This document shows, piece after piece, positions 1 through 64,000 of a DNA stretch of 64,000 bases. Positions within the stretch are counted from its first letter, which is position 1. Each line of letters opens with the position of its first letter. Where the stretch lies: contig CASEWE010000007.1 in assembly GCA_949291555.1 (NCBI GenBank), positions 1 to 64,000 of the forward strand. Reading direction: 5' to 3'. A program made the translations under genes and the position numbers. This DNA comes from an uncultured Bacteroidales bacterium (GTDB lineage Bacteria > Bacteroidota > Bacteroidia > Bacteroidales > P3). The notes below the pieces were generated by a model. The model saw only the letters and a list, made by a program, of their open reading frames with translations, had not been told where the DNA came from and searched no databases.

Positions 1-377
1 GAAGCGGGCGGGGAAGTCCCGGAATTGCCGGGTCAACGCCCGGTGGTCGCCCGCCGGGGGAGGGACGATGTGCCGGAAACGGGATCGCGAAACAATAAGA
101 GTCAAGACGCCCGGCAAGGGATAAGCGGGCAACACCAAGGCTAATCCATCTTAAAAGCCCAAGACACATGAACGGAAGTTGCCGTGACTCGATGAAGCCG
201 ATTGTTAAGATGAAGCTTCTTGTCAAGAAGGAAACAGCATAGCGAAGCTGTTGCAAAATCGACCCTTAGGCGAATATGCTTCATTCGTCGTAAGAAATAA
301 AGCGTGAAAGGACAAGTATCACAATTCATCGAAAAAGAGCCGAACACGAAAAATTAAAAGACGATGCAGGATAGGAA
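1..377. other. gene-free stretch at left edge, possibly part of a structured RNA
   Basis: I see no credible protein gene here. The left ~60 bases are G/C-rich with several complementary runs (for example CCCGG/CCGGG around 18-42). Between about 220 and 290 there are short stem-loops: ACAGC/GCTGT at 232-251 and CGAAT/ATTCG near 271-287. The + strand is purine-rich, as in structured RNAs. It could be the remnant of a structured RNA or ribozyme cut by the window edge, but I do not recognise a family. A 68-codon minus-strand frame at 141-347 has no recognisable features. Confidence 0.25.
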
Positions 378-400
378 AGTATCTCTGGGCAAGAGATACT
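378..400. repeat. left inverted repeat of candidate invertible segment
   Basis: A 23-bp site made of 9-bp arms AGTATCTCT and AGAGATACT around the asymmetric 5-bp spacer GGGCA. Its exact reverse complement recurs at 546-568. Palindromic arms around a short asymmetric core are typical of site-specific recombinase crossover sites. AAAATGA follows this site and also follows the right-hand copy. Confidence 0.55.
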
Positions 401-412
401 AAAATGAGGGGG

Positions 413-440
413 CAAAGGTACGGAAATATTTACCAATCAA
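413..440 (-). promoter_or_regulatory. promoter-like motif inside the candidate invertible segment, pointing left
   Basis: On the minus strand TACCTTTG (420 to 413) fits the Bacteroidota -7 element TAnnTTTG. A TTG lies 17 bp upstream (440 to 438), slightly closer than the usual 19-21 bp. In the present orientation it reads leftward through the left repeat, away from the LRR genes. If the 401-545 segment were inverted it would read rightward towards 754. Confidence 0.45.
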
Positions 441-545
441 TACGTTTTCTTTTTGTTTTTCCATCTTTTCGGACTTTGATTCCGGACATGTTGCTCCAAA
501 AGCAGTTTTTCTTTTGCTTGATTTCCAATTATTTGCATGCAACAT

Positions 546-568
546 AGTATCTCTTGCCCAGAGATACT
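546..568. repeat. right inverted repeat of candidate invertible segment
   Basis: Arms AGTATCTCT and AGAGATACT around spacer TGCCC, the exact reverse complement of 378-400. The enclosed 145 bp contains a promoter-like motif and no open frame. From here to 753 there is only weak promoter-like sequence (TTG-N19-TACTGTTT ending near 717) and a small TCTCC/GGAGA hairpin near 671-685. Confidence 0.55.
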
Positions 569-753
569 AAAATGAAAAGAGATAAATTCAGTATTCTGAC
601 AATTAACGTTTTAATGTAAAAATGAAGGAGCGGTCCCGTGTCCGTTCCGGAGCCCCCTTTCGCAAACCATCTCCGCGAAGGAGACTTGTTTGCTTGGTGG
701 CTACCAGTACTGTTTTTACACGAACGAAGTTTTGAAAATTAAAATCCTTGACC

Positions 754-2316
754 ATGAAAAGAAACCGGCTTTTTACAATCCTTCTCTCCGCCGCGGCCGG
801 GCTGCTTGTCCTGTTGCCGCTTGCCGGTAACGCCCAGGTGGCCATCGATGAAACCAACTTCCCGGACTCGGTTTTCCGGGCCTATGTGCGGGCAAACTTC
901 GATACCGATGCCAACGACAGCCTGAGCCTTGCCGAGCGCGAGGCGGTGACCCATATCGATGTGTCCGGCGAAAGCGGGTCGCCGAATTCCCTTTCCGACC
1001 TTTCCGGCATCGAGCACTTCCCGAATTTGGACACTTTGTCCTGCGACTATACCGGTCTGTCGAGCTTGGACGTGAGCCAGAACTCGGTTTTGAGAACTTT
1101 GGACTGCCGCGAGACTAATCTGACAAGCTTGGACGTGAGCCGGAATCCGACCTTGGAATATTTGGACTGCAGCTTTACCGGGCTAACGAGTTTGGACGTG
1201 AGGCAGAACCCGGCCTTGAAATATTTGTACTGCTCTGGTACCAGCCTGACCAGCTTGGACGTAAGCCGGAACCCGGCTCTGAAAACCTTGTTTTGCGTAA
1301 GTACGGGAATAACGAGCTTGGATGTGAGCCAGAACCCGGCCTTGGAATGGCTGAACGGTGCCTATTCCAGTCTGACGAGTTTAGATTTGAGCCAGAATCC
1401 GGCCTTGGAAATTTTGCGCTGTGAAAATACCGGGATAACGAGCCTGGATTTGAGCCAGAACCCGGCCTTGATAGCCTTGGTCTGCGATGATACCGAGTTG
1501 ACCAGCTTGGACGTGAGCCGGAACCCGGCCTTGAAATCTTTGCACTGCGAAAATACCGGGATAACGAGCTTGAACGTGAACCAGAATCCTGCTTTGGAAG
1601 ATTTGTACTGTTCCAGTACCAAGATAACAAGCTTGGACGTGAGCCGGAACCCGGCCTTGATAGAATTGTTCTGCCACAATACTGAGTTGACGAGTTTGGA
1701 CGTAAGCCAGAACCCGGCCTTGGAATGGTTGAGATGCTACAATACTGGTCTGATGAGTTTGGATGTGAGCGGAAACCAGGTCTTGGAACAACTTTACGTC
1801 AGCCAGTCCAAGCTCAGCCACATTGACTTGAGCCAGAACCCGGCTTTGCTAACGGCGCAACTGCAATTGCAAGGTAATGTCCATCCAGTCAACGCCGAGG
1901 TGGGCGGCACCTACGACCTGAGTCGGATTCCGGGCTTCGACCTCTCGCGGGTAACCTGGGAGCCGGGCACGGAAATCGAAGGCAGCCTGCTCCGCTTCAC
2001 CGCCGAAACCATCCGGTACGAATACGACACCCGCTTGGGCGGAGAGGAAAACAAAGTGGTCTTCGCCCTCCAAGCCGTCCCGGGCCTGGGCAACGAGCCC
2101 GGCCTGCCGGAAAATGCCGCCGCGGCCCCGCAACCTTTCCGGGCTTATGCGGAGGGCGGCATCCTGCACGTGGAAAACGCCCAAGGCCTGATAGAAGTCT
2201 TCAACCTGCAAGGCCGCCGGATATATGCCGGGCCGGAAATCCGCATCCCGCTGCCGGCCCAAGGCGTCTACATCGTGCGCAACCAAGGCCGCAGCCTGAA
2301 AGTGGCCAGCCTGTAA
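754..2316 (+). CDS. secreted leucine-rich-repeat protein with T9SS C-terminal sorting domain
   Basis: A 520-residue protein. Start ATG 754 is preferred over the in-frame TTG at 748 because it begins a clean signal peptide (about residues 1-28, ending GNAQ). Residues 50-58 (DTDANDSLS) look like a calcium-binding EF-hand/dockerin-type loop. From about 85 to 375 there are consecutive 21-residue repeats of the form LTSLDVSxNPALExLxC, a leucine-rich-repeat solenoid. The last ~75 residues, with VFNLQGR and GVYIVRN motifs, resemble the type A C-terminal domain that routes proteins through the type IX secretion system to the cell surface. It is paralogous to the next gene, with near-identical ends. 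The candidate invertible promoter upstream suggests phase-variable expression. The ligand is unknown; an adhesin or binding role is inference. Confidence 0.85.
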   Translation: MKRNRLFTILLSAAAGLLVLLPLAGNAQVAIDETNFPDSVFRAYVRANFDTDANDSLSLAEREAVTHIDVSGESGSPNSLSDLSGIEHFPNLDTLSCDYTGLSSLDVSQNSVLRTLDCRETNLTSLDVSRNPTLEYLDCSFTGLTSLDVRQNPALKYLYCSGTSLTSLDVSRNPALKTLFCVSTGITSLDVSQNPALEWLNGAYSSLTSLDLSQNPALEILRCENTGITSLDLSQNPALIALVCDDTELTSLDVSRNPALKSLHCENTGITSLNVNQNPALEDLYCSSTKITSLDVSRNPALIELFCHNTELTSLDVSQNPALEWLRCYNTGLMSLDVSGNQVLEQLYVSQSKLSHIDLSQNPALLTAQLQLQGNVHPVNAEVGGTYDLSRIPGFDLSRVTWEPGTEIEGSLLRFTAETIRYEYDTRLGGEENKVVFALQAVPGLGNEPGLPENAAAAPQPFRAYAEGGILHVENAQGLIEVFNLQGRRIYAGPEIRIPLPAQGVYIVRNQGRSLKVASL

Positions 2317-2336
2317 AGGCCTGCCCCAAGCCAGCG

Positions 2337-2368
2337 ATACCGCCTGTATCCTGAAATACAGGCGGTAT
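2337..2368 (+). other. intergenic hairpin between the two LRR genes
   Basis: A perfect 13-bp stem (ATACCGCCTGTAT, 2337-2349, with its complement at 2356-2368) and a 6-base loop, 20 bases after the first LRR stop codon. No T-tract follows, so it is either an incomplete terminator or an RNA-stabilising or partial-termination element. Confidence 0.5.
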
Positions 2369-2448
2369 GCCGGACTTGGCGAGACGGGTTAGAGACGGGG
2401 CAAATCCTGTTTCATACAAACGAAGTTCAAAAGATCAAATACTTGACC

Positions 2449-4146
2449 ATGAAAAGAAACCGACTTTTTTCGAAAGCAGCCCTTGCCGCCGCGGCCGGGC
2501 TGTTCGCCTTGCTGCCGCTTGCCGGCAACGCCCAGGTGCCCATCGATGCGGAGCATTTTCCCGATTCGGTTTTCCGGGCCTATGTGCGGGCAAACTTCGA
2601 TACCGATGCCAACGACAGCCTGAGCCTTGCCGAGCGCGAAGCGGTGACCCGTATTGATGTGTCCGGCGAATACGGATCGCCGATGCCGCCGCCGAGTCCC
2701 CTTTCCGACCTTTCCGGCATCGAGTACTTCCCGAATTTGGGAGAACTGGTATGTCCCAATACCAGTTTGACGAGCTTGGATGTGAGCGGGAATCCTTCCT
2801 TGGCGTATTTATCCTGCTACAGTACCGGGCTGACAAGTTTGGACGTGAGCAGGAATCCGGCCCTGGAAACCTTGTGGTGCTGGAGTATCGGGCTGACGAG
2901 CCTGGACGTGAGCCAGAATCCGGCCTTGAGACATCTGGAATGCTTCGAGACCGGCCTGACGAGCTTGGACGTGAGCCAGAATCCGGCCTTGGAATATTTG
3001 AACTGCAGCTCTACCGGGCTAACGAGTTTGAACGTGTGTCAGAACCCGGCCTTGTTTTTTTTGTCCTGCCACAATACCGGTCTGACGAGCCTGGACGTAA
3101 GCCAAAATCCGGCCCTGAAGTATTTGGCCTGCTCCAATACCGGGATAACGAGTTTGGACGTAAGCCGGAACCCGGTCTTGGAAGATTTGAACTGCCACTA
3201 TACCGATATAACGAGTTTGGACGTGAGCGGAAACCCGGCCTTGGAGCATTTGTCCTGTTCCAGTACCGGGATAATGGCCTTGGACGTGAGCGGAAACCCG
3301 GCCTTGGAGCATTTGTCCTGTTCCAGTACCGGGATAATGGCCTTGGACGTGAGCGGAAACCCAGCCTTGGAGCATTTGTCTTGCGATAATACCGGGCTGA
3401 CAAGTTTGGACGTGAGTCAGAATCCGGCCTTGGAATATTTAAACTGCATCTCTACCGGTCTGACGAATTTGGACGTAAGCCGGAACCCTGCCTTGGGAAC
3501 CTTGTACTGTGACCATACAGGTCTGACAAGTTTGGACGTGAGCCAGAATCCGGCCTTGGAATGGTTGAGTTGCAGCAATACCGGGATAACGAGTTTGGAT
3601 GTGAGTGGAAATCCTATGCTGTATTCCATCGTCGTCGAGTTTGCCCGCCTCAGCCACATCGACTTGAGTCAAAATCCAAACGTGGAATCGGTTGCTATTG
3701 GTGGTAACATCCACCCGGTCGATGCCGAGGTGGGCGGCACCTACGACCTGAGCTTGATTCCGGGCTTCGACCTCTCGCGGGTAACTTGGCTGCAGGAGCC
3801 GGAAATCGAAGGCAACCTGCTCCGCTTCACCGCCGAAACCATCCGGTACGAGTACGACACCCGCTTGGGCGGGGAAGAATACAAAGCGGAGTTCGCCCTC
3901 CAAGCCCTCCCGGGCCTGGGCAACGAGCCCGGCATGCCGGAAAGCGCCGCCGCGGCCCCGCAACCTTTCCGGGCCCATGCGGAGGACGGCGTCCTGCACG
4001 TGGAAAACGCCCGCGGCTTGGTGGAAGTCTTTAACCTGCAAGGCCGCCGGCTGTATGCCGGGCCGGAAATCCGCATCCCGCTGCCGTCCCAAGGCGTCTA
4101 CATCGTGCGCAACCAAGGCCGCAGCCTGAAAGTGGCCAACCTGTAA
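2449..4146 (+). CDS. secreted leucine-rich-repeat protein with T9SS C-terminal sorting domain (paralogue)
   Basis: A 565-residue paralogue of the preceding gene. It has the same signal peptide pattern, the same acidic DTDANDSLS loop, a longer run of 21-residue LTSLDVS-type leucine-rich repeats and almost the same type A T9SS tail. Start ATG 2449 matches the paralogue; the upstream TTG at 2443 is rejected for the same reason. The bases just before both starts are conserved (ACGAAGTT, then CTTGACC before ATG). The repeat solenoid includes an exact 63-bp duplication (3217-3342), so repeat number is still evolving. A strong terminator follows. Probably surface-exposed; the partner is unknown. Confidence 0.85.
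   Translation: MKRNRLFSKAALAAAAGLFALLPLAGNAQVPIDAEHFPDSVFRAYVRANFDTDANDSLSLAEREAVTRIDVSGEYGSPMPPPSPLSDLSGIEYFPNLGELVCPNTSLTSLDVSGNPSLAYLSCYSTGLTSLDVSRNPALETLWCWSIGLTSLDVSQNPALRHLECFETGLTSLDVSQNPALEYLNCSSTGLTSLNVCQNPALFFLSCHNTGLTSLDVSQNPALKYLACSNTGITSLDVSRNPVLEDLNCHYTDITSLDVSGNPALEHLSCSSTGIMALDVSGNPALEHLSCSSTGIMALDVSGNPALEHLSCDNTGLTSLDVSQNPALEYLNCISTGLTNLDVSRNPALGTLYCDHTGLTSLDVSQNPALEWLSCSNTGITSLDVSGNPMLYSIVVEFARLSHIDLSQNPNVESVAIGGNIHPVDAEVGGTYDLSLIPGFDLSRVTWLQEPEIEGNLLRFTAETIRYEYDTRLGGEEYKAEFALQALPGLGNEPGMPESAAAAPQPFRAHAEDGVLHVENARGLVEVFNLQGRRLYAGPEIRIPLPSQGVYIVRNQGRSLKVANL
3217..3342 (+). repeat. exact 63-bp tandem duplication within the second LRR gene
   Basis: Bases 3217-3279 and 3280-3342 are identical, each encoding one 21-residue LRR unit. 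A third unit starting at 3343 differs at only a few positions. This indicates very recent in-frame expansion by slippage or unequal recombination. Confidence 0.9.
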
Positions 4147-4198
4147 AGGCTGCGCATTCAAAACAAATAGTTAATAATCATTTTATTGTGAAAGAAAT

Positions 4199-4240
4199 AG
4201 CCCGGCCGGTATATATGCCGGCCGGGCTACTTTTTGTTTT
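4199..4240 (+). terminator. intrinsic terminator after the LRR pair
   Basis: An 11-bp stem AGCCCGGCCGG (4199-4209) with its complement at 4218-4228, followed by ACTTTTTGTTTT. It ends + strand transcription ahead of the convergent panC gene. Two weaker echoes of the stem end plus T-run (GGGCTGCTTTTT and GGGCCGCTTTTT) follow by about 4320. Confidence 0.85.
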
Positions 4241-4389
4241 AGATGCTTTTTGATTTGGCCGCTGTTTGATGCGGCTGGGCTGCTTTTTAATACCGCGCCT
4301 CATTGCTACCGGGCCGCTTTTTAAAGCAGAATCACTTGCTCGCCGCGTTCCGGGTGCGGGTGGCCCGGCCGAATGCCAAAGACGGACCG

Positions 4390-4552
4390 AAGTTAAAGCC
4401 GGCTCGAAGCCGAAGCCGAAGCCAAGGGCAGGGCCAAAGCCAAGACAGAAGCCGCAACCAAAACCGAAGCCAGAGCTAAAGCAGAAGCCGGAGCCGAAAC
4501 CAAACCCAGACCCAGACACAAACCCAAACCCAAACCCACACCCAAACCCCAA
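4390..4552. repeat. degenerate AAGCCR/AACCCA hexamer repeat
   Basis: Low-complexity sequence drifting from AAGCCG-like to AACCCA-like hexamers, abutting the 3' end of panC. It is open in a + frame as Lys-Pro/Asn-Pro repeats, but there is no plausible start or domain, so I treat it as simple-sequence DNA and not a gene. The rest of the 4241-4552 gap holds only the T-run motifs noted with the terminator. Confidence 0.7.
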
Positions 4553-5392
4553 TCAGTAGCGGATGTTATCGATCAGCCGGACGCTTCCCATCCATACCAC
4601 GATAAAGCCTTGGTTGCCGTGCGCCGGTTGCGCATCGGGAACGGATTGCAGGCTGTCCGGGTCGGCAATCTCGAAATACTCCAGTTCCATTTGCGGGCAG
4701 GAGGCAATCCGGCTTTCCACAAAGGCCTTCACCTCCCGGCAGGGCTGTCCGGCAAGGGAGAGGCTGGCTTTCAACGTCTCGTAGATGAAAGGCGCCTTGG
4801 CGCGGTTCTCAGGCGTGAGCAAGGCGTTGCGGCTGCTCAATGCCAGGCCGTCTTCCCCCCGTTTGATGGGGCAGGGGACGATCCGGGTCGGGATGCCCAT
4901 CTGGCGGACCAGATCCTTGATGACCGCTACTTGCTGGAAATCCTTTTCCCCGAAGTAGGCCCGGGTGGGTTCGACCAATTGGAACAGCAAGCCCACCACG
5001 ACCCCCACGCCGGCGAAATGCCCGGGACGCCGGGCTCCTTCCATTACGGTTTCCAGGCTGCCGAAAGCGTATTCCTTCACTTTCTCGTCCTCGGGGTACA
5101 TTTCTTCCACCGCAGGGTGGAAAACAATGTCGCAGCTCTCGGCTTCGAGCAAGCGGCGGTCGGCTTCGAAATCCCGGGGATAGTTCTTGAGGTCGTCGGG
5201 ATTGTTGAACTGGATCGGGTTGACGAAGACGCTGGCCACGAAGAGGTCGTTCTCGGCCCGCGCCCGCTTGAAAAGGGAAGCATGCCCCTGGTGCAGGGCG
5301 CCCATGGTCGGAACGAAACCTACGCTTTTCCCGCCGGCTCTTTGCGTGGCGATGGCCTCGCGGAGAGCCTTTTTTGTAGTGCAAATCAACAT
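4553..5392 (-). CDS. panC: pantoate--beta-alanine ligase
   Basis: A 279-residue enzyme that joins pantoate and beta-alanine using ATP, the last step of pantothenate (coenzyme A precursor) synthesis in the cytoplasm. The N-terminal nucleotide-binding motif PTMGALHQGH (about residues 29-38) carries the HxGH signature of the cytidylyltransferase fold. NPIQF, FGEKDFQQ and the KRGEDGLALSSRN region (a KMSKS-loop equivalent) are also present. The length is normal for the family. It is the last gene of a minus-strand series after radA, but 250 bp separate them and the gap holds tandem repeats, so co-transcription is uncertain. No panD or panB is in the window. Confidence 0.95.
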   Translation of the reverse strand: MLICTTKKALREAIATQRAGGKSVGFVPTMGALHQGHASLFKRARAENDLFVASVFVNPIQFNNPDDLKNYPRDFEADRRLLEAESCDIVFHPAVEEMYPEDEKVKEYAFGSLETVMEGARRPGHFAGVGVVVGLLFQLVEPTRAYFGEKDFQQVAVIKDLVRQMGIPTRIVPCPIKRGEDGLALSSRNALLTPENRAKAPFIYETLKASLSLAGQPCREVKAFVESRIASCPQMELEYFEIADPDSLQSVPDAQPAHGNQGFIVVWMGSVRLIDNIRY

Positions 5393-5434
5393 GGCGACAG
5401 GTATTTGTATGAAGGTGTTTGCGTGAAAGGTTTT

Positions 5435-5546
5435 CGAAACAAGTTATCGAAAGGCTATCAACAAGTTATCGAATGGTTGCCGAACCGGTTCGAAACAAGT
5501 TATCGAAAGGCTATCAACAAGTTATCGAATGGTTGCCGAACCGGTT
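5435..5546. repeat. two 56-bp tandem repeats between panC and radA
   Basis: A 56-bp unit occurs at 5435-5490 and 5491-5546 with a decaying third start just after. Each unit holds GTTATCGAA twice, separated by GGCTATCAAC; a fifth GTTATCGAA sits near 5545. It may be a cluster of protein-binding sites or simple satellite DNA. It lies upstream of panC on the panC coding strand. Confidence 0.85.
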
Positions 5547-5642
5547 ATCGAAACAAGGTTGACGAACGGTTACCGGCTCTCCCTAAGGGCGGACATCCGG
5601 CCCGGGCAAGGCGCGCAAGAAGCCGTTGCCCCGGAAGGATTC

Positions 5643-7031
5643 CTATCCTTTGATTTTCTGGAACAGTTCGAACAAAGTTGCCACCGGCACAACCATTTTC
5701 CTGTATTTTTCTTGCACTTCCTTAAGCCCGTAACGGGAGATGAAAACCCGTTCGAAGCCCAATTTGGCAGCTTCGGCCAGGCGTTGGTCCAGACGGCTCA
5801 CCGGGCGGATTTCGCCGGTCAGCCCCACTTCGGCGGAAAATCCGGTCTTGGGGTCGAGCGGCCAGTCCTGGCCCGAGCTCAGCACCGCGGCTACGACCGC
5901 CAGGTCGAGGGCCGGGTCGTCTACCCGCAGGCCCCCGGCAATATTGAGGAAAACGTCTTTGTTGCCGAGCCTTGCCCCGCAGCGTTTTTCCAGGACTGCC
6001 AGAAGCATGTTGAGCCGGCGCAAGTCGAAACCGGTGGCCGACCGCTGGGGCACCGAATAGGCCGAAGGGCCGACCAAGGCCTGCACTTCCACCATCATGG
6101 GGCGCAAGCCTTCCAAGGTGGCTGCGATGGCCGTGCCGCTCAATTGCTCCTCCCGTTGGGAGAGCAGGATTTCCGAAGGGTTGCTCACTTGGCGCAATCC
6201 TTGGTTCCGCATCTCGTAAATGCCGATTTCGTTGGTGCTTCCGAAGCGGTTCTTGACCGAACGCAGCATGCGGTAGCCGTAGTGGCGGTCGCCTTCGAAA
6301 TGCAGCACGGTATCGACGATGTGTTCCAGGATTTTCGGGCCGGCCAGATTGCCGTCTTTGGTGATGTGGCCTATGACGAAGACGCTGGTGCCGGTCTCTT
6401 TGGCGTAGCGTTGCAGCTGGGCGGCGCATTCCTTTATCTGGGAGATGCTGCCGGAAGCGGCATCGATCGTGCCGGCCTGCAAGGTCTGGATGGAGTCGGC
6501 CACGAGGATTTCGGGCTGGAGCCGGGCGGCTTGGGCAAACACGTTGTCTAAGGAGGTTTCTGTGAGGATGTAGCAGGGGCTTTGCGTGAGGCCCAGGCGG
6601 TCGGCCCGCATCTTGAGCTGTTCGGCGCTCTCTTCCCCGCTCACATAGAGAATCTTGTGTGCCCCGGGCATTTGCAGGGCCACTTGCAGCATCAGCGTGG
6701 ATTTCCCGATGCCGGGTTCCCCGCCTACCAAAACGAACGACCCCGGCACGAGGCCTCCGCCCAGTACCCGGTTCAGTTCGGCATCGCCCATGTCCAAACG
6801 GGATACGGGCCGGTTTCGGATTTCTTTGACTAAAACGGCCTTGCTCTGGGTTTGCTCGGCGGGCGCGGCAGGAGAGCTTTGCTTCCAGAGGCTCTGCTTG
6901 GGATCGCGCTCCAGCACTTCTTCGGTATAGGTGTTCCATTCCCCGCAGACCGGGCAACGGCCTACCCATTTGGGCGACTGCGCCCCGCAGTTGGAGCAGA
7001 AAAAGACCGTGCGGTTTTTGGTTTTTGCCAT
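5643..7031 (-). CDS. radA: DNA repair protein RadA (branch-migration helicase)
   Basis: A 462-residue RecA-like ATPase that processes recombination intermediates and drives branch migration. Visible elements are a four-cysteine zinc finger (C12, C15, C26, C29), Walker A GGEPGIGKST at 103-112, the RadA-specific KNRFG motif in the middle, and a C-terminal Lon-protease-like domain (region around GGLRVDDPALDLAVVAA). Length and domain order are typical of bacterial RadA. Start ATG 7031 begins right before the zinc finger. Neighbours on the same strand are unrelated in function. Confidence 0.96.
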   Translation of the reverse strand: MAKTKNRTVFFCSNCGAQSPKWVGRCPVCGEWNTYTEEVLERDPKQSLWKQSSPAAPAEQTQSKAVLVKEIRNRPVSRLDMGDAELNRVLGGGLVPGSFVLVGGEPGIGKSTLMLQVALQMPGAHKILYVSGEESAEQLKMRADRLGLTQSPCYILTETSLDNVFAQAARLQPEILVADSIQTLQAGTIDAASGSISQIKECAAQLQRYAKETGTSVFVIGHITKDGNLAGPKILEHIVDTVLHFEGDRHYGYRMLRSVKNRFGSTNEIGIYEMRNQGLRQVSNPSEILLSQREEQLSGTAIAATLEGLRPMMVEVQALVGPSAYSVPQRSATGFDLRRLNMLLAVLEKRCGARLGNKDVFLNIAGGLRVDDPALDLAVVAAVLSSGQDWPLDPKTGFSAEVGLTGEIRPVSRLDQRLAEAAKLGFERVFISRYGLKEVQEKYRKMVVPVATLFELFQKIKG

Positions 7032-7221
7032 GGCGTGAACCTTTTTCCATCTGGCCGGTTGCTTGCGGCCGAATTTCCGGGAACGCTTCTTTTGCTTCGG
7101 GCCGGAGGAACGGGCTACGGTTTCCCGGGACTTGTTCCGTTCGGGAAAGTTTTATTCCGCCGGAGCGGGCTCGGCGCTTCCGCGGACCGGAATGCACGGA
7201 GTTGTTCCGGCTTGAAAGGTT

Positions 7222-7680
7222 TTATTCCGCCGCAGCGCCCGGCAGGTAGATTTCCCCGCCTTCGGCCTTGAAAAATTCCACGGCCTTTGCTTGGGATTCG
7301 TCCTTGACGGCGATCCGCTGCGGACGGAGTTTCCCGATCAGGGCTTTGGGGTTTTCTTCGTTCAAGATTACCACGGAATCCACGCATTCCAGCCCGCATA
7401 GCATCAGGGCGCGGTCTTCTTGCGGGCAGTTAGGTTCTTTCCCGGTCGTTTTCCGGATCATTTCGTCCGAATAAAGGCCTACGACAAACGTCTGGAGCGG
7501 TTCCACGGCATCGTACAGGAATTCCACGCAGCGGGGGTCGAGCGGGTCGAAGCTGCCGTAGGCGAACCCGATGCGATGGTTGCAGAAGTGCCAGTAGGCG
7601 ATCCAGCGGTCCAAAACGATTCCTTCCATCAGTTTTTGCCTGACATGTTCCAGACGGGTAGGAACTTTTTGCTCTTCCAT
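7222..7680 (-). CDS. RfaE2/HldE-like nucleotidyltransferase-fold protein with degenerate HxGH motif
   Basis: A 152-residue protein whose overall pattern (LDRWIAYWHF near the start, GSFDPL at the first strand, VVGLYSDEMIR, CVDSVVILNEENP) matches the D-glycero-beta-D-manno-heptose 1-phosphate adenylyltransferase family. However, the catalytic HxGH that should follow FDPL is DPRC here (about residues 48-51), so both motif histidines are missing. Family members use those histidines to bind and activate the nucleotide. The protein is therefore probably not a normal adenylyltransferase; it could be a regulator, a binding protein or an enzyme with changed chemistry. Sited between folE and radA on the minus strand. 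Intact reading frame, no sign of decay otherwise. Confidence 0.7.
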   Translation of the reverse strand: MEEQKVPTRLEHVRQKLMEGIVLDRWIAYWHFCNHRIGFAYGSFDPLDPRCVEFLYDAVEPLQTFVVGLYSDEMIRKTTGKEPNCPQEDRALMLCGLECVDSVVILNEENPKALIGKLRPQRIAVKDESQAKAVEFFKAEGGEIYLPGAAAE

Positions 7681-7801
7681 GGTTATGTGCTTTGTTGTTT
7701 TTGCTTTGTTTGTGTCCTGCCGGGTTCCTCGATGCCGTATTTTGCCAGGAATCGCGGAGGCTGTTTGCGGCGGGGCTCGCCTGGCTTGCAGGGCTTGCCG
7801 T

Positions 7802-8407
7802 TTATTTCAAATCGCTGCCGATGAGCCGGAGGAATTCCATCCGGGTCTGGGGGTTGTTGAGGAAGCCGCCGGTAAAATCGGACGTGGTGGTTACCGAATT
7901 CTGCTTTTGCACGCCGCGCATGGACATGCACAGGTGCTGGGCTTCGATTACGACCGCCACGCCAAGGGGATGCAGCACGTTCTGGATGCACTCCTTGATT
8001 TGCGTCGTGAGCCGTTCCTGCACTTGCAGGCGCCGGGCGAACACGTCGACCACGCGGGGAATCTTGCTCAACCCCACGATATGGCCGTTGGGGATATAGG
8101 CCACGTGGGCTTTTCCGAAAAAAGGAAGCATGTGGTGCTCGCAGAGGGAATAGATTTCGATGTCCTTGACAATCACCATTTGCTTGTAGTCTTCCCGGAA
8201 CATGGCGCTTTTGAGTATCGCCTCGGGGTCTTGCCCGTAGCCTTGGGTGAGGAATTGCATGGCTTTGGCTACCCTTTCCGGGGTGTCTTGCAAGCCTTCC
8301 CTTTCGTTGTCCTCGCCCAGCAGGCCGAGGATTTCCTTGTATCGCCGGGCCAGCGCCTGGGTCGTTTCCCCGGGGTAGTGGTCTTCTTTGGAATATCCTT
8401 TGTTCAT
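7802..8407 (-). CDS. folE: GTP cyclohydrolase I
   Basis: A 201-residue enzyme converting GTP to 7,8-dihydroneopterin triphosphate, the entry step of tetrahydrofolate (and pterin) synthesis. It carries the family core: ERVAKA, the zinc ligand motif [43 protein letters not shown] and the second cysteine in [10 protein letters not shown]. The frame is open to 8461, but a -7 box TATCTTTG lies at 8455-8448. The upstream ATG would therefore not be transcribed, and ATG 8407, preceded by AAGGAAGG, is the start. Divergent from the PAP2 gene. Confidence 0.95.
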
Positions 8408-8447
8408 GCCGCCTTCCTTGAAATGGATGCTTTTGCTTTTTGGCTTG

Positions 8448-8455
8448 CAAAGATA
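8448..8455 (-). promoter_or_regulatory. -7 promoter element of folE
   Basis: TATCTTTG on the minus strand, a perfect TAnnTTTG. Initiation is expected near 8441, giving a leader of about 35 bases before ATG 8407. No clear TTG at -33. Confidence 0.6.
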
Positions 8456-8495
8456 CGCCATTTCAAAGAATACGCAGGCTCGTCGCGGCAGCCTG

Positions 8496-8524
8496 TTGCC
8501 CGTTGGCCGGTTTTTGTACTTTTG
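8496..8524 (+). promoter_or_regulatory. promoter of the PAP2 gene
   Basis: TTG (8496-8498), 18 bp, then TACTTTTG (8517-8524), matching the Bacteroidota promoter. It is divergent from folE. The resulting leader to ATG 8746 would be about 215 bases. Confidence 0.5.
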
Positions 8525-8745
8525 CCGCCGTTTCGGGCGGTTGTTCTTGTTAAAACGGAGCGGTTGTTTTTGTCAAATCGGCATAGCGCCCGGACATGTG
8601 GAGCGTATGGCGCATTTTGAAACGTATGGCGCATTTTAAGAGGTTTCATGTCCGGGATCCGGAAAGATCCGGGAGGAGCCGGGAAAGATCGGGCTTCGAT
8701 GGAGGGCGGCTGCGGGCTGCAAGGCATGGCGTGCCGTGCCGGGGC

Positions 8746-10326
8746 ATGCCGAACCGGACGCTTGCCGGATGGGCGGCGGCTTTGCTGGTCTTGCTGTCTT
8801 GCCATGGGAAGGGTTTTGCTTTCCGTACGGAACTTCCGGGCCGTTCCTTGTTTCCGGCCTCGGGCTGGAACGTTCCGTTGACTCCTGTTCTGGAAAATTC
8901 CATCTTGGAAAGATCCGTTCCGGGGAATCCGCTTCAGGAGTCCCTGCCCGGTACGGCATGGAAAACAAGGGCTGCAAGCCCGATCCGGGATTCGCTGGTT
9001 TTTTGGGAAAAGACCTCTCCGGGGGCCGCTTGGGCCGGGATAACGCGGGTTTCCGTTCCGCTTATGGCCGCTTCGTTCCTGGCGATACCGGTCAAGGAGC
9101 CGGTAAGGGATCTGCGGTATGACTTCTATCCGCCCGGGAAAGGCAGCGTGGCTGTCTTCGACAACTTCCTGCAATATTCTCCGGCCGCCTTGGCAGTCGG
9201 ATTGAAGGCTTTTGGCTATAAAGGGCGGAGCGCGTGGGGCCGGTTCCTGGTTTCGGGCGCGCTCTCGACCGCCATCATGGCCGCCACCGTCAATGCGTTG
9301 AAGTATTCGGCCCGGGTTCCCCGGCCCGACAACAGCAAGCGCAATTCCTTTCCTTCGGGACATACGGCCACGGCTTTCATGGCGGCTACGATCCTGCACA
9401 AGGAATACGGGCAGACCCGGAGCCTTTGGTTCAGCGCGGGAGGGTATGCGGCCGCTACGGTCACGGGCTTGATGCGGATCGTGAACAACCGGCATTGGGC
9501 GAGCGATGTGCTGATGGGGGCGGGTCTGGGTATTTTTTCCACGGAACTGGCCTATTGGATAGCCGATTTGATTTTCAAGGAAAAGGGGTTGGTGCGGCCG
9601 CTTTTGCCGCAAAGGCCTCGCGCGGCTTCGGAAAAGCCTTCTTTCGCGAGCCTTTCCGTGGGGGCGAAATATGTGCCGGGCGTTTACCGGTTGCAGGACG
9701 GGCGCCGTCTTTCTTTCCGGCCGGGCGCTTTCGCGGGCGTGGAGGGTGCATGGTTCCTTACGCCTTTCTGGGGCGTGGGCGGGTCGGTGCAGCTTTCCGA
9801 TTTCACTCCCGAATGCAACGGGCAGGTTGCCGAAGAACGGGCCACCCAGTATTCGGCGCGCTTGGGGGCCTACCTGTCTGTTCCGGCGCATGCGCGGATC
9901 CGTTTCGGAGGCAAGATCGGGGCCGGGTATTCCTATACGGGCATGGCTCTTTTTTCCGACGGGCCTGCCGTTTTTGTGAAAAACGCTTTGGAATTGTCTT
10001 CGGGTGCCAGTTTCACGTACATGGCAAGCCCCGACATCGGTTTCAGCCTGTTTGCCGAATATGTCTTCCAGCTTTTCCCTGCGGAAGCTTTCGCGGGGGC
10101 CGCTTCCGGTTCGGGGCCCGGCGGGCGGTTGCCGTCGAGCGCGGTTGCCGGAACGGCTTGCGCCCATTTGCACCAGGTTTTGACGGGCGGTTCGGTCCGT
10201 TTGTATTTCGGGAGGGGGGCTTTCCGCTCGGCAAAGAAGGCGGACGCGAAGAAGGCGGATGCGAAAAAGGAGGGAGCAAAGGGACGGGCGCGAAAAGAGG
10301 CCGGGACGGCAGCCGCGGGAAAATGA
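8746..10326 (+). CDS. PAP2 phosphatase fused to a probable outer-membrane beta-barrel domain
   Basis: A 526-residue protein. Start ATG 8746 is chosen because it begins a signal peptide (MPNRTLAGWAAALLVLL...), whereas the extra 50 residues from 8596 look like non-coding translation. The middle carries the full phosphatidic-acid-phosphatase signature: KYSARVPRP (KX6RP), PSGHTATAF and RIVNNRHWASD, all catalytic residues present. Such enzymes remove phosphates from lipid A, polyprenyl or phospholipid head groups at the periplasmic side. After about residue 290 the sequence becomes alternating aromatic/polar strands (VGAKYVPGVYRL, GVEGAWFLTPFWGVGGSVQ, LGAYLSVPAHARIRFGGKIGAGYSYTG), like an 8-stranded barrel. 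The tail is a Lys/Ala-rich stretch (KKADAKKADAKK). A fused phosphatase-barrel is plausible but the substrate is unknown. Confidence 0.8.
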   Translation: MPNRTLAGWAAALLVLLSCHGKGFAFRTELPGRSLFPASGWNVPLTPVLENSILERSVPGNPLQESLPGTAWKTRAASPIRDSLVFWEKTSPGAAWAGITRVSVPLMAASFLAIPVKEPVRDLRYDFYPPGKGSVAVFDNFLQYSPAALAVGLKAFGYKGRSAWGRFLVSGALSTAIMAATVNALKYSARVPRPDNSKRNSFPSGHTATAFMAATILHKEYGQTRSLWFSAGGYAAATVTGLMRIVNNRHWASDVLMGAGLGIFSTELAYWIADLIFKEKGLVRPLLPQRPRAASEKPSFASLSVGAKYVPGVYRLQDGRRLSFRPGAFAGVEGAWFLTPFWGVGGSVQLSDFTPECNGQVAEERATQYSARLGAYLSVPAHARIRFGGKIGAGYSYTGMALFSDGPAVFVKNALELSSGASFTYMASPDIGFSLFAEYVFQLFPAEAFAGAASGSGPGGRLPSSAVAGTACAHLHQVLTGGSVRLYFGRGAFRSAKKADAKKADAKKEGAKGRARKEAGTAAAGK

Positions 10327-10456
10327 CCGCCGCCGAAAATGACCGGCCCCGCCTTTTCAACACAATCTTGCGCATAATATACGGAATGCGGAGGAGCCGA
10401 GTGCTCGAAAATGCTTAACTTTACACGGCCTTATTTTGTTGAAAAATAAGCAAGTA

Positions 10457-10482
10457 AACACATAATCAATAGATTGTGTGTT
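10457..10482 (+). other. stem-loop in the leader of the giant adhesin gene
   Basis: An 11-bp stem with one G-U pair (AACACATAATC, loop AATA, GATTGTGTGTT), followed 8 bases later by GTTTTT. It may terminate PAP2 transcription or be a 5' leader element of the adhesin gene. A second small hairpin (CTTATTTT/AAAATAAG) lies just upstream at about 10431-10451. Confidence 0.45.
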
Positions 10483-10536
10483 AGCTATTTGTTTTTCCTG
10501 TTGATTTGAGCTTTTTTGTACGAAAACGAAAATCCG

Positions 10537-13500
10537 ATGGATAAAGGTACGTTTTACAGCCGTGGCATGTCTTTTGCGAAAAGGTTCGGAGCTTGTTTTC
10601 TTTTGCTTTCTTCCCTCTTTCCGGCTTTTTCCCTGGCTTCGGTTCAGGTCGGGCCGGCTTGGCCTGCCGGGCCGGCTGCCGGCGCGGAAACCCTTTCGAA
10701 TCTTTTTTCTTCCGGGGAAAACGAGGGTTTCGACCGCGGGGAAGATTTCGACCGCGGGAGGAACGGCCGGTTGAAATTGTTTTATTCCGTTCCGCGGATG
10801 AACGGGGCCAAGGGCAGCGGGGTTGAGAGCGACCAGCAGCTGGTGAACGGGGGCGTGTATTGCAGTTTTGCCAAAAGCCTTGCGGTGAAAGTCTGGGTGG
10901 AGGATGCCCAGGGCTTGTGCCAATGGCGGCTGCTCCCCAACAATGAAACCGTGGTTTCGATCAACCAGACCTACGGGGCCAATAGCGATACGGTTGAAAT
11001 ATCTTTCAATGAATTGCGGCCTTCGGAAAGCCGGCAGATAAGCATTTACGTGCAGGACGGGGATTTGCCCGAGGAGGGAATCGCCATTGTCATACCGCAA
11101 GTGGCCGCGCCGGCGAACCTTATTTCGGTCAAGACCGGGCTCGGCCAGGACGAGGTTTATTGCGAGGGGCTCACGTACGAAGCCAGCGTATTGCCCGATC
11201 CGGCCTATACGGCGCAAGTCAACGAATACAACCGCTACGGGCACGATGAGGAGAATCTTCGTTACAGCTGGGCGATCAACCTGGAAGAAGACGGCCGGGG
11301 CACGAACCTGGCTTTCCGGGATTTCTCGAACAGGATTCCGGCCATGTACAGCTTTTCCGCCACGGTGTCGCGTTCGGCCGAAAACGCATTCTGGGTCGTG
11401 CAGCCGGCTACTTGCGATGACGGACGGATCACCCCGCCCACTTCCAAGCCTATAAGCCATGTGATCGCCAAGAACCTCACCCCCAATACCTTGCGGGTCA
11501 AGACCATCCGTTACGGGGAAGTCCTGATCGATGACGGCATGGGCGGACAGACCATGGAAATGGGGTGGGACACCCTTGCCGACGGGCAGATGGAAGTTGC
11601 TTGCGTGTATTATTCCGATGCCTTCAACAACAATCCCGAGAATTACGTTGAAAGCAGCAAGAACCATGCGGACGAGGCCGGGAATGGCTATGTGGCCCTG
11701 CAAGCCTTGCCTTACGATACCGAAGACGAGAAGTTCCCGTTCTTCGCTTTCGAGTGGCGGTACGATACCAACGATTTGGAAATGGCCCTCGACAAGATGG
11801 AAGAGCCCCTCTACAAGGATCATGGCTTCGGCCCGGACAAAGCCCGGGTCTGCTTCCGGGTGAAGAACCGGGAAAACCCGGTTTCGGCCATTATCCGGGT
11901 CAGCTACCGGATGTATTGCCCGTCTTGCCAGGAAATGGCCAGGGCGCAGCGGAAAGACACGGTATACGAGAAAATAAGCGAGGAACTCGAATTGATCCGG
12001 GTCGACTCCGTGTCCGGTTCCCGGATAAAAGACCACTACCATCCCTATATCGCAACCCAGGAAGGGGTCTCTATCGACGGCCTCGTTCCTAAGATTTGCG
12101 GCCAGACCGCCTACAACCTTTGCAACCGCCTTGAAGAGGGCTTTGAAGGCTATACTTTCGGATGGGAAATACCGGAAAGCTGGACTTCGGGCATGGGCGG
12201 CGGACCCGATGGCGGGCTCGGCGGCGGAACCGGAGGAGATATGGGCGGTGCCCCGGGAGGTGGCTTGGACGAGGGGGGCGACTGCATGGGCGTATTCACG
12301 CCGAAGGTCCTGGGCGATGCGGGGCATCTGGGCGACACGGTCTATCTGTTCACTTATCCGAAAAACGCTTGTTTCCAGAACGGGAAAGACACGGCGCGCA
12401 ACGGCAAGGCCTTGCCCGTTTTCTTGCGGACTTCGCCCAAGAAGCCGGTGCTGATCGACACCTTGGAGAAAGAAGGCGAGCGGGTCTTCACCGGGGTTTC
12501 CTTGGAGGGCGATGCCATGGGCGGCATGCCGGCCCTGCCTTCCGATGTGCCGCCGGTCTTGCTGTGCAACAACAGCGGAATCGGCACCTTGGGTTACAGC
12601 GGGCAGGTGTTTTTGCTGTATAACGCCCAGGACGCCGTCCTTCCGGCCGAATACAATCCGGCAAGGCCGGAACAGGGCGGGTACGGCGTCATCCTGCCCG
12701 AAGCCTTCCAGGAATACATCAGCTATTCCTTTTTGCCTTACGGCAACCAGACCGGGGCCAACGATACCAATGTGATCCGTTTCCAGCTGGATAACCGCAA
12801 CCATGCCGCCTTGAAAGGGCAGACGCATCTTCCTGTCGGTATTTACGCGGCCAGCGAGTGCGGGCCGGGCGACACGGCTTTCTTCTCGATCAATATCATC
12901 GACACGCTTTCGGTATACAGCCATGTGCGCAACGGGGGCGATGCCGGCGATACCGGTTTCGATACGGTTTCTTTCTGCGAAGGGGTCATGGTGCCTTGGG
13001 CGGCCGAGACCGGCAATTATGTCTCCCAATGGGGAAATCCCGACCGGAATACCGACCGGGTGGAATACGACTGGAGGTTCCCGGCTTCCTGGCATTTCCT
13101 GGAAGAATCCGACCGGCAGGGCAATCCTTCCCGCATCGTGTTCGGGCAGGAACCAGGCTCTGTCCGCCTGGCTTTGCGCAACCGTTGCGGCACCGGCAAG
13201 GAACGCAGCGCCGACTATGTCGATGTGAACGCTTATACCCGTGTCAAAATCAAAGTAGCCGACGGGACAAGGGCCAGTTCGGAGCCGTTCGACCCTTACG
13301 ACCCGGATACGGATCCGTTCCTGGTTGAACCTTGCCAAGGCTCGTTCGTGATGTACGTGGCCGACACGTTCGACAGGACAGACCGCTACCAGTGGACATT
13401 CCCGGACGACTGGGAAGTGATGGAAGACCTGGGCACGGCCCAGAAGGACCCCGAAGCGGGAAACGTGGCTTATACCGACAACGACCGCCTCAACTCGGTG

Positions 13501-16500
13501 TATTCCGATATGCGCGTCCGGGTCAAAGTGGGAGCCGATACGGGCTATGTGCAAGTGGTGGGTTCGAAGGCCGCTTGCGGGTTCACGTTCGACAATTATG
13601 AAAGCGGCTACCGGGAAGATCCCCCGGTGGGCCATCGCCGCGATACGCTCCGGGTGCAAGTGCGTCCGTTCACGTCCCGGCCGGAAATGGCATTCCTCTG
13701 GCCGGAAGCTTTTTGCGCAAGGAAGGTCTATATGTTGGCGGTCGAACCCGATCCCGCGCAGGATTCCCTGACCCGGGCCAATACCTATTTCACTTGGAAA
13801 TTCCCCGGCTCCTGGGATGAAGACGGGATTTCCTTTGCCAACGAGCAAGTGCGCGACACGGTGGTCTTTACCGTTCCGGACGAAACCGTCGATTCGGACA
13901 CGCTGATGGTATTCTCGCACCGCAGGGATTGCGAAACCTACAACGAAGGGGACACGCTGGTTTACGTGTTCCGGGTCATCGATACCCTTTCGCTCAGCCC
14001 GACCAGCATTTTCGTGGACTTGAGGAATCCGGGAAGCCGCCTGGACTTGACGCCTTGCGAGGGCGATACGGTATTCTATGCGTTGAAAGGGAATAATTCG
14101 CATTTGGATTCGATTTGGTTCACTTGGAATTCATCGAACGATTTTCTCCATGCGCAGACCGATTCGATCGATGCTTCCGGCTGGCGCGTGCTCAACCAGC
14201 CCCGGGGCCATTATTCCGACACCTTGAAGATGATTGCCGGCCGGGCCCCGATGCGGATTTCGGCGCAGGCGGTTTCCCATTGCGGCCTGTCGGCCCCGCT
14301 TTCTACCGATAGCATACGTCCGGTGCATCGGGTCCGCGACACGGCTACCTGGATTCAGAGCCGGATAATCCTGTGCGAGGGGGAAAAAGCGGTTTTCCAG
14401 CACGATTCCGTAGAGAATGCCACGGCTTACGCCTGGTTTTACCCCTGGGGCGCGCAGCGCGACACGGCAACGGGCTATGCGAACGTGCTGCGGGAATTCG
14501 AGGCAGGAACGGTTTTCGATACCGGTTCGGTTTACGTGATCCCGTTCAATGCCTGCGGCCCGGGGCCTGAATCCGGGAAGGTGGAAATAGCTTCCCTCAT
14601 CGAGCGGTTGCCGGCTCCTGATTTGTCTGTCCCGGCAGCGGGAGGGGGCGCGGCGCATGTTTTCGTGCCGGTGGGCGATACGGTTTTCGACACCCTTTGC
14701 CTGCGGACGGAACGGGAATACGAGCTTTCTTTCACGCATCCGGATTTGGAAGAAGGGGCATGGAAATATGCCTGGTTCGCGCTTTCCTTGGACCCGGCCG
14801 ACCGCTTGGAAGTGCAGGGGCAGCCTTCCGACAGCAGCCGGGCGGTTTTGTCCAAGCAAGCCGGTTCCGGGGCCAACTATATCGGGATGGCGGTGCGTCA
14901 CCAAGCCTGCCTTTCCTATGGCGACACCTTGATTTTGCGGCTGCAGCCGGCCGATACGGCCGCGCTTCCCGAAAACCGGCTGATTGCCGATTACCTGACC
15001 GACTTGGCGGGAGGAGGCAAGATTCAACTGCGGCCTTGCGGGCAGGATACGGTGCTTTGGGTGTTCGACAAAACCGCGCTCGACCCGTCGATAACCGATT
15101 TCCAGTTCGTTTGGAACGGGGGCGATCCGTCCGATACGGAGTTCGGCCGGGAATGGAATCCTTCCGACAGCACGATGCACAACACCTCGTTCAAGTGGTT
15201 CAATCCGAAACCCGGCGAAGACCCCTCTTTGCCGGAGCAGGCGTTTTATCCCGCCGATAGCCTGTTCATGCGGGTGGGCAATGGCGACTTGCTGCAGGTG
15301 GCGGTGAATGCGAGGAACCGTTGCGGGATTTCCCGGTTTTCGCCGGTCACGATAAAGACCTCGACCCGCATACTCGACACGGCGAGCCTGACCGTGAAGG
15401 AAAACACGCTTTTCTGCGACCGGGAGCGGCTTGTTTTCGAAACCGACGCGGACGATGCCATTGGCGGATATATCTGGCATTGCCCGTGGAACGCCGAGCC
15501 CGATACCACTTCCACGCCTTTGCTTGTCGTGGAAGGGGTGGAACTCGTTCCGGGGCCGGTCTACGTGATACCCTACAACGGCTGCGGAAACGGCCCGGCT
15601 TCCGATACGGTATGGGTGGAAGACATCAAGCGCGTGCCGTTGCGGCCCGAGCCGGGGAATTTCGATTATGGTTACGATTTCCTGCAAGACCCGGTTGCCC
15701 GCGATTCCCTGTGCATGCGGCAGCCTTCCACCTTGAAGGTGGACTTTCCGAGCATCATGGGCAATCCCGGGGATTTTGAAATGATGTGGAGGCTGAAGCA
15801 AGGTTCGGTGGTAGGCTTCAATCCCGATGCCGATTCCTGCGTGCTTGTGCAGGAAGACGTGAAGGGAGAGCCTTTCGTGCTGGAGGTTTTCTCGCGGGTG
15901 AAAGGCTGCCAGCGGTATTCCGATACCTTGGAAATCCGGATTTTCCCGATGGACACCTTGGCTTTCCTGACCGAACCGGTGGAAGACCCGGGACCTTTCG
16001 ACCTCCTTTTGCCGGAAATGGTTGTGGACGTGGCCGACATGGAGACCCCGATCGATGTGCAGCCGTGCGGTTCTTCCTTGCAGCATTACGCCATACGTGC
16101 CGGCATGCACTGGAGCCTGACCGACAGCATCCGGCCGTATTTCACTTGGAACAAGCCCGGCTTGGCTGTCGATTCTTTCCCGCGGGAAGACGGGTCTTTG
16201 GGCGGGTCGGACTGGACTTACGCGGGCCAGCTTCTGGAGGAGGGCCGGCTGTACGAAAGGCTGCCTTTGCAGGCGGGCCTTTCCGACAGCTTGCTCCTGC
16301 ATGTGAATGTGTCCAATATCTGCGGGGTTTCCCGTTCGAAAGGGCTTGTTTTGATTCCCAAGCCGCTGGTAACGGAAAAGCCTGCGGTCCAGCTCAACAG
16401 CGCGGCTATCTGCTTGGGAGAAGAAGCGGAGTTCCAGGCTTCCCAGCCCAGGAATGCCGAGTTTTTCGTCTGGGATTTTCCTTGGCCGCCCTATACGGAC

Positions 16501-19500
16501 ACCACCGGTTACGACTGGCCGATCCTGACGGTCGAGGCTGTGGGGCCGGAAACGGGCTTCGTGCGCGTGGCCGCAGGCAATGACTGCGGTGTAGGGCCCT
16601 TCGACAGCTTGAAAGTGGAACAGGTCATGCAGACCCCCAAGCGGCCTTTGCCGGCTTGGCCTTCCGGTTCGGAATACACTTGGGATGCCGACACCGTGGT
16701 GGAACAGATTTGCTTGCACGGCGAAACGCTTCTTTCCGTGCGCCGCGATACTTCCGACGGCCCGGGCCTGCAATTTTCATGGCAGCTTGCCGAAGGGGGG
16801 GCGGTAGAAATGCTCGAACCCATGGACGGGCAGCCCGACACGGTTTGCCGCCTGTTGCCTTTGAAGAATGCCGCTGCCGGGGACGAGGCCTTTTTGCGGG
16901 TGTGGGGCAGCTATCCCCAATGCGGAGGGGCGGGAGACACGCTTTTTATCCGCTTGCAGCTGCTCGACACGGTGCCGGTGGCCGCTTTGGGCGCATTGAC
17001 GTTCGAAGCCGAGGAGGAATTGGATCCGGCCAATCCGGAACCTTGCCCGGGTTCGCAAATCGTGTTTGCCGTTGAAAATCCCGATGCGGCGCCTTCTTAC
17101 CGGTGGACGCTGCCGTCCGACTGGAAGTTTGCCGACTCAGCTGCTTCCCGGCAAGGAAGCGTAGCGGTGATCGTGGGTTACGAGAGCGGGAGCGTCCAGG
17201 TGGTTCCGACCACGCCCGAGGAAGTGCTGGGTTGCCAGTTCCCTGCGCCCCATCCGCTCGAATCGGTAGTCTTCCGGCCCCGGCAGGCTCCGGTTACGGA
17301 AGATTTCGATGATATGTTCAACGAAAGGCCCTGCGCGGGTTCGATCGAGACCTACGCCGTGCAGGCAACGGCCAATGCCAAAGCCTACCGTTGGGAATTT
17401 CCATCCGACTGGAAGATACAGGAAGAAGGAGCGGCCGATACGATTTGGGAAGCCGGCCTTGCCACGTGCCGGGTCTTGGTGGGGAAAGACAGCGGGTTCG
17501 TGCGGGTCTACGCCTTGGATTCCTGCTTGGATTACGCCATGCAAGGCTCTTTGACGGAAAGGGAAGTCTGGACGGTAGACACGGCGCGCATCGTGGTCCT
17601 GGGCGACAACCATGTTTGCCGCGACAGCCTCTTCACCTTGGTTGTCCAGGCTTCGAACGCCTATGCCGATGCCGGGAAATACGAATTGGAAATCCTGTAT
17701 TCCGAGCCGGACCCGGTTCCGGTCGAAATCGATTTCCCGAACCCGGCCGACAGCTCCCTGCTCGAGGTGCGTTCGTCCAATACCGATACGGTGAAGCTCG
17801 TGTTTACGCCGAAGAATATTTGGTGTCCCCAGAACGTCTTGCCCTACACGCATTACGTCCTGGCCGATACGGTTCCGGAAATCCGGGGAACGATTTCCGG
17901 GCCCGATACGGTTTGCGAAGACAATTTCTACGAATACGTCTTCCATCTCGATACGGCCATGTACGATATAATGGAACAGATTTCTTACCGTTGGGAGGTG
18001 CCGCATGAAGGATGGTCGGTCGAAAGCCAGTCGGACAGCACGGCCGTGCTGCATTTCCGGCATCTTCCGGCCGGCGCGGCAGGCGGCTCTTCGTCCGATA
18101 CGATTCTCTGCTATCCGCGCGGTATCTGCGGGACGGCTTTGCCGGTAAGGTTCGTGGTGCATGCGCGAGCGGCCGATGCCTTTGCCGACTCCCTGATCGT
18201 GGAAAGCCTGGCTCCTTGCGTGGGGACGGAATTGCAGGTCTGGCTCCGGGATCAGGCTTCCTATGACCGCCCCGATTCCCTCCGCTTCGTGTGGAACACG
18301 CCTCCGGGATGGCAACGCCTGGATGCCGACAGCCTTCCGGCCACGTCCTACCGGGTGCAATTGGACACGGCCTCGCACGTGCAGGTGCGTTTGTGGCGGA
18401 AAGGCGCGTGCGGCCTCAGCCAGGCGCTGGATGTCCGGGTGGTGGTGCGCGACAGCGCGGCCAAGGCGGTTCTGGCTTCTTCGCCCTATCCTTGCTACAC
18501 GCGGGAAACCTATCCCATCGTGCTGGCCCCGGCGGAAGACGTGGATAGCGTGGTTTGGTCGTTCCGTCCTGCCGATTTGCAGTTCGAGGCGTTCACGCGC
18601 CCGGGGGCTTCCTTCAAGTACGACTCTGTTTCGGTCGACAACCGTTCCATGCGGAGGGAGCCTTTCTTTGCCGTTGCCAGGACGATGAACGAATGCGGTT
18701 TCCGCGATACGGCTTTGCAGATAACGCCGATTACGGGCGCCACGCCTTTCGAAGACACCTTGCATGCCGTGCGGGTGTGCGTTTCCGATACCGGCTACGC
18801 ATGGATTTCATTGCCTCAGGAACAGAAACAGGAAGGCATGACGTATGCTTGGTCCGTCCACGATACGTCGAACCGGGTTCTCCGCGCCTATGTGGATGGC
18901 GATTCAGTAGCGGTGCTGGAATACCTCTCTTCGCCGGTATTCGATACTTTGCAGGTGGCTGTCGTGGGCAGCAACGACTGCGCCTCGCTTCCGGCCGTGG
19001 CGCTGCAGGTGGTGCCTTTCACCTTCGAACTCTCCCCGGCGAGCGACCCGGAACGCGGCGTCTATGGCCAGTCGGGCGTGCGGCTCATGGTGGAAGAGGT
19101 CGTTCCGGGCGAGGTTTCCGGGTATTCGTATGCCTGGGGGCCTGGAAACCGCCTTTTGCCGGCCGATCCGGGACAGGATTACCGCCAGACGGGCGTTCTG
19201 GTTCAAGAAGTGGAGACTTTCTATGTGGAAGCCGTCCAGAAAGCGGAAGAAGGCTCCGGAATGCTGCCGGTTTACAAGCAGGATCGGCTTTGCTCCGCCT
19301 CCGATTCGGTGAAGATCGCCCTCGACAGCCTTTTCGCCTTCGAGCCGGTGCCGGCCGACACGCTTTGCATCGAGACGCTTTTCCAAGTGCGCTTGGTTTC
19401 CAAAGGCGGGAACCAGCAGCTCTACCATACCCGTTGGTGGGAAAGCTACGACGGGGGCGATTGGGTGGAAATGCCCGGTGCCGCCGATTCCTTGCAGCTT

Positions 19501-20178
19501 TCGCTGACCTTCTCCGAACCTGGGTCGTACCGTTACCGCGTGGTAGGCCGCGACAGCACGTTCCTTTACGAAGACGGGGAGGCGGGAGTCGGGGCCGACA
19601 GCCTGATTTTGGCGACTTCGCACAGCGACACGGTGCAGGTGGACTTGCAGGTTTACGATCTGGAGGCGGAATTGGCCAATGTCTCTTCCGATCCGGTGCA
19701 GATTCCGGTCGGGGGCCGGGTCGATTTGGAAGTGCGGGTCGAAGGCGGTACCGGGGAATACCGGTATTCCTGGATGCCGGAAGATTTAGTGCTTGCCGTG
19801 GACAGCCTTACGGGCAACATGCAGTCGATTGCGCTTTTCCGCGCGGAAGAACTGGTGTTCTCGGTAATGGATTCGGCAAGCGGGTGCCAGCGGGAAATAA
19901 CCGTGCGCGTTCGTCCGGGAATCACGGAGGACATTCCCAACACCTTCACGCCCAACGGCGACGGGAAGAACGATATTTTCCTCAAAGGGGTCTCGAGGCT
20001 TACCATTTATTCCCGCTGGGGCGAAAAGCTGTTCCATACCGACCAAGGCATCGGCTGGGACGGGACGTTCAAAGGCAAGACCGTCCGTCCGGGCGAATAC
20101 TTGTTCGTGGCCGAAATCGACCAGGAGGATGGAACGGTCCAGACCTACAAAGGCGTGGTTACGGTCAAGCTCCGTTAG
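10537..20178 (+). CDS. giant PKD-repeat surface adhesin with gliding-motility-type (T9SS type B) C-terminal domain
   Basis: A 3213-residue protein, 9.6 kb with no interruption. ATG 10537 is preferred over TTG 10516. It is followed by a signal peptide (FGACFLLLSSLFPAFSLAS). The body is a long chain of Ig/PKD-like modules, seen in recurring phrases such as Y.W.FP..W, GDT..., V.P.N.CG.GP and paired Asp-Thr turns. Around residues 550-582 there is a glycine-rich linker (GMGGGPDGGLGGG). The last ~85 residues (NTFTPNGDGKNDIF ... RWGEKLF ... GWDGTFKG) match the CHU_C/gliding-motility C-terminal domain, which in T9SS acts as a type B sorting signal. The next two genes supply an OmpA/SPOR protein and PorP/SprF, the usual partners of such cargo. 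Function inferred: SprB-like adhesin or surface filament. Confidence 0.9.
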   Translation: MDKGTFYSRGMSFAKRFGACFLLLSSLFPAFSLASVQVGPAWPAGPAAGAETLSNLFSSGENEGFDRGEDFDRGRNGRLKLFYSVPRMNGAKGSGVESDQQLVNGGVYCSFAKSLAVKVWVEDAQGLCQWRLLPNNETVVSINQTYGANSDTVEISFNELRPSESRQISIYVQDGDLPEEGIAIVIPQVAAPANLISVKTGLGQDEVYCEGLTYEASVLPDPAYTAQVNEYNRYGHDEENLRYSWAINLEEDGRGTNLAFRDFSNRIPAMYSFSATVSRSAENAFWVVQPATCDDGRITPPTSKPISHVIAKNLTPNTLRVKTIRYGEVLIDDGMGGQTMEMGWDTLADGQMEVACVYYSDAFNNNPENYVESSKNHADEAGNGYVALQALPYDTEDEKFPFFAFEWRYDTNDLEMALDKMEEPLYKDHGFGPDKARVCFRVKNRENPVSAIIRVSYRMYCPSCQEMARAQRKDTVYEKISEELELIRVDSVSGSRIKDHYHPYIATQEGVSIDGLVPKICGQTAYNLCNRLEEGFEGYTFGWEIPESWTSGMGGGPDGGLGGGTGGDMGGAPGGGLDEGGDCMGVFTPKVLGDAGHLGDTVYLFTYPKNACFQNGKDTARNGKALPVFLRTSPKKPVLIDTLEKEGERVFTGVSLEGDAMGGMPALPSDVPPVLLCNNSGIGTLGYSGQVFLLYNAQDAVLPAEYNPARPEQGGYGVILPEAFQEYISYSFLPYGNQTGANDTNVIRFQLDNRNHAALKGQTHLPVGIYAASECGPGDTAFFSINIIDTLSVYSHVRNGGDAGDTGFDTVSFCEGVMVPWAAETGNYVSQWGNPDRNTDRVEYDWRFPASWHFLEESDRQGNPSRIVFGQEPGSVRLALRNRCGTGKERSADYVDVNAYTRVKIKVADGTRASSEPFDPYDPDTDPFLVEPCQGSFVMYVADTFDRTDRYQWTFPDDWEVMEDLGTAQKDPEAGNVAYTDNDRLNSVYSDMRVRVKVGADTGYVQVVGSKAACGFTFDNYESGYREDPPVGHRRDTLRVQVRPFTSRPEMAFLWPEAFCARKVYMLAVEPDPAQDSLTRANTYFTWKFPGSWDEDGISFANEQVRDTVVFTVPDETVDSDTLMVFSHRRDCETYNEGDTLVYVFRVIDTLSLSPTSIFVDLRNPGSRLDLTPCEGDTVFYALKGNNSHLDSIWFTWNSSNDFLHAQTDSIDASGWRVLNQPRGHYSDTLKMIAGRAPMRISAQAVSHCGLSAPLSTDSIRPVHRVRDTATWIQSRIILCEGEKAVFQHDSVENATAYAWFYPWGAQRDTATGYANVLREFEAGTVFDTGSVYVIPFNACGPGPESGKVEIASLIERLPAPDLSVPAAGGGAAHVFVPVGDTVFDTLCLRTEREYELSFTHPDLEEGAWKYAWFALSLDPADRLEVQGQPSDSSRAVLSKQAGSGANYIGMAVRHQACLSYGDTLILRLQPADTAALPENRLIADYLTDLAGGGKIQLRPCGQDTVLWVFDKTALDPSITDFQFVWNGGDPSDTEFGREWNPSDSTMHNTSFKWFNPKPGEDPSLPEQAFYPADSLFMRVGNGDLLQVAVNARNRCGISRFSPVTIKTSTRILDTASLTVKENTLFCDRERLVFETDADDAIGGYIWHCPWNAEPDTTSTPLLVVEGVELVPGPVYVIPYNGCGNGPASDTVWVEDIKRVPLRPEPGNFDYGYDFLQDPVARDSLCMRQPSTLKVDFPSIMGNPGDFEMMWRLKQGSVVGFNPDADSCVLVQEDVKGEPFVLEVFSRVKGCQRYSDTLEIRIFPMDTLAFLTEPVEDPGPFDLLLPEMVVDVADMETPIDVQPCGSSLQHYAIRAGMHWSLTDSIRPYFTWNKPGLAVDSFPREDGSLGGSDWTYAGQLLEEGRLYERLPLQAGLSDSLLLHVNVSNICGVSRSKGLVLIPKPLVTEKPAVQLNSAAICLGEEAEFQASQPRNAEFFVWDFPWPPYTDTTGYDWPILTVEAVGPETGFVRVAAGNDCGVGPFDSLKVEQVMQTPKRPLPAWPSGSEYTWDADTVVEQICLHGETLLSVRRDTSDGPGLQFSWQLAEGGAVEMLEPMDGQPDTVCRLLPLKNAAAGDEAFLRVWGSYPQCGGAGDTLFIRLQLLDTVPVAALGALTFEAEEELDPANPEPCPGSQIVFAVENPDAAPSYRWTLPSDWKFADSAASRQGSVAVIVGYESGSVQVVPTTPEEVLGCQFPAPHPLESVVFRPRQAPVTEDFDDMFNERPCAGSIETYAVQATANAKAYRWEFPSDWKIQEEGAADTIWEAGLATCRVLVGKDSGFVRVYALDSCLDYAMQGSLTEREVWTVDTARIVVLGDNHVCRDSLFTLVVQASNAYADAGKYELEILYSEPDPVPVEIDFPNPADSSLLEVRSSNTDTVKLVFTPKNIWCPQNVLPYTHYVLADTVPEIRGTISGPDTVCEDNFYEYVFHLDTAMYDIMEQISYRWEVPHEGWSVESQSDSTAVLHFRHLPAGAAGGSSSDTILCYPRGICGTALPVRFVVHARAADAFADSLIVESLAPCVGTELQVWLRDQASYDRPDSLRFVWNTPPGWQRLDADSLPATSYRVQLDTASHVQVRLWRKGACGLSQALDVRVVVRDSAAKAVLASSPYPCYTRETYPIVLAPAEDVDSVVWSFRPADLQFEAFTRPGASFKYDSVSVDNRSMRREPFFAVARTMNECGFRDTALQITPITGATPFEDTLHAVRVCVSDTGYAWISLPQEQKQEGMTYAWSVHDTSNRVLRAYVDGDSVAVLEYLSSPVFDTLQVAVVGSNDCASLPAVALQVVPFTFELSPASDPERGVYGQSGVRLMVEEVVPGEVSGYSYAWGPGNRLLPADPGQDYRQTGVLVQEVETFYVEAVQKAEEGSGMLPVYKQDRLCSASDSVKIALDSLFAFEPVPADTLCIETLFQVRLVSKGGNQQLYHTRWWESYDGGDWVEMPGAADSLQLSLTFSEPGSYRYRVVGRDSTFLYEDGEAGVGADSLILATSHSDTVQVDLQVYDLEAELANVSSDPVQIPVGGRVDLEVRVEGGTGEYRYSWMPEDLVLAVDSLTGNMQSIALFRAEELVFSVMDSASGCQREITVRVRPGITEDIPNTFTPNGDGKNDIFLKGVSRLTIYSRWGEKLFHTDQGIGWDGTFKGKTVRPGEYLFVAEIDQEDGTVQTYKGVVTVKLR

Positions 20179-20214
20179 GCGGGGCCGAAGATGTTTTGAA
20201 CGCTAACGAGATGG

Positions 20215-23200
20215 ATGAAAGCAATGGCTATGCGTGGATATAATTTGTTCTTGTTGATTTTGCTTGCTGCTCTCTTGCATCCCTTCCGGCTCGGGGCGCA
20301 GCAAGCGGAACTTTCCCCGGGACGGCAGGAAGTGGAAATCCAAGTCCGGCAGGATCAGGCATTGAAGCAGGCCAAGGGCCTTTTGGAGGGATCTTCTTTC
20401 AGGGGGAATGTCCGTAAATGGATGAAGTACGGGCATGCCGCTTTCAGCCAGGAGCAATACGCCATTGCCTTGGATCGTTACTTGCGCGCCTTTGAACGGG
20501 AGAAGGATTCGGCCAACCGGGTGGCGATTACTTGCCTGTTAGGCCAGTGCCAGCAAAGGCTCAACCATGCCAAGGCGGCTTCCCAGCATTACCGGGTAGT
20601 CTGGAAAAGCGGTTACCGCGATCCTGAATTCCTGCAGGACTATGTGGATGTGCTCTTTTCCTTGGGCGACTACGACCGGGCTTCGCTTGTGATAGAGGAA
20701 ATGGAAAAGCAAGGGGGCCGGACGGCATTGCTCGAAAGCCGGAAACGGAGCTTGGCGGCGATGCCCGGGGCGGAAGAAATGCAGAAGGCTTTCGGGCTTG
20801 TTCCCGGAGACTTGGTTTACGATACCTTGCTCAATACGGCTTTCAGCGAATACGGGCCTTCTTTGGTCATGGGACAGCTGTACTTTTCTTCTTCCCGGCC
20901 CGAAGACGGCCAGCATTTGAGCGATCCGCGCACCGGGCAGGGTTATTCCCGCTTGTTTTCGGCCCGGTACGACACGGCCAGGAAGCGTTGGGTCGACCCT
21001 CGGCCGGTTCAGGGGGAAGTGGCCGGATTGAAAGGGAATGTCGGGACTTTTTCTTATGATTCGACCCGCAATCTGGGCTTTTTCACGTGGTCGCAGGGCA
21101 CGAGTACCGGAATCTATACCGTGCAGCGCCAGCCCGATGGTTCTTGGGCCAATCTTCAGCCATTCCTGTTCAATTACCGCTCGGGCAGCGATGATTTCGT
21201 GGGGAAAGTGGCCCATCCCTCGGTTTCGAAAGACGGGCGGCGGTTGCTGTTCGCCTATCACGACCCTTCAAGGGGCGGGTCTACCGATTTGTGGTACGTG
21301 GAGCGGGTGGAGCGCAAGCCCGAACCGGAAAAGAAACGCCGCCGGCCTTCTTCGCGTTCCCGGCGGAACCAGTCCACGATCGGGCAGGCCGTTTCGGTCA
21401 ACGCCGACTGGGGCGTGCCGGTCCGTTTGCCCGATGCGGTGAACACGCCCGGCAGGGAGGCCTTTCCCCAATGGGTGAACGACAGCATGTTTGTCTTTGC
21501 GTCCGATGGCCATGCGGGCAATGGGGGCATGGATTTGTATTTGGCCCAAGTGGACAAGGAAAACCCTGCGCAAGTGGAGGCGGTAAGCATTTTCCCGAGG
21601 CCGGTCAACTCTTCTTACGATGACAATGCCCTTTTGCCTGATCCCGCGCACGGGAGCATGATCCTTTCTTCCAACCGGTATACATCCTGGGGCAGGACCG
21701 ACAATTTGTACCATGTGGCGAAATTCGGGCTCAAGCACGGCGTGAAGGGAAGGGTTTACACGCTTGCCCGTCCGGAGGAAGGCGCCGACAGCTCGGCTTT
21801 GGCCGCGTTCGTTCCGGAAGAGTTTCCGGTAACGGATTATTACGTGATGGCGACCAACGAGGCGAGCGGGTTTTACCAGTCGGTGCGGGGCGATTCTTCG
21901 GGATGCTATGCTTTTTCGTACTTGGAACCGGGCACCTACGAGTTTACCGTCTATGCCGACGGGTACCAGAGCAGCACGCGGACGGTTTCGTTGGAGAAAG
22001 ACAGGATCATGTTGCCGGTATTGGTTTGGCAGGTGCTGGATTTCCCGGTAACGGCCGTGCCGGCCCGGGTGCAACCGGCGGAAGAGGTTTTGCCGGAAGA
22101 ACCGGTTTCCCGGGGCGGGGCCGTTTACCCCTTGGCAGAGGTTTCCGGGACTTCCGCGGAAGAAGACCTTTCCCCCCGGGAGATTATAAACCGCCTCGAC
22201 AGCGTGGATCGTTTTGTCTCGGCTTTGGATCAGCGGTATGTTTCCGACTACAAGAAGCGGGTGAACGATCCTTTGCGGAGAGCCCGGTTGACGGTGGTTC
22301 CGCCTACGGCCGAATGCGATGTCTGCGGGGAAAAATCCCAGTGGCGGAAGAACGTGGGCGAGGAGTTTTTCGTGAAGTCGGGCGATGACAAGGCGTTGAT
22401 TTCCTTGATCGACGACAAGGGGCGCACCACTTACATAGATTTGGCTCCCAACGCGGCTTATTCCATCCAGGTGCAGACGGTTGGGCGGGAAGGCCCTAAA
22501 TTGCCTACGGGAATCGAAGAAAGCGACATTGTGCGCAAGGTGGTCTCCCGCGATTACATCCTGTTCGAATGCATGCCGAAATTGTCGGAAATCAACGACG
22601 AGGTCTATGTGAACAATGTGTATTTCGATTTCGACAAAGCCGAGTTGGTGAAAGACGGGCCGCGCGAACTGGACAGGATGATCATCGTGGCCATCAAGAA
22701 CCCGCAGATGTATTTCCAGATAGAATCCCATGCCGACGAGCGGGGCTCGGAAGAATACAACCGTCATCTTACCGATCGCCGTCTTGCCGCCATCGAGGAT
22801 TACGTGGCCGCGAAAGGGATGGACATGGGCCGTGTCGTCGGGCGTTCCATGGGGGAAAGCGACCCGCTTATCGCCAACGCCCGGACCGAGGAGGAGCACC
22901 GGCTCAACCGGAGAACCACTTTCAGCCTTGTCAACCCGCATGCCGTGAACGTGAAAAGAGGCGATACCACGTATCCGGCTCCCGAGGTCCCGCCGTTGCA
23001 GACCGACCAGGTCCGTTTCATGGTGCAAGTAGGCGCGTTCCACCAGCCGATCGAAGCGCCGCTGGAATACTACGGCGACATCCTTTCGCGCAATCCGGAC
23101 CTGAAGCTGAGCTATTACATGGATCAGGATGGCCTGTACAAGTATAACGTGGGCGGGTATTTCTCGGAAATCGAGCAAGCGCGGGCCGTGGTCTCCCGGC

Positions 23201-23313
23201 TTTTGGAACAGAAACGGGAATGTTACATCTCGGCTTTTTACAAAGGCAGGCGCATCACTGTCTCGGAGGCGTTGCAGGTGATCCGGAGCCAAGAGGCCGG
23301 AGACAGGCATTAG
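20215..23313 (+). CDS. TPR-PD40-OmpA-SPOR lipid/peptidoglycan-linked T9SS-associated protein
   Basis: A 1032-residue envelope protein. Order of parts: signal peptide (ending GAQQA, about 29), TPR-like helices (about 60-190), PD40/WD40-like beta-propeller repeats (about 210-520, with SKDGRRLLFAYHD and DLYLAQVD), a carboxypeptidase-regulatory-like domain (about 515-605), an OmpA C-terminal peptidoglycan-binding domain (about 800-905, NNVYFDFDKAELVKDG ... SHADERGSEEYN) and a C-terminal SPOR-like domain (from about 935, VRFMVQVGAFHQP). This is an enlarged version of the PorE/OmpA family that anchors T9SS complexes to the wall. It lies 36 bp after the adhesin and 104 bp before porP/sprF, consistent with one operon. 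The SPOR addition is less usual. Confidence 0.88.
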   Translation: MKAMAMRGYNLFLLILLAALLHPFRLGAQQAELSPGRQEVEIQVRQDQALKQAKGLLEGSSFRGNVRKWMKYGHAAFSQEQYAIALDRYLRAFEREKDSANRVAITCLLGQCQQRLNHAKAASQHYRVVWKSGYRDPEFLQDYVDVLFSLGDYDRASLVIEEMEKQGGRTALLESRKRSLAAMPGAEEMQKAFGLVPGDLVYDTLLNTAFSEYGPSLVMGQLYFSSSRPEDGQHLSDPRTGQGYSRLFSARYDTARKRWVDPRPVQGEVAGLKGNVGTFSYDSTRNLGFFTWSQGTSTGIYTVQRQPDGSWANLQPFLFNYRSGSDDFVGKVAHPSVSKDGRRLLFAYHDPSRGGSTDLWYVERVERKPEPEKKRRRPSSRSRRNQSTIGQAVSVNADWGVPVRLPDAVNTPGREAFPQWVNDSMFVFASDGHAGNGGMDLYLAQVDKENPAQVEAVSIFPRPVNSSYDDNALLPDPAHGSMILSSNRYTSWGRTDNLYHVAKFGLKHGVKGRVYTLARPEEGADSSALAAFVPEEFPVTDYYVMATNEASGFYQSVRGDSSGCYAFSYLEPGTYEFTVYADGYQSSTRTVSLEKDRIMLPVLVWQVLDFPVTAVPARVQPAEEVLPEEPVSRGGAVYPLAEVSGTSAEEDLSPREIINRLDSVDRFVSALDQRYVSDYKKRVNDPLRRARLTVVPPTAECDVCGEKSQWRKNVGEEFFVKSGDDKALISLIDDKGRTTYIDLAPNAAYSIQVQTVGREGPKLPTGIEESDIVRKVVSRDYILFECMPKLSEINDEVYVNNVYFDFDKAELVKDGPRELDRMIIVAIKNPQMYFQIESHADERGSEEYNRHLTDRRLAAIEDYVAAKGMDMGRVVGRSMGESDPLIANARTEEEHRLNRRTTFSLVNPHAVNVKRGDTTYPAPEVPPLQTDQVRFMVQVGAFHQPIEAPLEYYGDILSRNPDLKLSYYMDQDGLYKYNVGGYFSEIEQARAVVSRLLEQKRECYISAFYKGRRITVSEALQVIRSQEAGDRH

Positions 23314-23417
23314 GGGGATGAAAGGCTGAGGGCAAGGCTTTTTGGAAAAGATGCGGCAATGACAGGGGAATGGCGGAAAGTTCAGGCCGCTGATTTGGAC
23401 AGGCTCAAAATAGGAAA

Positions 23418-24380
23418 ATGATGGAAACTAAGCGATACATTTTTGGAAAACCTTCGTGCATGCGGACGGCCATGGCGGTCGTTTCGGGTCTTTTTTCTTT
23501 CTTTTCCTTGCAAGGGCAGAGCAACACGGCGGTTTTCACCCAGCAGATGTTCTCCAAGGCGAATTTCAATCCGGCGGCCATTACCCAGCAGGCGGTGGTC
23601 GATGCTTCGTTGTTCGGCCGCATGCAATGGGTGGGCTTCGAGGGTGCGCCTAAAAGCGCAATGCTCAATGTGTCGGGCTATTTGCCGGAAATCAAGTCGG
23701 GTATTTCCGGCTCGGTTCTCGGGGAATCCTTCGGGCAGACTTTCACCCTCAATGCCAAACTGGGCTATTCCTACCATGTGCACTTGGGCAAGATGAATTA
23801 TCTCACGTTCGGGTTGAACGCGGGCTTCATTTTCAAGAGTTTCGCCGGGAACGGCGTGATTGTGGAGGACGGGAGCGACCCGTATGTGGACTTTGAGAAC
23901 CTGAGCGATTTCAAGCCGGATGTGGATTTCGGGATTGTCTTGACTTTGCGTGATTTCCAATTCGGTTTGAGCGTTACTCACCTCACCGCCTGGGCTTACG
24001 ACCGGCAAAAGGATTATTTCGCCCCGCAGGAGGCTTATTACGGCTTTGTGCAATACAAGGGGGATGTAACGCCCGATTTCGGCATCGATCCTTACGTATG
24101 CGCTTATTATTCCGATGGGGGGTTCAAGTTCGATGCCTTGCTCAATTTCCGTTTCCTCGATGTGTTCTGGGTAGGGGGCGGCTATCGTTACAGCGATGCG
24201 GCTTTCCTGTTGGCCGGCGTGAAACTGGGCAAGAACTTTTCTTTGGGCTATTCCTATGATTTCGGCTTGGGTTCTTTGCGTTCCAAGCATTCGGGTTCAC
24301 ACGAAGTATTCTTATCTTTGAAGTTTGAAACAACGAAAAAACCGGCCGAAAGCAGCCAGACCCCGCTTTTGTTCGAATAG
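23418..24380 (+). CDS. PorP/SprF family type IX secretion outer-membrane protein
   Basis: A 320-residue outer-membrane barrel. It has a signal peptide ending near LQGQ, then the hallmark N-terminal phrase FTQQMFSKANFNPAA of PorP/SprF proteins, followed by alternating beta strands and a C-terminal VFLSLKFE strand. PorP/SprF partners are required for secretion or surface attachment of cargo with type B C-terminal domains, and the 3213-residue adhesin two genes upstream is the obvious client. Start ATG 23418, with an alternative ATG at 23421. Confidence 0.92.
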   Translation: MMETKRYIFGKPSCMRTAMAVVSGLFSFFSLQGQSNTAVFTQQMFSKANFNPAAITQQAVVDASLFGRMQWVGFEGAPKSAMLNVSGYLPEIKSGISGSVLGESFGQTFTLNAKLGYSYHVHLGKMNYLTFGLNAGFIFKSFAGNGVIVEDGSDPYVDFENLSDFKPDVDFGIVLTLRDFQFGLSVTHLTAWAYDRQKDYFAPQEAYYGFVQYKGDVTPDFGIDPYVCAYYSDGGFKFDALLNFRFLDVFWVGGGYRYSDAAFLLAGVKLGKNFSLGYSYDFGLGSLRSKHSGSHEVFLSLKFETTKKPAESSQTPLLFE

Positions 24381-24465
24381 CAGGGGGAAGGGATTCCTCG
24401 GGTTTTTCCCGTGGCTCTGTCCGGAGGGCATGGCCGGAGGCCGGAAGGCATAATGTGGAATACGT

Positions 24466-24831
24466 ATGGCAAAACAAGAACAGGACGAGGCCTTGCAGAC
24501 GTATAACGTGCTTGGGAAAGGCACGAGCGTGAAAGGCGATCTGCAGAGCACGGGGAACTTGCGCATCGATGGCGTTTTCGAAGGGACCTTGGCGTTGCAA
24601 GGGAAATTGGTGATCGGGACAAGCGGGCAGGTCCGCGGCAAGATCCAGTGCGCTTCGGCCGAGATCGAAGGTTCGGTTTCGGTCGAAAAGATGGAGGTGA
24701 GCGGATTGCTTTTCCTGAAAAGGACGGCCAAGGTGGATGGTTGCATCCAAGTCCAGAAATTAGGCATCGAGCAAGGCGCGCTTTTTTCGGGGCAGTGCAT
24801 CATGCCCGACGAGCGTTCCGAAATCAAATAG
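24466..24831 (+). CDS. bactofilin (polymer-forming cytoskeletal protein)
   Basis: A 121-residue protein with a short charged N-terminus, then a beta-helix core of repeating short strands beginning [22 protein letters not shown] and continuing [15 protein letters not shown], the diagnostic pattern of bactofilins (DUF583). These proteins self-assemble into filaments that position envelope enzymes and help shape cells. It follows the T9SS module by 85 bp in the same direction and may share its transcript, though bactofilins are also found independently. Confidence 0.92.
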
Positions 24832-24953
24832 GTTTTCCCGGTCCTTGCGCAGGGACGGGATCCATGGGAAGCCTTGAAGCGCTCCGGTTGCTTCCGCCGG
24901 GATTTTCCCGGAGCGGCCGGAGGAAATTTTGGCAAATAGAAAAAACAAGAGAT

Positions 24954-26057
24954 ATGAAGACGACAGTTTTTACCGACACCCACATCAAGCTGGGTGCCAA
25001 GATGGAACCTTTCGCCGGTTACAACATGCCGGTGCAGTATCAGGGCATCATCATCGAGCACAACAACGTGCGCAACAAGGTAGGGGTTTTCGATGTATCG
25101 CACATGGGCGAATTCTGGATAAAGGGCCCTAAGGCTTTTGCCTTGCTGCAACGGTTGACCACCAACGATGTGGCCGCTTTGACCGACGGGAAAGTCCAAT
25201 ACACCACTGTGCCCAACGGCCGGGGCGGGATTGTGGACGACATGCTGGTTTACCGCATCGATGCCGAGACCTACATGGTGGTTCCCAATGCGGCCAATAT
25301 CGAAAAAGACTGGAAGTGGTTCGCCCAGCATGCCGAAGAAATGGGCATGGAAGTGGGCAAGGAGCTTTACAACGCTTCCGATGAGATTTCCCAGTTGGCT
25401 GTCCAAGGGCCGTTGGCGTTGAAAGCGATGCAGAAACTCACTGATACGCCGATCGAGGACATGGTTTACTATACGTTCAAGAAAGTGAACCTGGCCGGGG
25501 TGAAAGACGTGATCCTGAGCACGACCGGCTATACCGGCGCGGGCGGGTGCGAAATCTATTTTGCCAATGAAGACGGTCCCAGGATCTGGGATGCCGTGTT
25601 CGAAGCCGGCAAGGAATTCGGCATCATGCCTTGCGGTTTGGGCTGCCGCGACACCCTTCGTCTGGAAATGGGCTTCTGCCTCTACGGGCATGAAATCACC
25701 GATGAGACTTCGCCGATCGAGGCCGGTTTGGGCTGGATTACCAAGTTCGTTCCGGGCAACGATTTCATCGACCGCGACAAGATGGAAAAGCTCAAGGCCG
25801 AGGGCGTGAAACGCAAATTGGTGGGCTTTGAAATGATCGACCGCGGCATTGCCCGTGCCGAATACCCTATCTGCGACGCGGAAGGCAACGTGATCGGCCA
25901 TGTCTGCTCCGGTTCGCAATCCCCCTCTTTGGGCAAGGCGATCGGTACCGGTTACGTGAAGACCGAGTTCAGCAAGGCCGGAACCGAAATCTACATCGAT
26001 ATACGCGGCCGGAAGCTGAAGGCGCAGACGGTGAAGATGCCCTTCTACAAGGGTTGA
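24954..26057 (+). CDS. gcvT: aminomethyltransferase, glycine cleavage system T protein
   Basis: A 367-residue enzyme that transfers the methylene group from lipoyl-bound aminomethyl to tetrahydrofolate in glycine cleavage. Key phrases: [35 protein letters not shown]-like ([15 protein letters not shown]), [33 protein letters not shown] and the C-terminal GTGYV. Start ATG 24954 ([16 protein letters not shown]) matches family starts; the longer upstream frame overlaps the bactofilin gene. No other gcv genes are nearby. Terminator hairpins follow. Confidence 0.96.
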
Positions 26058-26080
26058 GTTTTCCGGGAGGGCGCCTTCCG

Positions 26081-26128
26081 GAACCCGTTTTCCCGGAAAC
26101 GGGTTCGAGCGGGTTCCCGCTTCTTTTG
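26081..26128 (+). terminator. terminator hairpins after gcvT
   Basis: A 10-bp stem GAACCCGTTT/AAACGGGTTC (26081-26106), then a smaller GCGGG/CCCGC hairpin followed by TTCTTTT. The rest of the gap to 26452 is G-rich with nothing recognisable. Confidence 0.65.
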
Positions 26129-26452
26129 ACCGAATCCCCTGCCAGGTTTGGCCGGTAATTCCTTGGGCTGGAAAAGTAAAGCTTTTGGAATGCCGGTCGG
26201 CAACCCGGGCAGGGGTTTCTTTTTGTGAAAGGCGAGATTCCCTCGCATGGGAAGCGCGGATCGGGAAATGCGGCGGGAAGAGGCGGGGGCGGATGACGCG
26301 GGCGGGGGCGAAGGCGCGTGCGGACAGGGAATGCGCAGGAACCGCGGGGGAGGGACTCGAAGCTTGAAGGAAGAGGTCCGAAGGCAAGGCGGCGAGGTTC
26401 GGGGAAAATGGCGGTTTAAAAGGAAAGAAAGCGGTTTTCCTGGCAGGGACTT

Positions 26453-28000
26453 TCAGGGAACAATGTTGCAGTAGTGCATGTAGCGTTCCTCCACCTTGTC
26501 GACGAAATCGACGGCTTGCCGGCCGTTGGCCCGGCCATGCCGGCACACGGGATCCTGGTAGTAGCGGCGTTTGGACTTCAAGAGGAGGTAGCGGGCCACA
26601 TTGCCGTGCCAGGTGTAGGGGTCGGCACCGTATTTCCGGGCCAAGCGCATGGCATCGCGCACATGGCCGGGGCCGGTGTTGTAGGCGGCCAGCACGAAAT
26701 ACAGTGCCTGGTCCTCCCCGATGCTTGCGGGCAAGGCGGCATAAAGCGATTTGATGTAGGCCACGCCGGCTTCGATTTGCGCTTCTTCGTCCGAGCGGGC
26801 CGTGATGCCGTACCTTCGGGCCGTGGCCGGCATCATTTGCATCAGTCCGATCGCCCCGGAACTGGAGACCAAGTGGCTTTGGAATTGGGATTCCTGGTAG
26901 ATGAGCGAAGCCAGCAGCCGCCAGTCCCAAGGTATGGCAGGGCTGTGTTTTTTCAGCAGGCTGTCGAAAGGGGAAATGCGGGAGGGCGAGAAAACCGGTT
27001 CCGCTTCTTTGTGCCTGTAGGTTTTTTGTTTGAAAAACAGGCTGTCGTGGGCTTGCAGCATGCCTTCTTCCACCAGATACGCGAAATGCGCCATCCTGCG
27101 GCTTTGGTTTATTTTGTCGATTTGACGGAATCCCGCCTCCGCGCTTCTTACCGTTCGGGAAAAAGGAAGTTCGTAGTATTTGTGGAAAAAATAGTCTAAG
27201 ACGGAGGCTTGCCGCATGGAGTCTATCCATTGGTTGACAAGGGTTTGCAGGCTGTCGTCGCACAGGCGCATGGCCCAGGCTACCGCATGCGGCGGGCTTA
27301 GCTGGAGGTGATAGTCTATCTGCTTGTGGCGCAAGGAAAAATGTTTTGCCTTGTTGCGCGATGCCACCGTATAGGGAATGTTTCCGAACGCTACTTCCTT
27401 TAGCAGTTCTTCTTCGGAGAGGCTGCTTTGCCGGATCCGGATCTTTTCCCGTTTCTTGCGATGCCGGTTCAGTTCCCGCAGGGCTTCTTCGAAAGAGCTG
27501 CCGGCCCTGACGTGGATTTCTTTCCTGTCGAGGTCTCCCATGTCTTGCAGGAAAGCCTGGGTGTCGCTCAAGTGGCGGGCTTTGAGCTGCACAAGGACAT
27601 ACGGGCTTTGGTAGAGGGCCTTGCTGAAAAGGAATTTTTCCGTCCTTTCGGGAGAGATGTTGAAATTGGAGGCGATGAGGTCGATCCGGCCCTCCGAAAG
27701 CATCTGTTCTTGCTCGGCAATGGTTTTTCCGTCGACGATTTCCAACTGGCAGCCTAAATGGCGGCAAAGCGACTCCATCAGTTCCAGATGGTAGCCCATG
27801 GGCTGGCCTTTGTAGAGGAAGTAGTCGGTGGCGTTGTCTTCGAGGGCGGCCGTGAGCACGCCGTTTTTCAGATGCCCGGCCGTGACGGAAGCATCCATGC
27901 CTTTTTCCGTTGTTTGCGGTCGGCAAGCAATCCAGGATAGAATCCAAGCGGATAGCAGCAGGAACAGCCCGGTGCGGGCAAGCGGTTCGAAAGTTTTCAA
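26453..28000 (-). CDS. mltF: MltF-type lytic transglycosylase lipoprotein
   Basis: A 515-residue envelope protein. TTG 28000 is the only start that gives the N-terminal signal with a lipobox ending at Cys26 (AWILSWIAC). Residues about 45-285 form a solute-binding (family 3) domain (ALEDNATDYFLYKGQPMGYHLELMESL, GRIDLIASNF). Residues about 340-490 form a lytic transglycosylase domain with catalytic Glu in YQESQF, then SSSGAIGLMQMMPATARRYG and AAYNTGPGHV. MltF cleaves peptidoglycan glycan strands with formation of anhydromuramic ends and is allosterically controlled by the binding domain. Length and order are standard. Confidence 0.94.
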   Translation of the reverse strand: MKTFEPLARTGLFLLLSAWILSWIACRPQTTEKGMDASVTAGHLKNGVLTAALEDNATDYFLYKGQPMGYHLELMESLCRHLGCQLEIVDGKTIAEQEQMLSEGRIDLIASNFNISPERTEKFLFSKALYQSPYVLVQLKARHLSDTQAFLQDMGDLDRKEIHVRAGSSFEEALRELNRHRKKREKIRIRQSSLSEEELLKEVAFGNIPYTVASRNKAKHFSLRHKQIDYHLQLSPPHAVAWAMRLCDDSLQTLVNQWIDSMRQASVLDYFFHKYYELPFSRTVRSAEAGFRQIDKINQSRRMAHFAYLVEEGMLQAHDSLFFKQKTYRHKEAEPVFSPSRISPFDSLLKKHSPAIPWDWRLLASLIYQESQFQSHLVSSSGAIGLMQMMPATARRYGITARSDEEAQIEAGVAYIKSLYAALPASIGEDQALYFVLAAYNTGPGHVRDAMRLARKYGADPYTWHGNVARYLLLKSKRRYYQDPVCRHGRANGRQAVDFVDKVEERYMHYCNIVP

Positions 28001-28117
28001 TCCCGAAGTTGTAAGGTTTGCAATGGACCCCGCCCGGTTTCGCCCCGGGTCTCTTGCCGGGATGATCCCGTTTCGTTCGTTCGGGGGCGTTCAGGGGCGT
28101 GCGGGGGCGTCGGCCGG

Positions 28118-28792
28118 TCAGCGCTGCCTGAAAGCCTCCGGGTCGAGGAACCCTTGGGCATCGAAGAGTTTCCCGACTTGGAAGTCATGGAGCAGGAAAG
28201 CCTCCAGTCCGGTTTTGCGGGCGGCTTCTATGTTTTCTTGGCGGTCGTCGATAAACAGGCTTTCTTCCGGACGGATGCCGGCTTGGCGGCACGCTTCGCG
28301 GTAGATTTCCGGGTCGGGCTTGTGCAGATGGAGTTCGTAAGAGCAGAAAACCCGCTTGAAATAGGAATGGAATCCGGGCGAGCCTTGGGGAAGCAGCCGT
28401 TCGATATATTCCATGTGCAGGGCATTGGTATTGCTCAGAAGGAAAAGGTCGTAATGCGGCTTGAGCCGTTCCAGCAGATGCAGGTTCTCTTCCGGGAGGC
28501 TTACGACCATGGCATTCCAAAGATCCTTGAGGGTGGTTTCCGAAGGGTAGCCGGCGGGAAGGGAGGGGTTCTGCTCGTGCAGGAACCTGTCCAAGGCCGT
28601 CAGGAATCCGTCCGTGCCGATTTGCCCGGTCTCGTAGCGGAAGATGGTCTTGGAAAAGGCGTCCAAGGCCCGGGGGGCTATCCGGTCCCGGTCGAGGAAG
28701 CTGCAAAGCCCCGTCATGGTACGGTTCTGGTCTATGCGGGCTAAGACTTGGCCCAAGTCGAAAAGAATGGCTTTGATAGCGGGAATGTCCAT
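28118..28792 (-). CDS. HAD-superfamily hydrolase
   Basis: A 224-residue cytoplasmic phosphatase-like protein of the haloacid dehalogenase superfamily. Motif I FDLGQVLARID (in place of DxDGT), motif II SNTN, and motif III/IV KPDPEIYREAC and FIDDRQENIEAA are present. It resembles the YihX/epoxide-hydrolase-like subgroup (alpha-D-glucose-1-phosphate phosphatase-like). ATG 28792 is the start; the in-frame TTG at 28822 overlaps the -7 box and would not be transcribed. Substrate unknown. Transcribed away from tRNA-Met. Confidence 0.85.
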   Translation of the reverse strand: MDIPAIKAILFDLGQVLARIDQNRTMTGLCSFLDRDRIAPRALDAFSKTIFRYETGQIGTDGFLTALDRFLHEQNPSLPAGYPSETTLKDLWNAMVVSLPEENLHLLERLKPHYDLFLLSNTNALHMEYIERLLPQGSPGFHSYFKRVFCSYELHLHKPDPEIYREACRQAGIRPEESLFIDDRQENIEAARKTGLEAFLLHDFQVGKLFDAQGFLDPEAFRQR

Positions 28793-28819
28793 GGGAACGG
28801 CTTCTTGTAAATTCAGTTG

Positions 28820-28827
28820 CAAATGTA
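28820..28827 (-). promoter_or_regulatory. -7 promoter element of the HAD gene
   Basis: TACATTTG on the minus strand fits TAnnTTTG. Initiation near 28813 gives a leader of about 20 bases to ATG 28792. Confidence 0.55.
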
Positions 28828-28877
28828 TAAATTTGCGCCGATTTTCCGGGTTCTTTCTTCAGAAAGTCCGGAAATCA

Positions 28878-28951
28878 GGCCCCATAGCTCAGTCGGTTAG
28901 AGTAGGTGACTCATAATCATTTGGTCCTTGGTTCGAGCCCAAGTGGGGCCA
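28878..28951 (+). tRNA. tRNA-Met (anticodon CAT)
   Basis: A 74-nt cloverleaf: acceptor GGCCCCA/TGGGGCC, D arm GCTC/GAGT, anticodon arm GGTGA-CTCATAA-TCATT with two G-U pairs, T arm CTTGG-TTCGAGC-CCAAG, A73. CCA is not encoded. The CAT anticodon fits elongator tRNA-Met; a lysidine-modified tRNA-Ile2 cannot be fully excluded. There is no initiator-type C1-A72 mismatch. Confidence 0.93.
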
Positions 28952-29194
28952 CGTTCGAGGCGGACAGGCCGGATTCCCTTTTCGGGGAAGAAGGTTTGTC
29001 CGTTTTTTATTTGCCCGTTTTTTCAAGGTCGGCCGCGGCAGGAGCGTTTGCCAAGCGGCACGCCGTTTCCCCGTCTTGTTTTCGTTCGTCTTGTTTTTCC
29101 CTCTTGGAAAACGGCCTTCAATCTCCCCGCCGTTCGAGGCATTGGAACGGGAGCAGCTCGTCCTGGGAAACAAGTTTCTCTTGGGAAACGGGCT

Positions 29195-29878
29195 TCAGCC
29201 TTCTTCGGGGAAAAACAGGAGCGTTCCGGAGTCGCACGAGCAGTATTCCCTTAGCCCGTCCTGGATGAAGCGGAGGCAGGCTTCCACTTGCGGCCGGTTG
29301 CCATCGTAGCCGTTCACGATAGCGGCTATGTTGACCGAACCTGTTTCGAGTTTGGTGCGTTCGTGGTCGCTGGTAGGGGTCCCTATCCCGCCTTGGCTGT
29401 CCCGGTACACGGGCATGTTCCCGATGTTGAGCGCTCCGCGGCCGATGCCTTCGTAGGCTTCCCCTTCCCGTCCGATGCCTAAGCGGAGCAAAGGGCCTTG
29501 TATCTTGTCCTGGTCGAAGCCGCCAATCGAATAGCCGAACCGGATGGATGCCAAGTTGATCAGATCCACGGCGGTGTTCACGGCATAAAGGCCCTTTCCG
29601 TTGAGCAGCCGGCGGATGAGGGCTTCGGACGAGGGCCTGTACCGGCTGGGGTCTTTCCCGCAGCGCTTGTAGGCTTCCCGGGTGGCGAGGATGGCCGGAT
29701 GCTGTTTGATACTTTCCAAGGAATAAGTGTTCCGGCAGTATTCCTCTGCCCCGGCTATTTCCGCCCATAGCGCATCATTGCGGGGGCTGTTCGCGATATG
29801 GGCAAAAAGGGCTCCTCCTATGAATTGCGGGCAATGCTGCCGGAGGCTTTCTTCCACTTCTATCCGGATAGGTGTCAT
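29195..29878 (-). CDS. B3/B4 tRNA-binding domain protein (PheT-like editing domain)
   Basis: A 227-residue stand-alone protein with the B3/B4 fold found in the beta subunit of phenylalanyl-tRNA synthetase. Landmarks: SRYRPSSEALIRRLLNGKGLYAVNTAVDLINLASIRFGYSIGG (helix-rich B3/4 core), then GREGEAYEGIGRG and HERTKLETGS. In PheT this domain edits mischarged Tyr-tRNA(Phe); stand-alone relatives are thought to act on amino-acyl-tRNAs or free amino acids, but the role is not settled. The gap to tRNA-Met (28952-29194) holds nothing recognisable. Confidence 0.85.
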   Translation of the reverse strand: MTPIRIEVEESLRQHCPQFIGGALFAHIANSPRNDALWAEIAGAEEYCRNTYSLESIKQHPAILATREAYKRCGKDPSRYRPSSEALIRRLLNGKGLYAVNTAVDLINLASIRFGYSIGGFDQDKIQGPLLRLGIGREGEAYEGIGRGALNIGNMPVYRDSQGGIGTPTSDHERTKLETGSVNIAAIVNGYDGNRPQVEACLRFIQDGLREYCSCDSGTLLFFPEEG

Positions 29879-30078
29879 GTTTTTTGGGGTTTTGCTGTTC
29901 GGGATGGGGGGAACTGTTCGGGATGGGTTCGGGAAGCCGTTTTTCGCGGCCGCCTGCGAAATTCCGAAAAAAAGCCCGGAAAAAGAAATGCCCGAGGGTT
30001 CCCGCGTTCCGCGGTTTCTCCCCGTTCCGCAACCCGCCTGGGGCGCCCCTGTCGCTCGTATTTCCTTTGAACGGGAAA

Positions 30079-30114
30079 TTGCAATGTTGTTGCAAGCGGA
30101 TTTTCGTACTCTTG
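30079..30114 (+). promoter_or_regulatory. promoter and operator-like palindrome of the metal ATPase operon
   Basis: A perfect inverted repeat TTGCAA-N5-TTGCAA (30079-30095) overlaps the -33 region. The -7 box is TACTCTTG (30107-30114, one mismatch to TAnnTTTG). TTGCA-type inverted repeats with a 5-bp spacer are known binding sites of Fur-superfamily regulators such as Nur, and a Fur-family gene is the second gene of this operon, so autoregulation by metal is likely. Confidence 0.55.
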
Positions 30115-30145
30115 CATGCTGTTTTCCAGAAGAAAGGAGAAAGCC

Positions 30146-32137
30146 ATGTGCAAAGATGCTTCTTGTTCCTGTCCGGATTCCGGTTCGGAAACCGCTGGCA
30201 CGAAGCCCGCTTGCGGGAAAGAGCTACGAGCCTCGCCCCGCTCCGGTTTCGGGAATTTCTTGCGCGGGAACGTTTCCCGCTTGGTATCGTTTTCCATCTT
30301 GGTGCCGGGCGCTGTATTCCTGCATTTTTCTTTTCCTTGGTTCATGCAAGGGAAAATTGCGCTTTTCTGGTTCCTCGCTTCCTATCTTCCGGTGGCGTTC
30401 CCCGTGGCGAAAGAAGCCTGGAAAGCCTTTGCCCGGAAGGATTTCTTCAATGAGTTCAGCTTGATGCTGATCGCCTCGATCGGCGCTTTCTTCATTGGCC
30501 AGTATCCGGAAGCGGTGGCCGTCATGTTGTTCTATTCCATCGGGGAGGCTTTGCAGGATCGGGCGGTTGCGCGTTCAAAACGCAGCATCGGCAATCTGCT
30601 GGGCTCGCAGGTGGGGCAGGTGCAGGTTTGGCAGGAAGGGGCTTGGCGCCGGATGCCTCCGGAACAAGTGGAGCCGGGCCGGAAAATCCAGGTGGCCGTG
30701 GGAGAAAGGGTTTGCCTCGATGGCCGGCTGGATAGCGAATCGGCGGTGCTGGACACGGCGGCTTTGACCGGGGAGAGCGTTCCTCGCGAAGTGGGGAAAG
30801 GCGGTTCGGTTCCGGCCGGATGCGTGGTGATCGGCAACAGCATCGAGCTGGAAGTGACCAAGCCGTATTCGGATAGCACGATGGCCCGCATGGCGCGCAT
30901 GGTGGAGGAAGCCTCGCGGCGCAAGGCTCCGACCGAGATATTCATGCGGAAAGTGGCCCGGGTCTACACGCCGGTCGTGATGTGCCTGGCGGTGCTGATA
31001 TTGCTGCTTCCTGCAGCCTTTTCCGGCGTGGGGGATTTCACTTACGATTTTGAATCCTGGTTGTACCGGGCCTTGGTCTTCCTGGTGATTTCCTGCCCTT
31101 GCGCCTTGGTGGTGAGCATTCCCTTGAGCTATTTTGCCGGGATAGGGCGTTGTTCCCGCAGCGGGATTCTCTTCAAGGGCGGCAACGGCTTGGATGCGGC
31201 CGCGGAACTGGATGCCATGGTGTTCGACAAGACGGGAACGCTTACCGAAGGGAATTTCGTTGTCGATGAAATCCGGGCTTTCCCGGGTTTCGAGCCGGTG
31301 GAGGTTCTGCGTTGGCTCGCCTCGGTCGAGAACGCCAGCCGCCACCCTTTGGCAAAAGCGATTGTGGCGCATGCGGAGGAAAACGGGACAGGCCTTGTTC
31401 CTGTCCTGCAGGTGCGGGAGCAGGCAGGCATGGGGGTGAAAGCCTTGGCGGACGGAAGGGAAATCGTGGCAGGCTCGGCGGTTCTGATGCGGAGGGAAGG
31501 CATTGCTTTGCCTGCTTTGCCGGAAACGGGTTCGGCCCGGGTGTTCTGCGGCGTGGACGGTTGCTGCGCCGGCTATGTCGAATTGGCCGACAAGGTGAAG
31601 CCGGAAGCCGGGGCGGCCTTGGAAGCCTTGCGCAAGATGGGAGTGCGCACGTTGGCGGTATTGTCGGGCGATTCGCAAGAGAAGGCCGAGGCCGTGGCCA
31701 AGGCCTTGGGGGTGGAAGAGGCTTTCGGGGATTTGCTGCCCGAAAATAAGGTATTACATTTGCAGGAGTTTCGCCGGCAAGGCTTGAGGGTGGCTTTTGC
31801 GGGAGACGGGATCAACGATGCGCCGGTTCTGGCGGCCAGCAATTTAGGCATCGCCATGGGCAAGTTCGGCAGTGATGCGGCCATAGAGACGGCCGATGTG
31901 GTATTGCAATCGGACAGCCTGCAAGCCCTTCCCCGGGCCGTGCGACTGGCGCGGGAAACCCGCAAGACGGTTTGGCAGAACATTGTGATGATTTTCGGTT
32001 TCAAGCTGCTGATCATGGTTCTCGGGGTTTTGGACATGGCTTCGCTCTGGGCGGCGGTTTTTGCCGATACGGGAGTGGCCTTGCTGGCGGTTTTGAATTC
32101 GGTTCGGGCCATGTGGGGTCGGAATCAAGGAAAATGA
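30146..32137 (+). CDS. heavy-metal-translocating P-type ATPase (Zn/Cd/Pb type)
   Basis: A 663-residue inner-membrane pump. ATG 30146 is chosen because it has AAAGGAGA just upstream and starts a cysteine-rich metal-binding N-terminus (CKDASCSCPD). Diagnostic elements: phosphatase loop TGES, transmembrane metal-binding SCPCALV (CPC), phosphorylation site DKTGTLTEGN, SRHPLAKAI (HP locus) and hinge GDGINDAPVLA. The CPC plus Cys-rich N-terminus fits the P1B-2 (zinc, cadmium, lead) group. It is followed 3 bases later by a Fur-family regulator, an operon that would expel excess metal under control of its own sensor. Confidence 0.93.
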   Translation: MCKDASCSCPDSGSETAGTKPACGKELRASPRSGFGNFLRGNVSRLVSFSILVPGAVFLHFSFPWFMQGKIALFWFLASYLPVAFPVAKEAWKAFARKDFFNEFSLMLIASIGAFFIGQYPEAVAVMLFYSIGEALQDRAVARSKRSIGNLLGSQVGQVQVWQEGAWRRMPPEQVEPGRKIQVAVGERVCLDGRLDSESAVLDTAALTGESVPREVGKGGSVPAGCVVIGNSIELEVTKPYSDSTMARMARMVEEASRRKAPTEIFMRKVARVYTPVVMCLAVLILLLPAAFSGVGDFTYDFESWLYRALVFLVISCPCALVVSIPLSYFAGIGRCSRSGILFKGGNGLDAAAELDAMVFDKTGTLTEGNFVVDEIRAFPGFEPVEVLRWLASVENASRHPLAKAIVAHAEENGTGLVPVLQVREQAGMGVKALADGREIVAGSAVLMRREGIALPALPETGSARVFCGVDGCCAGYVELADKVKPEAGAALEALRKMGVRTLAVLSGDSQEKAEAVAKALGVEEAFGDLLPENKVLHLQEFRRQGLRVAFAGDGINDAPVLAASNLGIAMGKFGSDAAIETADVVLQSDSLQALPRAVRLARETRKTVWQNIVMIFGFKLLIMVLGVLDMASLWAAVFADTGVALLAVLNSVRAMWGRNQGK

Positions 32138-32140
32138 CCT

Positions 32141-32566
32141 ATGGAAGAGGTGATTAGCTTGGAAGAACGGTTGGAGCGCAAAGGCGTGAAGCCCACTTCC
32201 AACCGCATTTTGGTGTTGAAAGAGCTGCTGGTGCAGGAACAGCCCGTTTCCTTGTCGGAACTGGAGCAGATCATGGAGACGCTCGACAAGTCGAGCATTT
32301 TCCGGACCATGACCTTGTTCCACGAACACCATGTCGTGCATGCGTTCGAGGACGGGAACGGGATTATCAAATACGAACTCTGCCGGAACGTGGACGAATG
32401 CCGGGTAGACGACATGCACATCCATTTTTATTGCGTGCGCTGCCACAAGACCTACTGCATGCCCTCCACGCCTATTCCGCAGATCCGGTTGCCGGAAGGC
32501 TTCCTGATGCAAAGCGTGAATTACATGGTGAAAGGCATCTGCGCCCGGTGTTCATCGAAAGAATGA
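32141..32566 (+). CDS. Fur-family metal-responsive regulator
   Basis: A 141-residue DNA-binding regulator. It has a winged helix (KGVKPTSNRILVLKELL, SSIFRTMTLFHEHHVV), then the His/Cys-rich dimerisation domain (DDMHIHFYCVRCHKTYC) and a second CxxC (CARC) near the C-terminus, giving the structural zinc site. It starts 3 bases after the ATPase stop codon, so the two are translated from one message. The likely operator is the TTGCAA-N5-TTGCAA palindrome upstream. The metal (Zn, Fe, Ni or Cd) cannot be read from the sequence; pairing with a P1B-2 pump favours zinc or cadmium. Confidence 0.9.
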   Translation: MEEVISLEERLERKGVKPTSNRILVLKELLVQEQPVSLSELEQIMETLDKSSIFRTMTLFHEHHVVHAFEDGNGIIKYELCRNVDECRVDDMHIHFYCVRCHKTYCMPSTPIPQIRLPEGFLMQSVNYMVKGICARCSSKE

Positions 32567-33049
32567 GCCGGCAGCCCGGCTGGCCGGAAGCGGGGAATCC
32601 GCGTTTTTGCGCGAAAGATGCGCGCGTGTTGTTTCTCGATGGGTTTCGGAAAGATGCCTGCGCGAGGTTGGCGCGACGGGCTTTGCCGGCGCGATGGGAT
32701 TCAGAAGCGGGATGATGGCGCGGGAAAAAGGGCAGGAAGCGCGAAGAGGCGCATTCTCCAGCGGTGCGGGGCGTTTGGGGCTCCCGCACCGTGAAGAATG
32801 GAACACAAACCTGTAAAAAGCAAAAAAAACAAAACGGAATACCTTAAAAACTACAAGGCAAAGGTAGGGGAGGCATCCGGTGCATGGAATCCCTACAAAT
32901 GGGTATTTTCCCTTGCCTTGCTACCTTGTTTCGGGTGAAGCCGCGCCAAGATCCGGCAAAAAGGGGCTTTGCTGCCGTTCGGCCCGGGTCCGCCTTGGAT
33001 TGCCTGCGGAGGTTTTCCGGAAACGTTTTTACTTGAATCGTACTTTTGA
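32567..33049. other. gene-free gap between the Fur gene and the thioredoxin-like gene
   Basis: No credible gene. It contains a minus-strand -7-like TACCTTTG (32866 to 32859) without a matching -33 element, A-rich sequence at about 32815-32855, and on the + strand a TACTTTTG at 33041-33048 directly against the next start codon. Confidence 0.5.
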
Positions 33050-33736
33050 ATGAAAAAGAATTTGCTTTTGGCTTCGGCCATGCTGCTTTGCGGGATTTTC
33101 CCTTTCGCCGGGGGCATTGCCGGGACGCCGGTTCCCGCCTTTCCCGGAGGCTTCCGTCAGGGCCCTTCCGGTTTTCCGCTTCCCGGGAATGCTGGGGAGC
33201 CGGTGCCTGCCGTTCCGTCGAGCGGGACAACCGATACGGTTTTCATGGAGATAGGATGGATGTTGTTCGAGGAGGCCCTGCAAGAAAACGCGGCGCGCGT
33301 CCAAGCCGGGCTTCCGGCCAAGAAAGTGTACGTGGATGTGTATACCCAATGGTGCGGCTGGTGCAAGAAATTGGATGCCACCACGTTTGCCCATCCTGAA
33401 ATCATCGCTTACATGAACAGCGTTTTCTTGCCGGTGAAACTCGATGCCGAGCGTGCCGATACGGTGCGCGTCAACCAGCAGGTGTTCGTCAACCCCGGCT
33501 CGGCTTCGGGCAGAAGAGGCACCCATCAGATAGCCGTAGCGTTGTTGAACGGGAAAATGTCCTATCCTTCCTGCACCTTCCTGGACGAACAGGGGAAGGC
33601 CATCACGGTGGTGCCGGGGTACATGGACGCCGGCACTTTCGAAGCGCTGCTGCATTTCATCGGGGAAGACGCTTACAAGTCCATGACGTGGGAGTCTTTC
33701 CAGGACTGGTTCAAGGAGCGCGCCCGGGTACGGTAG
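33050..33736 (+). CDS. exported thioredoxin-like protein
   Basis: A 228-residue periplasmic protein with a signal peptide (KKNLLLASAMLLCGIFPFAGG) and a Pro/Gly-rich linker. A thioredoxin fold starts near residue 90 (KVYVDVYTQWCGWCKKLDATTF), with active site CGWC, the partner strand YPSCTFLDEQGKAI (cis-Pro region) and a C-terminal helix. It resembles thioredoxin_7/DUF255-type proteins that reduce or isomerise disulphides in exported proteins. The -7-like TACTTTTG ends one base before ATG, so either the message is almost leaderless or that motif is fortuitous and a later start is used. Confidence 0.82.
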   Translation: MKKNLLLASAMLLCGIFPFAGGIAGTPVPAFPGGFRQGPSGFPLPGNAGEPVPAVPSSGTTDTVFMEIGWMLFEEALQENAARVQAGLPAKKVYVDVYTQWCGWCKKLDATTFAHPEIIAYMNSVFLPVKLDAERADTVRVNQQVFVNPGSASGRRGTHQIAVALLNGKMSYPSCTFLDEQGKAITVVPGYMDAGTFEALLHFIGEDAYKSMTWESFQDWFKERARVR

Positions 33737-33860
33737 GCTGCGGCGAGGAATCCCTTTCGGGGCGTACGGGTTTCGGTCGGGAACCGCCGGGCATGAACGC
33801 GGGGAGGGTTTTCCGCCCGGAGCCTCTCCGCGCAGGAATGTTTCGGAGCCATCGGGCATG

Positions 33861-33905
33861 AAAAAAGAGGAAGGCCAAGCAACGCTTGGCCTTCCTCTTT
33901 TTGAA
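33861..33905. terminator. bidirectional terminator between convergent genes
   Basis: A perfect stem: AAAAAGAGGAAGGCCAAGC pairs with its complement across a 3-base loop, with an A-run on the left and a T-run on the right. It can stop transcription from both the thioredoxin-like gene and the convergent protease gene. Confidence 0.92.
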
Positions 33906-33981
33906 ACGGCAGGTGTTCCGCGGACGGCGCCGGGAAAACCAAGCGCCGTCCCATGATTGCTTTAGACGTTCCCGGATTGCA

Positions 33982-36900
33982 TTACAAGCCTAAGTCCTTG
34001 AAAGTACGCGGCGCCGGCACTTTGGGAAGGGGTTTGCGGTTCTTGAGCTGCTCCATGGCGGTTTCAATGGCCTTGTTGAGCTGCTGGTCGATACCGGCTT
34101 GTTCCAGAATCGGGTCGTTGTCGATCAGGATGTCCGGGTCGACCCCGTGGTTTTCCACGATCCATTGCCCGGTCTTGGCATCGTAGTTGGTGAAGAAAGG
34201 AACCCGGATGTCGGTCCCGTCCATGTAAGGCAGGGGGCCGGAGATCCCGATGATGCCGCCCCAGCTGCGGGTCCCGATGACCGTTCCGAGGTTGTTGGCC
34301 TTGAAGCTCCACGGGAACAGATCCCCGTCGGAAGAAGAGTATTTGTTGATGAGTAGGATTTTCGGCCCGTATTGCGTGGCATCGGGAATCGTGCCGATCT
34401 GGTCGGTGCCCCTGCCCATGGTCAGGCGGTAAGGTTTGCGCAGGAGGCGTTCGATAATCATGGGCGACACGTTTCCGCCCCCGTTGGCCCTGTCGTCTAT
34501 GATCAGGGCTTCTTTGTCCAGTTGCGGGTAGAAGTAACGGGCAAACTCGCTCAAGCCGTCCGGGCCCATGTCGGGAATGTAGATGTAGCCTACCCGTCCG
34601 TTCGAAGCCGAATCCACCTTGCGGATGTTGTTCTGCACCCAGTTGTAATGGTAAAGCGGGTACTCGTCGGCAATCGGTTTCACGGCGATCTTGCGCGCGC
34701 CCTCGGCCTTGGGCTCGCTGTTGATGGAAAGCTCGGTCATCACGCCGGCCTTGCCCGCCAGGAGTTCGTAGATATTGGCGGCTTCGGTAACAGGAATGCC
34801 GTCGACGGCCGTGATGTAATCGCCGGCTTCCACGTCCAAGCCGGGTTCGGTCAAGGGCGAGCGCAAGCTTTCGCTGTAAGGAGCCCCGGGTATGATCTTG
34901 TCGATGCGGAAGAAGCCGCTTCCGTCACGGCTCAGCTCGGCCCCGAGCAGGCCCATCTGGATCCGTTCCGGACGGGCGTACTCGCCGGGGTTCACGTAGG
35001 CATGCCCGCAGGCCAGTTCCCCGATCATCTCCCCGATGATGTAGTTGAGATCCAAGCGGGTCTTGGCGTAGGGCACCAAGACGGAATACTTGTCCTTTAT
35101 GGCGTTCCAGTCCACCCCGTGCATGTTTTCCAGGTAGAAGCCATCGCGGAACGCCCGCCAGGCCTCGTTGAAGATCTGGGGCCATTCCTGCGCGTAATCC
35201 ACCAAGGCGACCATGTCGCCGGTAGGTACCGGATCGGTCAAGGAAACCGGGCCGGACGGCATCGGCACGACATGGAGTTTTTGCGTGAGGAACTGGAACA
35301 GGAGGGCCTTGCTTAGATCGGGCGTGGCATCCATCATCGTCATTTCGGCCACCAAGGCGTCTTCTTGGCTTTCAAGATTGTAGACGCGGGTATTGCCGTC
35401 CTGGTTGTACCAGATCTTTTTGCCATCGCTGATGAAGTTCCCGTAATAGCCGGTCGGCAAGGGCAGTTTCAGGATACGGCCCTGGATTCCGGCGGTGTCG
35501 ATGCGGATACCGGCTTCTTCCTTGGCTTTCGCTTTGGATTTGGAGGCTTTTTTGCCGTTTTCGGCCCCGGCTGTTGCAGGAGCCGGGGATTCCACCTCGG
35601 CATCCTTGCTCAGGAAGGGCGAAGGCGTGCCGTTTTGCAGCAGCGCGATGTAGATTCCGCCCATTTTGGTGAAGACATGGTTCCATTCCATAGTCCCGTA
35701 AATCGGGTTGTAGTCCCTGTCGGAATTGAAAATCAAATATTTCCCATCCTGGCTGAACACGGGCGAATCGGAGTTGTACCATTTTTCGGTAATGGGGAAT
35801 TCTTCTTTGGTCGCGAGGTTGCAGACATAGACCACGCTCATCTGGTTCGAAGCCGGCTTGGTGTAGGTGATCCAGCGGCTGTCGGGCGAAAAGCGCACAT
35901 CGGAAAATTCCGCTGCCGGGTTCTGCATTACCGTTTCCTTGCTCCGGGCGGCGATATCCACGATGACGATGCGGTTTTCCCGGTCGGTGTACAGGAGCTT
36001 CTTGCTGTCGGGGCTCCAGATGAAATTCCGGATGTACGTGTCGTTGTCCTTGGTCAGCTGGATCAGTTCCCCGCTTGCGAGGTCTTCCATGTAGAGTTCG
36101 GTTTCGCCCGTCCGGTCGGAGATGTAGGCAATGTGTCGGCCATCGGGGCTCCAGGCTGCATTGCGTTCGTGCGCGCCGGGCGTGCGGCTGAGGTTGCGGG
36201 TCACGCCCTCCTCGGCCGGAATGTCGAATACCTCGCCCCGGGCGGTAACGGCCAGGCGGGAAGCATCGGGAGAAAGGCTTGCGGCGGTGATGTTTTCCGA
36301 TACGTTCTTCCGTTCGCTGCGGGCGTAGATGTTATCGCTCGAAAGGGTGATGTCGATTTGCCGGGTCTGGCGCGTGGCCGGGTCGAACCGGAACAGGAAC
36401 CCGCCTTTCTCGAAGACGATGATTTTGCCGTTTGTGCTGGGGAACTTGATGTCGTAATCGGTGAAGTCCGTTACTTTCTCGGTGGTTTTCGTCCGGGTGT
36501 TGTAGGCAAAGAGGTTCATGGTCAGGTCGCGGTCGGAGAGGAAGAAAATCTCGTTGCCGATCCACATGGGGAAGATGTCCTGGGCCACGTTGTCGGTGAT
36601 GTTGGTCACGGTGCCGGCCGCGGGGTCGTAAATCCAGATGTCGTCGGCCATGCCGCCCCGGTAGTATTTCCAAGTCCGGAATTCGCGGAACACCCGGTTG
36701 TAGGCTAATTGGCTGCCATCGGGCGAATAGCTGCAGAAGCCGCCTTCGGGCAGGGGCAGGGCTTCGGGCATCCCGCCTTGGGGTGAAACCAGGAGGAGCT
36801 TCCCGCTGAAGCCGCTTCCGATGCGGTTGCGGAACACGATGTTTTTGCCGTCCGGAGTCCAGGTCATGACAACGTTGTTGGGCCCCATGCGGTCGCCCAG

Positions 36901-37260
36901 ATCGTCCCGGCTGTTGGTAGAAGTGTAGGTGAGGCGAACCGGTTCCCCGCCCTGGGCAGGGATGAGGTAGACTTCGGTATTGCCATCGTATTGCCCGGTG
37001 AAGGCAATCTGCTTGCCATCGGGCGAAAAGCGGGCGAACATCTCATAACCGATGTGCGAAGTGAGCCTCCGGGCCTCGCCCCCGGACAAAGGAACAGTGT
37101 AAAGGTCTCCAGCATAGGAAAATACTACATCGGTTCCATTCGTGGCCGGGAACCGCAACAGTCTGGCCGGGCCGTTTCCGGCGTTCCCGGCCGCTTGGCC
37201 CGAGGCGGGAAGCAGCAGGAGGAGCAACGCCGCCAAACAGGAAAGGGATAATTTCTTCAT
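33982..37260 (-). CDS. tricorn-type S41 protease
   Basis: A 1092-residue exported protease with a signal peptide (SLSCLAALLLLLLPASGQA). The first ~550 residues are PD40/beta-propeller repeats (FARFSPDGKQIAFTGQ, AAWSPDGRHIAYISDR). An Ala/Lys-rich linker (ASKSKAKAKEEA) follows, then the tricorn core domain with GHAYV (catalytic His), a PDZ domain (about 790-870) and the C-terminal S41 peptidase with NKYSSSDGD (nucleophile Ser) and RSWGG. Tricorn homologues degrade peptides in large assemblies; in Bacteroidota they are usually periplasmic. Length and order are typical. Confidence 0.93.
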   Translation of the reverse strand: MKKLSLSCLAALLLLLLPASGQAAGNAGNGPARLLRFPATNGTDVVFSYAGDLYTVPLSGGEARRLTSHIGYEMFARFSPDGKQIAFTGQYDGNTEVYLIPAQGGEPVRLTYTSTNSRDDLGDRMGPNNVVMTWTPDGKNIVFRNRIGSGFSGKLLLVSPQGGMPEALPLPEGGFCSYSPDGSQLAYNRVFREFRTWKYYRGGMADDIWIYDPAAGTVTNITDNVAQDIFPMWIGNEIFFLSDRDLTMNLFAYNTRTKTTEKVTDFTDYDIKFPSTNGKIIVFEKGGFLFRFDPATRQTRQIDITLSSDNIYARSERKNVSENITAASLSPDASRLAVTARGEVFDIPAEEGVTRNLSRTPGAHERNAAWSPDGRHIAYISDRTGETELYMEDLASGELIQLTKDNDTYIRNFIWSPDSKKLLYTDRENRIVIVDIAARSKETVMQNPAAEFSDVRFSPDSRWITYTKPASNQMSVVYVCNLATKEEFPITEKWYNSDSPVFSQDGKYLIFNSDRDYNPIYGTMEWNHVFTKMGGIYIALLQNGTPSPFLSKDAEVESPAPATAGAENGKKASKSKAKAKEEAGIRIDTAGIQGRILKLPLPTGYYGNFISDGKKIWYNQDGNTRVYNLESQEDALVAEMTMMDATPDLSKALLFQFLTQKLHVVPMPSGPVSLTDPVPTGDMVALVDYAQEWPQIFNEAWRAFRDGFYLENMHGVDWNAIKDKYSVLVPYAKTRLDLNYIIGEMIGELACGHAYVNPGEYARPERIQMGLLGAELSRDGSGFFRIDKIIPGAPYSESLRSPLTEPGLDVEAGDYITAVDGIPVTEAANIYELLAGKAGVMTELSINSEPKAEGARKIAVKPIADEYPLYHYNWVQNNIRKVDSASNGRVGYIYIPDMGPDGLSEFARYFYPQLDKEALIIDDRANGGGNVSPMIIERLLRKPYRLTMGRGTDQIGTIPDATQYGPKILLINKYSSSDGDLFPWSFKANNLGTVIGTRSWGGIIGISGPLPYMDGTDIRVPFFTNYDAKTGQWIVENHGVDPDILIDNDPILEQAGIDQQLNKAIETAMEQLKNRKPLPKVPAPRTFKDLGL

Positions 37261-37290
37261 AAGTCTTGTTTTATATAAGTCATGTTTTAT
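37259..37290. repeat. 16-bp tandem repeat at the protease start codon
   Basis: Two adjacent 16-bp units (37259-37274 and 37275-37290) differing at one base, the first overlapping the ATG of the tricorn-like gene. On the minus strand they read ATAAAACAWGACTTAT. It may be a duplicated regulator site or slippage product. The rest of the gap to 37881 holds a short direct repeat (CGGAGGTTGCC near 37511 and 37535) and nothing else recognisable. Confidence 0.7.
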
Positions 37291-37881
37291 AAGAATTCAA
37301 ACCCGTGTGAAGCCGTTTCGGCTTCAGGATGCCAAAAATACGGAATTAATTCGTTTCGGCTTGATAAGGATTGGCGCCCGCGGGCCGGCGGCATGTTCCC
37401 GCGCACCTTGCGCTTGCATCCGGGCTTGTACGGCCCGTGCGTTCTGTACGGCGGAAGCCTCTCCGGGTTCTGGCAGGAATATTGCCGGGCTGTTGTCCCG
37501 GGCTTTCTCCCGGAGGTTGCCTTGGACGTTGTTCCGGAGGTTGCCGGATAAATCCGCGTTCCGGGTATAGCCGTCCCGGTCGTTTCCGGAAGATAGGTGT
37601 TGCCGGCTGTTGCGGGAAGCGGATTTTGCAACGAGCGGGAATATTGTTACTTTCACGGGATTTTAGAAGTTGCTTGCTTGTGTCGTCCATCGGCCGGGAA
37701 AATACGCCGGCTCCCGGGGCTTTCCCCGGGGGCGTGCCGTTTTTTTCGCGGAAACGGCCGGAAGCGGTGCGAGCCGGCTTTCCCTTTTCGGGTTTCGGCG
37801 GCAGGAACGGCTTCTTCAGGCCCGGCAAGGCAAGAAAGGTTTTTCAAAATACCCGAGCATAGAAAATAAAGTTACTTGATC

Positions 37882-39609
37882 ATGGCTGAAAACAAGGTAA
37901 AGACCCCTTGGTACCCGTATTTGGGCCAAGTCCCCGCGCATTTGGATTATTTCAAAGGATCCATGTTCGATATGGTGGCCGATGCCGCCGCCCGCTACCC
38001 GAAATTCATCGCGTTCGACTTCATGGGCAAATCCACTTCCTACCGGAAGATGGTCTCCAAGATAGAACTTTGCGCGAAAGCCCTCAAGACCTTGGGCGTT
38101 CGCAAAGGCGATTGCGTCACCATTGCCATGCCGAACTGCCCGCAGGCTATTTTCGTCTTTTACGCGGTGAATCTGATCGGAGGCATCGCCAGCATGGTCC
38201 ACCCGCTTTCGAGCGAGAAAGAGATAGAGTTTTATCTCAATGAATCCAAGAGCGTCACGGTGGTTACCTTGGATCAGTTTTACGGGAAAATCGAAGCCAT
38301 CCGGAAGAACACCCCGGTTGTGAATGTCATCCTTGCCAGCATCAAAGACGAGCTGTCGAAGCCTATCCGGGCCGGGTACATGCTTACAGAAGGCTACAAG
38401 CTGGCACGGATTCCCGACGATGCGCCGGTAATCCGCTGGAAGGAGTTCATGCGCTTGGCCAAATGCTGCTTTTACAACTACAAGGTGGAGCGGCAAGACC
38501 AGGACCCGGCTGTTATCTTGTATTCGGGCGGGACTACCGGGACTACCAAGGGGATTGTCCTGTCCAACCGCAACTTCAACGCCTTGGCCGCGCAAATCAT
38601 TGCCGCCAATCCCATGTTCAGGCCGGGCGACCGGATGCTGGCGGCCATGCCCGTCTTCCATGGTTTCGGCCTCGGGGTCTGCATCCACTCCATGCTGGCC
38701 ATGGGCGGGCGTTGCGTGCTGGTTCCCCGTTTCACGGCCCAGAGCTATTCCAAGCTGATAACCCGTTACAAGTGCAACTTCATGGCCGGCGTTCCAACCC
38801 TTTACGAGGCTTTGCTGCGTTTGCCGAACATGAAGAAGGCGGACTTGTCGCATCTGAAAGGGGTGTTTTCCGGAGGGGATTCGCTTTCGATAGAACTGAA
38901 GAAGAAGTTCGACGATTTCCTGGCCCGGCACAAGGCCTCGGTCAAGATACGGGAAGGCTACGGGACTACCGAATGCGTCACCGCTTCCTGCCTTACCCCC
39001 TTGACGGTGGCCAAGGAGGGGAGCATCGGGATTCCGTTCCCGGACACGTATTACAAGATCGTGAAGCCCGGTACCGATGAGGAGCTTCCTTACGGGCAGG
39101 AGGGCGAGATTGTCTTGTCGGGCCCGACGGTGATGTTGGGCTATTACGGCAAGGAGGAAGAGACCGCCCGGGCCCTGCGCCGGCATGCCGATGGGCTTGT
39201 TTGGCTTTACACCGGCGATCTGGGCATGATGGACGAGCAGGGCTTCATCTATTTCAAGGGCCGGATCAAGCGGATGATCGTCACTTCGGGCTACAATGTC
39301 TATCCTGCCCAGTTGGAAAACATCTTGGATGCGCACGAAAAGGTGCAGATGAGCTGCTTCATCGGGGTTCCGGACGACTACAAGATGCACAAGGTAAAGG
39401 CTTTTGTCATGCTCAAGCCGGGCATCGTCCCCAGCGGGGAACTCAAGGAAGAATTGCTGGCGTATTGCCGGAAATACATAGCCAAGTACGCCATGCCCTA
39501 CGATATAGAGTTCCGGGCGGAGTTGCCGAAAACCCTGGTCGGGAAAGTGGCTTACCGGGTCTTGGAAGAAGAGGAACTGCAGAAGCAAGGGCAAGGAGCA
39601 AGGGAATGA
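37882..39609 (+). CDS. AMP-forming acyl-CoA synthetase (long-chain fatty-acid--CoA ligase-like)
   Basis: A 575-residue adenylate-forming enzyme. ATG 37882 is preferred over TTG 37876. Core motifs: YSGGTTGTTKGIVLSN (P-loop), REGYGTTEC (ATP/adenylate site), YTGDLGMMDEQGFIYFKGR and GYNVYP plus the late KTLVGKVAYR lysine. It activates a carboxylic acid as the acyl-adenylate and transfers it to CoA. The next gene, an acyltransferase of the PlsC family, overlaps it by four bases (ATGA). The pair therefore probably takes up or recycles fatty acids into phospholipid. Chain-length preference cannot be told. Confidence 0.9.
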   Translation: MAENKVKTPWYPYLGQVPAHLDYFKGSMFDMVADAAARYPKFIAFDFMGKSTSYRKMVSKIELCAKALKTLGVRKGDCVTIAMPNCPQAIFVFYAVNLIGGIASMVHPLSSEKEIEFYLNESKSVTVVTLDQFYGKIEAIRKNTPVVNVILASIKDELSKPIRAGYMLTEGYKLARIPDDAPVIRWKEFMRLAKCCFYNYKVERQDQDPAVILYSGGTTGTTKGIVLSNRNFNALAAQIIAANPMFRPGDRMLAAMPVFHGFGLGVCIHSMLAMGGRCVLVPRFTAQSYSKLITRYKCNFMAGVPTLYEALLRLPNMKKADLSHLKGVFSGGDSLSIELKKKFDDFLARHKASVKIREGYGTTECVTASCLTPLTVAKEGSIGIPFPDTYYKIVKPGTDEELPYGQEGEIVLSGPTVMLGYYGKEEETARALRRHADGLVWLYTGDLGMMDEQGFIYFKGRIKRMIVTSGYNVYPAQLENILDAHEKVQMSCFIGVPDDYKMHKVKAFVMLKPGIVPSGELKEELLAYCRKYIAKYAMPYDIEFRAELPKTLVGKVAYRVLEEEELQKQGQGARE

Positions 39610-41006
39610 AAACGCAGTCCGTGCCGTCTGGCGGGGAATTGACCCGGGGTTTGGCTTTTCAGAAGGGCGTATACCGGGTCTGCCGCTTTATCGTGGGGCC
39701 GTTCGTGAAATGGCTTTTCCCTTTCCGTTGCGCTCCGTGCCGGGTGGAAAGCCCGGTTTTCTTAGCATTGGGGAACCACACCCAGAATCTGGATCCGGCC
39801 TTGATGGTGATAGGCTTGCGCCGCCATATCCGTTTCGTGGCGAACGCTTCCTTGACCAAGGGGATTGCGGGCTTTTTCCTGAACAACCTTTTCGGTCTCA
39901 TTCCCCGGGAAAAGGGGGCGAAGGGCGATGCGGCGGTGGCCTTGATCGAAGCCAACCTCAAAGCCGGCGTATCGGTGGGGATGTTCCCGGAAGGGAACCG
40001 CAGCTGGGACGGCGAAACCGAATTCATATCCCGGCGCACGGCCCGCCTTGCCAAAGAGTCGGGGGCCGGCCTTGTTACCTACCGTTTCGTGGGCGGGTAT
40101 CTTTTGCGGCCCCGGTGGGCGGCTGAGAGAAGAAAGGGGCCGATGTACGGGCAGCTGGTGCGCGAATACACGGCGCAGGAGCTTTCCCTTATGAGCGAAG
40201 AGGAAATCTACCAGGCCATCTGCCGAGACTTGTACGTGAACGCCTATGCGGAGCAGGAAGCCCGGGGAGACCTTTACCGGGGACGGCGTTTGGCCGAAGG
40301 ATTGGAGCATGCGGCCTACCTTTGCCCGATTTGCCACCGTTTCGGCACGATACGGACAAGAAGGAACGAGGTAAGCTGCGCTTGCGGCTTGCGGGCAACC
40401 TATGCCGAGACCGGGCATTTTACGGGCGGGAACCTGCCCTTTTCCGATTTTTCCCAATGGAACCGTTTCCAGAAAAAATGGCTGCAGGAACATGCGGCGG
40501 AGCTTCGGGGCAGGGTCTCCCGCCCGATAGTTTCCGATTCGGGCTTGAAACTCACGTTAGTGGAGAACGGGAAGTCCCGGGTATTGTCCCATGATGCCGC
40601 GATAGCCGTTTTCGGAGACCGGGTGGAACTGGCCTGGGACTGGAGCGGGGAAACGCCTTTCGGCCAGCAGGGAACGGACCGGAGGCCGGAGGAGTCTTCG
40701 GGGAATGCGGGCGATGGCCGGGGAAGCGGGAAAGAGCGGCAGCTTTGTCCCGGGCAGGAAGGAACTTTTGAAACGAAAGGTCCTTGGAAACGGGAGGAGA
40801 AGACAGGGAAGAAGGGGGAGGAGCGCCGGGAGGGGATGCGGCTCGTTTACCCGATGGATTCGATTACGGGCTTCGGGACTTTCCTTTCGCGTTCCATTTA
40901 TTTCAATTGCGGCTCCACCCGCTATCAATTAGTGGGCAAGCATACGCTCCCCATTTTGGAATATTACGCCCTTTGGCGGGCCTTGTCGGGGCGGGAGTAC
41001 CGGTAA
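39606..41006 (+). CDS. PlsC-type acyltransferase with C-terminal zinc ribbon
   Basis: A 466-residue membrane-associated acyltransferase; ATG 39606 overlaps the ligase stop (ATGA), implying coupled translation. The N-terminal half has the NHTQNLD (NHx4D) and FPEGNRS motifs of 1-acyl-glycerol-3-phosphate acyltransferases. After about residue 240 comes a zinc-ribbon-like CPICH ... CACG segment. A charged, Gly/Lys/Glu-rich insert (about 355-415) then breaks up a C-terminal domain that ends near GSTRYQLVGKHTLPILEYYALW. Extra domains make it longer than ordinary PlsC proteins (about 240 residues). Substrate and role of the added part are unknown. Confidence 0.82.
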   Translation: MKTQSVPSGGELTRGLAFQKGVYRVCRFIVGPFVKWLFPFRCAPCRVESPVFLALGNHTQNLDPALMVIGLRRHIRFVANASLTKGIAGFFLNNLFGLIPREKGAKGDAAVALIEANLKAGVSVGMFPEGNRSWDGETEFISRRTARLAKESGAGLVTYRFVGGYLLRPRWAAERRKGPMYGQLVREYTAQELSLMSEEEIYQAICRDLYVNAYAEQEARGDLYRGRRLAEGLEHAAYLCPICHRFGTIRTRRNEVSCACGLRATYAETGHFTGGNLPFSDFSQWNRFQKKWLQEHAAELRGRVSRPIVSDSGLKLTLVENGKSRVLSHDAAIAVFGDRVELAWDWSGETPFGQQGTDRRPEESSGNAGDGRGSGKERQLCPGQEGTFETKGPWKREEKTGKKGEERREGMRLVYPMDSITGFGTFLSRSIYFNCGSTRYQLVGKHTLPILEYYALWRALSGREYR

Positions 41007-41053
41007 CGGAGCCGCGGCAAGGTGGCAAGCATCCCCTGCGGAGGCGGGTTCGT

Positions 41054-42136
41054 TCAAACTTCTTTCCCTGCTTGTTTCCCGAAAAGGATTTCTTGGTACA
41101 ATTCCATGTACCGCTCCGTATAGCGGTCGTAATTGAAGCTTAAGGCGTATTCCCTTTCATCCCGGGCTATCCGGGGGTCGGCGGCGAACCGTTCCATCCC
41201 GTCCTTGACGCTCCGGGCCAGGTAGTCGGGCTGGTAGTTGTCCCAAAGGGTGGCGTAAGGGCCGCAGACTTCCGGCAGGCTGGTGGAATTGGAGGCGAAA
41301 ACCGGTTTCCCGAACTGCATGGCTTCCAGGACCGGCAGGCCGAAACCTTCGGCGAAGCTGGGAAAGAGGAAAGCCTCGCAGCGGGCATAAAGCCAGGCTT
41401 TTTCGTCCGGGCTGATTTGCCCGGTGAGCAGGACCCTGTCCTGAAGCTGGCATCGGGCTATCTCTTCCCTGACCTTTTCCGCGTAAGGGTGGTTGTCCGG
41501 GCCGCAGATGTAGAGACGATGCTCGGGGAAGGCTTTCATCATTTCCACGAGCACATGGAAATTCTTTTTAGGACGAACCTGCCCGATGGTGAAGAAGAAC
41601 GGGGCCTGGTTGTCGAACGCGGGCCTTTGCGGCCTCAGGGCGGAAAGGTCTTCGATTCCGTTTTGAATGACTTCGACCCGCTTCCCTTTCAGATCGATAT
41701 GTGCCTCGATGTCGTTCCGGGTGAAATGGGAAATGGCGGTCAGGTGGTCCGAGCCGTCTACCCGGCTTTGGAGGCGGCGCAGGTAGCGTTTCTGCTTGAG
41801 CGGGGTCTTTTCGTAGAGGAAATTCAGGTCGTGGACGGTGAGCAGCTGCTTGCAGCCTTTGGCATGGCGGCGGTAGCGGAAATCCTGGTCGGTGGCGTGC
41901 CAGAGGTCGGCTTCGGGCAGCAGGAACGGCAACAGTTTTTCTTTTTCCGAAACCTCGGCATAGCCCACCTTGTTCCCGAAAGACCCGGCGAGCCCGCGCT
42001 TCACCAGGAAGACGAAGCGGAAGAGGTCGCTTTCGGCCTTGGCCAGCCGGGGGGCGAAATTGGCGCAAATCTGGCCGAACCCTCCGGCAATGCCTATCCG
42101 CGTAAAATCTACCAAGATGGTCTTTTTTCTTGCCAT
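41054..42136 (-). CDS. family 4-type (GT-B) glycosyltransferase
   Basis: A 360-residue cytoplasmic glycosyltransferase; ATG 42136 (MARKKTILVDFTRIG) is favoured over the longer frame, whose N-terminus is Arg/Pro/Ala-rich noise. Signatures: HDLNFLY, the acceptor-side KRVEVIQNGIE, FTIGQVRPKKNFHVLVEMMKAFPEHRLYICGPD, and FPSFAEGFGLPVLEAMQFGKPVFASN, the E-x7-E nucleotide-sugar site. It probably adds a sugar to lipopolysaccharide or another envelope glycan; no linked glycan genes are nearby to narrow this. The gap to pheT (42137-42399) is G/C-rich with no gene. Confidence 0.9.
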   Translation of the reverse strand: MARKKTILVDFTRIGIAGGFGQICANFAPRLAKAESDLFRFVFLVKRGLAGSFGNKVGYAEVSEKEKLLPFLLPEADLWHATDQDFRYRRHAKGCKQLLTVHDLNFLYEKTPLKQKRYLRRLQSRVDGSDHLTAISHFTRNDIEAHIDLKGKRVEVIQNGIEDLSALRPQRPAFDNQAPFFFTIGQVRPKKNFHVLVEMMKAFPEHRLYICGPDNHPYAEKVREEIARCQLQDRVLLTGQISPDEKAWLYARCEAFLFPSFAEGFGLPVLEAMQFGKPVFASNSTSLPEVCGPYATLWDNYQPDYLARSVKDGMERFAADPRIARDEREYALSFNYDRYTERYMELYQEILFGKQAGKEV

Positions 42137-42399
42137 GGTTTTTCCTTTTTCCGACCGGCCTCGAACGGGCAGAGCCGCGCCCGGGAACGTATTCGCCGGC
42201 AAGGCGCCCGCCGGGCAGGCACGTTCCCGGGCGCGGTTACCTTTCCGGCGGGCGCAGGTCATGTTCCGGCGGTGCGACGGGGCTGTGTGCAAGACCGCAG
42301 TTTACTATCCGTTTCCGCAAACCGCTTCCGATTCCGGCAGGCGGGGGCGGCATTCGGGCTGTCCGGGGCGCGCCGCGTTCCTTGCGCGAAGAGGCCCGT

Positions 42400-44886
42400 T
42401 TACCGCAGGCTGCATCCGAGCTCCTTTTGCAGGTTGCCCGCGATTTTTTCCATGACAGCCTCTATCTGCTTGTCGGTAAGGGTTTTTTCCGGGCTTTGCA
42501 AAATGAAGCTCACGGCATAGGATTTCTTCCCTTCAGGCAGGTTCTTCCCTTCGTAGACATCGAAGAGGGAAACGGCTTTGAGCAGGCTTTTCTCGCTTTT
42601 GCGCGCAACCTGTTCAATCTGGCTGAATCTTACCGCCTTGTCTGCCAGCAAGGCCAAGTCGCGGCGAACTTCCGGGAAACGCGGCACTTCCTTGTACTGC
42701 GGTGCTTCCTTCGGCATGGCCTTCATGAGGTTGTCCCAATGGAAGTCGGCGTAAAATACCGCATGCTTGATGTCGAAAGCCTGGCAGAGGGAGGGTTTCA
42801 CTTGCCCGAACCTCACGCCGGGCTTTCCTCCGGGAAGGTCTATCTGCACGGCGCGGTCGAACTCCAGGTTCTGGATTTCGGTTTCCCGGCATTTGCGGGC
42901 ATCTATCCGGAGAATCTTCCATATTTTCTCGACATACGCCTTGAGGCAGTAGAAGTCCACGTTCCGGGTTTCTTCCTGCCAGGACTCTTCGTTCCGGTTC
43001 CCGTAGAGCAGCAGGGACAGATGGTTTTCTTCCCGGTACCGTTTGGTCACGTCTGCTTCCCGCTCGGCTTGCGGCACGGTGGCGTAGGTTCGGCCGAATT
43101 CGTAGAACTTGATCTGTTCTTGTTTCCGGTTCGCGTTGTAGGCAATGCTCGAAAGCCCGCCGAACAGCAGGCTGGGCCGCATGACGCTCGTCTCCTTGCT
43201 GAGCGGGTTGAGCATCTTGACCACGTTTTCCAAATGGAATTTCTCGGCAAGGCTTTCCGGGCAGAGGGAATTGTTCATGATTTCGTAGAACCCGTTCGCC
43301 GAAAGGTGTTCCGAGACCCGTGTCTGGGCGCGTTCGGCTTTGTTTTCGTTCCTTTCCCCCATGGTGTAGGAAATGCGGTTCTGCATCTCGATGCGGTTGT
43401 AGCCGTAAATCCGCAGGAATTCTTCCACCACATCGGCCGCTCGCGTGACATCGGCCTTGTTGAGGGGGACGATGACCTTGAAGCGGATGGCTTCCGCCCC
43501 GGTTCCCTGCAAGAGGCTTGGCTCGGAAGGAGTCGTTTCCACTTGCATCTCGAGGGCTTCCAGCACGGCTTTCACTTCGCCGGCCGGAACGGCTTTCCCT
43601 ACGAGGCGTTGCAGGTAGTCGAGGCTGAACTCGACCGAAGCCCGGGGAATGGGCCGGGGGTAGAGGTCGATGATCTCCGAGCAGATTTCCGCCTGGGCGA
43701 TTTCGGTCAGGAGCAAGGCCGCTCTTTTGAGGGCGTAGAGGCAGATTTCGGGGTCGCATCCTCTTTCGTAACGGAACGAGGCATCGGTGTTGAGCCCGTG
43801 TTCCCGGGCCGTCTTGCGGATGCTTACCGGATTGAAGTAGGCGCTTTCCAGGAAGACATCGGTTGTCTGTTCGGAAACGCCGGCTTCCAGGCCTCCGAAA
43901 ACGCCGGCTATGCACATGGGTTCGGACTCGTTGCAAATCATGAGGTTTTTTTCCGAAAGGTTCCGCTCCACGCCATCGAGGGTAACGAGTTTTTCCCCTT
44001 TCCGGGCATGCCTTACCACGATTTTCCCGCCTTTGATCCTGGCTCGGTCGAACGCATGCAGGGGCTGCCCCATTTCCATGAGGATGAAGTTGGTGACATC
44101 CACCACGTTGTTGATGGGCCGCAGCCCTACGCTGGAGAGGCGTTTCTGGAGCCAGTCGGGCGAGGGCCCTACTTTGACGTTTTTCAGGCAAAGGCCTGCA
44201 TAACGGGGAGCGTCTTCGGGCGCAAGCACTTCGATTTCCACAGGACGGCCCGAACCCGCCTTGAATGCCGCGACCGAAGGGTAGTTCAGCTTCAGGGGAT
44301 GGTGGTTGCGGATGGTTTCCAAGGCGGCTATGTCGCGGGCGACCCCGATATGGGAGGTGGCGTCCGAGCGGTTGGGGGTGAGCCCGATTTCGAAGACGGT
44401 TTCGCTTTCCAGGTTGAAGAAAGCGGCGGCGGGCGTTCCCGCAGGCGTGTCGGGCGGCAAGACCATGATTCCCTCGTGGCTGGTTCCGACGCCTATCTCG
44501 TCTTCGGCGCAGATCATGCCGTGCGATTCCACGCCGCGCAGTTTGGATTTCTTGATGGTGAAGCTTTTGTCGCCGTCGTAGAGCACCGTCCCGATGGTGG
44601 CCACGATTACTTTCTGCCCGGCGGCCACGTTGGCGGCGCCGCAGACAATGGAAAGCGGTTCCCCTTGGCCTATGTCGACCGAGGTAACATGCAGGTGATC
44701 CGAGTCGGGATGAGGCTCGCAGCGGAGCACTTCGCCGACAACCAGGCCTTTAAGGCCGCCGCGGATGCTTTCCACTTCTTCCACGGCATCGATTTCGAGC
44801 CCGCAATCGGTCAGGAGCGCGGAGGTCTCCTCCACGCTGAGGTTGAAATCGGCGTATTGTTTCAGCCAGGAATATGCGACTTTCAT
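42400..44886 (-). CDS. pheT: phenylalanyl-tRNA synthetase beta subunit
   Basis: An 828-residue subunit of the alpha2-beta2 enzyme that charges tRNA(Phe). All modules are present: N-terminal MKVAYSWLKQYADF, the EMAP-like RNA-binding domain (GLVVGEVLRCEPHPDSDHL), B3/B4 editing domain (GLTPNRSDATSHIGVARD onwards), B5, the catalytic-like domain (ASFRYERGCDPE, RRDLAL) and the C-terminal anticodon-binding ferredoxin-like domain (FPEVRRDLALL... SVSLFDVYEG). The length is standard. Its partner pheS is not in the window. The long leader (to a -7 box at 45319) carries 21-bp repeats. Confidence 0.96.
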   Translation of the reverse strand: MKVAYSWLKQYADFNLSVEETSALLTDCGLEIDAVEEVESIRGGLKGLVVGEVLRCEPHPDSDHLHVTSVDIGQGEPLSIVCGAANVAAGQKVIVATIGTVLYDGDKSFTIKKSKLRGVESHGMICAEDEIGVGTSHEGIMVLPPDTPAGTPAAAFFNLESETVFEIGLTPNRSDATSHIGVARDIAALETIRNHHPLKLNYPSVAAFKAGSGRPVEIEVLAPEDAPRYAGLCLKNVKVGPSPDWLQKRLSSVGLRPINNVVDVTNFILMEMGQPLHAFDRARIKGGKIVVRHARKGEKLVTLDGVERNLSEKNLMICNESEPMCIAGVFGGLEAGVSEQTTDVFLESAYFNPVSIRKTAREHGLNTDASFRYERGCDPEICLYALKRAALLLTEIAQAEICSEIIDLYPRPIPRASVEFSLDYLQRLVGKAVPAGEVKAVLEALEMQVETTPSEPSLLQGTGAEAIRFKVIVPLNKADVTRAADVVEEFLRIYGYNRIEMQNRISYTMGERNENKAERAQTRVSEHLSANGFYEIMNNSLCPESLAEKFHLENVVKMLNPLSKETSVMRPSLLFGGLSSIAYNANRKQEQIKFYEFGRTYATVPQAEREADVTKRYREENHLSLLLYGNRNEESWQEETRNVDFYCLKAYVEKIWKILRIDARKCRETEIQNLEFDRAVQIDLPGGKPGVRFGQVKPSLCQAFDIKHAVFYADFHWDNLMKAMPKEAPQYKEVPRFPEVRRDLALLADKAVRFSQIEQVARKSEKSLLKAVSLFDVYEGKNLPEGKKSYAVSFILQSPEKTLTDKQIEAVMEKIAGNLQKELGCSLR

Positions 44887-44966
44887 AGGAAAAGGGTTTT
44901 TAAATTTTTCGTTTTCCGGGTTTCCGGGAACTTCATGGAGGTTTCTTTAGCGGCTCTTGGAAGCTT

Positions 44967-45044
44967 CTTGGAGGTTCCTTCGGTCCTCTTGGAGGCTCCT
45001 TCGGTCTTCTTGGAGGCTTCTTCGGTCCTCTTGGAGGCCGCCTG
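44967..45044. repeat. 21-bp tandem repeats upstream of pheT
   Basis: Units beginning CTTGGAGG and ending TTCGGTCYT at 44967-44987, 44988-45008 and 45009-45029, with a partial fourth from 45030. On the minus strand they lie in the pheT leader and stay open in a Lys/Glu/Thr-rich frame that ends in an ATGA overlap with pheT. Confidence 0.85.
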
Positions 45045-45318
45045 TTTCTTGTCTCCTGTTTTCACGTTCCGTTTTCGCGTTCCGGCCGTTCCACGCTCCC
45101 GGTATTTCGGGTTTCCGAGGGTTCCGGGAGCGGAGGGCCCTGCATTTCCGGGATTTAGAGATTCCGGGGGCTTCGAGATTCCCGGGAAACAGGAAGTTCC
45201 GAAAACTTGGTTTCCGGGATTCCGGGGATCGGGGGCGATAGCGGCAGTTCCGGAAGGTGTCCGGGGCAAGGCTCGAACCCGGGAGGGTGGAATCCGGGAA
45301 AGGAGGAACGGAAACTTG

Positions 45319-45326
45319 CAAAGATA
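45319..45326 (-). promoter_or_regulatory. candidate -7 element for pheT
   Basis: TATCTTTG on the minus strand, a perfect TAnnTTTG; no TTG at the expected -33 distance. It would give pheT a leader of about 425 bases that includes the 21-bp repeats. Confidence 0.4.
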
Positions 45327-45555
45327 CGTTAAATCGGGTTATCGGGGATTCCGCCGCCGAGGTTTCCGGATCGAGGCATTTCAAGTCGGCAAGGCGGCAT
45401 CCGGCGGGCAAGGCCGGGTTTCGTGCGGATTTTCCTGTGCGCGGTTTCCTCTTTGGCGTATCTTTCGCAGATGTACGGGGAATGGCAAGGGTTTTCGGGC
45501 TTTGAAGCGGCTTTTTTTTTCGGGAAGGCGGTGTCTCTTGCCGTAGGGCCTTTTC

Positions 45556-45593
45556 TTGCCGTATCTGTTTCCCTTCGTATCTTTGCAAGATAC
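45556..45593 (+). promoter_or_regulatory. promoter with overlapping palindrome for the YD-repeat-like gene
   Basis: TTG (45556-45558), 19 bp, TATCTTTG (45578-45585): an ideal Bacteroidota promoter. The -7 box is embedded in the palindrome GTATCTTTGCAAGATAC (45577-45593), a possible operator. The remainder of the 44887-45738 gap contains no convincing gene. Confidence 0.6.
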
Positions 45594-45738
45594 GGCCGCC
45601 CGCGGGGAAGGGCTGGAAAGGGTTTTCCCAAGCGTGTTTTGCGTTCGGCCGATGAGGAGAAGCCGTTTGGCAACCGGAATGGGGCGCGTCTTTCCGGCTT
45701 TTGGGAATATGGATTGGAAACTTTCTTAAAGATTGCTT

Positions 45739-46638
45739 ATGTTTCTTTGCGGTTTCATGGAAAGGGCCTTCAAGGCAAGGCTTTCCCGGGTGCTTTTTTC
45801 AGGATTGCTTTTGTTTCCGGCTTGGTGCGCGGGAACGCCGCTCCTGCCTCCCCAGTTCGAGGGAGAGATGTGCAAGATCCGTCCGGGAACTTACCCGTCG
45901 AGGCTGGTGGTCAAGTATTTCGACCCGATAGACAAGGGCTTGTCGGTAGAAATCGGGCAAATGGTTTCGAGCGTGTACGAAATCCTCTATAATGCGGACC
46001 ATCAGGCGTATTGCTTCAAGGAGTTCGACCTGGAAGGGAACCTGAAAGAGCAATACGATCGTGTCTTTTCCGATGGCGGCTTGGTAGAGACCGAATTGAA
46101 ACGGGGCTTCAACCAGTTGGTGGAGCTTTCGTGCGAATACAATTACGGCCGGCCCATGCGGGAAGATAACCTGGAAAGCCAGAAATTCTATACCCCCGAC
46201 AAGGAACTTTTGTATGTGGAGACTTTTTACCGCGATAAAGCGGGAAACGTCACGTCCATGCAGCGCAGCAATGCGGAAGGGGAATTGCTGCATGCTTACG
46301 AGTACGATTACGACGAGGAGGGGAATTTGGAAAGGGAGGTGCGGCTCAACGCATCGGGCGAAAGGGTGAGCGAGGAGGAATATGCCTATGGGGAAAAGGG
46401 GGAGAAAACAACCGGGATACGTTACGATTCGCAAGGAAAGGTGGTATCTCATACCGATTACCGGTACGATGAAGCCGGCTTGATGAAGGAAGTCACGCTC
46501 ACTTCTCCGGAAGGGTTCATGCACCGTTACAAGATGCAGTACGAGTACGATGACCAGGGGAACTGGATCAAGCTGCTCATTCGCAAGGGGGGCGATGTCC
46601 CCGTATCGATTATTGTCCGGATGATCGAGTACTTCTGA
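45739..46638 (+). CDS. exported protein with RHS/YD-like repeats
   Basis: A 299-residue protein (ATG 45739; ATG 45757 is an equally good alternative) with a signal peptide ending near PAWCAG. The middle and C-terminal parts contain degenerate YD-type units (YEYDYDEEGNLEREVRLN, YRYDEAGLMKEVTL, MQYEYDDQGNWIKL), like the short YD repeats of MORN/RHS-related exported proteins in Bacteroidota. No catalytic domain or toxin tail is seen, so it is not a full RHS toxin. Function unknown; probably an envelope or periplasmic protein. It has its own promoter with a palindrome. Confidence 0.75.
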   Translation: MFLCGFMERAFKARLSRVLFSGLLLFPAWCAGTPLLPPQFEGEMCKIRPGTYPSRLVVKYFDPIDKGLSVEIGQMVSSVYEILYNADHQAYCFKEFDLEGNLKEQYDRVFSDGGLVETELKRGFNQLVELSCEYNYGRPMREDNLESQKFYTPDKELLYVETFYRDKAGNVTSMQRSNAEGELLHAYEYDYDEEGNLEREVRLNASGERVSEEEYAYGEKGEKTTGIRYDSQGKVVSHTDYRYDEAGLMKEVTLTSPEGFMHRYKMQYEYDDQGNWIKLLIRKGGDVPVSIIVRMIEYF

Positions 46639-46654
46639 TAGGATGTCGCCGGCC

Positions 46655-46763
46655 AGGATTCAGCGGAAGGCCGCTTCCCGCGTTGGCCGGAATGCGAACT
46701 TGGCACATCCATTTCATGCAGGCTGGAAGGATTCGGCGGAAGGCCGCTTCCCGCGTTGGCCGG
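46655..46763. repeat. 36-bp direct repeat, two copies
   Basis: Copies at 46655-46690 and 46728-46763 differ at one base (CAGCGG/CGGCGG). Both contain the palindromic GGAAGGCCGCTTCC core, so each can fold into a hairpin. They lie between convergent genes and may serve as terminators. Confidence 0.8.
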
Positions 46764-46783
46764 GAGGAGAAAAGCCGGGCGCA

Positions 46784-47563
46784 TCAGTTTGTTTCCTCGG
46801 CTGTTCCGGCTTGCAGGTAGGGTTCAAGGCGGCTGTAAGTTCCGCTGTCTATCAGGTTGACATGCCTCAATTGCGAAATATCGGAAAACGGGCCGTAATT
46901 GCGGCGATGCAAGTAGATTTCTTTAGCTTGGTAGTAGTCTAAGTAAGGGTGGTTGCGCAAGGTGCGGATGTCGGCCTTGTTCAAGTCGATTTTCCGGTAA
47001 ACGGGGGCTTCGAGGTAAACGGAGGGCAGCATGCGGAGGTAGAGCAGGCTGTCGATGCCCCATACTTCCCGCAATTGTTCAAGGCGGGCGAACCCGCCTA
47101 ATCTTTCCCGATGTTTCACGATTCTGCGCGCGTATACGGGGCCGATGCCGCGTATTTCCTGCAAGTCGAACGTGTCGGCCTTGTTGAGGTCGACCCGGAA
47201 TTGCCGTTTTTTCATATAAGGAGGCGGCACGTAGAGGGATTTGCGGGAAAAGGAGCTGTCGGCGGAATTTCTTGCCGCGGGGTTTCTTGGCGCATGGCCT
47301 TTCCCTTTTCCCGTTTTCGAGCCTGTTGCGCCTATCAGGGCCAAGGCTTCTTGCTCTTGCGGGGCGGGCAGATAGTCCTTGACGGGCCTGAACACGTTCC
47401 AGGCCCGCAGCACGAGCGTGCTTGCCAGAAGGACGAGCAGGATGAAAATAACCCGCCGGTCTCTTTTGGTGAAAGCGAAGAGGCAGCCGAAGCGAAGGAG
47501 GGCTGTCTTTGCCTTGGCGCATTGCTCAGTGAGAAATCTTCGTGCGGCGGGCGTTGCTTTCAT
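46784..47563 (-). CDS. membrane-anchored helix-hairpin-helix (ComEA-like) protein
   Basis: A 259-residue protein with one N-terminal membrane segment (VIFILLVLLASTLVLRAW, about 38-55), a variable linker, then two helix-hairpin-helix motifs: VDLNKADTFDLQEIRGIGPVYARRIVKHRERLGGF and IDLNKADIRTLRNHPYLDYYQAKEIYLHRRNYGPF. HhH domains of this ComEA type bind duplex DNA without sequence preference, in competence systems at the outer face of the inner membrane. No other competence genes are in the window, so the DNA-uptake role is inferred from the family alone. Confidence 0.88.
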   Translation of the reverse strand: MKATPAARRFLTEQCAKAKTALLRFGCLFAFTKRDRRVIFILLVLLASTLVLRAWNVFRPVKDYLPAPQEQEALALIGATGSKTGKGKGHAPRNPAARNSADSSFSRKSLYVPPPYMKKRQFRVDLNKADTFDLQEIRGIGPVYARRIVKHRERLGGFARLEQLREVWGIDSLLYLRMLPSVYLEAPVYRKIDLNKADIRTLRNHPYLDYYQAKEIYLHRRNYGPFSDISQLRHVNLIDSGTYSRLEPYLQAGTAEETN

Positions 47564-48105
47564 GCTCTTATAACGCGCCGTCTTGGATTTTATCGGGTTT
47601 TGGGCGGAGTTTTTTCGGGGGGCTTTTCGACCCGTCTTGTTTCTTGGTGCTGTATCGATGGCGTTTCAGGTTGGGTTTTGCCGGGGAAACGCGGTACGGA
47701 TGGGCTTGTCCGTGCCCGTTTTGGTGTTTTTTTGGGGCGGATTTTTAGGAAGCCATCCCGATCCGCTCGGCTCTGTACGGATGGGTTGGGCGGAGTTCTG
47801 ACGAGGGAGCGCTGTGCGGACGGGTGGGTCCATGTTTTTTCCGGCGTTTTGGGTGTTTTAGGTGAAGATTATAGTATGGAGGCGGGGCGGACGGCGTTGG
47901 CGAGCCGGGCAGGCAACGGTTTTGCGTGTTCGACCGCGGAGCCGTGGTAACCTCAAGATGCGACAGGGATGTTTTGCGCTGTGGCGTTTGGACGTACGGC
48001 ATTCGCTTTCCGGGCTGTGGCGCAGACGGATTTGGTTCGTGCGGTTTTGTTGCAGGGGCTGTTTCCCCGGCTTGGAAGACTGTTGAGGTCGTCCGGGAGG
48101 GGAGC
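47564..48105. other. gene-free GC-rich stretch before the CRISPR locus
   Basis: No credible gene. It has degenerate repeats around GTACGGATGGG (47694 and 47775) and T-runs. It ends at the terminator of the CRISPR transcript, where base composition switches to AT-rich. Confidence 0.6.
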
Positions 48106-48160
48106 AAAAAAAAAGAACCTTTTGCATTTTAGCCTCGGCGGCATTATGCAAAAGGTTCTT
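48106..48160 (-). terminator. terminator ending the CRISPR-side minus-strand transcript
   Basis: On the minus strand, a perfect 15-bp stem (48160-48146 with 48127-48113, loop 18) is followed by a T-run of nine. It is ideally placed to end a transcript that began at the array leader and passed through the array, the 64-residue gene and the orphan guide. Confidence 0.9.
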
Positions 48161-48171
48161 GGAGGGATAAA

Positions 48172-48220
48172 GGACGAAAAAAATTAAATTTTAGACATAA
48201 ATCTACTATAGTAGAAATTA
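48172..48220 (-). ncRNA. orphan Cas12a crRNA-like mini-guide (CreR-like)
   Basis: On the minus strand AATTTCTACTATAGTAGAT (48219-48201) is an intact Cas12a crRNA handle: stem UCUAC/GUAGA, loop UAUA, against UGUU in the array repeats. The 5' part of the array repeat is absent just upstream. The bases that follow from 48200 (TTATGTCTAAAATTTAATTT) occupy the guide position. Their first nine match the bases right after a TTTG PAM in the cas12a promoter (55572-55564). Position 10 mismatches and the rest matches poorly, so binding without cutting is expected. I infer an autorepressor guide of the CreR kind. The 3' end is not defined by sequence; a T-run begins near 48184. Confidence 0.75.
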
Positions 48221-48229
48221 TTTTATGCT

Positions 48230-48245
48230 CGTATTTCGAAATACG
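48230..48245. promoter_or_regulatory. 16-bp perfect palindrome upstream of the mini-guide
   Basis: CGTATTTCGAAATACG, 10 bases upstream of the orphan handle on the minus strand. A weak -7-like TTTCTTTG (48263-48256) lies just before it, so the palindrome would sit at about +4 to +19 of a short transcript. It could be an operator or an RNA stem protecting the guide's 5' side. Confidence 0.45.
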
Positions 48246-48284
48246 TCAGTGAGAGCAAAGAAACGAAAATTTATGGTAAAATCC

Positions 48285-48310
48285 ATAATGTTTAAAGATC
48301 TTTCTCAAAC
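48285..48310 (-). repeat. degenerate 5' half of the CRISPR repeat
   Basis: On the minus strand GTTTGAGAAAG (48310-48300) equals the first 11 bases of the array repeat; the following bases (ATCTTTAAA) only loosely resemble it. With the orphan handle at 48220-48201 it suggests that the mini-guide descends from a decayed repeat-spacer-repeat unit. Confidence 0.6.
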
Positions 48311-48421
48311 TTGTCTCCGTTTGGCCGCCATCATCCCGTATCATATACTCAAAAATTCTGCAAATCAATGCAAAATATAATGGAATACAAGAGGAACTAT
48401 CTTCAGCGGAAGAGGGGGACT

Positions 48422-48616
48422 TCAGGCCCCTTCCTTCGTCAAGTTTTGGGTAATTAAGTCCGACACGTAGACGCATTTGTTCCTGACGCCTTGCAATAAC
48501 GCATAGGCTTCTTTGGTTATGAGGATGGATTTGTATTCTGCCCTACTCCTCCCATTCTTGAATGGCCTGCCCGCGCCCGGACGCGCGCCGCCTCTCCTCT
48601 CTATCTTACCTTCCAT
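48422..48616 (-). CDS. small basic protein with RGGARPGAGRP motif
   Basis: A 64-residue protein starting at ATG 48616, seven bases past the end of the distal CRISPR repeat and on the same strand. The N-terminus RRGGARPGAGRPFKNG is a Gly/Arg/Pro motif common at the start of small phage and mobile-element DNA-binding proteins (often ribbon-helix-helix or terminase-small-subunit-like). The rest (SRAEYKSILITKEAYALLQGVRNKCVYVSDLITQNL) could form a short strand and two helices, as in a ribbon-helix-helix fold. It could be a regulator tied to the CRISPR locus, or a relic of a mobile element. No toxin signature is seen. Confidence 0.65.
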   Translation of the reverse strand: MEGKIERRGGARPGAGRPFKNGRSRAEYKSILITKEAYALLQGVRNKCVYVSDLITQNLTKEGA

Positions 48617-48622
48617 GACATT

Positions 48623-49683
48623 ATTTATAACAGTAGAAATTAAAAGCCTTTCTCAAACTGATGTCGCAAAACTTCAAGATATTCCTTCATCTACAACAGT
48701 AGAAATTAAAAGCCTTTCTCAAACTTCCTGTCCGCGATCGGAAAGGGTCAAATCTACAACAGTAGAAATTAAAAGCCTTTCTCAAACAGAGAGGCAGGAA
48801 ATCACCGTGAGCTTATCTACAACAGTAGAAATTAAAAGCCTTTCTCAAACTCCGCGGTAATTCCTGCTATCGTAGTAAATCTACAACAGTAGAAATTAAA
48901 AGCCTTTCTCAAACCTTGATTTCGACTATTTCATCGGTGCGATCTACAACAGTAGAAATTAAAAGCCTTTCTCAAACCGGGAAGGCCTCGTCCCGGTATC
49001 TTCATCTACAACAGTAGAAATTAAAAGCCTTTCTCAAACTAAAGGACTGTTAGACGCATCGCGCTGATCTACAACAGTAGAAATTAAAAGCCTTTCTCAA
49101 ACCTGCGGCAGGCGCTAACGCCATGCGCATCTACAACAGTAGAAATTAAAAGCCTTTCTCAAACATGGTATTCGAGCAGGTGTGCGCTGACCTGATCTAC
49201 AACAGTAGAAATTAAAAGCCTTTCTCAAACCTAGACCTTTACCTAAGCCAGATTCATTAATCTACAACAGTAGAAATTAAAAGCCTTTCTCAAACCGGCT
49301 TGGCCCCTAAAGGAGTCCACTATATCTACAACAGTAGAAATTAAAAGCCTTTCTCAAACCCAATATGCGAGACAGTCAGGTACTGGCTATCTACAACAGT
49401 AGAAATTAAAAGCCTTTCTCAAACCAAGTATTGTCAATCCGGCTTTCTTTTATCTACAACAGTAGAAATTAAAAGCCTTTCTCAAACCCCTGGGCTGTCC
49501 GGAAAGCGCACCGGAATCTACAACAGTAGAAATTAAAAGCCTTTCTCAAACCGGGAACAATCAACATGTTAACATTTACGAATCTACAACAGTAGAAATT
49601 AAAAGCCTTTCTCAAACCGACTTCGAGAACTTGGGCGAGATATGCATATCTACAACAGTAGAAATTAAAAGCCTTTCTCAAAC
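48623..49683 (-). CRISPR. type V-A CRISPR array, 17 repeats and 16 spacers
   Basis: The 36-bp repeat on the minus strand starts GTTTGAGAAAGGC and ends with the Cas12a handle AATTTCTACTGTTGTAGAT. The 17 repeats begin (leader-proximal first) at 49683, 49617, 49551, 49487, 49424 and so on to 48658. Spacers are 26-30 bp. All repeats are identical except the distal one (48658-48623), which has two G-to-A changes (GTTATAAAT) that break the handle stem, as expected for the oldest repeat. Transcription runs away from cas2. No spacer matched elsewhere in the window on inspection. Confidence 0.98.
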
Positions 49684-49852
49684 CCAAAGGCATACAAAGG
49701 TAGGTTTTATTTTTCAATAATACAAACCATTGCCATAAGATTGTTTTGGGGTTTTTAATCCCCCCTATTTTGCTTTCGAAAAATATAAGGTTTGATATTT
49801 AATTTATTACGGATTTAAAAGGGCGATATGGAGCTTGGGGTTTGCAGGCGTT
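49684..49852 (-). promoter_or_regulatory. CRISPR leader with array promoter
   Basis: AT-rich leader between cas2 and the first repeat. On the minus strand TTTG (49726-49723), 20 bp, then TACCTTTG (49702-49695) is a near-ideal promoter, and the first repeat begins 11 bases after the -7 box. Initiation is therefore expected a few bases before or at the first repeat. An AATCCCCCC-like region with complementary GGGG/CCCC runs (49746-49767) forms a small hairpin upstream. Confidence 0.8.
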
Positions 49853-50122
49853 TCAAAGAAAGACGATGTCTTGGTCGATATGGATGGCGCTGCCGTATTT
49901 TTTCAAGCAATCTCGTTGTACCTCGAAGATGATCACGCTGTCGGAAGGGGAAAACTGTTTGGCAAACGCTTCTATCTTGATCAAGAGATTGTTCGAGAAT
50001 CGTTTCGTGTTCACAATTTCGTAAACAGAGAGTTGGAGGCGGATGGCCCCGTTTTTCGTCAACATCTTTGAAAACCGTGCACGCATTCGGTTGTCGGCAA
50101 TATCGTAGCTGACCAGAAGCAT
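49853..50122 (-). CDS. cas2: CRISPR-associated endonuclease Cas2
   Basis: An 89-residue adaptation protein. The core LLVSYDIADNRMRARFSKMLTKNGAIRLQLSVYEI shows the ferredoxin fold with the metal-binding Asp of the first strand. ATG 50122 overlaps the cas1 stop (TGATG), so translation is coupled; a GTG one codon earlier is less likely. Cas2 dimers bridge two Cas1 dimers in the integrase that inserts new spacers at the leader, which begins just downstream. Confidence 0.95.
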   Translation of the reverse strand: MLLVSYDIADNRMRARFSKMLTKNGAIRLQLSVYEIVNTKRFSNNLLIKIEAFAKQFSPSDSVIIFEVQRDCLKKYGSAIHIDQDIVFL

Positions 50123-51099
50123 CACATTTCGTATTTAGGGTAAGCATCGATAGGCTTGTTGCCCATGAAAGCACGATAAAAGGTTTGTATGTATCGGAAT
50201 ATCTCCATTTTTCTTTCGGTGAGTTCCGACAGGAAGACTTTATAGTATTCCATGGATTTTCCGGGTTTGAGCGAATGCTCTCCTTTTGAATACATAAAGT
50301 CGTTTTCTTTGAACTGGTTCCGATGGAAAGCTAATAGCACGGTGTGGTCGATGAGGCATCGGAACGGTTCTATCAAATCGCAGACCAACGATTTGCGTTG
50401 GAACCAGAGCCGGTGGTACACGCCGATATACAAATCGAATCCGAACATCCGGATGAAGCATTCCAGGAAGTTGAATAGAAGGGTATACCCGATGTCGAGG
50501 GTTGTGTTGAGGATATCGCATTTTGTTCTGGGTTTTCGGCCGTTCCAGCCAAGGTTTTGGTAGTAGGCGGCGAAGAAAAATTTTGCAATAGCACCTTCAA
50601 GGCTCATTAGCTTGAAGTAGTCATTGATGTCAGGCAGGACGGTGAGAGCCTGGTCGCAGCGTGCAACGGCTTCAAGCGTTTTGGAATCTTTTTTCCGGGT
50701 TTTCTTCAGGCAGGCCCGTTGATTCTCGATTTTGTTTGCGACCAGGATTCTCGCAATTGCAAGATCCGATTTCTCGAACGCATATTGGCGCTTTCGGAGC
50801 AGGAAATTCCCTTCTGCCGTATTTGCCCAGTAGAAAACAGGTCTTAGGTTAGGTTTTACAACGATTAAAGCTACGTTGTATTTTTTGCATTTTTCGATCA
50901 ATGGGGTTGTGATGGAGGCCTGTCCAATGATGAATAACGCTAAAATCTTCTGGAAGGGGAATTTTGTCAGTGTTTTGTTTTTTCCATCGAGGCTCTGTTC
51001 GAGCAGGAATTCCCCGTTCTTCACGCGCAGATGGCGGTTTTGTTCCATGCAATCGAGGATGAAAATCGTCCGCGTCCTTAAATCGTTACTGGTAAACAT
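50122..51099 (-). CDS. cas1: CRISPR-associated integrase Cas1
   Basis: A 325-residue metal-dependent integrase. The C-terminal alpha-helical domain carries the catalytic triad in LEGAIAKFFF (Glu), GVYHRLWFQRKSLVCDLIEPFR (His and Asp). The N-terminal beta-sandwich starts at ILDCMEQNRHLRVKNGEFLL. Length is normal for type V-A Cas1. Its start overlaps the end of cas4 by 14 bases and its stop overlaps cas2. With Cas4 and Cas2 it trims, orients and inserts PAM-adjacent fragments. Confidence 0.96.
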   Translation of the reverse strand: MFTSNDLRTRTIFILDCMEQNRHLRVKNGEFLLEQSLDGKNKTLTKFPFQKILALFIIGQASITTPLIEKCKKYNVALIVVKPNLRPVFYWANTAEGNFLLRKRQYAFEKSDLAIARILVANKIENQRACLKKTRKKDSKTLEAVARCDQALTVLPDINDYFKLMSLEGAIAKFFFAAYYQNLGWNGRKPRTKCDILNTTLDIGYTLLFNFLECFIRMFGFDLYIGVYHRLWFQRKSLVCDLIEPFRCLIDHTVLLAFHRNQFKENDFMYSKGEHSLKPGKSMEYYKVFLSELTERKMEIFRYIQTFYRAFMGNKPIDAYPKYEM

Positions 51100-51652
51100 T
51101 TTCTTTTGAAAACTTATCGCATAAATTGCTGTAAATGCAATGGCTGCATTTGTTTGGGTTGAGTTCGACGGGCGATTCTAACGAGAAATGCTTGAAGTTC
51201 TCGATGAATCGCTCCAATTCTTCCCTTTCTTTTTCCCCGGGAAGCGGGATCGGGATGTATTTTTGCGAGGCGATTTCCTGAAAGGCTAAGTAATCGACCG
51301 GATAGCCCATTTCTGTCAAGCAGTAATACTGTCCCCATAACTGGTAGAGTCGCCCTTTGAACAGGTGCGGAAGCCGGTATTTCCGTTCGATAAGTTTTCT
51401 TTCCTGTTTGCGGTAGAGGTCTATCTTCCCTAAGAGGCCTAAAGATTCGGAGTAGACAGGCAAGGACATCAGATCTGTTTTCCGCGTGCTGTATGTTTTC
51501 TGATCGATTGTCTGGTGTGCTAAAAGACCTTTGATTTGCGGTGCGGCGTGGTATAATCCGGTATCAGCCGGCTGATATACTTGATGGAGGTAGAGGGAAT
51601 AGGGGCAAAAGCAAAAGTCGTTCAGCGCAGAGAGGGGTATGTAATCGTCCAT
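51086..51652 (-). CDS. cas4: CRISPR-associated exonuclease Cas4
   Basis: A 188-residue RecB-like nuclease. ATG 51652 (MDDYIPLSALNDFCFCPYSLY) is the family-typical start; the frame extends to a GTG at 51685, but that lies in the stem of an intergenic hairpin. Iron-sulphur cysteines: CFCPYSLY near the N-terminus and CSHCIYSNLC near the C-terminus. Nuclease motifs GLLGKIDLYRK and KLIERKYRL supply the Asp and Glu-x-Lys residues. Cas4 checks the PAM and sets spacer orientation. Overlaps cas1. Confidence 0.93.
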   Translation of the reverse strand: MDDYIPLSALNDFCFCPYSLYLHQVYQPADTGLYHAAPQIKGLLAHQTIDQKTYSTRKTDLMSLPVYSESLGLLGKIDLYRKQERKLIERKYRLPHLFKGRLYQLWGQYYCLTEMGYPVDYLAFQEIASQKYIPIPLPGEKEREELERFIENFKHFSLESPVELNPNKCSHCIYSNLCDKFSKENVYQ

Positions 51653-51673
51653 GGGATTGGCGGTGCGCTTTTG

Positions 51674-51717
51674 AGAAGGCTGCACGGGCAGGATTTCCCC
51701 TGCCCGTGCAGCCTTCT
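51674..51717 (-). other. 19-bp perfect hairpin between cas12a and cas4
   Basis: Left arm 51674-51692 (AGAAGGCTGCACGGGCAGG) pairs exactly with 51699-51717 across a 6-base loop. It lies between the cas12a stop (51749) and the cas4 start. No T-tract follows on either side, so it is not a standard terminator; it may cause partial termination or act as an RNA-processing barrier setting Cas12a above the adaptation proteins. Confidence 0.85.
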
Positions 51718-51748
51718 GTCGGTTAAGCCTTGGTTGGGTTCAGTTTGA

Positions 51749-54700
51749 TCAAGACAGGTAAGGTTTTGTCTGGGCAAAGTGGAGCCATTCCTTGTTGGAA
51801 ATGCTCAGATTCGGTCTTCCGGTTGTGTCCTTTCGGATTTGTTCCACGAGCCAAAGACCCTTCCGGGCAATGTTGTAGGCTCCGTTTGCATCGGCGTTTT
51901 CAGGCAGGGGGGAGCCTCCGGTCTTGTTCCGGCTGTCATAAAAGTTCCCGTTGGGGTCCGCAACCGGGGAAATGATGTAGTCGGTTTCGGAATTTGCCTT
52001 GCTGTTGCGCATCTGGATAGTTAATTTGAATAGCTGCCACAAGCCGGGCTGTCCGGAATTCGCTTCGTCTTCTTCGGAAAGGAAAGCTTGATTGTTCTGG
52101 AAGAATTTTGACTCGGATTGACGGGCAATCGCTTGCTTCAAGTCTTCAGTCTCCCAATCGATGCCGTACGATTGGAAGAGTTTCTTGAACGCTTCGGTCA
52201 GGTTTATTTCACGGGAAGTCCAATTGTTGCTTTGCGGTTTTCGGAATGTCGCGATTCGATCGCCATGGGAACAAAGGGTCCATTTTTCCCGGCTTCCTTC
52301 CGCTTTGGTTGTGAAGTTGCTGTAATCGAAGGAGAATTCGAACAGGTCCTTTTGTTGGTTGTACCGGATTTCATCGAAGCGGTTGAAAAACGCTTTGGCG
52401 GCCTCTATGGATTCATAGCGAAGATGGAATAAATTGGCGAATCCGGTTGCCGGGTCTATCTTGCTGGTGTTCCATGCGGGGACATAGAACAGGAAGCCGC
52501 TTTGTTTGCCGAGTTTTTGGAAGCTTTCAAGCGGACTTGCCAGCTGGAGAGCCTTCAGGGCTCCCCCGGCTTCCGAGATGTCTTTTTCCTTGTCGATTAG
52601 ATAATTGAGCTTTTCAATGAGCATGTGTTCGAATTTCTGGTAAACCTGTTTTTCCACTTTCTGGCGTCCTCGCTTGAAGCTTAGGTTCAAATCTTCCAAA
52701 ACCACGATGGCGTTGTGTTGGATCATGATGTCTGCTATTTCGCGAATGGCTAAGCTCAGGTAGCCCTCTTTCAGGCTTTTGATTTTTTCCAAGGTGTTCC
52801 AGCTTTTGCGCGATTCTTGGTTCTCCTTTTCGCGTGCATCCAGCAATTGATGATAGTCGGTTCCGTTTATTTTGTTTAGCGAACGCTGCAGGACAATATC
52901 GCCATGGCTATTTATGAGGCTGATATAAAGCAAATGCCGTTCCCCTCGGTCGATGCCGAGAATATGAAGGTCTTTTGCGTTGCGGATATATTCGTTTGCC
53001 AAGGGGTTTATGTTTTTCTCGTCTTTGCTTTTGAAATTCAGGGTGATGGGGACATGGAATTCGAAGTGGTCTTCCGTGTAGCGTTTGTCTTTGATCAGAT
53101 TGTACGGGAAAGTGCTTTCCGCTTTGGCTGCACCGGGCTTTTTATTTTTTATGGCTTGGTGTGCCGGGTGGGTAGGCTTTTCATATCTCAAGCTGGCTTT
53201 CCGGTAGAACATTTCGGCGCTTCCGTTCAATTTGAAGACCACATCGGCCAGATTCCTTTCCTCGAACAGCATTTTCCAATAGAGAGTGTGCAGATTGGGC
53301 TTCCCTTTGCTATGCGAGGAGAAGTCCTTGCTGTAGATTTGGAACAGGTATAATTTTCCCTCTTCGACCAATTTGGCCACATATTCTTTCGATACCTTGC
53401 AGAAAGATAGTTTGTAGCCTTGCTGTTCGACTTCCTTGTAAAAGTCGCTTATGTCGTTGTAGGAATCGGTGGGCGAAAACCGGAATTGGAATACGCGCCA
53501 GTCGTTGTATCTTTCAATGGCTGATTTGTAGAAATCGATAAGGGCATGGCAATCATCCAGATTGAATTTCTCTCCCTTTTTGAAGGTTTTATTTTCCTTT
53601 ATTCCTATGATTCTTGGTTCGGGTTGGAATAAGGGAATGTTTTTTTGGGAAAAAGCAATGCGTGGAAGATTCTTCTTGGGGTCGGGCAGGAGTTTGTACA
53701 TCATTTTTTCATAGCATGCACCGGAAGACGGCAAACTGGTGGCTTCGAAAATTTTATTGTGTTCTTTGTTTATGACCCCTAAGTAGTATAAGCCGTTATT
53801 CCTTAATATCACGGCGGTGTATTCTTGCTCTTTGTTCACGTCCCAGCCTTTGAAGAGGGTTGGGTTTTTAAAGTTCAGTTTGATTTTTTCACGGCTGTAG
53901 GGCTTCCGGGTCATGTAGTTCCGTACCTTGTCGTACAGCGGGGTGATTTTATCCAACGCTTCGAACAAGGGGGTCGCTTCCCCGTAGAATTTTCCATCCT
54001 TATCGGCGGTTTCGATTTTTCCCGACAAGGGTTTCACAAAGCGCTGCAGGTCTTTGATGGCATCGAGCAATCGCTTTAGTTTCTCCACATTGGTTTTGTC
54101 TTGTGCCAGATTTTTTTCTTTCGGATACGGAGTATTCAAGAGTTCGCTTGCCTTTTCATGGCATTCTTTGATATGTTCGAAAAAGGTACGGTCGGTTTCC
54201 TGGACGTTTTTGCGTTTTGCTTGGGAAAAGAAATTCACGATTAGCCCCTCGTTGAAACCGTGGTCGGAAAGGCTTTTTTCGATTTGAGCGATGGAGAAGG
54301 TTTCGTGTTCTTTTAGTTTCTTGCTGATGCGTTCCTCGTACTTGCTTTCCGATTCTCTTTTCTTTTTCGGGTTGTTCTCTTTGAACGTTTCGAAGAGGGT
54401 ATCCTGGATAACGGCCCAATGGCCGAAAATCGCCGAGGAAATGTCGCTTAGCGAATCCTCGGGCAGGTAGATCTTTGAAGTATCGTAGGCGGAAAGGTTT
54501 CTCAAGAGCTGTCCGAGCGATATTCCCTCCTCGGGTTTCCGGTTGAAAACCTTGCTGTCCAACTCGGCATAGCACGCTTCGATGGCTTCCAGAACATCCT
54601 TGTCGGAAGTGAATGCTTCCGGCAGGTAGGAGAAGGAATTCCGGTCGCTTAAAATTTGCTTGAAGAGGGGTTTGAATCGAGGCAACCGGGCACTTTTTTC

Positions 54701-55537
54701 TTTTTGCTGCTGATTGTACAGGTTGACATATTGGTTCAGGCCTTGGATGGGGGAGCCTCCCTTTCGGGTTTTCCCGCCCAAGAGCGTGTTGTAGAAGTCT
54801 ATTTGGGTTTGAGTCAAAGTATTGTTGAAGAAATCCAGATGGAAGACTTGGTCGATAGAGCGCCCCTTTAATTCGTCTTTGAATGCGGATTGCAGTTCTG
54901 ATAATCTTGAAGAAGCCCCTTCGGTTTCTTTGAACTTTTGGAAGGCTGATAGGTTGTCGATGAATTTCGGGAGATTTTCATGGATGAGCCGGTAGGCGAT
55001 GGCGGTGGCTTGCGGCTTGTCCGAATACATGTTTTCCCGGTTCGTTATGAAATTCGAGAAATAGGTAGTGAAGTTTTTGAATTCGGCAATTAGATCTTGC
55101 ATGTCCTTGGCCCCGGCGAAGTTTTTCAATTCCTCGTGGATGAATTTTTCTGTTTCGCTTATAAAGCGTTTATGGGTTTCGGTTTGGGTGAGCCGATTGG
55201 CGATTTGCTTGCGCAGATTGTCTTGGATTTTGGAGAGTCTTTTCTTCTGCTCTTCGGTTCTGCTGTTTTCCGAATAGCAGGCAAGGTATTCTGTTAGGGA
55301 ATTTTGTCGGTTTTCAGAATCATATGCCAAGCGGAAACTTGTCAAGGTTTGTTCGATGTAGGCTTTAAGGTACTCGTCGATGAGTTTTTTCATCCGCTTG
55401 AAGCTTTCGGCGCGGTGCTGATCTTCGTTGATGATTCCGTTCCGGTTGATGGTTTCCAAGGTGCAGCCTATTGGTAAAAGGCTGAATCGTAGGGTTTTCT
55501 GGAGAGGGAAGAGATTGGAGAAATTTTTGTAAGACAT
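51749..55537 (-). CDS. cas12a: CRISPR-associated effector nuclease Cas12a
   Basis: A 1262-residue RNA-guided DNA nuclease (Cpf1), within the usual size range. The RuvC active site is complete: D863 (GIDRGERH), E948 (VVLEDLNLSF) and D1216 (DANGAYNIA). The arginine-rich bridge helix region follows LSFKRGRQKVEKQVYQKFE, and the WED region responsible for crRNA binding and pre-crRNA cleavage is present (KGEKFNLDDCHALIDFYK). It needs no tracrRNA, recognises T-rich PAMs and matures its own guides from the handle in each repeat. First gene of the cas12a-cas4-cas1-cas2 set, with a promoter whose -7 box provides a TTTG PAM for the orphan mini-guide. The locus is more AT-rich than its surroundings, suggesting transfer. 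Confidence 0.98.
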   Translation of the reverse strand: MSYKNFSNLFPLQKTLRFSLLPIGCTLETINRNGIINEDQHRAESFKRMKKLIDEYLKAYIEQTLTSFRLAYDSENRQNSLTEYLACYSENSRTEEQKKRLSKIQDNLRKQIANRLTQTETHKRFISETEKFIHEELKNFAGAKDMQDLIAEFKNFTTYFSNFITNRENMYSDKPQATAIAYRLIHENLPKFIDNLSAFQKFKETEGASSRLSELQSAFKDELKGRSIDQVFHLDFFNNTLTQTQIDFYNTLLGGKTRKGGSPIQGLNQYVNLYNQQQKEKSARLPRFKPLFKQILSDRNSFSYLPEAFTSDKDVLEAIEACYAELDSKVFNRKPEEGISLGQLLRNLSAYDTSKIYLPEDSLSDISSAIFGHWAVIQDTLFETFKENNPKKKRESESKYEERISKKLKEHETFSIAQIEKSLSDHGFNEGLIVNFFSQAKRKNVQETDRTFFEHIKECHEKASELLNTPYPKEKNLAQDKTNVEKLKRLLDAIKDLQRFVKPLSGKIETADKDGKFYGEATPLFEALDKITPLYDKVRNYMTRKPYSREKIKLNFKNPTLFKGWDVNKEQEYTAVILRNNGLYYLGVINKEHNKIFEATSLPSSGACYEKMMYKLLPDPKKNLPRIAFSQKNIPLFQPEPRIIGIKENKTFKKGEKFNLDDCHALIDFYKSAIERYNDWRVFQFRFSPTDSYNDISDFYKEVEQQGYKLSFCKVSKEYVAKLVEEGKLYLFQIYSKDFSSHSKGKPNLHTLYWKMLFEERNLADVVFKLNGSAEMFYRKASLRYEKPTHPAHQAIKNKKPGAAKAESTFPYNLIKDKRYTEDHFEFHVPITLNFKSKDEKNINPLANEYIRNAKDLHILGIDRGERHLLYISLINSHGDIVLQRSLNKINGTDYHQLLDAREKENQESRKSWNTLEKIKSLKEGYLSLAIREIADIMIQHNAIVVLEDLNLSFKRGRQKVEKQVYQKFEHMLIEKLNYLIDKEKDISEAGGALKALQLASPLESFQKLGKQSGFLFYVPAWNTSKIDPATGFANLFHLRYESIEAAKAFFNRFDEIRYNQQKDLFEFSFDYSNFTTKAEGSREKWTLCSHGDRIATFRKPQSNNWTSREINLTEAFKKLFQSYGIDWETEDLKQAIARQSESKFFQNNQAFLSEEDEANSGQPGLWQLFKLTIQMRNSKANSETDYIISPVADPNGNFYDSRNKTGGSPLPENADANGAYNIARKGLWLVEQIRKDTTGRPNLSISNKEWLHFAQTKPYLS

Positions 55538-55563
55538 GGTTTTAATTTTTATGTTTTATTATA

Positions 55564-55602
55564 TAGACATAACAAAGATAAATAAAAATCTGGAGAAGAC
55601 AA
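55564..55602 (-). promoter_or_regulatory. cas12a promoter containing the mini-guide target
   Basis: On the minus strand TTG (55602-55600), exactly 19 bp, TATCTTTG (55580-55573): a canonical promoter. The last four bases of the -7 box, TTTG, are a Cas12a PAM, followed at once by TTATGTCTA (55572-55564), identical to the first nine guide bases of the orphan mini-guide at 48200-48192. Bound Cas12a would cover the -7 box and start site. Confidence 0.85.
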
Positions 55603-55674
55603 CCAGTATTCGTTTTTATTCCCACGCCCCCCCTGCCTTCCCGCCTTCGGCATTGTTTGCTACCTTTGTGTTGG

Positions 55675-55838
55675 CACGAAGATAGGAGGCGGCTCGGCCA
55701 TGGCCATCCGAGCAAGCTCGATGGCGCATGGCGCTCGCCTTTCGCTATCTTTGTTCCACGAAGATAGGAGGCGGCTCGGCCATGGCCATTCGAGCAAGCT
55801 CGATGCCCATGGCGCTCGCCTTTCGCTATCTTTGCAAA
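55675..55838. repeat. palindromic ~80-bp repeat, two copies
   Basis: Units start at 55675 and 55757 (period 82) with CACGAAGATAGGAGGCGGC and end CGCTATCTTTG. Each is a long imperfect palindrome: GAAGATAG pairs with CTATCTT at the other end, and CTCGGCCATG...CGAGC pairs with CTCGATGG...CGCTCGCC. The same family recurs at 59056. The unit ends in TATCTTTG, a -7 consensus, and the second copy could supply the promoter of the next gene. Confidence 0.85.
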
Positions 55839-55876
55839 CGGGCATGTCGACTGCCGTAAGATAAAAACCAACAATC

Positions 55877-57022
55877 ATGCGTCATTTTCAGTTTTACAAT
55901 CCTGTCAAAATCCTTTTCGGGGCCGGGCAGATTGCCAATATCGCAGGCCAGATCCCCCAAGGGTCCAAAGTCATGATGACCTACGGGGGAGGGAGCATCA
56001 AAAAGAACGGAATCTACCAGCAAGTGACCAAGGCCTTGTCGGGGTTCGAATACGTGGAATTTTCAGGAATCGAGCCCAATCCTTGTTACGAGACCCTGAT
56101 GAAAGCGGTTGAAATCGTGCGCAAGGAGAATGTGGATTTCCTTTTGGCCGTGGGAGGCGGTTCCGTTATCGATGGGACCAAATTCATTGCCGCGGCCGCC
56201 TATTTCGAGGGGGAAGACCCGTATGCCATCTGCACCGAAAACGCCAAAGTGCGGAAAGCCGTCCCGTTCGGCGCGGTGCTCACCTTGCCGGCCACCGGTT
56301 CGGAAATGAACTGCGGCGGGGTCATCAGCCGCCGTTCCACCCAGGAGAAATTCGCCTTCAGCAGCCGGCAGACCTTTCCCCGCTTCTCGATACTCGACCC
56401 CACGGTAACCCTGACCTTGCCCAAGCGCCAGCGGGCCAACGGCGTGGTCGATGCTTTCGTGCATGTTACCGAGCAATACCTTACCTACCCGGTTCAGGCC
56501 GATTTGCAAGACCGTTTTTCGGAAGCCATTTTGCATGTGCTGGTAGACAACGGGTTGCGGTACGTGGACGAACCCGAAGACATGGATGCCGCATCGAATA
56601 TCGTGTGGGCTTGCAGCATGGCGCTCAACGGCTTGGTGGCCGCCGGCGTGCCCGAAGACTGGGGCACGCATTTGATAGGGCACGAGATTACGGCCTTGAC
56701 CGGTTTGGACCATGCGCAGACCTTGGCTTTGGTATGGCCGGGCTTGCAGGCGGAGATGATGGAAGAGAAAAAGGAAAAGCTCCTGCAGTTCGGAAAACGG
56801 ATCTGGCAAGTCGACCGGGCGGAAGAAGCCATCTGCAAGACCGAGGAATTTTTCCGCCGTCTGGGCGAGGGGACGCGGTTTTCCGATTATCCCCAAGTTT
56901 CCGATCCCCAGGCGGTCATCGAGCAGATCGTAGCCCGTTTCAAGGAACGGGGAACCTTGCTTGGGGAGCGGTCGGACATCGATTACGCCAAGGTGCGCCG
57001 GATTCTGGAATCGCGCAAGTAG
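55877..57022 (+). CDS. iron-containing alcohol dehydrogenase (butanol dehydrogenase/YqhD type)
   Basis: A 381-residue NAD(P)-dependent oxidoreductase with the family start FQFYNPVKILFGAGQIANI, the coenzyme motif GGGSVIDGTKF, TLPATGSEMNCGGVIS, the first metal ligands DAFVHVTEQYL and the late HEITALTGLDHAQTLALV with conserved His residues. Such enzymes reduce aldehydes to alcohols (or the reverse) in fermentation or detoxification. The physiological substrate is unknown. The promoter may come from the preceding repeat (TATCTTTG at 55827). Confidence 0.93.
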   Translation: MRHFQFYNPVKILFGAGQIANIAGQIPQGSKVMMTYGGGSIKKNGIYQQVTKALSGFEYVEFSGIEPNPCYETLMKAVEIVRKENVDFLLAVGGGSVIDGTKFIAAAAYFEGEDPYAICTENAKVRKAVPFGAVLTLPATGSEMNCGGVISRRSTQEKFAFSSRQTFPRFSILDPTVTLTLPKRQRANGVVDAFVHVTEQYLTYPVQADLQDRFSEAILHVLVDNGLRYVDEPEDMDAASNIVWACSMALNGLVAAGVPEDWGTHLIGHEITALTGLDHAQTLALVWPGLQAEMMEEKKEKLLQFGKRIWQVDRAEEAICKTEEFFRRLGEGTRFSDYPQVSDPQAVIEQIVARFKERGTLLGERSDIDYAKVRRILESRK

Positions 57023-57423
57023 GAAATGTGCGAATAGAAACCGCGCGAGCGCCGGAGGGCGGGAATGCTTGGGTTCTCGGTCGAAGCCGGAAAACCCCGG
57101 CGGTTTTGAAGCCGGGAAGCCGCGGGCGATTGCAGGATGCGGTCAAAGCCCGATTCGGATCCGCTGCGGCGTACGGAAAGCTTTTTTGCAGGGAATCCGA
57201 TCCGGAACGGGTTTGTCCAGGACCGCGTCAAAGCGCGGATTCCCGGTGCCTTTTCGTTTCGACAAGATTCCAAGGCGGCAATTCCCGGACGGCATCGGGG
57301 AATGGGCGGAAGGCCGGGGAATTTCCGGGAAATGTCCGGATGAGACACGCGCTGCCCGGGGAAAGGAAGGCAGGTAACAGGAAGCAAAATCGAAATAAGG
57401 AAACGCATAACGATAGCAAGCCG
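57023..57423. other. gene-free gap
   Basis: GC-rich, with no recognisable gene, repeat or good promoter. Short inverted repeats are present but none resembles a clear terminator. Confidence 0.5.
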
Positions 57424-58332
57424 ATGGAGAGGGCGACAAGGGCCGTTTTGATAGGGGCAGGAAATGTGGCGTGGCATCTGGCGCCCGCTTTGCAAGCGGC
57501 GGGAGGCGTCCGATGGCTGCAGGTTTTCAGCCGGACGGAAGAGCGGGCCCGGGCCATGGCCGAACGGTTAGGCGGAATCGCTTTTACCGGTCGCGTGGAA
57601 GAAATCCTGCCGGAAGCCGACTTTTATTGCTTTGCCGTAAGCGACCACGCGGTGGGCGAGCTTGCCTCCCGTTTGCGTTTTCCGGGGAAAACCGTGGCGC
57701 ACCTGTCGGGTTCGGTGCCGATGGAAGCCTTGAAGCCGGTTTCGGAACATTGCGGCGTGATGTATTTTTTCCAAACCTTCAGCCGCGAAGCCTCTTGCCC
57801 CGACCTGCGGCAGACCCCGGTCTGCATAGAAGCTTCCGACCCTTCCACCTTCCGGGAGCTGCAAAGGCTGGCAGGCTCGGTGTCCAGCCGGATCTTGCCC
57901 ATGAGCTCGGCCCAGCGTTCGGTTTTGCACATAGGCGGGGTTTTTGCCTGCAATTATGTGAATTTCATGTATTCGATAGCTTGCGACCTGATGGAGGAAG
58001 CCGGCATCGATTTCGGCTTGCTGCAGCCCCTCATTCTTCAAACGGCCAGGAAAAGCGGGTCGGGTTCGCCTTGGAAAGGCCAGACCGGGCCGGCGGTGCG
58101 CGGCGATCGGGAAATTTTGCGGAGGCAAGAGGCCTATCTGTCGTCTACCCCGCAGGGAAGGAAGCACGTGGAACTATACCGGCTTTTGGCGCAGGCAATA
58201 GCGGAAAGGCGGCGCTCGGAGCAGGCGGTTTTGCCCATGGGGTCCACGGGGAATCCGCAGGAAAAACAAGCGGGCGACAAGGAAAGGGCGAAGCAGGACG
58301 AACGGATGCGGAACGAAGAACGAATGAAGTAG
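57424..58332 (+). CDS. DUF2520-type Rossmann-fold protein
   Basis: A 302-residue protein; ATG 57424 begins directly before the nucleotide-binding motif VLIGAGNVAWHLAPAL (GxGNxxxH). Other landmarks: CFAVSDHAVGELA, VAHLSGSVPMEAL, GVMYFFQTFS and HIGGVFACNYVNFMYSIA in the helical C-terminal (DUF2520) domain. Relatives resemble F420/NADP oxidoreductases or ketopantoate-reductase-like enzymes but the reaction is unknown. The last ~40 residues are charged and low in complexity and run into a purine-rich repeat, probably an extension of the usual C-terminus. It precedes kdsC, a common arrangement in Bacteroidota. Confidence 0.85.
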   Translation: MERATRAVLIGAGNVAWHLAPALQAAGGVRWLQVFSRTEERARAMAERLGGIAFTGRVEEILPEADFYCFAVSDHAVGELASRLRFPGKTVAHLSGSVPMEALKPVSEHCGVMYFFQTFSREASCPDLRQTPVCIEASDPSTFRELQRLAGSVSSRILPMSSAQRSVLHIGGVFACNYVNFMYSIACDLMEEAGIDFGLLQPLILQTARKSGSGSPWKGQTGPAVRGDREILRRQEAYLSSTPQGRKHVELYRLLAQAIAERRRSEQAVLPMGSTGNPQEKQAGDKERAKQDERMRNEERMK

Positions 58333-58383
58333 GAAGAAAGAAGGAAGAGAAGTAGAAAGAAGGAAGAAGGAAGAAGAAGGCGG
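58330..58383 (+). repeat. purine-rich GAAGAAG-type simple repeat
   Basis: A run of AG/GAAGAAAGAAGG units on the + strand straddling the stop codon of the DUF2520 gene. Such tracts are prone to length change, and slippage upstream of the stop would alter this protein's tail. Confidence 0.75.
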
Positions 58384-58470
58384 GAGGCCGGAAGGCCGGA
58401 AGCCGTTCTTTTCGCTGATCCGCTTGGCTGGAAGGCCTCGCTTGCTTTGCGGAGCGGCGGGAAAAGTGAA

Positions 58471-59007
58471 ATGAAACCAAACGATATGTCGAATTACAAG
58501 ATCAAATTGCCCAAAGTAACCACGTTCATTTTCGATTTCGATGGCGTGATGAGCGATGGCCATGTGTGGCTGTTCAGCGAGCAGGACCAGATACGCTGCA
58601 CCAATGTGAAAGACGGGTACGCGCTGCATCAGGCCGTGAAGAAAGGCTACCATGTGGCGGTGATTTCGGGCGGGAAAGGCGAGTCGATGAAGACCCGCAT
58701 GCGTTTCCTGGGCGTGGAAGATGTCTTTACGGAAGTTTCGTACAAGAAAGACAAATTCATGGAATACTTGCGCCAGAAAGGGCTCTGCGCGGAAGAAGTC
58801 TTGTACATGGGCGACGATATTCCCGATTACGAGGTGATGAAGCTGGCCGGGGTTTCGGCTTGCCCGGCCGATGCGGCGGTCGAAATCCAGGAAATAGCCG
58901 ATTACGTTTCCTTGCGCAAAGGCGGCGAAGGCTGCGTGCGCGATGTGATAGAACAGGTGATGCGGGTGCGTGGGGACTGGTTCGACGAGGCCTCTTTGCA
59001 TTGGTGA
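58471..59007 (+). CDS. kdsC: 3-deoxy-D-manno-octulosonate 8-phosphate phosphatase
   Basis: A 178-residue HAD phosphatase of the C0 (no cap) type: motif I FIFDFDGVMSDG, motif II VISGGKGES, a central Lys in VSYKKDK and motif IV YMGDDIPDYEVM. It removes phosphate from KDO 8-phosphate in the synthesis of KDO for lipopolysaccharide inner core, acting in the cytoplasm as a tetramer. ATG 58471 (MKPNDMSNYKIK) is preferred over the frame start at 58447. Good length match. Confidence 0.92.
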   Translation: MKPNDMSNYKIKLPKVTTFIFDFDGVMSDGHVWLFSEQDQIRCTNVKDGYALHQAVKKGYHVAVISGGKGESMKTRMRFLGVEDVFTEVSYKKDKFMEYLRQKGLCAEEVLYMGDDIPDYEVMKLAGVSACPADAAVEIQEIADYVSLRKGGEGCVRDVIEQVMRVRGDWFDEASLHW

Positions 59008-59055
59008 GGCCTGCTTTCCTGAATTGGATTTGGCGCGGTTGGTTATCTTTGTTTT

Positions 59056-59250
59056 CACGAAGATAGGAGGCGGCTCGGCCATGTCCATTCGAGCGGGGCT
59101 GCGCATGGCGCTCGCCTTTCGCTATCTTTGTTGGCACGAAGATAGGAGGCGGCTCGGCCATGTCCATCCGAGCGAGCTCGATGGCGCATGGCGCTCGCCT
59201 TTCGCTATCTTTGTTGGCACGAAGATAGGAGGCGGCTCGGCCATGCCGGC
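59056..59250. repeat. palindromic ~80-bp repeat, three copies (third truncated)
   Basis: Units start at 59056, 59135 and 59218 (periods 79 and 83) with the same CACGAAGATAGGAGGCGGC; the third stops after GGCCATGCC. Same family as 55675-55838. TATCTTTG ends each complete unit, and another TATCTTTG precedes the first copy (59045-59052). Confidence 0.85.
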
Positions 59251-59341
59251 CGGGGAGGTCCGGCGTTTTCAGGCTTTAACAAATTTTAACACGATTTAAC
59301 ACGGGAAAACTTATTGTCAGGAAAAAAAGGATTAACACGAT

Positions 59342-61024
59342 ATGGCACAAGAAGAACAACCGAAAGTTATTTTTTCGATGAACCGGGTAAGCAAGGTTTA
59401 CCCGCCCAGCAAGCAAGTATTGAAAGACATCTGGCTGTCGTTTTTTTACGGGGCCAAGATAGGCATCATCGGCTTGAATGGCTCCGGGAAATCCACCTTG
59501 CTGAAGATAATTGCCGGCATCGACAAGAACTACCAGGGCGATGTGGCTTTTTCTCCCGGATATTCGGTAGGCTATCTGGCGCAGGAGCCCGAGCTCGACA
59601 ACAGCAAGACCGTGCGGCAGGTGGTGGAAGAAGGGGTTCAGGAAGTGGTCGACTTGCTCAAGGAATACGAGGCTGTCAACAACAAGTTTTCCGAGCCCAT
59701 GAGCGACGATGAGATGGCCAAGCTCATCGAGCGCCAGGGAGAGCTGACCGAACTGCTCGACCAGCACGATGCCTGGGAGTTGGACGCGAAGCTCGAACGG
59801 GCCATGGATGCGCTCAATTGCCCGGCTCCCGAGGCTTCGGTGTCCACGCTTTCGGGGGGCGAACGCCGCCGGGTCGCGCTCTGCCGTTTGCTCTTGCAGG
59901 AACCGGATATCCTCTTGCTGGACGAGCCTACCAACCATCTCGACGCCGAGTCCATACAATGGCTCGAAGCCCATCTCCAGCAGTACAAAGGCACCGTTAT
60001 CGCCGTTACGCACGACCGCTATTTCCTGGATAACGTGGCGGGGTGGATCTTGGAACTGGACAGAGGGGAGGGCATTCCCTGGAAAGGCAATTACAGTTCG
60101 TGGCTGGAGCAGAAGACCAAGCGCTTGGAACAGGAAGAAAAGGCCGAATCCCGCCGGCGCAAGACCTTGGAGCGGGAGCTGGAGTGGGTGCACATGACCC
60201 CGAAAGCCCGTCAAGCCAAAGGGAAAGCGCGTCTGAACGCTTACGAGAAGATGCTGAACGAAGACAGCAAGCAGAAGGAAGAACGCTTGGAGATTTATAT
60301 CCCGAACGGGCCGCGCTTGGGCAATAATGTCATCGAGGCCGTCCATGTGCGCAAGGCTTTCGGCGACAAGGTGCTTTTCGATGACCTCAATTTCAAGTTG
60401 CCGCCGGCCGGCATCGTGGGCGTGATCGGGCCCAACGGGGCTGGGAAAACCACGCTTTTCCGCATGATCATGGGGCTGGAAAAGCCCGACTCCGGCACTT
60501 TCGAGGTGGGGCCGACCGTGAAGCTGGGCTATGTGGATCAGCAGCACGCCACCATCGACCCGGAAAAAACGGTCTGGGAAGTCATTTCGGAAGGCAACGA
60601 GCAGATAAACCTCGGTGGCCGTTTGGTCAATTCCCGCTCGTATGTTTCCCGTTTCAATTTCAGCGGGGCCGAACAAGGCAAGAAAGCCGGCGTCCTTTCG
60701 GGCGGGGAACGCAACCGCATGCACTTGGCTTTGGCTCTGAAGAGCGAAGGGAATGTGCTGCTGCTCGATGAGCCCACCAACGATATTGATGTCAATACCT
60801 TGCGGGCGCTGGAAGAAGGCCTTGAATCCTTTGCCGGCTGCGCGGTGGTCATTTCGCACGACCGCTGGTTCCTGGATCGCATTGCCACCCACATACTGGC
60901 CTTTGAGGGCGAGGGGCAGGTGTATTTCTTTGAAGGAAGTTATACCGAATACGAGGAAAACAAGCGGAAACGCTTGGGAAATGTCGAACCCAAGCGGTTC
61001 AAATACAAAAAACTGGTGGAGTAA
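59342..61024 (+). CDS. ettA: energy-dependent translational throttle protein EttA (ABC-F)
   Basis: A 560-residue ABC-F ATPase that binds the ribosomal E site and gates the first peptide bond according to the ADP/ATP ratio. Two ABC domains: Walker A GLNGSGKSTLLK and GPNGAGKTTLFR, signatures LSGGERRRVAL and LSGGERNRMHL, Walker B DILLLDEPTNHLD and NVLLLDEPTNDID. The linker between them (about 240-300, YSSWLEQKTKRLEQEEKAE, RQAKGKARLNAYEKML) is the P-site tRNA interaction motif region. Length and the C-terminal NVEPKRFKYKKL are EttA-like. No membrane segments, so not a transporter. Confidence 0.95.
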   Translation: MAQEEQPKVIFSMNRVSKVYPPSKQVLKDIWLSFFYGAKIGIIGLNGSGKSTLLKIIAGIDKNYQGDVAFSPGYSVGYLAQEPELDNSKTVRQVVEEGVQEVVDLLKEYEAVNNKFSEPMSDDEMAKLIERQGELTELLDQHDAWELDAKLERAMDALNCPAPEASVSTLSGGERRRVALCRLLLQEPDILLLDEPTNHLDAESIQWLEAHLQQYKGTVIAVTHDRYFLDNVAGWILELDRGEGIPWKGNYSSWLEQKTKRLEQEEKAESRRRKTLERELEWVHMTPKARQAKGKARLNAYEKMLNEDSKQKEERLEIYIPNGPRLGNNVIEAVHVRKAFGDKVLFDDLNFKLPPAGIVGVIGPNGAGKTTLFRMIMGLEKPDSGTFEVGPTVKLGYVDQQHATIDPEKTVWEVISEGNEQINLGGRLVNSRSYVSRFNFSGAEQGKKAGVLSGGERNRMHLALALKSEGNVLLLDEPTNDIDVNTLRALEEGLESFAGCAVVISHDRWFLDRIATHILAFEGEGQVYFFEGSYTEYEENKRKRLGNVEPKRFKYKKLVE

Positions 61025-61035
61025 GCTTCCTGGAA

Positions 61036-62448
61036 GTGTTGCGGAAGGCATTGCATGGTTTCTTTGTCGGTCTCCTTGCTGCATCTTGCAGCTGGGCAGG
61101 CGCGACTGCCGTTGGGGACCGGGAGGTTCCGCTTGCCGCTTTGACGGAAGGGAATCGGGCAGGCTTCGCGCTCTCCGGGTCGGGGGAGGGCCGGCGGGTT
61201 CCCGACAGTCTTTCCGGAGCCACGCCGGTTATCCGCCGGCGGGACACGGTGCCCGATGTGCTTTTCGAGGTTTCTTTTCGAAGGAAGCCTCCGGAAAGAG
61301 CCCTTTCGGCCAAAGATTCCATCCGGTGGGGAAAGATCCGGGCCCGGCAGGCGCATCGGGACACGAGCGTGGACAAAGACAACTTCTGGCGGAAGATGCT
61401 CGGCGGGGATGTGGATCGGACCTATTCCCGGAAATTCGATTTCAGCGCGGCGGCGGTGCCGAGGTATTCTTACGAGGGAGGCATCGGGATAGGCGGCATC
61501 CTGGCGGGGAACTACAGGCTGGATAAGTCCGATTCCACGCTTTTGCCTTCGGATGTGGCGTTGGAGGGAAGCGTGGAGTGGCGCGGTTTCTTCTATGCGG
61601 GGATTTCGGGCAACACCTACTTTCCCGGGCACAAGCATCGTTTTTCTTACGATGTTTATTTCGAACAGCAGAACACCGATTTCTGGGGCATTTCCTACGA
61701 GGCGTGCGCGATGAATCCCGTTTCCTCTTTCCGCCGATGGAACGTCCTTGGGAATTTTTATTACGATTACCGGTTCGCGCCCGGGTTTTACATAGGGGCC
61801 GCTTTGGAGTCGGCCTATTCCTTGGCCAAGGAAGGCAGCATCGAGAATCCGGGTTACTTCGAGGGGCAAGCGCCTTGGTATTATACTACGGGGTTCGGGC
61901 TGAGCCTCCAGTACGATTCCCGGGATTTCCCGCTTTACCCCTACCAGGGCTGGAACATCGTCCTGCGGCCTATGGTTTACCCGGCATTTGCGGGCACTTG
62001 CGGCCGCACGCTTTGGCAGATTGTCTTGCAAGCGGATTATTTCCAATGGCTTTGGCGCGGAGGCGTGCTGGCGTTCGACTTCTATGCCCGTAACGGGTCG
62101 AGCCGCTTGCCGTGGTCGCTCAAGCAGATGGCCGGCGGGGAAAACCGTCTTCGCGGTTATTACTTGGGCCGGTATTCCGACGACAATTTGTTTTCTTTCC
62201 AGGTGGAGCTCCGGCAGAAACTTTTCTGGCGCATCGGGCTTGTGGCTTTTGGCGGCTTGGGGGCGGTTTACCCTTCTTTTTCCGGATTGCGGGCCGGAAT
62301 GTTGCTGCCTTCCTACGGCTTGGGGCTTCGCTTCGAATTCAAGAAAGGGCTGAACGTGCGCGTCGACTATGCCTTGGGGAAAGATAGCTGGAAGCCCGGG
62401 AGCGGGAACAGGGGCGTGTTCGTCTTGGTGATGGGCGAATCTTTTTGA
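61036..62448 (+). CDS. Omp85/BamA-TamA family outer-membrane barrel
   Basis: A 470-residue protein, start GTG 61036 (TTG 61039 also possible), 11 bases after ettA. N-terminal signal peptide (GFFVGLLAASCSWAGA). No POTRA domains are visible in the short periplasmic part (about 30-120). The rest is a surface-antigen (D15) barrel with SLQYDSRDFPLYPYQGWNI, the family GGENRLRGYYLGRY motif (like the RGY/VRGF loop-6 motif) and C-terminal GLGLRFEFKKGLNVRVDYALGKD. It may insert or export a specific outer-membrane component; exact role unknown. Confidence 0.85.
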   Translation: MLRKALHGFFVGLLAASCSWAGATAVGDREVPLAALTEGNRAGFALSGSGEGRRVPDSLSGATPVIRRRDTVPDVLFEVSFRRKPPERALSAKDSIRWGKIRARQAHRDTSVDKDNFWRKMLGGDVDRTYSRKFDFSAAAVPRYSYEGGIGIGGILAGNYRLDKSDSTLLPSDVALEGSVEWRGFFYAGISGNTYFPGHKHRFSYDVYFEQQNTDFWGISYEACAMNPVSSFRRWNVLGNFYYDYRFAPGFYIGAALESAYSLAKEGSIENPGYFEGQAPWYYTTGFGLSLQYDSRDFPLYPYQGWNIVLRPMVYPAFAGTCGRTLWQIVLQADYFQWLWRGGVLAFDFYARNGSSRLPWSLKQMAGGENRLRGYYLGRYSDDNLFSFQVELRQKLFWRIGLVAFGGLGAVYPSFSGLRAGMLLPSYGLGLRFEFKKGLNVRVDYALGKDSWKPGSGNRGVFVLVMGESF

Positions 62449-62540
62449 GACTGCCTTCCCGGCATGCTTCGGGTCTGTTCCTGCTTGACGGGGAGAGGCG
62501 CATGAAGGAAGCTGGAGCCTGCACCCGGCGGCGCAGAGTG

Positions 62541-62710
62541 GAAACCTGAAGGAAACCCTGACAAAGGTGGGATTAACGGCCGCCGTTCGAGGCAGGTTTT
62601 GGTGTCGGACAGCCAGCGGGGAAAACCTGAAGGAACCCTGAAAAAGGCGGGATTGAAGGCCGTTCGAGGCGGGGTTCGGGTGTCGGACAGCCAGCGGGGA
62701 AAACCTAAAA
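62541..62710. repeat. ~80-bp tandem repeats downstream of the Omp85 gene
   Basis: Units starting GAAACCTGAAGGAA near 62541 and 62622, with a partial third at 62701 (periods about 81 and 78). Each holds GGCCGTTCGAGGC and TGTCGGACAGCCAGCGGGG. They lie before a terminator. Confidence 0.75.
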
Positions 62711-62713
62711 AAG

Positions 62714-62756
62714 ACGGGACTAACGGCCGGAAGATCCGGTATTAGTCCCGTTCTTT
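62714..62756. terminator. terminator between the Omp85 gene and tRNA-Lys
   Basis: Stem ACGGGACTAA/TTAGTCCCGT with an inner CCGGA/TCCGG stem, followed by TCTTTG on the + strand. Its position between convergent units suggests it may serve both. Confidence 0.7.
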
Positions 62757-62796
62757 GTCCGCGCATGCCGGACTTGCGGTCTTGCATGGCGTTTTG

Positions 62797-62869
62797 TGCT
62801 CTCGCAGGGACTCGAACCCTGGGCCCAATGATTAAGAGTCATTTGCTCTACCAACTGAGCTACGAGAGC
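62797..62869 (-). tRNA. tRNA-Lys (anticodon CTT)
   Basis: A 73-nt cloverleaf on the minus strand: acceptor GCTCTCG/CGAGAGC, D arm GCTC/GAGC, anticodon arm AATGA-CTCTTAA-TCATT, T arm CAGGG-TTCGAGT-CCCTG, A73; CCA not encoded. Anticodon CTT reads AAG. It has its own promoter 20 bp upstream. Confidence 0.95.
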
Positions 62870-62889
62870 TTTTCCCCGAAAAGGGAGTG

Positions 62890-62919
62890 CAAAGGTAACG
62901 ATTAGCGGCAAGAAAACAA
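62890..62919 (-). promoter_or_regulatory. promoter of tRNA-Lys
   Basis: On the minus strand TTG (62919-62917), 19 bp, TACCTTTG (62897-62890). Initiation near 62883, about 14 bases before the mature tRNA. One of the cleanest examples of the consensus in this window. Confidence 0.8.
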
Positions 62920-63218
62920 AATTTTTGCGGCAAGATGGCCAAGGGCGGTGTCGGAAATCCGGATCCGGACCCGTTGCAAGTTTGCGAAACTTCAATTCCG
63001 GTCTGGGATATGCACCGGAAACCCGTTGCGATTTTGCAAAATGCCTTTAGGGATACCGATCCTTGCGCTGGCTCGTTTCCCATCGGGCTTGTTCGGTCCG
63101 TTTCTCTCCGCGGGCTTTCTCCGGTTCGCCCGTTTTTCCGCCTGCGGAATTGCCTTTGGAGGCTTTCAACGGGTCGCCCCGCTTTGGAGCCGCCCTGGCC
63201 CGGATGGGCATTATTTTG
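62920..63218. other. gene-free stretch before the choloylglycine hydrolase gene
   Basis: I see no gene, RNA or repeat that can be supported. Open frames here overlap on both strands without recognisable features. Confidence 0.5.
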
Positions 63219-63226
63219 TAATTTTG
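63219..63226 (+). promoter_or_regulatory. -7 element of the choloylglycine hydrolase gene
   Basis: TAATTTTG fits TAnnTTTG; no clear -33 TTG. Initiation near 63233 leaves a leader of about 90 bases. Confidence 0.5.
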
Positions 63227-63324
63227 AAATTGTGCCTGCACGGGATAAACCGGGGGCGGCTCGGGAATCAGGCCTGCTTCTACCCCGGGCCGAACGGGTC
63301 GGGTGAATTTTTAAATTTCTCTCT

Positions 63325-64000
63325 ATGAAAAGGAAAGTTTTGTTTTTGGGAGCAATCCTCATCGGAAGCTTGTGCGCGGGACGTCTTTCCGCCTGCACCG
63401 GAATCAGCCTGAAAGCCTTGGACGGGAGCATCGTGGTGGCCCGGACCATCGAGTGGGGCGAAAGCGAGCTTGAAAGCCGGTATGTGATCGTGCCGAGAGG
63501 GACTTCGTTTGTCTCGTACACGCCGTCTGGCATGAACGGGCTGAAATTCTCTTCCCGCTACGGGTTTGCGGGCATATCCTTGGTGCAGAAGGAATTCGTG
63601 GCCGAAGGATTGAATGAGGCCGGCCTCTCGGCGGGCTTGTTCTATTTTCCCGCCTATGGGCGTTACCCGGCTTTCGATTCGCTCAAGGCCGGGGAATACC
63701 TTGCCGACTTGCAGGTGGTCCCCTGGATGCTTTCCTGCTTTGCCACGGTAGAGGAGGTCAAAGCCGCTATCGGTTCGGTCAAGATAACGGCTTTGCAAGG
63801 TTCGGCCACGGTGCATTGGCGGGTTGCCGATGCCACGGGGGCCCAGGCCGTTGTGGAAGTCATAGACGGGCAGGTGCGGGTTTACGATAACCCGGCCGGC
63901 GTGCTTACCAATGCGCCCGGCTTTGAATGGCAGCTGACCAATCTGAACAATTACGTGAACCTTTATCCCGGGTCGGCTTCGGCCAAGGCGTATGACGGTT
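63325..64000 (+). CDS. choloylglycine hydrolase / penicillin V acylase family protein (truncated by window edge)
   Basis: At least 225 residues are visible; the frame is open at the right edge. A signal peptide (KRKVLFLGAILIGSLCAGRLSA) is followed by CTGISLKALDGSIVVARTIEW. This is the family pattern in which the first Cys after cleavage is the N-terminal nucleophile, with Arg of ARTIEW nearby. NEAGLSAGLFYFP and ATGAQAVVEVI, then LTNAPGFEWQLTNLNNYVNL, supply further conserved positions. Members hydrolyse amide bonds in bile salts, penicillin V or acyl-homoserine lactones; which one cannot be told here. LSAC could also read as a lipobox, but a free N-terminal Cys is needed for catalysis. Confidence 0.9.
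   Translation, partial: MKRKVLFLGAILIGSLCAGRLSACTGISLKALDGSIVVARTIEWGESELESRYVIVPRGTSFVSYTPSGMNGLKFSSRYGFAGISLVQKEFVAEGLNEAGLSAGLFYFPAYGRYPAFDSLKAGEYLADLQVVPWMLSCFATVEEVKAAIGSVKITALQGSATVHWRVADATGAQAVVEVIDGQVRVYDNPAGVLTNAPGFEWQLTNLNNYVNLYPGSASAKAYDG

Follow-up and report, generated by a model that had tools for sequence, protein, structure and literature searches.

We report on a solitary Cas12a guide unit in the type V-A CRISPR locus of an uncultured Bacteroidales bacterium, and propose that this unit (48219-48106, minus strand) is probably a CreR-type autorepressor guide aimed at the promoter of its own cas12a gene. The first nine bases of the guide are those that directly follow the -7 box of the cas12a promoter, and a comparable agreement between guide and promoter is seen in a second genome of the same family. 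Coordinates refer to the window, the whole stretch of 64,000 nucleotides that was analysed.

The original CreR report is said to be a 2023 paper in Cell Host & Microbe. Excerpts of two reviews (PMC13131331, PMC12737573) describe CreRs as the cas-regulating RNAs of mini-CRISPRs, known from types I-B, I-E and V-A; those of type V-A are solo guides that direct Cas12a against its own promoter, a repression lifted by array crRNAs or anti-CRISPRs.

The solo unit and its type V-A locus

The minus strand of the window carries a complete type V-A locus, comprising cas12a, cas4, cas1, cas2 and an array with the Cas12a handle (Table 1). In translation and alignments the Cas12a protein contains GIDRGER, LEDLN and ADANGAY, which we take to be its RuvC catalytic motifs. 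Upstream of cas12a a GC-rich stretch that ends in TATCTTTG can be made out by eye in two near-copies (55670-55850), and similar text seems to be repeated near 59000.

Table 1. Features of the type V-A locus, the solo unit and the cas12a promoter in the window.
Feature	Position	Strand	Remarks
TTG, possible -33 element	55600..55602	-	19 nt upstream of the -7 box
-7 box TATCTTTG	55573..55580	-	last four bases TTTG (55573-55576), likely PAM
Predicted 20-nt target in cas12a promoter	55553..55572	-	55564-55572 is the guide-seed match
cas12a, 1262 aa	51749..55537	-	TIGR04330, 1424.8 bits
cas4 (type V)	51086..51685	-	TIGR04328
cas1 (type V)	50122..51099	-	TIGR04329
cas2	49853..50125	-	TIGR01573
TACCTTTG, likely -7 box of array promoter	49695..49702	-	directly before repeat 1
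CRISPR array	48623..49683	-	16 intact repeats and a degenerate last one; spacers 26-30 nt
64-aa ORF	48422..48616	-	between array end and solo unit; no family match
GTTTGAGAAAGATCTTTAAAC, like 5' part of array repeat	48290..48310	-	likely decayed repeat; by-eye comparison
TTTCTTTG, weak candidate -7 box of solo unit	48256..48263	-	one letter off TAnnTTTG
Solo Cas12a handle AATTTCTACTATAGTAGAT	48201..48219	-	0 mismatches; loop TATA (array handles: TGTT)
Guide TTATGTCTAAAATTTAATTT	48181..48200	-	first 9 nt are the seed match to the cas12a promoter
Terminator-like hairpin closing solo unit	48106..48160	-	arms 48160-48146 and 48127-48113, then T run

The isolated, intact handle that a preliminary description of this DNA had placed beyond the array was verified, and the 16 other handle matches in the window, each with two mismatches in the loop, are all array handles. 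The unit stands about 400 bases past the array end and about 1.6 kb beyond cas2, still within the cas locus; it thus shares with CreRs the arrangement of an isolated repeat-plus-guide unit near the cas operon and separate from the array. Together with its closing hairpin (48110-48257, minus strand) it folds at -36.5 kcal/mol (z -5.46). In Rfam, at E values of 1 or less, the hairpin drew only plastid 3'UTR matches, all below threshold.

No exact TAnnTTTG precedes the unit on the minus strand between 48215 and 48640; the weak candidate TTTCTTTG stands 36 nt before the handle. A terminator scan confined to loops of 3-8, a limit that also makes it omit the hairpin of the solo unit, listed no minus-strand terminator between the array promoter and the unit. 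The repeat-like stretch at 48310-48290 adjoins the solo unit and suggests an origin from the old end of the array, of which the unit was probably once the distal part. The small ORF between the two has no match in NCBIfam, Pfam, PHROGs or PADLOC, and carries a GGARPGAGRP motif.

The guide seed at the cas12a promoter

The primary sigma factor of Bacteroidota recognizes a -7 consensus TAnnTTTG and a TTTG near -33, according to the part of PMC7366714 at hand. The cas12a promoter of the window is laid out as TTG-N19-TATCTTTG-TTATGTCTA. Alignment confirmed the pairing given in the preliminary description, in which guide positions 1-9 are identical to the promoter bases after the -7 box and 4 of the 11 positions beyond the seed match (13 of 20 overall); it likewise confirmed that the adjacent TTTG, at 55576-55573, is the end of that box. 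Limited complementarity to the cognate cas promoter is a CreR feature, found here beside TTTG on the assumption, taken from the family, that the PAM of this Cas12a is TTTV. For cutting, Cas12a would be expected to need a guide match longer than this nine-nucleotide seed.

Within the window TTATGTCTA occurs twice, at 48200-48192 and 55572-55564 on the minus strand, against 0.05 copies expected from shuffles. When TTTVTTATGTCTA, which is TTTV followed by TTATGTCTA, was searched with up to one mismatch in the 2,281,463-base assembly (97% complete), the cas12a promoter was the single match, and the reversed control gave five. Of 2,000,000 shuffled guides, 1604 (0.08%) reached a nine-nucleotide seed at one or another TTTV site from -250 to +30. 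The chance of 1 in 262,000 that had been put forward for a match at one preset site proved too small, the guide being very A+T-rich; calculated by hand it is about 4 in 100,000, so that the match is good but less extreme than first estimated. The evidence from the whole-genome test is stronger than that from the shuffles. The shortness of the match, nine bases, and the A+T richness of the guide both count against an autorepressor.

The landing motif itself is common in these promoters. Of 32 cas12a upstream regions, taken from named Bacteroidales and from the order, family and phylum of the window, 20 contain TAnnTTTG in the stretch from -130 to -15, where shuffles would give 3.0. A Cas12a landing site is accordingly present in most of them, though not every box need be a promoter.

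Related loci, a second case and phage handles

Cas12a loci were collected from named genomes (15 loci) and from the order, family, phylum and three other families. Genomes with a match, the window's own included, numbered 17 of 393 in the order, 9 of 61 and then 13 of 190 in the family, and 2 of 395 in the phylum; the three other families (2 of 9, 2 of 4 and 2 of 5 genomes) added nothing new, and a second draw of 393 genomes around a different centre returned the same matching genomes, the own one excepted. Locus L010 was excluded as a copy of L059. Loci with fewer than 100 bases before cas12a were left out of the spacer comparison, the 41-promoter table and the wider-handle run described below, and L020 also out of the last two; the cas12a start is uncertain in L064 and L020.

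Across the 29 loci with intact handles, none of 369 array spacers matches the region upstream of its own cas12a over eight nucleotides beside TTTV; the best, a single spacer, reaches seven. A seed of at least eight nucleotides is found in two of the four solo handles, those of the window (nine) and of L070 (eight); L021 and L064 score 2 and 3. That both matching units should be solos by chance has a probability of about 9 in 100,000 (by hand). This comparison requires a TCTAC/GTAGA stem and so misses the array of L070, whose stem is CCTAC/GTAGG; a wider handle definition that admits it (366 units) gave the same two hits only. When each guide was scored against 41 promoter regions, its own came out best: 9 for the window guide (next best 6) and 8 for the L070 guide (next best 4). 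Being unique in its genome, without equal among the array spacers and repeated independently in a second genome, the targeting of the cas12a promoter by the solo guide is well supported.

The second case, L070, is genome G399 of the window's family, in which a solo handle precedes cas12a by about 610 bp. Its guide has an eight-nucleotide match beside TTTA on the antisense strand, just upstream of that genome's own TATCTTTG box, a seed that arose in 2189 of 2,000,000 guide shuffles. The agreement goes on beyond the seed, so that the guide tracks the promoter over about 20 bases, interrupted by one mismatch and by two one-base insertions on the guide side; 7 of 20,000 shuffled guides align equally well. 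This gapped match suggests that such guides arise as promoter copies and are weakened afterwards. By eye, the predicted site lies over the -33 region, so that the exact targeting position is not fixed between the two cases, and in G399 the -7 box does not supply the PAM.

The covariation of seed and promoter in homologous loci, which the preliminary description had looked to, can be judged only in part. The search for close relatives carrying the unit found none, and apart from the window's own no cas12a-bearing genome of the same species or genus turned up; a solo unit with a matching seed is present in only 2 of the 29 loci with handles, which leaves no orthologous guides to align. The nearest cas12a genes are 54.8% (window) and 58.1% (G399) identical, the window's nearest spanning 50-55%. 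The guides of the window and G399 differ, and so do the promoters, and guide and promoter agree within each genome; since the search brought up close relatives of neither unit, this two-genome agreement is the best evidence of covariation at hand.

The L070 locus has further features of its own. Array handles (L070:2286-2595) and solo handle differ by a compensated change, CCTAC/GTAGG against TCTAC/GTAGA. Directly after cas12a, a second, divergent Cas12a of 1137 aa is encoded on the minus strand (L070:4577-7990), with 811 bits to the PADLOC Cas12a model and no NCBIfam match; a relative (about 35%) follows cas12a in L075 of genome G760. Upstream of cas12a, L070:12009-12108 holds two 36-nt repeats around a 28-nt spacer, unlike the Cas12a repeat.

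A fifth solo handle was found among the matches listed in a pattern search of 28 genomes. It lies in genome G135 near a phage-type integrase gene, does not match its own cas12a promoter and likely belongs to a mobile element. Its TATA-loop handle (L123:2408-2426, G135:C32:13407-13425) stands directly behind TAACTTTG and ahead of a terminator-like hairpin; the unit is a Racr candidate. In its own genome the G135 guide has one exact and seven one-mismatch matches (reversed control, five); the exact match appears by eye to lie inside coding sequence, and no target was assigned. By eye, the L064 solo still has a seemingly complete repeat, which would fit a remnant of an array. Handles conserved with a seed that does not match the promoter, which the preliminary description held to speak against its CreR interpretation, therefore do occur, in L064, L021 and G135; the part of that interpretation that concerns targeting in the window stands.

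Neither a seed-first search without an intact handle nor a relaxed handle definition gave a further convincing case, and a handle-like stretch in L059, whose seven-nucleotide match spans the start codon, was put down to chance. The fold shows the guide seed paired with the bases that precede the handle, but this was dropped as a feature of the window unit: seed-pairing helices of 6-7 pairs occur in three of four solos, and at least six pairs also in 35 of 376 array units. Against shuffles, six solos (window, L070, L064, G135 and two microviruses, without L021) have a mean z of -0.91, with p values of 0.04 for L064, 0.025 for one microvirus, 0.35 for the window and 0.40 for L070; 65 viral units have a mean z of -0.15.

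Viral contigs in IMG/VR hold the handle in its TATA, TGTT and TATT loop forms in 10, 24 and 55 stretches. They yield 73 distinct Cas12a handle units (L133-L142 and L145-L223), 65 of them without a neighbouring handle, and L141 and L180 carry units in tandem; together they are likely a set of type V-A RNA anti-CRISPRs, partly of Bacteroidota phages. Phage guides aimed at cas12a promoters were considered and set aside: 6 of the 73 have a seed of at least eight nucleotides somewhere in the 41 promoter regions, only slightly above the roughly 2.9 of shuffles, and none has nine. Two Capybara microviruses of less than 5 kb each have one Cas12a handle between annotated genes (L143:601-629, MK496734.1 2203-2231; L144:601-627, MK496751.1), and by eye that of MK496734.1 lies between the arms of a perfect 10-nt inverted repeat, with a terminator-like hairpin behind it.

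Alternative readings and the proposed autorepression

By its sequence features the window unit is likely a member of the type V-A CreR kind. It resembles the CreRs in the review excerpts in being a crRNA-like solo by the cas locus with a partial match to the cognate promoter and the same effector as predicted repressor, and may differ from them, as reviewed there, in its likely PAM, which is formed by the last bases of the Bacteroidota -7 box TATCTTTG and so is shared with promoter recognition. The use of the -7-box end as a Cas12a landing motif may be a new feature, and no solo unit of this kind in Bacteroidota is described among the open-access literature matches listed, which target the group only in part.

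It is unlikely, though of the alternatives this one survives best, that the solo unit is instead a Racr-type decoy from a phage or mobile element, tying up Cas12a with a guide whose sequence is irrelevant. Like the Racr, or solitary repeat unit, in the excerpted text of PMC10651486, where three type V-A candidates inhibited the V-A system of Moraxella bovoculi, the window unit is a single Cas12a handle outside an array. Its TATA-loop handle recurs letter for letter near the integrase in G135 and in 10 stretches of IMG/VR, where it mostly stands alone, and for the TATA-loop handles in phage contigs a decoy role is the more likely one. Unlike a Racr, which is encoded in a viral or mobile genome away from cas genes, the window unit sits in the host cas locus beside an apparent decayed repeat of the same array, and an iron-type alcohol dehydrogenase gene flanks cas12a on the far side. 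Nor is its guide arbitrary, having a unique TTTG-adjacent match in the genome and scoring best at its own promoter; and the unit lacks the handle-proximal TAnnTTTG that ends within 8 nt of the handle in 15 of the 73 distinct viral units. Despite the shared TATA loop, the window unit and the phage handles are thus likely separable by place and by the unique promoter match.

Slightly less probable again is a decayed array tail, whose last repeat drifted off and whose spacer matches the promoter by accident. The repeat-like remnant at 48290-48310, the degenerate last repeat of the array, and the L064 and L021 solos without a match to their own promoters speak for such decay. In the window, however, stem and handle are intact though the 5' part of the repeat is lost, the genome-unique match falls at the single most telling site, and there is an independent second case. 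That the guide is a CreA-like antitoxin silencing a nearby toxin, as in CreTA (a CreA guide with a CreT toxin), is highly improbable: a small ORF of no known family does adjoin the unit, and a partial guide match at a promoter is the same physical principle, but a CreA guide matches the promoter of the adjacent toxin, whereas the sole genomic match of the window guide to TTTV plus seed, at up to one mismatch, is the cas12a promoter, and the ORF has no family in the four collections searched.

The sequence data suggest a model for autorepression by the solo guide. Transcription of the unit would start at the weak promoter before it or run on from the array promoter, and Cas12a would excise the guide from this transcript. 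Cas12a would then carry the guide to the cas12a promoter, where the complex may occupy the -7 box and start site through the nine-base seed, forming a short R-loop that blocks sigma factor and RNA polymerase without licensing cleavage. Repression would be released once array crRNAs or anti-CRISPRs occupy Cas12a. The steps of non-cutting binding, repression and relief are drawn from published CreR work as told in the review excerpts.

We advance a broader idea tentatively, as one that we regard as possible and somewhat doubtful: since the Bacteroidota core promoter box TAnnTTTG is also a Cas12a PAM, a seed of about nine bases would make Cas12a a promoter-specific repressor, and cells would keep for this use a solo guide that began as a copy of the cas12a promoter and was blunted by mutations or indels. 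If this is true, every housekeeping promoter of the Bacteroidota would be a ready landing site for Cas12a, and the cas12a promoter could not drop the PAM without losing itself, so that the feedback loop would be locked. A simple rule may also follow for other Cas12a genomes: host regulatory solo guides could be told from phage decoy handles by a match in the promoter of their own cas12a, one that has no second copy in the genome where this was tested. The window genome and G399 offer two independent natural cases in which to study nuclease binding without cutting, and the autorepression proposed here would extend RNA-guided self-control of Cas12a to Bacteroidales promoters in which the PAM and the -7 element share letters.
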